Positions 1 to 35,435 of a stretch of 35,435 nucleotides of DNA are shown here, one piece after another. Position numbers and translations under genes: made by a program. Below the pieces are notes generated by a model. That model searched no databases, was not told where the DNA came from, and saw only the letters and a program-made list of their open reading frames with translations. The DNA lies in NCBI GenBank assembly GCA_012520195.1, contig JAAYOS010000013.1:1-35435 (forward strand), written 5' to 3'. The stretch is from Clostridiales bacterium (GTDB lineage: Bacteria; Bacillota; Clostridia; Oscillospirales; JAAYOS01). How positions within the stretch are numbered: position 1 is the stretch's first letter; the number at the start of each line of letters is the position of its first letter.

Positions 1-1
1 A

Positions 2-526
2 GATAGTTCCTTGGGTAACACTTGGAATGTCACTCACGCTGATGGGGTTTTAACATTTACACAAAAAACTGCAGAAGGTTTCGATGATCCCACATCATTT
101 AACGCCATCTTTGGATCAAAAGAAGACTTTAATCTGACACTCCAGATTGGTGACACAAACGAATCCTACCAGCAAGTTACCGTTTCTATACAAGATCTTA
201 GCTCAACAGGTCTTGGTATCAGTGGATTAAGAGTTGACTATCAATCAGCTGCAGCAGATTCCATAGCCGACATTAAAGCAGCAATCAACGTGGTTTCGAC
301 AAACCGTGCAAACCTCGGTGGACTGCAGAACCGCCTCGAACACACAATAAACAATCTGTCAGTAACCGAAGAGAACATGACAGCAGCCGAAGCCCGTATA
401 CGCGACGTAGACATGGCTAAGGAAATGATGGCCTACACAAAGAACAATGTTCTCACCCAGGCCGCACAGGCAATGCTTGCACAGGCAAACACTCAGCCAC
501 AAAGTGTCCTACAGCTGCTACAGTAG
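2..526 (+). CDS. hag: Flagellin, C-terminal part (5' end outside window)
   Basis: Flagellin is the secreted filament subunit. The frame is open from base 2 (D-S-S-L-G-N...), so the gene begins before the window; the TTG at 11 is not a real start. The last ~90 residues are the classic flagellin D0/D1 C-terminal helix: ADIKAAINVVSTNRANLGG, then a stretch with NRLEHTINNL, TAAEARIRDVDMAKEM and the end motif QANTQPQSVLQLLQ. The beta-rich part before it (residues 1-80 of the visible portion) is variable domain. The stop is at 524-526, followed by a strong hairpin. In Firmicutes with FliW and CsrA, both encoded further along, flagellin translation is normally the CsrA target; the 5' leader needed to check that is not in the window. 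The family call is secure. Confidence 0.96.
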   Translation, partial: DSSLGNTWNVTHADGVLTFTQKTAEGFDDPTSFNAIFGSKEDFNLTLQIGDTNESYQQVTVSIQDLSSTGLGISGLRVDYQSAAADSIADIKAAINVVSTNRANLGGLQNRLEHTINNLSVTEENMTAAEARIRDVDMAKEMMAYTKNNVLTQAAQAMLAQANTQPQSVLQLLQ

Positions 527-562
527 GTTTAATCAGAACTAAAAAGAAGCAAGTATACAAAA

Positions 563-606
563 ACCGGAAAGTCGCCTGAGAGATGGCGACTTTCCGGTCT
601 CTTTAG
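563..606. terminator. Bidirectional intrinsic terminator between flagellin and catalase
   Basis: A perfect 14-bp inverted repeat, 563-576 (ACCGGAAAGTCGCC) and 585-598, has an 8-base loop. On the plus strand it is followed by CTCTTTAG (a weak T tract) after the flagellin stop. On the minus strand it is followed by TTTTGTAT and lies about 60 bases past the catalase stop. The two genes converge on it, so it probably serves both. Confidence 0.88.
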
Positions 607-660
607 AACCAGAAGTGATAAATGAGGCTTTACTACAGTTTCTCTCGCGAATCTTGCCAA

Positions 661-2175
661 TTACATATCGGGCGACAAAGTAGCTTGAACACGCTCGGTG
701 TGACTGAGCTTTGCAAGCTCTTTAACTTTATCAAAGTTAAGGCCCGCCGCCATGGTGAAACGCTCACCGTATTCAGGATCTGCCAGATAGCAGTGTGTTG
801 CGTGGCGGTATTTAATGTTGACAGTTACACTGGCTATGTCTGTGACAGTGTTTTCGATCAAGATCTGCTTTTTGTCCTCAGCCAAAATACGCCACAGGTC
901 GCCGCCTGCACGGAAGCAGTCGTCGGTGGGGTCGTCCTTCGGGTCGTAGCGGTACATCGCACCTTCCAGGTCCAGTGGCGGCTCCATTACGCCCGGCTGC
1001 GCTGACCACAAGCCGTAGCTGTTCGGTGTGTACGCAGGCGTGCTGCCATAGTTGCCGTCAACACGCATTGCGCCATCACGGTGATAGTCACTTACCGGAA
1101 CTTTAGCACGGTTGACTGGAATCTGATTGTAGTTTACTCCTAGGCGGTAGCGCTGCGCATCTCCATAAGCAAAAAGCCTTCCCTGTAGGAATCGGTCCGG
1201 GCTAAACCCAATACCAGGCACAACATGTGCCGGTGTAAAAGCAGACTGTTCTACTTCTGCAAAGTAGTTTTCGGGGTTGCGGTTCAGTTCCAGAACACCT
1301 ACTTCAATAAGAGGGAACTCAGCTTTACGCCAGATCTTAGTTATATCGAATGGATTTTCGTAGTGGTTTTTTGCCTGCTCCTCTGTCATAATTTGAACAT
1401 ACATCTTCCACCTTGGATAGTCGCCGCGCTCAATAGCTTCGTACAGGTCTTTACCGTGATACTCCCTGTCCATTCCGTTGATTTTCGCTGCCTCCTCGTT
1501 TGAGAGGTTCTTTATGCCCTGCTGTGTTCTAAAGTGGAACTTACACCAAACACGCTCGTTATTAGCATTGTAGAACGAGAAGGTGTGCTCGCCAAAGAAG
1601 TGCATATTGCGGAATGATGCGGGGATTCCGCGGTCACTCATGACTATTGTGACCTGATGGAAGCACTCGGGGAGCAGCGTCCAGAAATCCCAGTTGTTTT
1701 GAGCGGACCGGCGGCCTGTTCGGGGATCGCGTTTGACAGCCCTGTTCAAATCGGCGAAGTTGTGCACATCTCTGATAAAGAAGGTGGGTGTGTTGTTTCC
1801 AACAAGATCCCAGTTGCCCTCCTCGGTGTAGAACTTGACAGCTACTCCCCGGATGTCACGCTCGCAGTCGGCAGCACCCCGCTCACCAGCAACGGTGGAA
1901 AATCGGATGAATACCTCCGTCTCTGCACCTGGCTGCAGGACTTTCGCCTTTGTGTACTTTGAAATGTCGTGGGTCACTGTGAATTTTCCGTAGGCCCCCC
2001 ATCCCTTTGCATGCATGCGGCGCTCCGGAATGACTTCTCGGTTAAAGTGGGCCATTTTCTCCATTAGCCACACATCCTGCATCACAACCGGGCCTCGAGG
2101 TCCTGCAGTAATGGAATTTTCATTGTCGGGTACTGGTGCTCCAACTTCATTTGTCAGCTTTTTGTATTTTTCCAT
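661..2175 (-). CDS. katA: Haem catalase (monofunctional, small-subunit type)
   Basis: Catalase converts 2 H2O2 to water and oxygen in the cytoplasm; no signal peptide is visible. The protein has 504 aa, the usual length of small-subunit catalases. Visible signatures are the distal-haem motif [15 protein letters not shown] with His55, [11 protein letters not shown] with the distal Asn at 127/128, RDPRTGRR at 150-156, [14 protein letters not shown] at 197-210, and the proximal haem ligand motif [14 protein letters not shown] with Tyr337. The Gly after that Tyr stands where many catalases have Pro. The ATG at 2173-2175 is preceded by AAAGGAG at a normal distance. It is transcribed towards flagellin, with the membrane-protein gene (2249-2911) 73 bases upstream on the same strand. 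I see no clear PerR box. Parts of the gene look richer in G+C than the flagellar genes (41 of 60 bases at 901-960), which would fit acquisition, but this is only a spot count. Confidence 0.97.
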
Positions 2176-2248
2176 CTTTTGTACTCCTTTCTTATATTGG
2201 TCATTCGATTAAACTACAGTAGAGCAAAAGGGGAAGACGGGACAGGTA

Positions 2249-2911
2249 TTAGAGCAACATGAATATTAATAGCAACCACACATATGTACATGTTTTTGGC
2301 AGCATTAACATACCAACTTTAGGGTTTGTGTTTGCCCAAAGTACGACCGGAATATAGAAAAGAAAGCTCAAGACAACAGCAAGCCAGACCAAACCTATGC
2401 CTGGCAAAAGATTTCTATTTATATAAAATAGACCCGCAACAATCATCCCTTGTATGACAAACGGGACGTTCCGATATATCCCCCAGCTGACAGGGGCATA
2501 CCTCTCATACCACTTGTTCTGTGGCAGAAGGCAAAGTACAATGCGAACAGCTGCTGATATGTACACCAGACTGGTCCAAAAGGTGATGATTTTCATCGGG
2601 GCTGTTGCAGAAAACATATGTAATCCGATATTCCAAAGAATTATGTAGAATATTGTCATTGTGATTGAGGCGATTTGCTTTCCACGCCCAAGTGCAGATC
2701 TTAGTCGAGGTTCATCGCCTTTAAATATTACGTATATCCTTGGAGCAAGATGAAACGAATCTCCGCCAACCAGAACTAGTGCCATCAATGCGGCCATCAA
2801 TCGTACAGTGCTTTGACCTGAGGTTAACAGCATCATGATCCCAATTGTCAGTGCACCGGAGAGATAAACTAGATCGAATATCGCTTCAACTTTACCGAAC
2901 ACACGTTTCAC
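2249..2911 (-). CDS. Hypothetical seven-helix membrane protein
   Basis: I do not recognise the family with confidence. The 220-aa protein is very hydrophobic, with about seven predicted membrane segments near residues 11-29, 36-56, 80-100, 108-128, 148-166, 170-192 and 203-219. A charged cytoplasmic-looking loop (FKGDEPRLRSALGRGK, residues 63-78) follows helix 2. The stretch GGDSFHLAPR (49-58), with polar D51 and H54 at the end of helix 2, is the most motif-like part. There is no signal peptide and no enzymatic signature. The ATG at 2909-2911 has a modest GGTGG ribosome site. It lies 73 bases upstream of katA on the same strand, so the two may be co-transcribed. Upstream, TGTGGTAAAAT on the minus strand resembles an extended -10 element without a good -35. 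Confidence 0.8.
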   Translation of the reverse strand: MKRVFGKVEAIFDLVYLSGALTIGIMMLLTSGQSTVRLMAALMALVLVGGDSFHLAPRIYVIFKGDEPRLRSALGRGKQIASITMTIFYIILWNIGLHMFSATAPMKIITFWTSLVYISAAVRIVLCLLPQNKWYERYAPVSWGIYRNVPFVIQGMIVAGLFYINRNLLPGIGLVWLAVVLSFLFYIPVVLWANTNPKVGMLMLPKTCTYVWLLLIFMLL

Positions 2912-3111
2912 TATACCACCGCTAATCCTAAGTTTATTTTTTCTATCTTTTACATTTTACCACATAAATCGACATATTTCCTCATAAATGTTTGTGCAGC
3001 ATCTAAAAAACGTTGGAAATATATTCTTCATGTTATTGCACATGCTGCGGGCTACGGCAACTATCAACCTTTTGTGGCGCAACAAATTGCTCAGTAATTT
3101 ACCCAAATAGC

Positions 3112-3138
3112 TAAAGTTTTCAATGATTTGCTCGATAT
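3112..3138 (+). promoter_or_regulatory. Candidate sigma-28 (SigD) promoter for the flgM operon
   Basis: TAAA at 3112-3115, a 15-base spacer, and CTCGATAT at 3131-3138 match the Bacillus SigD pattern TAAA-N15-GCCGATAT at 10 of 12 positions with correct spacing. It lies about 70 bases ahead of flgM in an otherwise non-coding 294-base gap (2912-3205), the only other gap near 300 bases besides the fliE leader. flgM promoters are typically sigma-28 dependent, which fits. Confidence 0.7.
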
Positions 3139-3205
3139 CTACATATAGAGGTCATCACGACCTGCAATGCGACGATTTGATTTCAGTTTATGATCGGAGT
3201 TTATT

Positions 3206-3523
3206 ATGAAGATAAAGCCAACAAACATTAGCAACATTGCACGTCTTTATCAACAGAATATGAAAAGTCAGCGTTCAAACGGCGAAGGCGCAAAGATTAC
3301 AAGACAGGATGTTGTTGAAATTAGTAAAGAGGGAGCTAAGCGCTCTGAATTTGAAGGTGTCGTGCGGTCTGTTGCCGCTGAGGTGTCGAGAAATGTGTCG
3401 GCTGAAACATTGAAGAGGCTGCGTCAGCAAGTTGATAGAGGTGAGTATTCGGTCTCCTCGCAAGATATAGCTCGTGCAATTCTAACGAAAATAAACATCC
3501 TGAATGGAGAAGAAAATGAATAG
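3206..3523 (+). CDS. flgM: Anti-sigma-28 factor FlgM
   Basis: FlgM binds the flagellar sigma factor (SigD/FliA) and holds it inactive until it is exported through the finished hook-basal body. The 105-aa size and pattern fit the family: a flexible polar N-terminus with D-x-V-E-I-S (35-40), and a C-terminal helix pair with the typical RQQVDRGEYSVSSQDIARAIL segment (split here as RQQVDRGEYS and VSSQDIARAIL, about residues 73-92). The start ATG at 3206 follows CGGAG at 3195-3199. It is first in the operon behind a candidate SigD promoter, and its partner sigma factor is encoded at 34440-35237. The stop overlaps the start of flgN by 8 bases, suggesting coupled translation of anti-sigma factor and export chaperone. 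Confidence 0.93.
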   Translation: MKIKPTNISNIARLYQQNMKSQRSNGEGAKITRQDVVEISKEGAKRSEFEGVVRSVAAEVSRNVSAETLKRLRQQVDRGEYSVSSQDIARAILTKINILNGEENE

Positions 3524-3935
3524 GTTCAAAGACCTCTGTGTGTTTTTCGAGGAGTATGCCTCCTTTCTAGAGGACATGGAGCTTGTCCAGAAGGAAAAAC
3601 TGGAGTCGGTGTTGTCCGGAGACCTGCAGAGAATGGAGAGCTCTATCAAGACTCAGCAGGCATATGCAATGAGACTTGAAAACATTGAATCAAAGCGCAT
3701 CAGGACTCAAGAAGCGGCCGGGTTTTCCAATTACACTTTTTCTCAGCTTATCGAAGCGGCTGAACCGGCGGTGCGAAACGAGCTGCGTGCTCTGCTCGTT
3801 CGTGCACAGAACGCCCTATCAAACATTCAGCATTTCAACAGCAAGGCACTTGAGGTGTCACGTGAGAATCTCCGGACATTGGAGGCTGAGGGCGTTACAG
3901 ACTTGAAAGGGCACAGCATCGAGAGCAGAGCGTAG
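3516..3935 (+). CDS. flgN: FlgN-type export chaperone for FlgK/FlgL
   Basis: FlgN is a small cytoplasmic helical chaperone that delivers the hook-filament junction proteins FlgK and FlgL to the export gate. The 139-aa protein is almost entirely helical and charged (EYASFLEDMELVQKEKLESV at about 11-30, then a long heptad-like stretch). It sits directly between flgM and flgK, the standard FlgN place in Firmicutes. Start choice: an ATG at 3504 is in frame, but the ATG at 3516 has GGAGAAG (3506-3512) just upstream, so translation probably starts there, within the end of flgM. The family is poorly conserved in sequence, so the call leans on position as well as on helical pattern. Confidence 0.87.
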   Translation: MNRFKDLCVFFEEYASFLEDMELVQKEKLESVLSGDLQRMESSIKTQQAYAMRLENIESKRIRTQEAAGFSNYTFSQLIEAAEPAVRNELRALLVRAQNALSNIQHFNSKALEVSRENLRTLEAEGVTDLKGHSIESRA

Positions 3936-3972
3936 TTTAGCTTGTTCGCAAAACCTATAGACGGAGGATAGA

Positions 3973-5475
3973 ATGAGTAGCACATTTCTTGGTATAGAGG
4001 CAGCAAAAAGAGGCCTAAACGCAAATCAAGTTGCTTTGAACATAACTGGTAACAACGTAGCGAATATTTCTTCTGAGGGTTACACCCGTCAACGTGTAGA
4101 TACAGTTTCTTTGGCGATTTCCGGTCAGAGCTCTCGTTATGCACTCAATCAGGCATCCTTAGCAGGACAGGGTGTGACGGTACGCGGCATTTCACAAATA
4201 CGCGATGCCTTTATTGACCGCCGTTACAGGGATGAGGTCTCTGAACAGGAGTACTATCAAAAGTCCCTTGACGTTATGTACGACATCGAATCGGTACTAG
4301 ATGAGTACAACATGAGTGGACTTAAGGGCGCGCTTTCAGACCTCTATACTGCCCTGAGCGACTTAAGTATGAACGCAGACCAGACTGTAAATGCCAACAT
4401 AGTGCTTACCGCCGCTAAAGATATCACGGCAATACTAAACAACTTTAGTACAAAGCTGAATATAGTCCGCTCACAGCAGGTAGAGAACCTCGCCACCGAT
4501 ATAAATGACGTAAACACAATCCTTAAGCGTATTTCCGATCTCAACTACGCAATTAATCAGGAAGTGTTTACAAATAGCATAAATAATGCGGCGACGGCTT
4601 CAGCTTACGGTCCAAACGAGCTGATAGACGAGAGGAGTATGCTAATTGACAAGCTTGCTGCTTTCGCCAATATATCGGTAGAGCAGAATCCAAACGGATC
4701 TGTACATATAAAGCTGAACGGAAAGACCGCAGTGAACGGAACAGAGTATCATCCACTCAATCTTGTTCGTCATGATGACGAAAGCGTCTCTGTTATGTGG
4801 CTGGGCACCGGAGAGACCGTTTCTCTAAAGACAGGGTCTCTAGTAGCTTCTGTGGCGATGATAAACGGCCGTGGACCCGAAGCGACGGGGCGGGAAAGGT
4901 ATGACAAAGGGATTCCATATTTTATCGACGTCATCGACAGCTTTGCTGAGAATCTAATGGTCGAGCTTAACAATGTAATACCTGTAAAGAATGCCTCGAC
5001 AGAGGGGTTGACAGAATATAAGATGCTCTTCTCAGCTGGGGGAGCTGAAAAGGTCAATGCAGGAAATATCATTATAAGTGACGAGTGGAGAAATAACCCC
5101 GCTTTTATAATCGATGACTCGGTAGATGCTGACGGCAATTTCGATAATACCTATATAATTTCAGCTCTTGCACTATTTGATAAGACACTGAACTTTAGAG
5201 GTGTAGAGGCTACATTTGAGGAGTATGTAAACTATTACAACACCACAGAGCTGGGTCAGCTGGTCACATTTTTGGAAGGCCGTTTGGAGACATCAAGCTC
5301 AATTTCGAACATGCTTCTGGACCAAAGAGACTCGGTTTCTGCCGTCTCACTGGATGAAGAGGGAGCAAACCTAATACAGTATCAGAAGGCATACAACGCC
5401 ATTGCCCGTGTGATGACCGCCTTTGACGAGATGCTTGATATTCTTATAAATAGAGTTGGTGTTGTGGGCAGATAG
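3973..5475 (+). CDS. flgK: Flagellar hook-associated protein 1 (FlgK)
   Basis: FlgK is an exported junction protein between hook and filament. It has 500 aa, within the family range. The N-terminus carries the rod/hook-type motif FLGIEAAKRGLNANQVALN followed by ITGNNVANISSEGYTRQRV (residues 4-41). The C-terminal helix (SVSAVSLDEEGANLIQYQKA followed by YNAIARVMTAFDEMLDILIN) is the typical axial-protein D0 region. The ATG at 3973 is preceded by ACGGAGGA at a good distance. It is followed by flgL 63 bases downstream. Confidence 0.97.
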   Translation: MSSTFLGIEAAKRGLNANQVALNITGNNVANISSEGYTRQRVDTVSLAISGQSSRYALNQASLAGQGVTVRGISQIRDAFIDRRYRDEVSEQEYYQKSLDVMYDIESVLDEYNMSGLKGALSDLYTALSDLSMNADQTVNANIVLTAAKDITAILNNFSTKLNIVRSQQVENLATDINDVNTILKRISDLNYAINQEVFTNSINNAATASAYGPNELIDERSMLIDKLAAFANISVEQNPNGSVHIKLNGKTAVNGTEYHPLNLVRHDDESVSVMWLGTGETVSLKTGSLVASVAMINGRGPEATGRERYDKGIPYFIDVIDSFAENLMVELNNVIPVKNASTEGLTEYKMLFSAGGAEKVNAGNIIISDEWRNNPAFIIDDSVDADGNFDNTYIISALALFDKTLNFRGVEATFEEYVNYYNTTELGQLVTFLEGRLETSSSISNMLLDQRDSVSAVSLDEEGANLIQYQKAYNAIARVMTAFDEMLDILINRVGVVGR

Positions 5476-5538
5476 CAATAGTTTGAAAATCGTTCAAGAC
5501 AGCATATTTAGTAGCATATTCGGAAAGGGACGTTCAAG

Positions 5539-6570
5539 ATGAGGATCACAAACAGCTCTATTATGCGGAATTACCTGGGTAATCTCCATTCTAGTATAAA
5601 TAACCTATCGAAATCTAATGAGAGACTCTCTTCAATGCGCAAGTACTCAAAATCATCCGAGAACACCACTGAGGCATCGAAAGCCTTTACAGTTAGGGAT
5701 CAGCTCTATAAAAACGAGCAGTATCTGAGTAACATTGAATACTCTATTGATGAGTTTAGCGCAGCGGAGACCAGTCTTCTGACAATAAATTCTCTTTTGC
5801 AGACAGTTCAGGAGAGAAGCATCAGGGCCAATACCGGAACCATCGATGAGACTGGTCGCAGTGTTATAGCCAAAGAGATTGAGAACATAAAGGGTCAGGT
5901 TCTACAGTCCATCAATATCAAGTTTGGAATCAGATACCTATTCGGTAACTCCAATAACGAAGGGCCACCTTTCTCGGTTGATGACGAAGGTATGCTCGCA
6001 TACAATGGTATAAGGGTTGCAGACATGGTTTCGGACTCGTCTACCGGTAAACTTATGTACAAAAACCCCGCTTACGATCCGACAGATGCTGCTTCGAAAC
6101 AGTACATTGAGGTTCCAAAAAACAAGGACGTTTATATGGATGTTGGATTGGGGATCAAGGTTGTTGGAAATGAAGTGATGCCCAGCTCAGCAATCAAGAT
6201 ATCCTCCTCAGGAATCGAAGCGATTGGATTTGGAGAAAACAATCTTTACGATCTACTGACCGATATCGAAAATAGTCTGCGAACCGGAGAGATGACAGAT
6301 ATCGACAAAAAACTAGAAGCCCTGGCAGACCATAAAGATAACATCTTAATCCATGTTACCGATTTGGGCAGCAGGACCTCGTACTTGGAGAAGAGCAAGG
6401 AGCGAATTGAAAACGAGGTATTCAACTTGAAGGTGAAGCAGAGGGGACTTGAGGCGGTCGATCTGGAGTATGAGACAATCAACAATAAGAGTCTCGAGAT
6501 GGCGTGGATGATAAATCTACAGCTTGGAAGCCAGATATTGCCCGCATCGATTTTTGATTTCCTAAGATAG
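5539..6570 (+). CDS. flgL: Flagellar hook-associated protein 3 (FlgL)
   Basis: FlgL is the second hook-filament junction protein and resembles flagellin. The 343-aa protein starts with MRITNSSIMRNYLGNLHSSI followed by NNLSKSNERLSSMRKYSKSS, the flagellin-like N-terminal helix with conserved RI(T)NS and L-S-R/M-K features. It ends with a helix containing LEYETINNKSLEMAWMINLQ, the FlgL C-terminal pattern, though the usual A-L-x-S/T heptads are partly degraded. The middle (about 120-240) is the variable domain. AAAGGGA lies 8 bases before the ATG. It forms the pair flgK-flgL with FlgN as upstream chaperone. Confidence 0.94.
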   Translation: MRITNSSIMRNYLGNLHSSINNLSKSNERLSSMRKYSKSSENTTEASKAFTVRDQLYKNEQYLSNIEYSIDEFSAAETSLLTINSLLQTVQERSIRANTGTIDETGRSVIAKEIENIKGQVLQSINIKFGIRYLFGNSNNEGPPFSVDDEGMLAYNGIRVADMVSDSSTGKLMYKNPAYDPTDAASKQYIEVPKNKDVYMDVGLGIKVVGNEVMPSSAIKISSSGIEAIGFGENNLYDLLTDIENSLRTGEMTDIDKKLEALADHKDNILIHVTDLGSRTSYLEKSKERIENEVFNLKVKQRGLEAVDLEYETINNKSLEMAWMINLQLGSQILPASIFDFLR

Positions 6571-6642
6571 TTGGTATCCTATTGGAAGCACATCAGTAGT
6601 AAATGAGCATATATATTAGTTAAGGCAAAGGAGTGTGAAGCT

Positions 6643-7236
6643 ATGCATCTTCTTAGAATTACTACCATTCCGCTAAAACTAAAGATGAATATCCAGATGG
6701 CTAAACTACAGATCAGCCAGGGTTCTGCTCAGATGAGACAGAGCTCAGAGGATGTAAAGCTTTTGACAAAACAGAGTAATGTGAAGGTGAACATAAACAC
6801 ATACGGTGCAAGAAAGAGATTGGGACTGCTCAACAGCAAAGACTTTATTAAAGCGGCAGCCGTCCACGGAGAGCAAAAGGCAGAACAGGCAATGGCCCAG
6901 TATTCAGAGTTAGGGAACAGGCTTGCAATGGCTCACAAAGGCGTTACGGCCGCTCAAGCTGCTTATAGGGCCCCCATAGAAGTACCGTCTACAGAAACAG
7001 CTTTCCAACCCGGAGCTGGTGCTCAGTTTAGTGTAGTTGACGCCAAACTTGAAATACAGTATGCACCCGCTAAACTCAACCTAAATTGGGACAACTCCCA
7101 TACTTCTTTGGAGTACGTTCCGGGAGGGCTAGAGATTGAGGTTGAACAGTATCCCAGAATTGAAATAGAGTACATGGGCTCACCAAGTTACGTTCCTCCG
7201 AGTGCAGAGCCCGGTTACACTGAAGAGGACATATAG
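6643..7236 (+). CDS. DUF6470 / YviE-like flagellar-operon protein
   Basis: Function unknown. In Bacillus subtilis the gene yviE lies between flgL and fliW-csrA, and this 197-aa gene occupies exactly that place. Visible features are an N-terminal segment TIPLKLKMNIQMAKLQISQG (about 8-27), a middle helical part rich in Ala and Gln (70-110), and a C-terminal part with repeated short beta-strand patterns ending in E-I-E/Q-Y (KLEIQYAPAKLNLNW, GLEIEVEQYPRIEIEY at about 135-178), typical of DUF6470 proteins. There is no signal peptide and no membrane segment. AAAGGAG precedes the ATG at 6643. I rely on position plus this strand pattern. Confidence 0.8.
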   Translation: MHLLRITTIPLKLKMNIQMAKLQISQGSAQMRQSSEDVKLLTKQSNVKVNINTYGARKRLGLLNSKDFIKAAAVHGEQKAEQAMAQYSELGNRLAMAHKGVTAAQAAYRAPIEVPSTETAFQPGAGAQFSVVDAKLEIQYAPAKLNLNWDNSHTSLEYVPGGLEIEVEQYPRIEIEYMGSPSYVPPSAEPGYTEEDI

Positions 7237-7297
7237 AAAGATTATAGCGGGGAGCAGCCCAGGCTCTCACGCATCTTAGATATTCGAGGTGAATACT

Positions 7298-7765
7298 ATG
7301 GAGGTTCAAACAAGAGATTTTGGCACAGTGGTTCTTGAAGAGCTAAAAACGATTAAATTTGTTGAGCCGATATTCGGTTTTGAGGAATATGACGAATTTG
7401 TATTACTCTCAGAAAGCGAGTTCGGAGAGGGCATTCTTTGGCTGCAGTCTTTAGAAGAACCTGATTTATGCTTTATAATAACTGATCCGCGCCTGACATA
7501 TCCCGACTACCATCCTGAACTGACGCCAGGCGTTAAAGAAAAGCTGTCTTCAAAGGGCATAAAAGATCCAGTTTTTTGGACAATTGCTGTGTTACGCGAA
7601 GAGTTTGCAAACTCAACAATAAACTTAAAGAGTCCAGTATTGATAGATTCGGAGACAAGATACGCCGCACAAGTAATATTGGAAGGGGACTATCCCATAC
7701 GAGCCCCCCTAATGCCACAGGAAGGGGGAGCCCAAGATGCTGGTCTTGACAAGGAAAAAAGGTGA
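7298..7765 (+). CDS. fliW: Flagellar assembly factor FliW
   Basis: FliW binds flagellin in the cytoplasm and also binds CsrA, relieving CsrA repression of flagellin translation. The 155-aa protein matches the family: a strand pattern around IKFVEPIFGFEEYDEFVLL (about 19-37; the family's GL.GF....F.L region), GEGILWLQSLEEPDLCFIIT and LKSPVLIDSETRYAAQVIL near the C-terminus (the N-L..P..in......QvIL pattern). Start choice: a GTG at 7289 is in frame but overlaps the ribosome site GAGGTG (7286-7291), so the ATG at 7298 is preferred. The 3' end overlaps csrA by 29 bases, the usual fliW-csrA arrangement. Confidence 0.95.
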   Translation: MEVQTRDFGTVVLEELKTIKFVEPIFGFEEYDEFVLLSESEFGEGILWLQSLEEPDLCFIITDPRLTYPDYHPELTPGVKEKLSSKGIKDPVFWTIAVLREEFANSTINLKSPVLIDSETRYAAQVILEGDYPIRAPLMPQEGGAQDAGLDKEKR

Positions 7766-8018
7766 ATCCCTAATAATCGGAGACAATACCGAGCTTTATA
7801 TCATGGAAGTTACGGGCGATAGCGTAAAAATCGGTATCGAAGCGCCCAAGTCGGTAAAGATTCTCCGCAGTGAGTTGGTTTCCACTGTTGAACAGAATAA
7901 AATGGCCGCTAGTGCAAAGGTTGACAGACATATCCTCGAAATGCTTGTTAACAGAAATTCAGAGAATATGGCTGATCAGTCAGGGGTTAAAGAAGACGCG
8001 GCTATAGACGAAGGCTGA
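7737..8018 (+). CDS. csrA: Translational regulator CsrA, with extended C-terminus
   Basis: CsrA is an RNA-binding dimer that blocks ribosome access at GGA motifs; in FliW-containing bacteria its main target is flagellin mRNA. The N-terminus MLVLTRKKGESLIIGD, with Leu4 and Arg6, and the second RNA-contact segment IGIEAPKSVKILRSEL, with Arg44, are intact. The protein has 93 aa, longer than the usual 60-75; the extra C-terminus (about 60-93) is polar and ends in an acidic tail. GAAGGGGGA (7721-7729) precedes the ATG. The stop at 8016-8018 touches the stop of the minus-strand gene, with no base between. Confidence 0.95.
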   Translation: MLVLTRKKGESLIIGDNTELYIMEVTGDSVKIGIEAPKSVKILRSELVSTVEQNKMAASAKVDRHILEMLVNRNSENMADQSGVKEDAAIDEG

Positions 8019-8660
8019 TTATTCTGTGAGTGATAACGCAAAATCATAATACTGCGCAGGGGCAGAAACAACATCGCAAAGATACGCCTTCATGATGTTG
8101 CCGAAGTCGTGAACTTCACTTACCTCAATATTGATTCCTTCGATATGTGGGGTTGTCAAGTCGATTATCATATGAGCGCCCTGCTGAAGATTATCAATGC
8201 TTAAGAATTTTATACGTGTCTCCGAAACGTAGTATATGTTTGCTTCCACCCGGTATTGAAATTTCACCAGTTTTCTCCGAAACAGCTTAGTACGAAACAG
8301 TTTATAACGGGTTAGTTTAGAACGAATCAGCTTAGGAAGAGACCCTTCTGGAGCCGGTATGTAAGGCATAGCCTTAATGGAAGTATTTGATTCAAACACT
8401 TCTAGGATGCCACTCAGCTTTTCTTCATCAATACTAACCAGACGAAGCAGGTTTCTTGACGACAGGTAAACCTCACCTATGAGCTTTTCTTGAGGGATGT
8501 CGTCACACAACTGGACAAGGGCCAGTCTTGTACCTATTGGGTATAGCGGGATAAATCCGCTAATGAAGTTCAGACTACCCTGTTCTGGGGCAATCTCTGC
8601 AAATCCGTATGCAATTATTTGACCATCGTCCTCTAGCAATGCCGGAAAGCGGATCGTCAT
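8019..8660 (-). CDS. Orphan protein with possible degenerate PilZ-like C-terminal half
   Basis: I do not recognise a clear family. From the ATG at 8658-8660 it has 213 aa; a further in-frame ATG at 8697-8699 would give 226 aa but lacks a ribosome site, whereas the inner one has GGTGAT placed as in a normal Shine-Dalgarno match. Numbering from the outer ATG, residues 1-110 look beta-rich (GEVYLSSRNLLRLVSID at 75-91). Residues 124-143 are four tandem pentapeptides of form L-x-R-x-K (LIRSK, LTRYK, LFRTK, LFRRK). Residues 144-215 (FQYRV..., FLSIDNLQQGAHMII) have the layout of a PilZ domain, basic RxxxR-like stretch then D-x-x-x-x-G, but with Leu where PilZ has Ser. It is the only minus-strand gene among the flagellar genes and faces csrA. 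A c-di-GMP role is speculation. Confidence 0.72.
   Translation of the reverse strand: MTIRFPALLEDDGQIIAYGFAEIAPEQGSLNFISGFIPLYPIGTRLALVQLCDDIPQEKLIGEVYLSSRNLLRLVSIDEEKLSGILEVFESNTSIKAMPYIPAPEGSLPKLIRSKLTRYKLFRTKLFRRKLVKFQYRVEANIYYVSETRIKFLSIDNLQQGAHMIIDLTTPHIEGINIEVSEVHDFGNIMKAYLCDVVSAPAQYYDFALSLTE
8271..8330 (-). repeat. Four tandem 15-bp repeats encoding L-x-R-x-K
   Basis: On the minus strand, four diverged 15-base units encode LIRSK, LTRYK, LFRTK and LFRRK back to back; a fifth, LVKFQ, is a decayed copy. The constant positions are Leu, Arg and Lys. The result is a very basic 20-residue segment between the two halves of the orphan protein. Confidence 0.8.
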
Positions 8661-8780
8661 CCCATCACCCTTTGTTCTCGTTACTATAATCCGAACCATA
8701 TTATAGATGCCCGAACTACGCTTTGCAAGCTATTTGAATTCAGTTCACTCGTACCAACGATATATAAAGAGGTTAGACAT

Positions 8781-9254
8781 ATGTACGATATCGACAGACT
8801 ACTCGCTCTAGTAAACGGGCGCAACGGACTTTGCAGTATTTATGAGGAGACAATGGAATCACTTATATCATGTGATGAGGAGCAGTTGATACTAGGAGTG
8901 GACAAGCTGGTTGAGCTCTCAAATGCAATAGAAGATATCAACAGCTGCATAAATACCTTAGCCGAAGCTGATTCGGAAAACGGGGATAATATTCGGTGCG
9001 CAGTATACAATCGGGGCAGTCGTGCAGGACTGAACGAAGCGTTGCAGATTGTATATGACACAGCACAGGAAGGGTTTGGCTGCCTGAACCGCGCAAGGAA
9101 TGCTTCCTCAATTGTTAGTGAACGGCTAGCAAACTATAAAGATGAGCTAGATAAGAAGATTCGCTCACTGAGTATCCAGCCAAAGATTATTAGTTATCTC
9201 AACAGAGGTGTCTCGACCGAACCGGCTTCCGGTAATATTGATAACAGCGTATAA
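8781..9254 (+). CDS. Small helical protein before fliD; possible FliT/FlgN-like chaperone
   Basis: Unrecognised by sequence. The 157-aa protein has no signal peptide or membrane segment and looks almost wholly helical. SIYEETMESLISCDEEQLIL (about 19-38) followed by GVDKLVELSNAIEDINSCIN resembles the layout of FlgN/FliT export chaperones: a short amphipathic helix with Y-E-x-x, a D/E-E-x-L turn, then a longer helix. A second helix pair (about 85-130) follows and a polar tail ends the protein. AAAGAGG (8766-8772) precedes the ATG at 8781. It stands 41 bases ahead of fliD; FliD's chaperone FliT is often encoded next to fliD and fliS, and no other fliT is seen here. That makes a FliD chaperone role plausible but unproven. 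Confidence 0.72.
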   Translation: MYDIDRLLALVNGRNGLCSIYEETMESLISCDEEQLILGVDKLVELSNAIEDINSCINTLAEADSENGDNIRCAVYNRGSRAGLNEALQIVYDTAQEGFGCLNRARNASSIVSERLANYKDELDKKIRSLSIQPKIISYLNRGVSTEPASGNIDNSV

Positions 9255-9295
9255 GTCTCAAGGTTATCGTAGCATTTACTTTGGAGGTAAACTTC

Positions 9296-11473
9296 ATGAC
9301 ATACATAAACTCATCCTCTCAATCTAGTTCTTACTCAAACAGGGGGCTTTCAGGACTCGTCTCGGGTATCGATACAGAGAAGATGGTAAGTGATATGCTT
9401 TCGGGCACACAGACAAAAATCGATAAAACAAGTCAAGACAAGCAGGTGCTACTCTGGAAGCAAGAGATGTATAGAGGCATCATCTCTTCGCTAAATACCT
9501 TCCAGAGTAAATTTTTCAGCTTCGGCAATGAAAAGACAAACCTATTGTCGAGGTCTTTTTACAGTACCATGAATGCCACTGTCACTGGTACAAGCATGAC
9601 TGTTGTTGCATCATCAACTGCGACCACTGCTCCAATAACAGTTGACTATGTGACGCGTCTCGCAACGCAGTCGAAAATAACCGCCACTGAGACAGCAATG
9701 GGTTCGCTAAAGGGCACATTCAGTAAGGATAATCTAGATAATATCAGTAATAGCAGATACCTAAGTGTTTCGGTGGGTGAAATCGAAGCAACAATACTAA
9801 TTAAGGGCACATCAGAGTCCTCAATCATTTCAAATCTCAACTCCGAACTTGAAAGGAATTTCGGTGAGGATGTTATTAGTGCATCGGTTATTGACGGTAC
9901 GTTCGTCTTAAAATCCGTCGACTCCGAGCAGACAATAAGAATACTTGAAGATTCGGGCACAACTGCACTGGAGATACTCGGTCTCACAGCAGGTGAGGAG
10001 AAGGCTGGTGAGATCAGTGGAAAATTCGATGAATACCAGGCCAACGATTATCTTACAATTACATTGGACGGTATCTCGAAAAACATCGAGATCAACTTAT
10101 CTGCCGCAGACATTGAAGAGTTTGCGTCAGACCTCCAGCAGGAAATCAACAGAGCTTTCGGAAACTCTATAAGTGTAAGCGTGAGCGATGGCGTAATAGA
10201 GTTTACACCCACCAGGACAGATTATGATGAGTTTGGCAATCCGGTAGTTTCTACAGACAAAGCCAGGCAGATAATTCTATCCGGAAGCAACCATATCATG
10301 GATGTGTTCGGTATGCGCAGTGGCCAATCTAACAAAATTGCCCTGGGAATGGAGCTCGGAGAGATCGACTTTCAGAGACCTCTTATTGGAAAAGAGGACC
10401 CGGAGACAGGTGAGGTTGGATATGGGTTTACTATCAACGGCGTTGAGTTCTCATTTTCCTCAAAGGACACACTAAGCTCTGTCATTTCCAAGGTAAATGC
10501 CAGTGATGCCGGTGTGAACATTACATACTCTTCACTTGAAGATCGGTTTGTAATGACTTCGAAAGAGTATGGTGCCGGCTTTAACATAGAGATGCAGGAT
10601 AGTATCGGCTCAAATCTCCTTAACAGTCTTTTTGGGGATGGCTACGTCTATGAGAGCGGAAGGAATGCAGTACTAAGCATCAATGGTATTGAGACGCAGA
10701 GAAGCAGCAATACTTTTTCTGTTGATGGTGTCACAGTTACACTTAATGAGACTACCGACAAAGCAGAGATCATTAATGTATCGCGTAACACAGAGCAGAT
10801 TGTAGACGGGATTATTGAGTTCGTTGATGAGTATAACAAACTAGTTGAAGAACTAACCGGTATGATCAAGGCTAAACCTGTCTACAGAGACTATCCACCT
10901 CTGACCAGTGCACAGAAAAAGGAGATGTCGGAAAGGGAGATAGAGCTCTGGGAGGAGAAGGCAAAGGAGGGATTGTTATCAAACGATCCGACCATCTACA
11001 GACTACTCGAAAGGTTGAGAAGTACGCTCTATTCGAGAGTGCCCGGTTCCTCATATGCACTTTACGACTTAGGCATAGAAACATCAAGTTTATTTAGAGA
11101 TAACGGAAAGCTTGTAATTAATGATAGGGCAAAGCTCCTTAAGGCAATAGAGGCTGATCCTGAGTCGATATATACCCTCTTCACTGATGGACAGAATGGA
11201 ATTGCTACTAGTATAAACAACATACTGAACAGTACAATAAAGGTAAGTTATGGAGGATCAGGTTCCCTTGTTCAGTTAGCCGGAACAGCAGCCTTTTCGG
11301 GTAGCAGTTCATTGGACCGACAGATTGAACAGATGGAAAATAAACTAAAAGAACTTCAGAAGAGATACGACGCTGAAAAGACACGCTACTGGAATCAATT
11401 CAACAAGATGGAAGAGTTGATAAGCACTATGAATCAGCAGAGCAGTTGGCTATACAGTATGTTCTACAACTAG
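9296..11473 (+). CDS. fliD: Flagellar filament cap protein FliD (HAP2)
   Basis: FliD is the exported cap under which flagellin subunits fold at the filament tip. It has 725 aa, at the longer end of the family. The N-terminal FliD domain begins RGLSGLVSGIDTEKMVSDML (about 17-36), the typical G(L)xSGxDxxxxV start, and includes SKDKQ/W-K-Q-E-like LLWKQEMYRGI. The C-terminal FliD domain (about 450-720) includes TEQIVDGIIEFVDEYNKLVE, DLGIETSSLFRDNGKLVIND and ends with a coiled coil near LDRQIEQMENKLKELQKRY. Start choice: a TTG at 9281 is in frame but overlaps the ribosome site GGAGGT (9283-9288); the ATG at 9296 is 7 bases after it. fliS follows after 34 bases. Confidence 0.96.
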   Translation: MTYINSSSQSSSYSNRGLSGLVSGIDTEKMVSDMLSGTQTKIDKTSQDKQVLLWKQEMYRGIISSLNTFQSKFFSFGNEKTNLLSRSFYSTMNATVTGTSMTVVASSTATTAPITVDYVTRLATQSKITATETAMGSLKGTFSKDNLDNISNSRYLSVSVGEIEATILIKGTSESSIISNLNSELERNFGEDVISASVIDGTFVLKSVDSEQTIRILEDSGTTALEILGLTAGEEKAGEISGKFDEYQANDYLTITLDGISKNIEINLSAADIEEFASDLQQEINRAFGNSISVSVSDGVIEFTPTRTDYDEFGNPVVSTDKARQIILSGSNHIMDVFGMRSGQSNKIALGMELGEIDFQRPLIGKEDPETGEVGYGFTINGVEFSFSSKDTLSSVISKVNASDAGVNITYSSLEDRFVMTSKEYGAGFNIEMQDSIGSNLLNSLFGDGYVYESGRNAVLSINGIETQRSSNTFSVDGVTVTLNETTDKAEIINVSRNTEQIVDGIIEFVDEYNKLVEELTGMIKAKPVYRDYPPLTSAQKKEMSEREIELWEEKAKEGLLSNDPTIYRLLERLRSTLYSRVPGSSYALYDLGIETSSLFRDNGKLVINDRAKLLKAIEADPESIYTLFTDGQNGIATSINNILNSTIKVSYGGSGSLVQLAGTAAFSGSSSLDRQIEQMENKLKELQKRYDAEKTRYWNQFNKMEELISTMNQQSSWLYSMFYN

Positions 11474-11507
11474 CCACAGTGGAATTGATTTTTCGGAGGA
11501 TGAGATA

Positions 11508-11882
11508 ATGGCATACAGTAGGTTAAACAAATATCAGGAACAGACAATATTGACGATGACTCCGGGCGAGATGGTCGTTCGCCTCTTTGAGGAATCCGAG
11601 AAGCAGCTAAACATAGCAATGGTCTGTATCGATGATAAAAATATTCAGGGAGCAAATAATGCTCTCCAAAAGGCACAACGGATATTTACATATCTAAAGG
11701 CGTCTCTCGACTTCAATTATCAGCTGTCGGAAAATCTTTCGGCACTGTACGATTTCTTTAACAGGAGACTTGTCGAAGCAAACATGAAGAAGTCAAAGGC
11801 CCCGGTCGAAGAGATTCTGCCGCTTGTATCCGAGCTGCGAGATACGTTCCAACAGGGTGAGCGCCTCGCCAGAATGGCATAA
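11508..11882 (+). CDS. fliS: Flagellin export chaperone FliS
   Basis: FliS binds the flagellin C-terminus in the cytoplasm and prevents early polymerisation. The 124-aa length and four-helix pattern match: YSRLNKYQEQTILTMTPGEM (residues 3-22; the family's Y......v.TASPeeLi start), VVRLFEESEKQLNIAM, NNALQKAQRIFTYLKASLDF and LSALYDFFNRRLVEANMKKS (the A-L-Y-x-F/Y-x-x-R-L signature of the helix-3 region). CGGAGGA precedes the ATG. It ends 65 bases before flgB, and that gap holds a sigma-28 promoter candidate. Confidence 0.94.
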   Translation: MAYSRLNKYQEQTILTMTPGEMVVRLFEESEKQLNIAMVCIDDKNIQGANNALQKAQRIFTYLKASLDFNYQLSENLSALYDFFNRRLVEANMKKSKAPVEEILPLVSELRDTFQQGERLARMA

Positions 11883-11898
11883 ATTTTCCTCTTCCGCT

Positions 11899-11925
11899 AA
11901 AGTTTCAGGAAAATCTGCCGATTAG
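11899..11925 (+). promoter_or_regulatory. Strong sigma-28 (SigD) promoter candidate for flgB-flgC
   Basis: TAAA at 11899-11902, exactly 15 bases, then GCCGATTA at 11918-11925. The -35 matches fully and the -10 differs by one base from the enteric GCCGATAA and by two from the Bacillus GCCGATAT. It sits in the 65-base gap between fliS and flgB, with the flgB ATG about 20 bases downstream. This is the best sigma-28 match in the window. Confidence 0.82.
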
Positions 11926-11947
11926 TTATTAAAGGTAGGTGTAGAAA

Positions 11948-12307
11948 ATGCTTTTTAACAGTCCCGATTTTAAGGTAATGCAGAAATCCATGGATATGCT
12001 TTGGCTTAAACAGAGAGTCATATCCAATAATATTGCCAATATTGAAACGCCCGGATACAAAGCTAAAGCAGTTTCTTTTAGAAATGTTCTCAATCACGAG
12101 TACTACAAAGAGAATCCGGACAAGATTGAAAGCTTGGAACCCGTCGTATCAACAGATACCTCTTCGTCAATTAGAATCGACGGAAACAATGTCGACCTCG
12201 ATAGAGAGAGTTTAGAGCTGTGGAAAACATATGCGCAGTATTCCTATCTACGTGAGAGAGTTTCAGGTCAGATAAAGAATATGCGCTACGTTATAAACAA
12301 CCTCTAG
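11948..12307 (+). CDS. flgB: Flagellar proximal rod protein FlgB
   Basis: FlgB is an exported rod subunit in the periplasm-equivalent space and wall. Its 119 aa is close to the family length (~130). The rod signature ISNNIANIETPGYKAKAVSF is at about residues 23-42 (the family's L.(A)NNIAN..TPgYka). The C-terminal helix LWKTYAQYSYLRERVSGQIK precedes the end MRYVINNL. AGGTAGGTG lies upstream of the ATG, immediately behind the sigma-28 promoter candidate. flgC follows after 38 bases. Confidence 0.95.
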   Translation: MLFNSPDFKVMQKSMDMLWLKQRVISNNIANIETPGYKAKAVSFRNVLNHEYYKENPDKIESLEPVVSTDTSSSIRIDGNNVDLDRESLELWKTYAQYSYLRERVSGQIKNMRYVINNL

Positions 12308-12345
12308 AAAATATTCCAAGGTCTATAAGTAAGGAGATATGATCC

Positions 12346-12780
12346 ATGTACTTTTTAAGCTCACTTAATATTGCCGGCTCTGCATTGACAGCAGAGAGGT
12401 TTCGTATGAATATTATCGCGCAAAACATTGCAAACCAAAATGTGACCCGAACCGAAGACGGCGATCCATACCGGAGAAAACAGGTGGTATTTGAAGAGCG
12501 GAACATGGATTTTGGTTCAGTCTTGAGAGGGTACAGTAATGCAACCGGGCAAGGTGGAGTTCGCGTTGCAGAAGTCGTGGAGAGCGACAAGCCCTTTGAA
12601 ATGACATATGATCCCAACCACCCGGATGCAAATGATGAGGGGTATGTCCTTCTGCCGAATGTAAACACATCGGAGGAGATGGTCGATTTCATGGCTGCAT
12701 CACGTGCCTATGAGGCAAATATTACTGCCCTCAACGTTGTGAAGAATATGGTAATGCAAGCGCTAGAGATTGGGAAATAA
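12346..12780 (+). CDS. flgC: Flagellar proximal rod protein FlgC
   Basis: FlgC is the second proximal rod subunit. The 144-aa size is typical. The N-terminus reads LNIAGSALTAERFRMNIIAQ then NIANQNVTR; the PxRRKQVVFEE region (residues 42-53) is the usual PYRRK.v.f. The C-terminal part has YDPNHPDANDEGYVLLPNVN (88-107), a hallmark of FlgC, and ends with the axial helix ASRAYEANITALNVVKNMVM. AAGGAGATATGATCC precedes the ATG. It is the last gene before a 651-base regulatory gap, where transcription restarts from a new promoter. Confidence 0.96.
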   Translation: MYFLSSLNIAGSALTAERFRMNIIAQNIANQNVTRTEDGDPYRRKQVVFEERNMDFGSVLRGYSNATGQGGVRVAEVVESDKPFEMTYDPNHPDANDEGYVLLPNVNTSEEMVDFMAASRAYEANITALNVVKNMVMQALEIGK

Positions 12781-12926
12781 GCCTTGCCGCCCGAATTAGG
12801 TGGTTTCGGTGCTGTCAGATTTGCTTGAATAATTATGAAATACCTATTCATATTTACGAAAAACAGGAGTGGATTTGTACAATTTGTTGAAAGCGGAAGA
12901 TAAGTGTAAAACAATGAGAATTTGTG
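12781..12926 (+). other. Non-coding stretch between flgC and the fliE leader promoter
   Basis: No convincing gene. There is a weak hairpin with two G-T pairs right after the flgC stop (GCCGCC about 12786, GGTGGT about 12799) but no T tract, so I would not call it a terminator. A 35-codon frame starting at a TTG after CAGGAGTGGAT (about 12875) runs through the promoter below and is probably chance. Confidence 0.5.
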
Positions 12927-12955
12927 TTGACAAACCTCTACACTTTGTTTATACT
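12927..12955 (+). promoter_or_regulatory. Near-consensus sigma-A promoter for the fliE-to-sigD operon
   Basis: TTGACA at 12927-12932 (perfect -35), a 17-base spacer, and TATACT at 12950-12955 (one mismatch to TATAAT). It would start a transcript near 12962, about 125 bases ahead of the riboswitch aptamer and about 470 bases ahead of fliE. The strength of the promoter suggests that control is exerted after initiation, through the riboswitch. Confidence 0.85.
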
Positions 12956-13085
12956 GTATTTACAGTTCAAGGATGAATTGGATATATGTTCCTTGTTTGT
13001 TCGACAACGTAGAGCATTATGAGTACCGTGCCAAGGAAGGTTAGGTTACTTTTCATAATCATTTTCGATTGTTTAACAATAATTT

Positions 13086-13165
13086 CGGCACAACTGTCGA
13101 AAGGCAGTGTCGCAAAGCTATAGGGTCTAAACTCCGCAAAGGCGGAGCATGACAGCCAGTTGCCA
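13086..13165 (+). promoter_or_regulatory. Cyclic-di-GMP-I riboswitch (GEMM-I) aptamer
   Basis: All hallmarks of the GEMM-I class are readable. P1 5' strand GGCA (13087-13090) pairs with 3' strand TGCC (13161-13164). One arm is ACTGTC (13093-13098), GAAA tetraloop (13099-13102), GGCAGT (13103-13108). The invariant CGCAAAGC is at 13111-13118, then TATAGGGTCTAA (13119-13130). The second arm is CTCCGC (13132-13137) with loop AAAG and GCGGAG (13142-13147). ATGACAGCCAG (13149-13159) supplies the tetraloop receptor side and the 3' junction. It lies in the leader between a sigma-A promoter and an intrinsic terminator upstream of fliE. In Clostridioides difficile a GEMM-I riboswitch represses the flgB flagellar operon by ligand-dependent termination; by analogy this should be an OFF switch. 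Confidence 0.94.
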
Positions 13166-13219
13166 TATATTCGTTTGTGATGGGTTTTGTTATTTAAACA
13201 GTTTGAAAACATGATTTTG

Positions 13220-13262
13220 AAGAGTGCCTGAGTACTTATTATCTTTGGCACTTTTTAGTTTT
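13220..13262 (+). terminator. Riboswitch-associated intrinsic terminator
   Basis: AAGAGTGCC (13220-13228) pairs with GGCACTTTT (13247-13255): nine pairs including one G-T, with an 18-base loop, followed by TAGTTTTTAAAAAA. It lies 55 bases after the aptamer and about 170 bases before fliE, so it is placed to abort transcription of the whole operon. Its right arm TGGCA (13246-13250) is complementary to TGCCA at the aptamer's 3' P1 strand (13161-13165), a possible antiterminator. Confidence 0.82.
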
Positions 13263-13431
13263 TAAAAAATTGAGCCTAATTAAGGAATATGCACCAAAAT
13301 ACAACGATAAAAGTAAATATATGGCACATAATATACAAATCATTATACAATAGTATTACATATATATAAAAAAGTTTAACTACGTATATACTTTCTGATG
13401 TACGTGGTGGGACAAGAGGAAGAGGTAAGGT
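13263..13431 (+). other. A+T-rich 5' untranslated leader of fliE
   Basis: About 170 bases of very A+T-rich sequence after the riboswitch terminator, without a credible gene. TATACT at 13387-13392 could serve as a -10 element but has no -35 at 17 bases, and TGGCAC near 13323 does not have a sigma-54 -12 element. The ribosome site AAGAGGAAGAGGTAAGG lies just before the fliE ATG. Confidence 0.5.
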
Positions 13432-13743
13432 ATGTATATTGTTCCAATCACTCAGATGTCGAGTCTCTCGACTTTAGAAAGCGTTACTCAAAATAGCGGA
13501 GATACACAAGCTTCGGGAGCGAAGCTGCCATTCTCCGAGGTAATCAAGGACGCTTACAGTAATTTATCTGAATTATCAGAGACAGCTTCAAACGATGCCT
13601 TCAATTTGGCACTTGGGCAAACTGACGATCTGCATACTATCATGATTAATGCCGAGAAAGCGGCAGTAGCTTTAGAGCTCACTGTTCAGCTTACGGCAAA
13701 AGCTCTCAATGCTTACAATGAGATCATGAGGATGCAGATTTAG
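13432..13743 (+). CDS. fliE: Flagellar hook-basal body protein FliE
   Basis: FliE is the small exported protein that joins the MS ring to the rod. The 103-aa length is typical. After a short variable N-terminus, the conserved core is visible: F-S-E-V-I-K-D-A-Y (residues 29-37; family F...l..al), LALGQTDDLHTIMINAEKAA (about 60-79, the family's G...dlh.vm.a.eka) and VALELTVQLTAKALNAYNEI with MRMQI at the end. It is the first gene after the c-di-GMP riboswitch. A 79-base T-rich gap without a hairpin separates it from fliF. Confidence 0.94.
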   Translation: MYIVPITQMSSLSTLESVTQNSGDTQASGAKLPFSEVIKDAYSNLSELSETASNDAFNLALGQTDDLHTIMINAEKAAVALELTVQLTAKALNAYNEIMRMQI

Positions 13744-13822
13744 TTTTGCCTTTTTTTACTTTTACACATTATCAACTCTCTGGAATCATTGCCAATTATC
13801 TTAATTGTGGTAGGGGACAACG

Positions 13823-15424
13823 TTGGATCAAATTAAAAAAGTATTCGTCCAGTTAAAAGAGTTCTGGGGTCGCCAGACAAAAAAGAAAAAAACAGTTTTG
13901 TTGAGTGTGCTTTGCGGAATAGTCCTTGTCTCCGTTTTGTTGGCTGTTCTACTAAACTCCGGTGGGGACGGTTATGTCGCACTCTATAGCGGACTGGATT
14001 ACTCTGAGAGCATCGAGGTTTATCAGATGCTCCAAGCTATGTCGGTGCCCGTAAAGCTTGATTCATCGGGGCAGATTTTTGTCATGGAACAAGATAAAGA
14101 TATGTTGCTCATTCAATTGGCGGCACTGGGTTATCCCAAAAGCGCTCCGAGTTACGATATTTTCACAAGCAACGCCGGGCTTACAACGACCGAGTTTGAA
14201 AAGAAACAGTACCTCCTGTTCCAACTCCAGGAGAGGATTGCACAGACAATTAAGCATATTGACGGTGTTCAAAACGCCATTGTGACTCTGGTTGTTCCTG
14301 AAGACAGCAACTATGTCTGGGAGAGTAGTTCTCAGAGAAGTACTGCTTCTGTACTGATTACTATGAAGAACAATGCAGAGCTATCACCTGGGAAAATATC
14401 TGCTATAAAAAGCCTCATAGCCTCGGCAGTGCCAAAAATGCAGGTTGAGGATGTGACTCTGGTAGATGCGAGAACATCACTAGAGATGGGCGGTGACAAA
14501 GATGAGGACCCCACCCTGAGCACAAACCGTCTCGGATTTGAGGCAAAGATTGAGGACACCCTTGTTAAGAAGGTTAAAGAGGTACTCTCATTAGGCTACT
14601 CGGATGAGGAAATGCGAGTGGCGGCAACGGTTGTTATCGACTACAGCCGTATGATTACAGAACAGATGGAGTATAGACCTGAAGATAATGGCTATGGAGT
14701 GCCAGCGCATCTCGAAGAGAGCTATATAACAGACCCGCAGAGCGCAGCGTCTGGAATAGTCGGCGAAGAGCATAACACAGATATACCAATTTACGTAGAC
14801 AGTGATGATGATGGCGTAGCTGATACCATATATTACGTCAGAGATGTAGATTACTTTGTTAGCTACGTTAAGCAGCAGATTGAGAAAGATAACACCTTAC
14901 TGGTAGATGCATCGATTGCTGTCACACTCATGGATGGCACCATGACCAGGCAAAAACGTGAGAGTATAGTTGGCCTTATAGCAAATGCCACCAATGTATC
15001 GCCTGAAAACATAACAGTGCTTGACTTGTTAAGTCCTATAGAAGATGATAAATCGACTGAAGATGTCGATGAGCCTGTGTCCATAAGTTTCTGGGAAGAG
15101 TATAGGACGTATATCATCTTAGGAGCGGGAGCGCTCTTAGCGTTGATAATCCTGGCTGTTCTTATAACTCTCGTTATCCGTGCTCTTTTAGGTAAAAAGA
15201 AAAAGAGTTCAAAGAGCAAGAGTGAGGAAGAACTGCTCGAGGAGGAACTTGAAGAGGCACTTAGAATCGAGGAAGAGGAGAGACAGAGAAAGTTACTGCG
15301 TGATGCAGCAATAGCTAGTGCAGACCAGGATAATAAACTGATTGCTGAGGTTAAAGAGTTTGCTGGTGAAAACCCAGAGATAACAGCATCGTTGATTCGA
15401 CTGTGGTTAAAGGAGGGTGAATAA
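13823..15424 (+). CDS. fliF: Flagellar MS-ring protein FliF
   Basis: FliF forms the membrane MS ring that houses the export gate and carries the C ring. The 533-aa protein has a first membrane helix at about 24-44, a ring-building region containing YVALYSGLDYSESIEVYQML (about 51-70) and FTSNAGLTTTEFEKKQYLLF with QRIAQTI-like LQERIAQTIKHIDGVQNAIV, and a second membrane helix at about 431-457. A charged C-terminus that binds FliG includes EEELLEEELEEALRIEEEER. The start is a TTG at 13823 behind TAGGGGACA; there is no in-frame ATG nearby. It is followed by fliG after 2 bases. Confidence 0.96.
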   Translation: MDQIKKVFVQLKEFWGRQTKKKKTVLLSVLCGIVLVSVLLAVLLNSGGDGYVALYSGLDYSESIEVYQMLQAMSVPVKLDSSGQIFVMEQDKDMLLIQLAALGYPKSAPSYDIFTSNAGLTTTEFEKKQYLLFQLQERIAQTIKHIDGVQNAIVTLVVPEDSNYVWESSSQRSTASVLITMKNNAELSPGKISAIKSLIASAVPKMQVEDVTLVDARTSLEMGGDKDEDPTLSTNRLGFEAKIEDTLVKKVKEVLSLGYSDEEMRVAATVVIDYSRMITEQMEYRPEDNGYGVPAHLEESYITDPQSAASGIVGEEHNTDIPIYVDSDDDGVADTIYYVRDVDYFVSYVKQQIEKDNTLLVDASIAVTLMDGTMTRQKRESIVGLIANATNVSPENITVLDLLSPIEDDKSTEDVDEPVSISFWEEYRTYIILGAGALLALIILAVLITLVIRALLGKKKKSSKSKSEEELLEEELEEALRIEEEERQRKLLRDAAIASADQDNKLIAEVKEFAGENPEITASLIRLWLKEGE

Positions 15425-15426
15425 CA

Positions 15427-16446
15427 GTGGCTACACGCAGAACGTCGGGCTCAAGGATGAGTTCAGTGCAGAAGGCTGCCGCAGTTATTATTACACTCGG
15501 AAGCGACAAGGCCTCAAAAATCTACCGGTATCTTCGCGAGGAAGAAATTGAGAAGCTGTCAATTGAGATCGCTAAATCAGACCACATCTCCCCAGCCGAG
15601 ACACATGAAATAATTGAGGATTTCTATAGGCTGTGTATTACAAAGAAGGTATTGGCCGAGGGCGGTGTGGAGTATGCAAGAGACGTATTGGAAAAAGCTT
15701 TCGGCGCAAAGCAGGCCGCCTCACTCATGGAGCGGATAACAAGATCCCTGCAGACCCGGGCATTTGACTTTGTCAGAAAAGCTGATTATAAAAGCTTGCT
15801 TACAATCGTTCAAAATGAACATCCCCAGACAATAGCACTGATCCTCTCTTATGCACGTGCAGATCAGGCGGCAGAGGTCTTGGCAGAACTCAGTAAAGAT
15901 CTCCGGATAGATGTGGTAGAAAGAATATCGAACCTCGATAGAGCCAACCCCGATACGATTAAAATCGTTGAGGAGGTCCTTGCAAAGAAGTTTGAAGCGG
16001 TGGCAGTTGACCTTGTCGAGATTGGCGGAATCAATTATATGGCTGATATTATGAATCAGGTTGACAGGGGTACTGAGAAGCAGGTCTTTGATGAGCTCTA
16101 TGCAAGAGATCCGAAGCTTGCCGATGAGATCCGAAAGAGGATGTTCGTGTTTGAGGACATTGTCTACCTAGATAACCTCTCCATTCAAACCTTCCTCAGG
16201 GCTATCGACACAAAGGACCTCTCCATTGCACTTAAGGCTGCAAATCCTGAAGTGGCTGAGATCATATTCGAAAATATGTCATCCAGAATGCAGGAGACCA
16301 TCAAAGCAGATATTGAATATCTACATAATGTACGCCTGCGTGATGTCGAAGAGGCCCAGCAACGCATAGTTGCGACTATCCGAAAGCTCGAGGAGGATGG
16401 CTCACTGGTCATCTCTAAGGGCGGGAAGGATGATGTATTTGTATAG
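15427..16446 (+). CDS. fliG: Flagellar motor switch protein FliG
   Basis: FliG is the C-ring protein that contacts the MotA stator and sets rotation direction. It has 339 aa, as usual. The N-terminal domain starts SVQKAAAVIITLGSDKASKI; the middle domain carries the EHPQTIALILSYARADQAAE motif (about 130-149); the C-terminal domain has YLDNLSIQTFLRAIDTKDLS and the charged torque helix with R-Q/M-E-x-I-K-x-D (RMQETIKADIEYLHNVRLRD). The start is a GTG at 15427; the ribosome site GGAGGGTGA lies in the end of fliF. fliH begins inside its 3' end. Confidence 0.97.
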   Translation: MATRRTSGSRMSSVQKAAAVIITLGSDKASKIYRYLREEEIEKLSIEIAKSDHISPAETHEIIEDFYRLCITKKVLAEGGVEYARDVLEKAFGAKQAASLMERITRSLQTRAFDFVRKADYKSLLTIVQNEHPQTIALILSYARADQAAEVLAELSKDLRIDVVERISNLDRANPDTIKIVEEVLAKKFEAVAVDLVEIGGINYMADIMNQVDRGTEKQVFDELYARDPKLADEIRKRMFVFEDIVYLDNLSIQTFLRAIDTKDLSIALKAANPEVAEIIFENMSSRMQETIKADIEYLHNVRLRDVEEAQQRIVATIRKLEEDGSLVISKGGKDDVFV

Positions 16447-17179
16447 GGTGATCAAGTCGGATTCAGTCGTCTTTTCCGATGTTGTCTACAAGGTTGGTGC
16501 AGACAAAAGTACAACAAAAATCCTTTCAGAAACTGCTGAATCTGACATACGAGAAGATGAAGAGAAGGAAAATACCGCTCTAACAAATGAGGAATCTGTT
16601 AACGAGGATGAGATATGGCAGCGCCTTCAAGAGAGGCTTGCAAAAGAGAGACAGGCAATTCTTAGCAATGCATACAGAGAGGCTGCAGACATAAAAAACA
16701 GCGCTCAACAAGAGGGACTAAAAGAGGCAGTAGCAAAAAGGATATCTGAAATCGATGCCCTAATCCATCGAGTAGACGGGACACTAAGAAAAGTTGAGTC
16801 TAAGATTGAGAGCAAACTAAATGAGTACGAGAAATCTCTAACCATGCTCACTGCTGATATTGCCTCAAAGGTATTGAATCAAAAAATTGAAGAGGACGAT
16901 TTGGTGTTGGTGGGACTTGTCCGCTCAGCGATAGAGGAGTTCAAAAACTCCGAGTGGATAACGGTTACACTGTCAAACGAAATGAAGGAGTCCATCACAG
17001 AAGTTGAACGTATCCTTAAACAGGATGTGGAGGGTGGTAGGCTTGTCGTAACCACAAAAGAGGCACCCAAAGGCACCTGTATAGTTGAAACACCCGAAGG
17101 AGTAGTAGACGCGTCGATCCAGGTTCAAATAGAAAACCTTAAAGATATGCTAAAGCAGATTCAGACGGCGAATGGGTAG
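16430..17179 (+). CDS. fliH: Flagellar assembly protein FliH
   Basis: FliH is the cytoplasmic stalk of the export ATPase and inhibits FliI until docking. The 249-aa protein has a short N-terminus (MMYLYRVIKSDSVVF), a very acidic and coiled-coil middle (about 35-125, with ERLAKERQAILSNAYREAAD and a helix with KVESKIESKLNEYEKSLTML), and a C-terminal domain with ADIASKVLNQKIEEDDLVLV and later EGGRLVVTTKEAPKGTCIVE, matching the FliH/YscL/AtpE-like fold (the D..l..G.c.vet..G.vDas end is clear). Start choice: two ATGs at 16430 and 16433 after AAGGGCGGGAAGG; an upstream in-frame start at 16370 has no ribosome site. It overlaps fliG by 17 bases. Confidence 0.9.
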   Translation: MMYLYRVIKSDSVVFSDVVYKVGADKSTTKILSETAESDIREDEEKENTALTNEESVNEDEIWQRLQERLAKERQAILSNAYREAADIKNSAQQEGLKEAVAKRISEIDALIHRVDGTLRKVESKIESKLNEYEKSLTMLTADIASKVLNQKIEEDDLVLVGLVRSAIEEFKNSEWITVTLSNEMKESITEVERILKQDVEGGRLVVTTKEAPKGTCIVETPEGVVDASIQVQIENLKDMLKQIQTANG

Positions 17180-17195
17180 GCGGTGAAAAGTTTAT

Positions 17196-18503
17196 ATGTT
17201 GCAGATTACTGATGTGAGAAAAGGTGTTCTAAAAAGAGATCTATATACACGGCTCGGGCGCATTGAGCAGATAGTTGGACTCACAGTAGAGGCTAATGGT
17301 CCTTCATGCAATATTGGAGATATATGCATAATATCAGCCGAAGATAGTAATCGGGAGATGTCTGCTGAGGTAGTGGGATTCCGCGGCAATAAAGTACTTC
17401 TTATGCCATATGGTGATATGAATGGTATAGGCTACGGAAGTACTGTGAGGAATACCGGAAAGCAACTTCAGATCGGCGTCGGAAGCGACCTAATAGGAAG
17501 GACAGTGGATGCTCTAGCAAATCCAATGGATGGCGGGCCGCCAATAGCAGTGCAGGAGTATTACCCAATAGAGGGGCAAGCACCGAACCCGCTGGAAAGA
17601 CCTAGTATCGTTGAGCCGATAGAGATCGGTATAAAGGCAATAGACGGACTTATTACGATTGGCAAAGGCCAGAGGATGGGAATCTTCGCAGGTAGCGGAG
17701 TCGGAAAGAGCACACTCTTAGGTAGCATAGCCAAGAACGTCAAGTCTGACATAAATGTGATTGCTCTGGTTGGCGAGCGCGGACGCGAGGTTGTAGACTT
17801 TATAGAAAACTCACTAGGTGCGGATGGTCTTGCACGATCGGTTTTGGTTGTTGCCACTTCCGATCAGCCTGCAATGATGAGAAGCAAATGTGCACTTACT
17901 GCGACAGCAATTGCTGAGTATTTTAGCCAACAGGGCAAGGATGTCCTTTTAATGATGGATTCACTTACGCGCTACTGTATGGCGCTTAGAGAGATAGGTC
18001 TCTCTATTGGAGAGCCGCCCGTCGCCAGGGGGTATACCCCGTCAATATACTCAGAACTACCTAAGCTTTTGGAACGGGCTGGTAAATTCAACAATGGTTC
18101 AATCACAGGCATATACACTGTCCTTGTTGAGGGTGATGATGCAAATGAACCCATCTCCGATACCGTTCGAAGTATAATCGACGGACACATAATGCTTTCA
18201 AGAAAGATAGCTGCAAGCAACCACTATCCCGCAATAGACGTACTATCCAGTTTGAGCAGACTAATGAACGAGATTGCGCCTCCGGACCACATAGCTCTGG
18301 CTGGCAGGTTAAGAAATTTACTCTCACTATATAACCAGAACGAAGATCTCATCTCTGTTGGGGCTTACAAAAGTGGGACTAACCCTGAGCTAGACCACGC
18401 TATTAGGTGCAAAGGCAAGATAGACCGCCTTCTTCAACAGGGAACTGATGAAAACTTCTCATTGGATGAGACCCTCAGGCTTATGGCAGAGGCAGTACAA
18501 TGA
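17196..18503 (+). CDS. fliI: Flagellum-specific export ATPase FliI
   Basis: FliI hydrolyses ATP to help load and unfold export substrates at the base of the flagellum; it resembles F1-ATPase beta. It has 435 aa, normal for the family. Walker A GSGVGKST is at 166-173 (Lys171), the LVGERGREVVDFIE motif at 191-204, and Walker B VLLMMDSLTRY at 250-260. ARGYTPSIYSELPKLLERAG follows, as usual for FliI/YscN. The ATG at 17196 follows GGCGGTGAAAAG. It overlaps fliJ by 4 bases (ATGA). Confidence 0.98.
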   Translation: MLQITDVRKGVLKRDLYTRLGRIEQIVGLTVEANGPSCNIGDICIISAEDSNREMSAEVVGFRGNKVLLMPYGDMNGIGYGSTVRNTGKQLQIGVGSDLIGRTVDALANPMDGGPPIAVQEYYPIEGQAPNPLERPSIVEPIEIGIKAIDGLITIGKGQRMGIFAGSGVGKSTLLGSIAKNVKSDINVIALVGERGREVVDFIENSLGADGLARSVLVVATSDQPAMMRSKCALTATAIAEYFSQQGKDVLLMMDSLTRYCMALREIGLSIGEPPVARGYTPSIYSELPKLLERAGKFNNGSITGIYTVLVEGDDANEPISDTVRSIIDGHIMLSRKIAASNHYPAIDVLSSLSRLMNEIAPPDHIALAGRLRNLLSLYNQNEDLISVGAYKSGTNPELDHAIRCKGKIDRLLQQGTDENFSLDETLRLMAEAVQ

Positions 18504-18949
18504 AACCATTCAAATTTTCTCTTCAGAGATTACTAAATTACAAGGAAAATGTCCTAGATAAGGAGAAAAATACCCTTGCCGCTCTCAGAGCAGAACAGCG
18601 CAGAGTAGTGGATCAAATAGAATACACAGAGACGCAGTATAGCAGATTGAGCAATGAGATCAGAAGAATCAGCTCAAAAGGGGTCCTTGCGATCGATGTG
18701 CAACAGATTCAATATAAAGTTGATGCTTGCACCTATAGGCTTAGAGAGCTTGAAGTGGAAAAGGAAGCTATAGATGCCCGAGTGGAAGAACAGCTCCAGA
18801 TCGTTCTTGAGTTAATTAAAGAAAACAAACAGTTGGATAAATTGAAAGATAGACAGCTGGAGGAGTACCGTATGGAAGAGGTACGGGAAAACAGCGAAAT
18901 CATATCCGAGTTCGTGTCTCGGACACTGATATGTGAGAAGACGGTTTAG
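18500..18949 (+). CDS. fliJ: Flagellar export protein FliJ
   Basis: FliJ is the coiled-coil central stalk of the FliHI export ATPase complex. The 149-aa protein starts MKPFKFSLQRLLNYKENVLD, the family's F.f.L...L..r....d start, and continues as one long coiled coil with many Glu, Gln and Arg residues (for example YRLRELEVEKEAIDARVEEQ) and ends EYRMEEVRENSEIISEFV. Translation is coupled to fliI by the ATGA overlap. fliK starts 62 bases downstream. Confidence 0.92.
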   Translation: MKPFKFSLQRLLNYKENVLDKEKNTLAALRAEQRRVVDQIEYTETQYSRLSNEIRRISSKGVLAIDVQQIQYKVDACTYRLRELEVEKEAIDARVEEQLQIVLELIKENKQLDKLKDRQLEEYRMEEVRENSEIISEFVSRTLICEKTV

Positions 18950-19011
18950 GTCAAAGACACTAAAAGCCTGGACTTGGTATTCTGAGTTTCAAATGAGAGG
19001 GGGTGGTGAGA

Positions 19012-20388
19012 ATGATGATCATTAATACAGGAGGCCGGTTAGTAAGTAAAGAGTCCGCAGTCTCAAGTGGAAAAATATTGCCCATCCCAGATCAATCAAC
19101 GGTAGAAACGGGAAAAACTGATAAGTCTGAGTTTCTTGACTTACTAAATTATCTTGGCTTTCCTTCTTATCTCAATATCGAAGTTGAGTTAGATTTGGAT
19201 GAATCCGTTGAGATGGATACTGAGCTGCATACTGAGCTGCATTCTATTCTACCCTCGAGTATTTTCGGCCTTGACCAGTACGAAGGCTTATCTGAGAGTA
19301 CTAGTAAGATCGGTGGGGCTGATTATCGGAAAGATAAGCAGGAAACTATGTGGGATGTCCTTTCAAGCCTTAATCCGGCTGCCATTCTTTCTAGAGAGTA
19401 TCGGTCGATAGAGTATGATCAGGCCCAAAGCGGGGAGATGCAGCCCAATCCAATCATGATAAGTACAGGGGAAAAGACATCCGAAATGTCTGGAATCCTA
19501 CTGGAGCATCAGACGCAGTTGCAGGAGACAACCAAATCAGGTTTCACCGTTGAAATAGATCTAAACGAAGAAACGAATCTCAACGTCGAAGCAGGGGCGG
19601 ATAAAGGTAGAAGCATCTTCACAGAACTAGTAACCGAGGTGATAGAGACTGAAACTCAGGTGGACGCTGAAGCGCTGTTTAGGGTTGAGAACCTTAGAGT
19701 AGGAGCCCTCAGGGAACAGCCAGATGCCAAAGACAGGACGTCAGGCCCAGTCTCTTCGGAGTTAGAAGCACGAAATCCCGTAAGAGTTCCTGAGGAGGAA
19801 CAGTTTACAATAAGCTCAACTACTTCTACATCTGCAACAGTACCACAACCGATAGGGCTAGAAGGCCAGACTAAGAGCGAGTTTTTGACGGAGGACGGAG
19901 CCGACTATTCAACTGCTGATGTTATTAGCCAAGTTGAGCAGAAGTTCATTTCCGGTATCAACGATAAGGGCATAAACGAGTTTTCGTTTTCTCTAAAACC
20001 GGACGGGCTTGGCTCAATCAAAGTCAAGTTGCGTGAGAAGGAAGGTCTGATACAGCTTGAGCTAGTCGCCGAGAGAAATGAGACCGAACGGATTCTAAGC
20101 TCTGAGATAGAGCAGCTGAGACAGACTCTCAAAAATCACAATGTGGATTTGATAAAAGTAACTACCCTTGATAACTTGCAGGAACCCCAGCATCATGACG
20201 ACGGATTCGGGGAGTCAGCAGGTTTTGCATCACAAGAACAGATGCAGTGGAATTCTAGAGATAGAAGAAACAGCATGGCTTACCGAACAGATATCCTTGA
20301 CGGCAGTGAAGAAAGAGTAAACAAGCTTGGTCCTGACTACCGTACAAATCGAATCTACAGTTCAGGACATCTTGAAATCATTATCTAG
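19012..20388 (+). CDS. fliK: Flagellar hook-length control protein FliK
   Basis: FliK measures hook length and switches export from hook to filament substrates. The 458-aa protein has a long, poorly conserved, acidic and Ser/Thr-rich N-terminal part (1-300), as usual, and the conserved Flg_hook C-terminal domain at about 315-380: ELRLKPDGLG-type core here as FSFSLKPDGLGSIKVKLREK, then GLIQLELVAERNETERILSS and LRQTLKNHNVDL. A 12-base duplication (ACTGAGCTGCAT, about 19220-19243) produces T-E-L-H twice. Start choice: a GTG at 19003 is in frame but overlaps the ribosome site GGGGGTGG; the ATG at 19012 is preferred. flgD's ribosome site directly follows the stop. Confidence 0.9.
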   Translation: MMIINTGGRLVSKESAVSSGKILPIPDQSTVETGKTDKSEFLDLLNYLGFPSYLNIEVELDLDESVEMDTELHTELHSILPSSIFGLDQYEGLSESTSKIGGADYRKDKQETMWDVLSSLNPAAILSREYRSIEYDQAQSGEMQPNPIMISTGEKTSEMSGILLEHQTQLQETTKSGFTVEIDLNEETNLNVEAGADKGRSIFTELVTEVIETETQVDAEALFRVENLRVGALREQPDAKDRTSGPVSSELEARNPVRVPEEEQFTISSTTSTSATVPQPIGLEGQTKSEFLTEDGADYSTADVISQVEQKFISGINDKGINEFSFSLKPDGLGSIKVKLREKEGLIQLELVAERNETERILSSEIEQLRQTLKNHNVDLIKVTTLDNLQEPQHHDDGFGESAGFASQEQMQWNSRDRRNSMAYRTDILDGSEERVNKLGPDYRTNRIYSSGHLEIII

Positions 20389-20401
20389 TGAGGTGAAGAT
20401 T

Positions 20402-20866
20402 TTGGATGCAATCAATAGTAAATATCTCTATACACCGGCATCTGACCCCAACACTATCAAGTACGCGGATAAGAACTCAAACTCCTCATTGAACTTTGAG
20501 GACTTCCTGAACATTATGGTTAGCCAGCTTCAAAATCAAGACTTTACCAACCCTGTCGACGATTCGCAGTATATGGTTCAGATGGCTCAGCTCTCAATGG
20601 TTCAGCAGATGCAGGGCATATCACAGGATACAAACCGGAGTTATGCCGCTTCACTTCTAGGAAAGGTGGCGACCGTGTCAAAGCAGCTGACCACAGGGGG
20701 TAACGCAGTGGAAACCGGCTACATAGACAGCATAACCTTCTCAAAAGATGAGGTCCAACTAATGATAAATGACCGACTTTACAAGCTGACAGATATCGTA
20801 CAGATTTTTGATCCGGACTATACTGAGGCCGGACCGCTCCCCGAGAAGGAAACCGAACAGGAGTAG
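20402..20866 (+). CDS. flgD: Flagellar hook capping protein FlgD (short form)
   Basis: FlgD caps the growing hook and is discarded afterwards. It has 154 aa, which corresponds mainly to the conserved N-terminal half: LNFEDFLNIMVSQLQNQDFT (about 31-50) and NPVDDSQYMVQMAQLSMVQQ (51-70) are the family hallmark, followed by the A-A-S-L-L-G-K segment. The C-terminal Ig/Tudor-like domain is reduced to a short strand region ending around residue 140, common in Firmicutes. Start choice: TTG at 20402, 5 bases after GAGGTGA (20390-20396), immediately after the fliK stop; a further upstream TTG at 20327 would overlap fliK and has no ribosome site. Confidence 0.93.
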   Translation: MDAINSKYLYTPASDPNTIKYADKNSNSSLNFEDFLNIMVSQLQNQDFTNPVDDSQYMVQMAQLSMVQQMQGISQDTNRSYAASLLGKVATVSKQLTTGGNAVETGYIDSITFSKDEVQLMINDRLYKLTDIVQIFDPDYTEAGPLPEKETEQE

Positions 20867-20936
20867 AGTGGCGGTAGACCACGCAAATCACGTGATTAGC
20901 TGTGGAGGAATCAAACGAGATTTTGGAGGTGAGACA

Positions 20937-21332
20937 ATGGACGGGGTAAAATTCAATCCCAATAGCTATATTAGACCTGTAACTACAGGTGCCCCGCAAC
21001 CAGTTTCAAGTCCAGCTGTGACACCCAAAGACGACCGTCCTTTCTCTGAAATACTCGCCGAAGAGATAAAGTCAAAAAGCAACGTTAGCTTTACGAAGCA
21101 CGCGATACAGAGGGTAGCGACCCGAAACATTGACGTAAGCGAGGCGAGCATGGAGAGACTCAGTGAGGGCATCAAACTTGCAGCGGAAAAAGGACTGGGT
21201 GAGACCTTGATCCTGGTAGATAAAACTGCATTCATCGTTAATGCTGGAACGAACAGAGTAATAACAGCAGTAACTGGCACAGATCTTAAGGGAAACGTAT
21301 TTACAAACATAGATGGAACCGTGATTATTTAG
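20937..21332 (+). CDS. Flagellar operon protein, TIGR02530-like
   Basis: The family is found between flgD and flgE in Firmicutes; its molecular role is not established as far as I know. The 131-aa protein has a polar, probably disordered N-terminus (1-50) and a compact conserved part: VSFTKHAIQRVATRNIDVSE (about 54-73; the family's F(s)KHA..Rl..R.i.ls) then LAAEKGLGETLILVDKTAFI and NAGTNRVITAVTGTDLKGNV followed by FTNIDGTVII, matching the family's KG.k.slil....Aflv...n.tviTa. Start choice: ATG at 20937, 6 bases after GGAGGT (20925-20930); an upstream in-frame start would lie inside flgD. Confidence 0.88.
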   Translation: MDGVKFNPNSYIRPVTTGAPQPVSSPAVTPKDDRPFSEILAEEIKSKSNVSFTKHAIQRVATRNIDVSEASMERLSEGIKLAAEKGLGETLILVDKTAFIVNAGTNRVITAVTGTDLKGNVFTNIDGTVII

Positions 21333-21414
21333 CCGGACCTTTACGGAAGCTAAATTACGTGCCGAACGATAGACGCATGTAAGCGGTTCACTAGAATAAG
21401 GAGTGAAACTGTAA

Positions 21415-23784
21415 ATGGTCAGATCACTATACTCCGGCGTGTCCGGAATGAAGGTGCACCAGACAAAGATGGATGTTATCGGTAATAACATCGCAAACGT
21501 TAACACATATGGATTCAAATCCAGCCGTGCATCTTTCAGCGATTTATATTATCAGACATTAAGTAGCGCTGAGGGTTCAAGCCCAGCTGCTGGTGGTGTA
21601 AACTCCAGTCAAATCGGATATGGCGTTCAGTTCAGCGGCATCGACAAGATTATGGAGCGCGCGGCATTTACAACGACTGATCGAAACTTGGACGTGGCAA
21701 TTGCCGGAGAAGGCTTTTTTCAGGTCCGTGACGGTGAAGGAAACACCTATTATACACGTGCAGGAATTCTGTACATAGACACGTCGGGATACCTCGTCGA
21801 CGGAAACGGAAACTTCGTGCTAGGAGTTAACGGAAGCAATATCGGCGAGAGTGTTGGTAATGAACGCATTATTCTTTCGGTACCTGCTGTCCCATCATCT
21901 GTAGCTTCGGCGACCGAGCCCATTAACGGAGTAAGCTACACTTTAAGCTCATCAAACCGTACCTCCGAGGGTAATATAACCTTCAAATTTATTTCTGATG
22001 ACAGCTTGCCAGGGGGACTTAAAGCTAAGGCAGAACTAAATGCCTCTGGAATTACAATAAGACTGAACTCAAACGAGAGGTTCTACAGTCTTAGTGAGCT
22101 CAACAACAGCATCAATAAAGCCATTATTGAAGCAAACGGAGGAGTACAGCATCCTGCAGGCACTTTTACACTTTCCTGTAGCCCCTCAGACATTTTCCCG
22201 ACAGACGACATTGCCGGCGAAATAGTTTCTTCGAAGGGACTGCGATACTTCCCAGCGGATGCATTCGGTGGAGTGAAATTTGTAGATCTTGGCGAGTCGT
22301 TTTCCGGTCTGGCTCAGCTGTCGCTATCCGCAGAGTACAGTGACGAAGACGAGTCATGGACTATTATGGCCACAGACGGAGTGTCGATATATAGTGGCAA
22401 AGTACTGAAAAACACTGCTTCTGGTGCTGAGTTGAAACTGAAAAACATTGCATCGGGCGCTTTGGATAATGATTATATTAAGGTAACCGTCCCCTCAGCA
22501 GCCGAGATGACAGAAGCTAACAACTCGAGCGAGTTTAAGATTATTTCGGGAATCATGATCGATGATAAACCCGAGTTGTCGGGTGGATTGTCAGTTCACT
22601 CTGTAGGTGATAATTTCTCGGGAAACACCACTGTAAGCTTTAAAACCGATTTCAAGTCCGACTATGACGGTCTCGGTGCAAACGCCTACACAATCACTGC
22701 AACAGTAGGCACAAGAAAATTCGAGGGAGTTATAACAGATAGTCAGGTAGATTCCGGACTAGTTACATTAACAGCGGAAAACGGAGAAACAATCACACTG
22801 TCTCATACTGGTTACGGAGCTCTAGACGATTTTGCGCTCGGTAAAACCGATGTTGAACTAAAATCAGTAATCAATGGTACGCTTACTGCTGTTCCTTTTA
22901 GAGCTAATGCCAGTATAGGTCTTACTGGGGAAGAAATCACAAGTGCAAACTTTGCATATATCCCGGGTGATATTACTGGAATTGATGACGATGGAATCTT
23001 TGGAGGGATGAAGTTTGTAACGACCTCCACCACATTCAACGTACCAAATGATACGGCTGAAGCGGTATTCTCCGCAAAATACTCCATGGACGGGGAGGAA
23101 GAAGTCTGGGAGATTACGGCTACAATAGAGGGAGCAAAGTACACAGGATATGTTCGTGGCGATGCAAACTACAGCACTTTTCATCTGAGAAATGAAGACA
23201 TAAACATGGACGACACTATTGAGATGACATATCCGGGCGCTGAGAGGCTCACCGAATACTTCCAGAGCATTTACGGTCTTGCACCAGCTGACGGAGACAT
23301 AATGATCTCAAAAGATACTGAACCCGACCCAATCTATGCAACCAGCGCAAAAAAACCAAATAACCTCGGACTATCAAGTAAGGACTTGGCGCTTAGGGGT
23401 GGAGCAGAAGGCGGGCCTCAGTCGATATCCGACTTGACTAACATCGCTATCGGAGGCAACGGAGTTATAACCGCGACACATTCGGTGCATGGTCAGATTA
23501 CGCTTGGACGAATTGTACTTGCAACATTCGATAACCCGCAAGGCCTTGATGAGGCAGGCTCCTCCTACTTTACTGAGAGCGCAAACTCAGGAAGAGCCAA
23601 ACTAGCAATACCCGGAGAGTCGGGTACCGGTTCACTCGTGACCTCCACGCTCGAAATGTCAAACGTGGATCTATCCAAGGAGTTTACCGAGATGATCACC
23701 GTCCAGAGAGGTTTTCAGGCAAACTCAAGAATTATAACGGTTTCGGATTCTCTACTTGAGGAACTGATCAATCTGAAGAGATAG
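21415..23784 (+). CDS. flgE: Flagellar hook protein FlgE with expanded central domain
   Basis: FlgE is the exported subunit of the hook. The N-terminus MVRSLYSGVSGMKVHQTKMD with VIGNNIANVNTYGFKSSRAS (21-40) and the D1 part (about 83-135: RAAFTTTDRNLDVAIAGEGF) are canonical, as is the C-terminal helix (STLEMSNVDLSKEFTEMITV, QRGFQANSRIITVSDSLLEE). Length 789 aa is much longer than the 260-450 aa of most hook proteins. The excess is a beta-rich insert at about 160-620 that contains three diverged copies of an ~85-residue module (285-367, 390-472, 530-615). AAGGAGTGAAA precedes the ATG. It is followed by flbD after a gap holding a hairpin. Confidence 0.96.
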   Translation: MVRSLYSGVSGMKVHQTKMDVIGNNIANVNTYGFKSSRASFSDLYYQTLSSAEGSSPAAGGVNSSQIGYGVQFSGIDKIMERAAFTTTDRNLDVAIAGEGFFQVRDGEGNTYYTRAGILYIDTSGYLVDGNGNFVLGVNGSNIGESVGNERIILSVPAVPSSVASATEPINGVSYTLSSSNRTSEGNITFKFISDDSLPGGLKAKAELNASGITIRLNSNERFYSLSELNNSINKAIIEANGGVQHPAGTFTLSCSPSDIFPTDDIAGEIVSSKGLRYFPADAFGGVKFVDLGESFSGLAQLSLSAEYSDEDESWTIMATDGVSIYSGKVLKNTASGAELKLKNIASGALDNDYIKVTVPSAAEMTEANNSSEFKIISGIMIDDKPELSGGLSVHSVGDNFSGNTTVSFKTDFKSDYDGLGANAYTITATVGTRKFEGVITDSQVDSGLVTLTAENGETITLSHTGYGALDDFALGKTDVELKSVINGTLTAVPFRANASIGLTGEEITSANFAYIPGDITGIDDDGIFGGMKFVTTSTTFNVPNDTAEAVFSAKYSMDGEEEVWEITATIEGAKYTGYVRGDANYSTFHLRNEDINMDDTIEMTYPGAERLTEYFQSIYGLAPADGDIMISKDTEPDPIYATSAKKPNNLGLSSKDLALRGGAEGGPQSISDLTNIAIGGNGVITATHSVHGQITLGRIVLATFDNPQGLDEAGSSYFTESANSGRAKLAIPGESGTGSLVTSTLEMSNVDLSKEFTEMITVQRGFQANSRIITVSDSLLEELINLKR
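22267..23259 (+). repeat. Three diverged ~85-residue modules inside FlgE
   Basis: Protein-level repeat. Copy 1, residues 285-367 (22267-22515), starts GGVKFVDLGESFSG and has WTIMATDGVSIYSGKV. Copy 2, residues 390-472 (22582-22830), starts GGLSVHSVGDNFSG and has YTITATVGTRKFEGVI. Copy 3, residues 530-615 (23002-23259), starts GGMKFVTTSTTFNV and has WEITATIEGAKYTGYV. The shared pattern is G-G-x-x-h, a strand ending in F/Y, (W/Y)-x-I-x-A-T, then (Y/F)-x-G, a polar strand and a closing (T/S)-Y-x-G-A-like segment. Confidence 0.75.
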
Positions 23785-23790
23785 TTTTTC

Positions 23791-23849
23791 AGCCGGGCCT
23801 GCTGCAGGGAAGTTCTGAATGGTATCCGCAAGTTTCCTGCAGCATGGCT
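23791..23849 (+). other. Long intergenic hairpin between flgE and flbD
   Basis: GCTGCAGGGAA (23801-23811) pairs with TTTCCTGCAGC (23833-23843): 11 pairs with one G-T. T23800 pairs with A23844, and a lower stem AGCC (23791-23794) pairs with GGCT (23846-23849). No T tract follows, so it is not an intrinsic terminator; it may stabilise or mark processing of the hook mRNA. Confidence 0.6.
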
Positions 23850-23886
23850 CTCCTGATGCCAAATGAAACCGGAAGGAATTGACATA

Positions 23887-24096
23887 ATGATTATTCTGAC
23901 AAAGCTTAACGGTATCCAGTTTGTACTCAACTGTGACATGATTGAGACGATATCGGAGAATCCGGATACAACGATTTTTTTAACAAACGGTAACATCCAC
24001 CTTGTTAAGGAGTCAATGAAGGACATTATCGAATTGACCGTTGAGTATCGTCGTCGGATCTTCTCAGGCCTTCTAAGCGGAATAGGCGATAAGTGA
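23887..24096 (+). CDS. flbD: Flagellar protein FlbD (SwrD-like)
   Basis: FlbD family, 69 aa. In Bacillus subtilis the homologue (SwrD) raises motor torque and swarming. The whole family pattern is readable: MIILTKLNGIQFVLNCDMIE (1-20; family I.LT.lnG..f.lN...iE), then NPDTTIFLTNGNIHLVKESM (the PDT.I.L..G...vv.Es segment) and an ending helix with V-E-Y-R-R-R. Start choice: ATG at 23887 after GGAAGGA (23871-23877); an in-frame ATG at 23863 has no ribosome site. It sits between hook gene and motA, the standard order. Confidence 0.94.
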   Translation: MIILTKLNGIQFVLNCDMIETISENPDTTIFLTNGNIHLVKESMKDIIELTVEYRRRIFSGLLSGIGDK

Positions 24097-24125
24097 TGTG
24101 GGTTTAGTGGATAGGGGGTTTTAAT

Positions 24126-24959
24126 ATGGATCTAATGACAATACTGGGGTTTATTTTGGCAGTAGGACTTATGCTTTTCGGTATAACCTTCAATACCGAC
24201 CTCGGTGAGATATTACCGGGTAATATCAAAAGCTTCATTGACTACGGCTCAATAGCAATCACCTTTGGAGGAACCTTTGCATCTCTGATGATATCCTACA
24301 CTCCGAGGATGTTTGTACAGATTCCTTCGCATCTAAGAATTGCCCTGTTTCCGAGGAAGTACGATACGGTAAAGTACATAGAGAAAATCGTAGATTATGC
24401 AAAGGATGCAAGGATGAAGGGACTGCTCTCACTAGAAGAGAGGTTGAGCACAACTGATGATGAGTTCCTAAAGAGCAGTCTTCTGCTTGTTGTAGACTCA
24501 GTTGAGCCCGAGAAAGTAAAGCAGCTGTTGGAGTCAGAGCTTGATTATATGGAAGAGAGACATGAACAGGCAATTGGATTCTATGAAAAGGGTGCTCAAT
24601 ATGGCCCTGCATTTGGCATGATTGGTACACTTATCGGTCTTGTTCTCATGCTTAAGGACATGCAAGACGCCTCGGTGATCGGACCTGCAATGGCAGTTGC
24701 ACTCATCACTACCTTCTATGGATCTGTACTTGCAAATGTAATATTTTCACCGATTGCAAATAAGCTAAGGCTTAGGCACGAAGAGGAGATGCTTTGTAAA
24801 ATGCTGATCTGCGAAGGTGTGCTCGCCATTCAATCGGGTGAGAATCCAAAGTTCATAGATGAAAAGCTCACAATGCTTCTACCTGCTAAAGACAGGGAGA
24901 GAAAGAAAAAACTTGAAGCAAGGGCTCAGGTAGGTGCCGGGGAAACGGTTAATGCATAA
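24126..24959 (+). CDS. motA: Flagellar stator protein MotA
   Basis: MotA is the membrane stator subunit that turns ion flow into torque against FliG. The 277-aa protein has four membrane helices (about 3-22, 36-56, 158-178 and 190-212) with a large cytoplasmic loop between helices 2 and 3. The loop contains the torque-interface charges in DAKDARMKGLLSLEERL-like sequence (here YAKDARMKGLLSLEERL, about 96-112, Arg and Glu conserved). The channel-side segment YGPAFGMIGTLIGLVLMLKD (about 159-178) with the conserved Pro is intact, as is PAMAVALITTFYGSVLANVI. ATG at 24126. It pairs with motB downstream. Confidence 0.96.
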   Translation: MDLMTILGFILAVGLMLFGITFNTDLGEILPGNIKSFIDYGSIAITFGGTFASLMISYTPRMFVQIPSHLRIALFPRKYDTVKYIEKIVDYAKDARMKGLLSLEERLSTTDDEFLKSSLLLVVDSVEPEKVKQLLESELDYMEERHEQAIGFYEKGAQYGPAFGMIGTLIGLVLMLKDMQDASVIGPAMAVALITTFYGSVLANVIFSPIANKLRLRHEEEMLCKMLICEGVLAIQSGENPKFIDEKLTMLLPAKDRERKKKLEARAQVGAGETVNA

Positions 24960-25042
24960 AGACGATTAGTCATACAGAGCGATTCGAAGCGTTGTTGTCG
25001 ATACATCCGCGCCTCAGTTGCGCCGGAGGGAGGTGTGCGAAA

Positions 25043-26026
25043 GTGAGAAGAAGAAAGAGGCAATCAAGCGGAGGGGGCGGCGACTCATGGATGAATACGT
25101 ACGCCGACATGGTAACTCTGCTACTTACCTTCTTTGTTATGCTTTTTACGATGTCATCAATTGATGCGGACAAGTGGAGGGTCCTTGTAGAAGCGTTTGC
25201 TTCTGAGGATGTAGATTCCAGTCAGATCGTGCTTGTCCCATTTGAAGCAGATGATACATATATTGCCGATTCCGATGACGAGAGCAACGGCGGAGTACCC
25301 GATACTATTGAGGAACTCGATTTTAATATGCTCTATCTATATATGAAACAGTATGTTGAGTCCCAAGGGCTTGAGTCGTCGGTGACACTCGAAAAGGGTG
25401 AGAACAGTGTCTTCATAAGATTTCAGGATAGTGTGTTCTTTGAACCTGACAAAGCTGTGTTAAGAGAGGATGCCTTGCCTCTTCTGGAGTTTCTTGGTGC
25501 TTGTTTTCTGGCTGTAGAGGATGAAATTCTATCCATTAGGATAAATGGGCATACAGCAACTGTACCTGGGACACTTAAGAAACCGGGTTTTGACAGGACA
25601 CTTTCGACCGAGCGCGCAAATAGTGTGCTGCTATATTTTGAGGAGGAGACGGGTTTTGATCCAAAACGTCTCGTAGCTATAGGGTACGGCAGAAACTATC
25701 CTATCGCAACAAATGACGATGAACAAGGACGCAGAAAAAACAGGCGCGTTGAAATCATGATCCTCAGTAATGACTTTGACCTATCCGAAGAGAGCGACCT
25801 CTTCTTATATATGAGCGGTCAGATTGACGTAGATTTGTTCGAGGACGATCAGAACAGTGAAGATATCTTGATCCCAAACAACAACGAATCAGAATATGAA
25901 GGCGAGCAAGTGTCCTCCAAACCAGATCTGAGTGCGAACGATGGACGCGATAAAACCGCTGACGGGAGGATCATCCATAGAGAAGTTTCACCGTATGAGG
26001 ACAATACCTCCGGGGAAGGAGAATAG
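25043..26026 (+). CDS. motB: Flagellar stator protein MotB with long acidic C-terminal tail
   Basis: MotB anchors the stator to peptidoglycan and carries the ion-binding Asp. With the GTG start at 25043 (ribosome site GGGAGGTG at 25028-25035) it has 327 aa; a TTG further upstream at 24992 is unlikely. Basic N-terminus, then the single membrane helix with WMNTYADMVTLLLTFFVMLF (16-35); Asp22 is the conserved ion-binding residue. The OmpA-like peptidoglycan domain spans about 128-241, including VFFEPDKAVL, INGHTATVPG, TLSTERANSVLLYFEEETGF and GRRKNRRVEIMI. Residues 242-327 are an acidic, low-complexity tail not usual for MotB. fliM follows after 4 bases; the usual fliL is missing. Confidence 0.95.
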   Translation: MRRRKRQSSGGGGDSWMNTYADMVTLLLTFFVMLFTMSSIDADKWRVLVEAFASEDVDSSQIVLVPFEADDTYIADSDDESNGGVPDTIEELDFNMLYLYMKQYVESQGLESSVTLEKGENSVFIRFQDSVFFEPDKAVLREDALPLLEFLGACFLAVEDEILSIRINGHTATVPGTLKKPGFDRTLSTERANSVLLYFEEETGFDPKRLVAIGYGRNYPIATNDDEQGRRKNRRVEIMILSNDFDLSEESDLFLYMSGQIDVDLFEDDQNSEDILIPNNNESEYEGEQVSSKPDLSANDGRDKTADGRIIHREVSPYEDNTSGEGE

Positions 26027-26030
26027 CGCA

Positions 26031-27011
26031 ATGGCGGAGATTCTGACACAAAATCAAATTGATGCTCTGCTTAAGGGGCTTGACTCCGGCCAAGTGGAGA
26101 TGAGCACGGACAGTAAGCCAAAAGTAAAGGAGTATGATTTCCGGTCTCCAATGAAATTCACGAAGGAACAGCTCAACGCATTGAGTAACCTACATGAAAC
26201 ATTGGGGAGACTTCTGTCATCTTACTTTCTAGGGCTATTGCGTATGTCCTGCGATATGGAGGTCATCTCCATTGAGGAGCAGAGGTACTACGAGTTCAAT
26301 AATGCCCTTCCAGATATGTCCCTGATTGGAATGTTTCGGCTCGAACCTGTGGACAAAAATCTTGATGAAATAACAATGATGGTTGATGTATCTCCATCGA
26401 TCGGCTTTCTAATAGTGGACAGGCTACTCGGTGGGCCGGGCACAGGATACAACATTGTCCGTGATTTCTCAGATATTGAAACAGATATCCTTCGATATGT
26501 TTTCCAAAGGATCGCATCAAACATAGAGGAAGTATGGCGTGAAAGTATTGATGTCGAAGCCACGCTGACAAGTATTGAATCAAACGCGCGGCTTGTTCAG
26601 GCGTATTCACCTGATGAGATCGTGGTAATCGTTTTGATGCGTGTAAAGATAAACGACCTTACAGGGAATATGAGTTTCTGCATCCCCGCTCAGAGTCTGG
26701 AAGAGATGACAACTCGAATGAATCCAAAGTTCTCAAAGACCTCCAAGAGAGTGGACGAAGAGAAGGAAAACGCGAGAAAACAGACTATTTTGAAGACAAT
26801 AACCGACTCAGAGCTTGAGCTGAAGGTAACTCTTCATGAGACTGAGTTGTATGTACATGATATTATCCATCTGCAGAAAGACGACATTATTCCGTTGAAT
26901 ATAAGCACAGACAGCAAAGTATGTGTAAAGGTCGAAGAGTTGCCATGGTTTGAGGCGAGTATCGGCCGTACGAAGCTAAAAAAAGCGATTATGATCGACC
27001 GGATGATATAG
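26031..27011 (+). CDS. fliM: Flagellar motor switch protein FliM
   Basis: FliM is the C-ring protein that binds phosphorylated CheY and reverses the motor. The 326-aa protein starts with the CheY-binding peptide ILTQNQIDALLKGLDSGQ (residues 4-21). The CheC-like middle domain includes YDFRSPMKFTKEQLNALSNL and the conserved loop DRLLGGPGTGYNIVRDFSDI. The C-terminal SpoA domain is ITDSELELKVTLHETELYVH followed by DIIHLQKDDIIPLN. Start choice: ATG at 26031 after GGAAGGAGA; an upstream in-frame start would lie in motB. fliY follows after 15 bases. Confidence 0.97.
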   Translation: MAEILTQNQIDALLKGLDSGQVEMSTDSKPKVKEYDFRSPMKFTKEQLNALSNLHETLGRLLSSYFLGLLRMSCDMEVISIEEQRYYEFNNALPDMSLIGMFRLEPVDKNLDEITMMVDVSPSIGFLIVDRLLGGPGTGYNIVRDFSDIETDILRYVFQRIASNIEEVWRESIDVEATLTSIESNARLVQAYSPDEIVVIVLMRVKINDLTGNMSFCIPAQSLEEMTTRMNPKFSKTSKRVDEEKENARKQTILKTITDSELELKVTLHETELYVHDIIHLQKDDIIPLNISTDSKVCVKVEELPWFEASIGRTKLKKAIMIDRMI

Positions 27012-27026
27012 AAAAGAGGTGTATAT

Positions 27027-28379
27027 ATGAAAGAAAATACCGGCACTCACGGGGATAACAGACTAAACGAGATGCAGATCGATGCAATTGGCGAGATCAT
27101 GAATATTAGCATGGGTTCAGCGGCAACAGCTCTGTCTTCAATGCTCGATAAGCAGGTGTTGATTACAACCCCCGAAGTACGCATCGCTGATGTGGAGAGT
27201 CTTGACTACTCTTTTCTTGAGCCGGCAATGCTTGTAACCATAACATATGAAAAGGGAATTACCGGTTCTAACATGATGGTCTTTCGTCAGAGTGACATGC
27301 AGTGTATTTTGAACACTCTTATGGGAATCGATGAGCCCCCTGATGACAATTATGAGTTTGACGAGATGGGTATTAGTGCTGCAAGCGAAGTGATGAACCA
27401 AATGATGGGTGCATCTTCAACCGCCCTGTCAGAATTCCTGGGACGGAGAATATATATCTCAATCCCTACTGCTGTTTTGATGGACGAAGAGAACACTGTT
27501 GAAAAGGCAATAAACATGGAGTCTGGTAAAGAAGTTGTGGTCATACTGTTTGACTTGACCATTACAGACGTCATGGAAAGCCAGTTCATCTACATCATGG
27601 AGATTGACCTTGCAAAGATGCTCGTTAGCCAATTTATGAATGATGATGATGACGACGATGATGACGCAAATACCGTTGGGATAAACGGAGATGCGGATGT
27701 GTATCTGAGGGGAGAACAGAGCAGTAGATCCTCCTCACATGCAGGAGGGATACAGGATACTCAGCCGCCTTATCAACAGACACCTACTAATCCTCCAACC
27801 CCTCCATATGGATACGATTATCTGTCAGCACCGCCAGCAAATTGGTGGCCGATGTCGCCACAGCCGTTCGGCAGTCCACCATATGCGGCTCCTCCGGGGT
27901 ATCAATATCCATACGGGTATGTACCGCCTAACATGCACCCTCATCAACAGTTTGATTATCCGAACGGACAGGGTGAAAGACAGCAGATGGCTGGATCTGC
28001 CGAGAGTTCAGTGCTAAAGAATAATGTCAACGTTCAAAACGTGCAGTTTCCCGAATTTGAGAACTCAAAGCCGATGTTCTCCGCACCACTAACAACCGGC
28101 AACATGGATCTTCTGATGAATGTGCCCCTAAGCGTGTCGATCGAGATAGGGCGCACTAAGAAAAAAATCCGAGATATCATGGAATTCAGCCAGGGGACTA
28201 TCATTGAGCTGGAAAAGCAGGCAGGAGCACCGGTTGACATAATAGTTAACGGCCAGCTTATGGCAAGGGGAGATGTCGTGGTTATCGACGACAACTTCGC
28301 TGTCAGAGTTACAGAAATCGTTGGTACTAAAGAGTTAATTAGCTCTCTTGAAGAAGATAGTCGCGATGACGACAAATAA
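27027..28379 (+). CDS. fliY: Motor switch phosphatase FliY (CheC-like domain plus FliN domain)
   Basis: FliY is a C-ring protein that also dephosphorylates CheY-P; it replaces FliN in many Gram-positives. The 450-aa protein holds two CheC-type active-site motifs: D19-A-I-G-E23-I-M-N26-I-S-M-G30 and S117-A-A-S-E121-V-M-N124-Q-M-M-G128, both with Glu and Asn intact, so phosphatase activity is expected. The FliN/SpoA domain is at about 359-435 (MDLLMNVPLSVSIEIGRTKK ... GQLMARGDVVVIDDNFAVRV). Between them is an eight-Asp run (205-212) and a Pro/Tyr/Gln-rich linker (about 240-315). FliY is about 380 aa in Bacillus, so the linker explains the excess. cheY follows after 27 bases, which fits the phosphatase role. 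Confidence 0.96.
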   Translation: MKENTGTHGDNRLNEMQIDAIGEIMNISMGSAATALSSMLDKQVLITTPEVRIADVESLDYSFLEPAMLVTITYEKGITGSNMMVFRQSDMQCILNTLMGIDEPPDDNYEFDEMGISAASEVMNQMMGASSTALSEFLGRRIYISIPTAVLMDEENTVEKAINMESGKEVVVILFDLTITDVMESQFIYIMEIDLAKMLVSQFMNDDDDDDDDANTVGINGDADVYLRGEQSSRSSSHAGGIQDTQPPYQQTPTNPPTPPYGYDYLSAPPANWWPMSPQPFGSPPYAAPPGYQYPYGYVPPNMHPHQQFDYPNGQGERQQMAGSAESSVLKNNVNVQNVQFPEFENSKPMFSAPLTTGNMDLLMNVPLSVSIEIGRTKKKIRDIMEFSQGTIIELEKQAGAPVDIIVNGQLMARGDVVVIDDNFAVRVTEIVGTKELISSLEEDSRDDDK

Positions 28380-28406
28380 CACTTTCATTGCTGAGGAGAC
28401 AGAAGT

Positions 28407-28769
28407 ATGCAACATAAGATTATGATAGTTGATGATGCAGCATTCATGCGCATGATGATCAACGATACCCTGACGAAAAACGGATACACAAACATTATTG
28501 AAGCGTCTGACGGTCAAATTGCCTATGAGCTATACCAGACTGAGCGACCGGACCTCGTCATTATGGACATCACGATGCCGAATATGGACGGAATCCGTTC
28601 TTTGCAGGCCATTAGGGAGTATGACAGAAGCGCCAAGGTAGTAATGTGCTCCGCAATGGGCCAGGAATCTATGGTCGTTGATGCAATACGTTATGGTGCT
28701 CTGGATTTTATAGTTAAACCATTCAAACCTGACAGGATCCTTCAGACAGTGAAAAAAATACTGGGGTAG
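28407..28769 (+). CDS. cheY: Chemotaxis response regulator CheY
   Basis: CheY is a single receiver domain that, when phosphorylated by CheA, binds FliM. The 120-aa protein has all receiver residues: acidic pocket Asp9-Asp10, phosphoacceptor Asp54 in LVIMDITMPNMDG, switch Ser82 and Lys104 in VKPF. No output domain. GAGGAGACAG precedes the ATG. It is the only chemotaxis gene in the window; cheA, cheW, cheB and receptors must be elsewhere. The neighbouring fliY encodes its likely phosphatase. Confidence 0.96.
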   Translation: MQHKIMIVDDAAFMRMMINDTLTKNGYTNIIEASDGQIAYELYQTERPDLVIMDITMPNMDGIRSLQAIREYDRSAKVVMCSAMGQESMVVDAIRYGALDFIVKPFKPDRILQTVKKILG

Positions 28770-28777
28770 ATTGGACT

Positions 28778-28798
28778 CCGGGATTCACAATATCCCGG
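28778..28798 (+). other. Short perfect hairpin between cheY and fliO
   Basis: CCGGGAT (28778-28784) and ATCCCGG (28792-28798) pair perfectly around a 7-base loop, eight bases after the cheY stop. No T tract follows, so termination is unlikely; a processing or stability element is possible. Confidence 0.5.
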
Positions 28799-28844
28799 GG
28801 TATTGTCGGAGCGCAAAAAACGTGTCGGTTACTGGAGGATATAA

Positions 28845-29249
28845 ATGCCTGATCAACTTAAAGATATAGGAACAATCCTGTTTGCGATTATTACGCTTGT
28901 AGGTGTACTAGTTCTCGCTTACCTTACTACTAGATGGCTGAGCAGCAGCTCGCTAGGCCGGCGCGGAAAGGGTATTATAGAGATCTTGGACAGACAGCCT
29001 GCAGCTCAGGACAAGAGCTTATTGGTGGTAAGAGTAGGCAAGAAGATCCTACTTGTCGGGGTTTCTTCTCAAAACATAACGAAGCTGACTGAGCTTGACG
29101 AAGACGATATTTCGGCAGCAAGCTCTCCTTCGGATCAGGACTTTGCCTCCGCTCTTAAATCTGCTCTGGGCAGGCGACTCGGAGGGAGAAATTGGGAACA
29201 GACCGATTCTCAAGATGGGAGTAATACCGGGAGGTACGAGGACAAATGA
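28845..29249 (+). CDS. fliO: Flagellar biosynthetic protein FliO
   Basis: FliO is a small membrane protein that helps assemble the FliP export-gate complex. The 134-aa protein has one N-terminal membrane helix (about 8-31, IGTILFAIITLVGVLVLAYL) followed by RGKGIIEILDRQPAAQDKSL and VVRVGKKILLVGVSSQNITK (the family's i.v...q.lg.kksl.vv.v.g...LlGvt...i..L pattern). The C-terminus is polar. It overlaps fliP by 4 bases (ATGA) and lies in the fixed order fliO-P-Q-R. Confidence 0.9.
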   Translation: MPDQLKDIGTILFAIITLVGVLVLAYLTTRWLSSSSLGRRGKGIIEILDRQPAAQDKSLLVVRVGKKILLVGVSSQNITKLTELDEDDISAASSPSDQDFASALKSALGRRLGGRNWEQTDSQDGSNTGRYEDK

Positions 29250-30085
29250 CCAGAGCCAAAGCAGAATCTAGGAGCAAATCTTCTGGTTTGAGCCGAATAC
29301 AAGGTAGCCGCATCAAGAAGTTTGCTGTCATTTTCCCTGTTGTCTTTCTGGTTACACTTTTGATTAGCTTGAATTTCTTGACGGTTGATGCCGGAGCAGC
29401 AGGGATATCCCTCGAAGTCATGCCAGAGGAGGGGGCTGAGGGGACCTTAGGGACAATCGAGGTTCTGTTCCTACTTGTAATTGTGTCGCTGATTCCCTCT
29501 ATACTGCTCTCAATGACAAGCTTTGTGAGGATCGTGATCGTTCTATCTTTTGTAAGGAATGCCCTCGGGCTGCAGCAGACGCCACCAAACCAAGTATTGA
29601 TCGGCATTTCCCTGTTCTTAACACTCTTTGTTATGACTCCTACTTTCAAAAGCATAAACGAGGCCGCATACGAACCTTATAAAACCGGAGAGATAACATT
29701 TGAAGAGGCAAAAGAGAATGCAGTGCAGCCTATGAAGGCCTTTATGCTTAGGCAGACTCAAAAAAAGGACTTGCAGCTCTTTATTGACATATCGGGCACA
29801 GAGTTACCCGAAGTCGCATCAAATGAAGAACTTGTACAGGTTCTAGGTCTGGACGTATTAGTACCATCCTTTCTAACTAGTGAGCTTAAGCGCGCCTTTA
29901 CGATCGGTTTTCTGCTGTTTCTCCCGTTTCTAATAATCGACATTGTTGTATCGAGCACATTGATGTCTATGGGGATGGTAATGCTTCCGCCCACCACTAT
30001 TTCACTCCCCTTCAAGATACTTCTGTTTGTACTTGTGGACGGCTGGAGCCTTCTCTTTGGAACGTTGGCTTCAGGATTTCGGTAG
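29246..30085 (+). CDS. fliP: Flagellar export gate protein FliP
   Basis: FliP forms the core of the type III export gate in the MS ring. The 279-aa protein has a basic N-terminus of ~25 residues and then a hydrophobic segment with a likely signal sequence (about 27-52, ending VDAGAAG), typical for FliP. Conserved parts: SLIPSILLSMTSFVRIVIVL (about 82-101), FVRNALGLQQTPPNQVLIGI, FMLRQTQKKDLQLF, VLVPSFLTSELKRAFTIGFL and LLFLPFLIIDIVVSSTLMSM with GMVMLPPTTISLPFKILLFV. Start coupled to fliO by overlap. fliQ follows after 30 bases. Confidence 0.97.
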   Translation: MTRAKAESRSKSSGLSRIQGSRIKKFAVIFPVVFLVTLLISLNFLTVDAGAAGISLEVMPEEGAEGTLGTIEVLFLLVIVSLIPSILLSMTSFVRIVIVLSFVRNALGLQQTPPNQVLIGISLFLTLFVMTPTFKSINEAAYEPYKTGEITFEEAKENAVQPMKAFMLRQTQKKDLQLFIDISGTELPEVASNEELVQVLGLDVLVPSFLTSELKRAFTIGFLLFLPFLIIDIVVSSTLMSMGMVMLPPTTISLPFKILLFVLVDGWSLLFGTLASGFR

Positions 30086-30115
30086 TTACTAGAAAAGCGG
30101 AGAGGAGGGTTTGCT

Positions 30116-30391
30116 GTGACCCAAGATCAGGTACTGACTATTATGAAGGAAGCGCTGCTTGTCGCACTTAAGCTTTCGCTGCCCCTTCTTATAGCGAGCA
30201 TGATAATAGGTCTGATTATTGCGATATTTCAAGCCGCAACCCAAATACATGAGCAAACCCTGACCTTTGTTCCAAAGGTAATTGTGATTGGGCTGATCCT
30301 TCTTTTTCTTGGTTCATGGATGACGTCGGTCCTCATCGATTTTATGAGTTATCTGTTTGATATCATGAAGAATTTTGAGGGTGTCCTGTGA
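30116..30391 (+). CDS. fliQ: Flagellar export gate protein FliQ
   Basis: FliQ is a two-helix membrane subunit of the export gate. The 91-aa length is exact for the family. Helices at about 18-40 and 52-74; the loop FQAATQIHEQTLTFVPKV (about 38-55) is the family's A.TQI.e.tl.fvPK signature. The start is a GTG at 30116 after GGAGAGGAGGG. It overlaps fliR by 4 bases (GTGA). Confidence 0.96.
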   Translation: MTQDQVLTIMKEALLVALKLSLPLLIASMIIGLIIAIFQAATQIHEQTLTFVPKVIVIGLILLFLGSWMTSVLIDFMSYLFDIMKNFEGVL

Positions 30392-31170
30392 GTATTCTTT
30401 TTGGAGAGTTACTGACATTGCTGCTGGTATTTGTCAGGATGAGCGGAATAATGTTAACAAACCCGCTATTCACTAGGTCCAACATTCCGATGCAACTTCG
30501 GATGACTATAATTTTTGCACTGTCATTGTTACTGTCAACAGCTATGGACGGTGTCGCTATCAGTGAATTATCTAGTGTTGAATATGTTATGGCTGTGTTT
30601 CGCGAGATTTTGACGGGTATTACGATCGGAATGGTATTTCAGCTCTTTTATTACTTGCTCATCGGTGCTGGTGATATTATCGATTTTAATATCGGACTCT
30701 CTATGTCCAAGGTCTTTGATCCCGGCTCAAACATTCAGATGTCGGTTTCTGGTTCATTTCTGACAGCATTTTTCGTACTCTACATATTCGCATCTGACAG
30801 CCATCTTGAGCTGATCAGAGTATTCGCCTCCACGTATAAAATCGTACCGTTGGGGGCAGCGGAGCTTAAGCCGGAGTTATATTTATTCATAGTCGACCTG
30901 TTCACTGGCCTGTTCTCTCTGGTGCTCAGACTTGCGATACCCTTTATAGTTGCTCATATATCTCTGGAAGCTGCGCTGGGTATTCTCATGAAGATCGTGC
31001 CTCAAATCCATGTTTTTGTACTGAACATTCAGATGAAGCTGATACTTGGCCTGTGTCTTATGTTCCTGTTTGCGGCACCGATTGCAGGATTTGTAGATAA
31101 CTGTATGTCGATTTTGTTCTCGAGTTACTCAAATGCTCTTAATGTGATTGCACCATCTGACCTATCATAA
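30388..31170 (+). CDS. fliR: Flagellar export gate protein FliR
   Basis: FliR is the third export-gate membrane subunit and contacts FlhB. The 260-aa protein has about six or seven hydrophobic segments. Recognisable parts are LVFVRMSGIMLTNPLFTRSN (about 13-32; family f.Ri.g....P.f..), the EILTGITIGMVFQLFYYLLI segment with G-D-I-I-D-F-N-I-G, and the C-terminal IVPQIHVFVLNIQMKLILGL (family ..PqinvF.lg.p.Ki..G). The GTG start at 30388 overlaps the fliQ stop, so translation is coupled. flhB follows after 32 bases. Confidence 0.96.
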   Translation: MSILFGELLTLLLVFVRMSGIMLTNPLFTRSNIPMQLRMTIIFALSLLLSTAMDGVAISELSSVEYVMAVFREILTGITIGMVFQLFYYLLIGAGDIIDFNIGLSMSKVFDPGSNIQMSVSGSFLTAFFVLYIFASDSHLELIRVFASTYKIVPLGAAELKPELYLFIVDLFTGLFSLVLRLAIPFIVAHISLEAALGILMKIVPQIHVFVLNIQMKLILGLCLMFLFAAPIAGFVDNCMSILFSSYSNALNVIAPSDLS

Positions 31171-31202
31171 GCGACGTTTCTGTGACCTAAGGGGGGAGAG
31201 AA

Positions 31203-32267
31203 TTGGCAGGTGAGAGAACTGAGAAGGCGACGCCTAAACGAAGACAGGATGAACGGAAAAAGGGCAATATCTTTCAGAGTCGTGAAATTGTCATTGTCGC
31301 CTCACTGTTAGTATCATTCTACAGCCTAAAGTTGCTCGGCCCTCACATACTAAAAACCCTTTTCAGTACCACAAGAGAGATATTTATACTGACAGGTGAG
31401 CTCGATATAATAACGTTTTCTGATGTTAGAAATATTTTCGTGGATATTATGGTGGTATTCGCTACTACGGTATTGCCACTCCTAATGCTGACCGGGTTGG
31501 TTGCTATTGTAGTGACTATGGCTCAAACAAGACTTCTTGTCAGGGTAAAGCCGCTTGGATTCAAGATGGGGAGACTCAGTCCCCTACAGGGCATAAAGAA
31601 AATGTTCTCCCTAAAATCGGTAATAGAGATACTAAAATCAATCCTAAAGATTGTCATTATCTCCTACATAATATACAAGACTCTGTTTGATGAAGTCCTG
31701 TTGTTACCAAGGCTTATGGACGTCCCGTTTGAAGGCGTGCTTTCACACACAGGAAAACTCATTATGTCTGTGGTTACTGCATCAGCTATAGCTTTTGTCG
31801 CAATAGCTGCATTGGATTACCTCTATCAATGGTGGGATTACGAAAGAAACATCAAGATGACAAAGCAGGAAATCAAAGAGGAGTACAAGGAGACAGAGGG
31901 GGACCCGCAGATCAAGAGTGCTATAAAGAGCCGTCAGCAGAGCTTGTCCCGGTCTCGCATGATGCAGAATGTTCCGCAGGCTGACGTGGTCATCCGAAAT
32001 CCAACTCATTATGCGGTTGCAATCAAGTATGACCCCGATGCTGATAGTGCACCTCGTGTTGTTGCAAAGGGTGCAGGCTATCTCGCATTGAGAATAATTG
32101 AGGAAGCGGAAAAGCATGGTGTCATTGTTACAGAGAACAGAACTCTTGCACGCGGCCTGTACGAGGCAGTGGAGATAGAACAAGAGATTCCTTCGGAGTT
32201 TTATCACGCTGTGGCAGAGACTCTCGTATTTGTATATCGACTCAGAGAGGAAGCTAAGCTTTCGTAG
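31203..32267 (+). CDS. flhB: Flagellar export switch protein FlhB
   Basis: FlhB is the export-apparatus protein whose self-cleavage lets the system switch substrate class. The 354-aa protein has a basic N-terminus (GERTEKATPKRRQDERKKGN, 3-22, the family's EkTE.aT.kR...ar..G), four membrane helices (about 29-47, 80-107, 138-160, 185-207) and the cytoplasmic domain with the cleavage motif N266-P267-T268-H269 in VIRNPTHYAVAIKYDPDADS. The motif is intact, so autocleavage is expected; FliK (19012-20388) is the partner. The start is a TTG at 31203 after AAGGGGGGAGAGAA. Confidence 0.97.
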   Translation: MAGERTEKATPKRRQDERKKGNIFQSREIVIVASLLVSFYSLKLLGPHILKTLFSTTREIFILTGELDIITFSDVRNIFVDIMVVFATTVLPLLMLTGLVAIVVTMAQTRLLVRVKPLGFKMGRLSPLQGIKKMFSLKSVIEILKSILKIVIISYIIYKTLFDEVLLLPRLMDVPFEGVLSHTGKLIMSVVTASAIAFVAIAALDYLYQWWDYERNIKMTKQEIKEEYKETEGDPQIKSAIKSRQQSLSRSRMMQNVPQADVVIRNPTHYAVAIKYDPDADSAPRVVAKGAGYLALRIIEEAEKHGVIVTENRTLARGLYEAVEIEQEIPSEFYHAVAETLVFVYRLREEAKLS

Positions 32268-32338
32268 CAGGGCTCTTCACAGATTTGTAGCCATTTCAGT
32301 CCGATGTTAATAAGAATCAATAGAAGGGAGTGACTTAG

Positions 32339-34417
32339 TTGAGGACTTCAAGAGGAATGCTGACAAGCTTTCTCAGCAATATTGTCTCAATATTCGTAAT
32401 CGTCATCATACTGATGATTATTGTTCCATTGTCTACGGGTATGCTCGATTTTATGTACATACTCAACCTTGCGCTCTCCCTTACTATTCTGCTCGGTACC
32501 ATGTACATAAAAGAGGCGCTGGAGTTCTCAGTATTTCCATCTCTCCTTCTTATTACAACGCTATTCCGGCTTGCACTTAATGTGGCCTCCACCAGGCTCA
32601 TATTATTGGAAAACGGTGAAGCCGGTCAGGTTATAAAGACGTTCGGAAACTTCGTTATAGGAAGCAACCCTGTTATCGGTTTCCTGATATTCTTAATCAT
32701 CGTGATTGCACAGTTTATTATCATTACAAAGGGCTCCGAGCGTGTTGCAGAAGTATCTGCGCGCTTTACCCTAGATGCGATGCCTGGAAAACAGATGGCT
32801 ATTGATGCAGACCTAAACTCTGGTCTTATCAATGAGGATCAGGCGAGGGAGCGACGGTCCAAAATTCAGAGGGAGGCAGATTTCTTCGGATCGATGGACG
32901 GTGCAACAAAGTTTGTAAAGGGCGATGCGATCGTATCGATCTTAATTATGCTAATTAATCTCATCGGTGGTACTATTATCGGGTTTGTAAATAGTATAGG
33001 AACCTTTGGAGAGATAATGAACCTCTACCTCAGTGCAACTGTAGGTAACGGGCTTGTGTCACAAATGACGGCCCTCCTCGTTTCGGTGTCTACCGGTATG
33101 ATGGTTACGCGGTCTGCATCTGAGTCGGACTTGAGCGCAGAGGTTTTCAACCAGTTTCTCTCTCAGCCAACTGCACTAATTACCGGTGGCGTGGCAATTG
33201 GAGCATTGATAATAATCCCTGGTTTCCCAGTGATACAACTCGCTGTCGTTTCAGCATCACTCATATCCATTGGAGTTGTTATGAGGAACAGGATGAAACT
33301 CTCCCTCGTTGCATCACCACCTGAGAAAACAGAGGTTAGTGAGATTACAAGTGAGGCTGAATACTACAGAGATGTTAATAACATATATACGCTCCTCTCG
33401 CTGGAGCAGATAGAATTGGAGTTTGGTTACAGCCTGCTCCCCTTAGTGGACGAGCAATCGGGTGGTAGTTTCATAGACAGGGTTGTAATGCTTAGAAAGC
33501 AGTTTACACAGGAAATGGGCTTCGTAATCCCTTCTGTAAAGCTGCGTGACTCAGGTAGACTGAACCCAAACCAATACTCGATAAAGCTAAAGGGTGAGTC
33601 GGTTGCAGAGGGTGACATTCTCGTGGACCACTACCTGGCCATAGCCTCTGATGATGTAACAGAAGAGATTGAAGGTATTGAAACAACCGAACCAGCATTT
33701 GGGATACCCGCAAAATGGTTCAGTGAGGATAAGCGCATTAAGGCAGAGCTTGCTGGCTACACACTTATCGACCCGACCTCTGTCATCATTACGCATCTAT
33801 CGGAAGTAATTAAGAGACACATGCATGAGTTGTTGAGTCGTCAGGAAGTAAACACCTTGATCGAGAACCTTAAGAGTACAAATGAAACACTCGTAAATGA
33901 CACAATTCCTTCGATCGTAAAGACTGCAGACCTCCAGAAGGTTTTGTCCAACCTCTTGCAAGAAGGAATCTCCATACGAGATATGGAGACGATTCTCGAG
34001 ACAGTGGCCGACTACTTACCGACAGTTAAGGATACCGATCTCGTCACAGAATATGTAAGAGCCGCACTAAAGCGGTCAATTACACGGAAGTATTCCGAGG
34101 TGGGCAGAATCAAGGTGGTAACACTCGATGCGGATATTGAGAACAGCATAATGAGCTCTGTTAAGAAGATGGAGACTGGTTCCTACCTCGCAATGGATCC
34201 TGAGCAGATGCAGAGCATTGTGCAGGCCACAGTAAATGAGGTAAATAAGGTGCGCGAGCTGGTCGAACATCCAATAGTACTGACATCGCCCATCGTGCGG
34301 ATTTATTTCAAGAGGCTTATCGACCAGTTCTATCCAAATATAACAGTACTATCGTTTAATGAGATAGATCAAAATGTTCAAATTCAATCACTTGGAAACA
34401 TAGCAATTGGGATCTAA
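32339..34417 (+). CDS. flhA: Flagellar export gate protein FlhA
   Basis: FlhA is the large export-gate protein whose cytoplasmic domain docks chaperone-substrate pairs. The 692-aa protein has the usual size and layout: eight hydrophobic segments in the first ~320 residues, and the FHIPEP region visible as FPSLLLITTLFRLALNVAST (about 69-88), GFLIFLIIVIAQFIIITKGS, ERVAEVSARFTLDAMPGKQM and AIDADLNSGLINEDQARERR. The cytoplasmic domain (about 340-692) includes GYTLIDPTSVIITHLSEVIK and ISIRDMETILETVADYLP. The start is a TTG at 32339 after GAAGGGAGTGA; the next in-frame ATG is at residue 7. flhF and flhG, often next, are absent: sigD follows after 22 bases. Confidence 0.97.
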   Translation: MRTSRGMLTSFLSNIVSIFVIVIILMIIVPLSTGMLDFMYILNLALSLTILLGTMYIKEALEFSVFPSLLLITTLFRLALNVASTRLILLENGEAGQVIKTFGNFVIGSNPVIGFLIFLIIVIAQFIIITKGSERVAEVSARFTLDAMPGKQMAIDADLNSGLINEDQARERRSKIQREADFFGSMDGATKFVKGDAIVSILIMLINLIGGTIIGFVNSIGTFGEIMNLYLSATVGNGLVSQMTALLVSVSTGMMVTRSASESDLSAEVFNQFLSQPTALITGGVAIGALIIIPGFPVIQLAVVSASLISIGVVMRNRMKLSLVASPPEKTEVSEITSEAEYYRDVNNIYTLLSLEQIELEFGYSLLPLVDEQSGGSFIDRVVMLRKQFTQEMGFVIPSVKLRDSGRLNPNQYSIKLKGESVAEGDILVDHYLAIASDDVTEEIEGIETTEPAFGIPAKWFSEDKRIKAELAGYTLIDPTSVIITHLSEVIKRHMHELLSRQEVNTLIENLKSTNETLVNDTIPSIVKTADLQKVLSNLLQEGISIRDMETILETVADYLPTVKDTDLVTEYVRAALKRSITRKYSEVGRIKVVTLDADIENSIMSSVKKMETGSYLAMDPEQMQSIVQATVNEVNKVRELVEHPIVLTSPIVRIYFKRLIDQFYPNITVLSFNEIDQNVQIQSLGNIAIGI

Positions 34418-34439
34418 GAGGCGAAAGGGGTGATGCCTG

Positions 34440-35237
34440 ATGTCAGATCGAGCAGTACTTGTTGATAGACAAGCTCATACTAATAACCAGACGGACGCTG
34501 CTGACTTAATGGATAGATATAGGGAGACAGGTGATATTGAGCTTAGAAATGAGCTTATACTTCGATATCAATACATTGCAAGGACTGTCGCCCAGCAAAT
34601 GAGAGGAATTACCTCAGGGTATGCCGAGGTTGAGGACATTGTCAATCAGGGTGTGCTTACGCTTATTGATTGTGTTGAACGGTATGACCCTGAGAAGGAG
34701 GCCAAATTTGAGACCTATGCCTTCCTCCGTGTGCGCGGTGCAATAATCGACTTTGTGAGAAAACAGGACTGGCGGCCAAGAAGGGTCAGGAAGAACGCAA
34801 AGGACGTTGCAGCCGCTTATGACCGCCTTTCAAATGAGCTGATGCGTGAGCCCACAGACAAGGAGATTTCCAAGCATCTAGGCATTACCGAGAAAGAGCT
34901 GCAAAGACATTACGTCGAGCAGTCCAGAGCACTCGTCCTGTCATTTGAGAACCTTTTGGAGAACGCAGCACAGGCAGAGGTGCTACAATCTACTGGGGAC
35001 GTAGAGGAACATCCCGAACAGAATCTGTTTAAGAAGGAGCTTGAGAGAGAGCTGGCAGATGCAATAGATTCTCTGACAGAAAGAGAGAGGCTAGTAGTGT
35101 CCCTCTACTACTATGAAAACCTCAAGCTCGCCGAAATCGCAGAGGTGTTAGGTGTCAGCGAATCTAGAGTATCTCAGATCCACGCAAAAGCAATTAATAA
35201 AATGACTACCATTATGGACAAGTACATGAAGGGGTGA
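34440..35237 (+). CDS. sigD: Flagellar sigma factor SigD (sigma-28, FliA/WhiG family)
   Basis: This directs RNA polymerase to late flagellar and chemotaxis promoters (TAAA-N15-GCCGATAT type), such as those proposed at 3112 and 11899. The 265-aa protein holds region 2 with YAEVEDIVNQGVLTLIDCVE, RYDPEKEAKFETYAFLRVRG and AIIDFVRKQDWRPRRVRKNA (about 60-120), region 3 with LSNELMREPTDKEISKHLGI, and region 4 with LTERERLVVSLYYYENLKLA and EIAEVLGVSESRVSQIHAKA. It is the partner of FlgM (3206-3523). ATG at 34440 after AAAGGGGTGAT. Its place at the end of the riboswitch-controlled operon ties late-gene expression to c-di-GMP level (inference). Confidence 0.97.
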   Translation: MSDRAVLVDRQAHTNNQTDAADLMDRYRETGDIELRNELILRYQYIARTVAQQMRGITSGYAEVEDIVNQGVLTLIDCVERYDPEKEAKFETYAFLRVRGAIIDFVRKQDWRPRRVRKNAKDVAAAYDRLSNELMREPTDKEISKHLGITEKELQRHYVEQSRALVLSFENLLENAAQAEVLQSTGDVEEHPEQNLFKKELERELADAIDSLTERERLVVSLYYYENLKLAEIAEVLGVSESRVSQIHAKAINKMTTIMDKYMKG

Positions 35238-35242
35238 ATAAG

Positions 35243-35435
35243 ATGTTTTCAGGGTATTACACTGCTGCATCAGGTATGCTGACACAACAGCGAACCATTA
35301 ATGTGCTGGCAAATAATCTGCTGAATGCCGAGACTCCGGGGTTTCGTTCGGAACGCGTTGTAACAACGACATTTGAGCAGGCGATGGTTAAGAGGATTGA
35401 AAATGGGAACTCTGCAGTTATTGGCAGCAGCTCAC
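35243..35435 (+). CDS. Flagellar rod/hook-basal body protein FlgF/FlgG type (3' end outside window)
   Basis: The frame opens with ATG at 35243, five bases after the sigD stop, with AAGGGGTGAATAAG as ribosome site, and is open to the end of the window (64 residues visible). It reads MFSGYYTAASGMLTQQRTIN then VLANNLLNAETPGFRSERVV, the distal-rod/hook-basal-body motif (L(a)NNLaN..TpGFr). FlgF and FlgG cannot be told apart from this part; in Firmicutes two such genes commonly follow sigD or mbl. The segment after residue 45 (TFEQAMVKRIENGNSAVIGS) is family-variable. Confidence 0.93.
   Translation, partial: MFSGYYTAASGMLTQQRTINVLANNLLNAETPGFRSERVVTTTFEQAMVKRIENGNSAVIGSSS

Follow-up and report, generated by a model that had tools for sequence, protein, structure and literature searches.

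The window, the whole stretch of 35,435 nucleotides analysed here, carries a flagellar gene cluster in which fliD, fliS, flgB and flgC are followed by a riboswitch and then by fliE and fliF. The features concerned are given below, with profile scores beside the cut-off of the family.

9281: fliD (profile search)
11508: fliS (profile search)
11898-11924, + strand: sigma-28-type promoter ahead of flgB, TAAA-N15-GCCGATTA, 11/12 consensus match
11948-12307, + strand: flgB, for a proximal rod protein, ahead of the switch (TIGR01396, 96.3 bits, cut-off 59)
12346-12780, + strand: flgC, for a proximal rod protein, ahead of the switch (TIGR01395, 175.4 bits, cut-off 102)
12927-12955, + strand: sigma-A type (housekeeping) promoter, TTGACA-17-TATACT, 11/12 match
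12962-13076, + strand: pre-aptamer leader of 115 nt, conserved in a second species of the genus
13077-13167, + strand: c-di-GMP-I (GEMM-I) aptamer (RF01051, 71.9 bits)
13087-13091, + strand: aptamer 5' strand GGCAC, predicted antiterminator partner of 13224-13228 (folding)
13219-13264, + strand: intrinsic terminator, stem 13219-13228 / 13247-13256 and T-runs (folding and comparison with the second species)
13432-13743, + strand: fliE, first gene behind the switch (TIGR00205, 73 bits, cut-off 30)
13823-34417, + strand: fliF (start 13823) to flhA (NCBIfam and Pfam matches)
34440-35237, + strand: sigD, encoding a sigma factor of the FliA/WhiG family, behind the switch (TIGR02479, 233 bits, cut-off 190)

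Gene order by profile searches bears out a first-pass annotation of this DNA, which had put the switch after flgBC and before fliE. The block from fliF to flhA consists of fliF, G, H, I, J and K, flgD, flg_new, flgE, flbD, motA and B, fliM and Y, cheY, fliO, P, Q and R, and flhB and A; 'fliK' (19003-20388) is without an NCBIfam match and is named from its position only. Past the window, on the same strand, lie two FlgE/F/G-type rod genes after sigD, which are probably flgF and flgG, and cheC, cheD and fapA. The interval from fliE to fapA holds 28 genes in 26,146 bases, in keeping with the earlier estimate of more than 20 genes, sigD among them, downstream of the switch. The largest gap among the listed genes is 82 nt, and because of this close spacing the genes are likely to be read as one transcript. 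Just past fapA a convergent gene (G000:C25:39657-40922; L152:5658-6923, - strand) encodes an EAL-HDOD protein whose EAL domain is partial. Another gene inside the flagellar region is that of a catalase (window 661-2175, - strand), with flagellin on one side and flgM on the other.

The RNA is of a familiar kind. RF01051 matches the window at full length (model 1-87 of 87) with 71.9 bits against a cut-off of 35, about twice that threshold, and an E value of 2.2e-12; it is the sole Rfam family above its cut-off within the window. The first-pass annotation had recognized a GEMM-I element and proposed this search, and the identification holds. Its limits of 13086-13262 located the aptamer correctly, but began about nine bases late and took in the terminator at the far end. 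The GAAA tetraloop on P2 and the conserved junction CGCAAAGC are present in the window aptamer (RF01051 alignment) and in the second species. Alignment by eye, in what we take to be the Vc2 numbering, gives G (13088), A and C as the counterparts of Vc2 G20, A47 and C92. With a G at the first of these positions, as in the c-di-GMP type, and with GGDEF (three strong) and EAL proteins encoded in the genome (profile searches), it is very improbable that the ligand is another cyclic dinucleotide, e.g. 3',3'-cGAMP (GEMM-Ib type). The idea draws on the small number of bases that set the GEMM-I ligand and on the base equivalent to Vc2 G20, which tunes selectivity (PMC9262584). The window element is an ordinary GEMM-I riboswitch in an uncommon position in a flagellar cluster; its sequence predicts that it binds c-di-GMP, and it alters nothing in the known workings of such switches. 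A second RF01051 match in the same genome (contig C90, L002) is divergent from a gene pair resembling VTC-domain and DUF4956 proteins (named by eye), and a cyclophilin-type lipoprotein gene lies downstream of it. A GEMM-I element of a genome of the same family (G003; C43, L009) has the same VTC-domain/DUF4956-like setting.

The comparison with related genomes that had been suggested for the placement finds promoter, leader, aptamer and terminator at the same site in a second species (G001). FlgC of this congener is 84% identical to that of the window, and its gene order is the same: fliD-fliS-flgB-flgC-[switch]-fliE-fliF. The within-genus comparison comprises two species, the window's genome and the congener, and counts of covariation are small for that reason. 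Promoter, leader, aptamer and terminator 5' arm align between the two; alignment is lost upstream of the promoter and downstream of the terminator. Searched at the DNA level against 245 genomes of the order, the promoter-leader segment gave a long match in the window's genus only.

The terminator stem is made of the arms GAAGAGUGCC and GGCACUUUUU around an 18-nt loop, and the second T-run reaches ~13263; a consensus terminator scan overlooked it because the loop is longer than 8 nt. When the complete RNA begun at the aptamer is folded, the terminator forms with P=1.00 in the window and 0.98 in the congener. The stem of the latter (AAUUGUGCC/GGUGCAAUU) differs from that of the window by two double-sided compensatory changes and two one-sided ones. 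Folding and compensatory changes support the terminator that had been noted behind the aptamer. The congener has an extra terminator-like hairpin ~12 nt past its aptamer (L033:2298-2314), and none was seen in the window. From the terminator to the start of fliE there are ~170 nt. It is improbable that an intact aptamer exerts its control other than via the terminator, through translation, processing or RNA stability, or that the element is a weakly functional remnant: the compensatory changes keep the terminator stem, fliE starts far downstream of it, and the unit is conserved across the two species when its flanks are not. Precedents exist for both ideas, as some C. difficile class I switches are not functional and Vibrio class I switches act without termination (PMC6366702).

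The sigma-A type promoter ends ~120 nt ahead of the aptamer, and the RNA of the switch would start at ~12962. The congener has the same hexamers with the same spacing in the same place. A leader peptide at ~12973-13043 was considered and dropped, since its reading frame is not maintained in the congener (by eye). The 115-nt leader is predicted to form a local hairpin (AUUAUGA 13016-13022 / UCAUAAU 13053-13059). Two of its strands can also reach across the aptamer: 13044-13066 could form a helix with 13205-13228 (linker and terminator 5' arm), and 13028-13032 could do so with 13247-13251 in the terminator 3' arm. The congener sequence allows both helices as well, with some compensatory changes.

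The switch is likely to be a transcriptional OFF switch heading a fliE-fapA operon. (i) Without ligand, the aptamer 5' strand GGCAC (13087-13091) would pair with the terminator 5' strand GUGCC (13224-13228). (ii) This antiterminator would let RNA polymerase continue into fliE. (iii) When c-di-GMP is bound, the aptamer would retain its GGCAC strand, so that the terminator at 13219-13264 could fold and transcription would halt before fliE. (iv) High c-di-GMP would in this way lower all downstream flagellar genes, including sigD. (v) Via SigD, it would also lower other SigD-dependent genes, e.g. the upstream flgBC. The OFF sign is favoured because terminator and aptamer can coexist, because of the C. 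difficile precedent and because of the usual effect of c-di-GMP on motility. In the folds the terminator and the aptamer have no bases in common, and both can form together. This is the arrangement of the Cd1 OFF switch, in which aptamer and terminator coexist and an antiterminator competes; the pilM ON switch differs in having an aptamer and a terminator that are mutually exclusive (PMC9262584). All seven functional class I switches of C. difficile are OFF switches and motility is lowered by c-di-GMP in that species, but class I switches can be ON, as is Bc2 of B. thuringiensis (PMC6366702).

Folding of an intermediate begun at the aptamer, with the terminator 3' arm absent, gives the antiterminator a probability of 0.96 in the window and 0.98 in the congener. 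Forcing the aptamer in the window intermediate costs 3.9 kcal/mol (-37.4 vs -41.3), a gap that ligand binding could cover. The window antiterminator consists of 5 bp and a weak extension, and 63 of 1000 shuffled sequences bind as well. Its counterpart in the congener is much longer, 9 bp plus 7 bp at -18.3 kcal/mol, with none of 1000 shuffles as good. Shuffled terminators reached the same pairing probability in 11 of 200 cases for the window and 13 of 200 for the congener. With the leader included in the fold, the antiterminator probability becomes 0.0 in the window, where the leader outcompetes it, and 0.57 in the congener. The lowest-energy full-length folds of both species pair the leader with the terminator arms, and on these models such folds would lead to read-through. 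The conserved leader may contribute a third, competing fold in which both arms of the terminator are captured. Since the choice to terminate is made while the RNA is being synthesized, equilibrium folding of the full-length RNA gives weak guidance on the ON or OFF sign.

The same leader pairings admit the opposite sign. The bound aptamer could help to close the helix between 13044-13066 and 13205-13228, so that c-di-GMP would block termination and raise expression of the fliE operon; this ON switch is considered unlikely. The enclosing helix is possible in both species and compatible with a folded aptamer. In a register set by hand that omits bulged bases of the window sequence, 18 of its 22 positions are paired in both, three of them with double-sided changes. 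The fit of the leader 5' arm to the terminator 3' arm in both species points the same way. Against this, folding has the leader form its own hairpin before the aptamer is synthesized, the enclosing helix has no obvious need for ligand, and the sign would be opposite to the usual one for motility. A free search for leader-linker duplexes gives a result weakly better than shuffles in the window (27/1000) and no better in the congener (363/1000); as it does not discriminate against shuffles, this search was set aside as evidence for leader-terminator pairing.

If the switch is OFF, as preferred here, its reach probably extends to the two genes ahead of it. The sigma-28 box before flgB is the sole + strand match of that quality in the window, where 0.17 would be expected by chance per 35-kb strand, and an equally scoring box stands ahead of flgB in the congener. 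This supports the sigma-28 promoter assigned to flgBC by the earlier reading. The further claim that the rod genes escape the switch does not hold in that form: only flgB and flgC lie upstream, and fliE and the two FlgF/FlgG-type genes lie behind it. Even flgBC are probably under indirect c-di-GMP control, because their visible promoter needs SigD, which is itself encoded behind the switch. FlgB and FlgC are required before hook completion frees SigD from FlgM. Some SigD-independent transcription of flgBC must therefore exist, and no SigD-independent start for flgBC was found in the window. Between flgC and the sigma-A type promoter no T-tailed hairpin was seen (by eye), so that flgBC transcripts may also enter the switch. 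Indirect c-di-GMP control through SigD has been proposed for fliC in C. difficile (PMC3649979). Should such a loop operate here, a single decision at the RNA level would determine the entire flagellar cascade, and flgB and flgC, though ahead of the switch, would be part of it.

Placement was surveyed by comparing FlgC positions with GEMM-I matches in three sets: the order, the 80 named genomes with the most similar FlgC, and 391 genomes from the class. The class survey is a sample rather than a census, and its fast filters miss weak matches; most class-level placements were judged by distance and orientation to flgC, and gene order was read by tblastn for some. Among the matches listed, nearly all flagellar GEMM-I cases precede flgB. 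These include G040 (two loci), G173, L062, L072, L087 and L108, and, by coordinates, G266, G299, G326, G353, G375, G397, G307, G404, G515, G311, G484, G600, G533, G601 and G577. A position between flgC and fliE is found, among the matches listed, only in the two species of the window's genus. In two further genomes, G274 (L156) and G312 (L162:3362-3448), of families f56 and f73, the switch lies between fliE and fliF (fliE frames read), at most ~50 nt from the fliE stop and followed in each case by a terminator-like hairpin. The G274 aptamer is overlapped at its 3' end by a short hairpin with a T-run, an arrangement that would fit an ON switch. G014 (L019), which belongs to a different family of the order, carries a GEMM-I element before motA. 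Genome G004, of the same family as the window, has flgB-flgC-fliE without a GEMM-I match.

The switch type is well known, and its position between flgC and fliE is unusual. A search of the literature yielded no paper on a GEMM-I riboswitch ahead of fliE, which says little because open-licence literature only was covered. The site of c-di-GMP control over flagellar genes is evidently not always at flgB, and in several lineages it is set deeper in the cluster. Placement after flgBC in three families of the class could reflect selection that leaves the first of the rod genes free from direct control by the riboswitch. It is a tentative proposition, and a somewhat doubtful one, that all parts hold together: a switch that splits the cluster, with flgB, flgC and sometimes fliE outside and the rest and sigD gated, a leader that provides a third fold, and a selected placement.

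The first-pass annotation had taken as its main point the split of the cluster together with the control of more than 20 genes, including a sigma factor, by one switch. The second of these is already known from the C. difficile flgB operon, where one riboswitch stands over a long flagellar operon that includes sigD (PMC6366702, PMC3649979). The C. difficile switch Cd1 (Cdi1_3) resembles the window switch in RNA family, sigma-A type promoter, coexisting downstream terminator, long gap to the first gene and position at the head of a long flagellar operon with sigD (PMC6366702, PMC3649979, PMC5386303). In C. difficile, however, flgB and flgC lie behind the switch, whereas in the window they lie ahead of it under a sigma-28-type promoter. 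An invertible flagellar switch follows the riboswitch in C. difficile, and the function of Cd1 is demonstrated where that of the window switch is predicted. The switches of G274 and G312 are likewise inside the cluster, after flgBC and before fliF, but they follow fliE, near its stop, with little or no room for a promoter of their own. L062 (Peptococcaceae UBA6096), nearest to the window in FlgC among the named genomes, shares the fliD-fliS-flgB-flgC neighbourhood; its aptamer belongs to the sister family RF03167, c-di-GMP-I-GGC, and lies between fliS and flgB.
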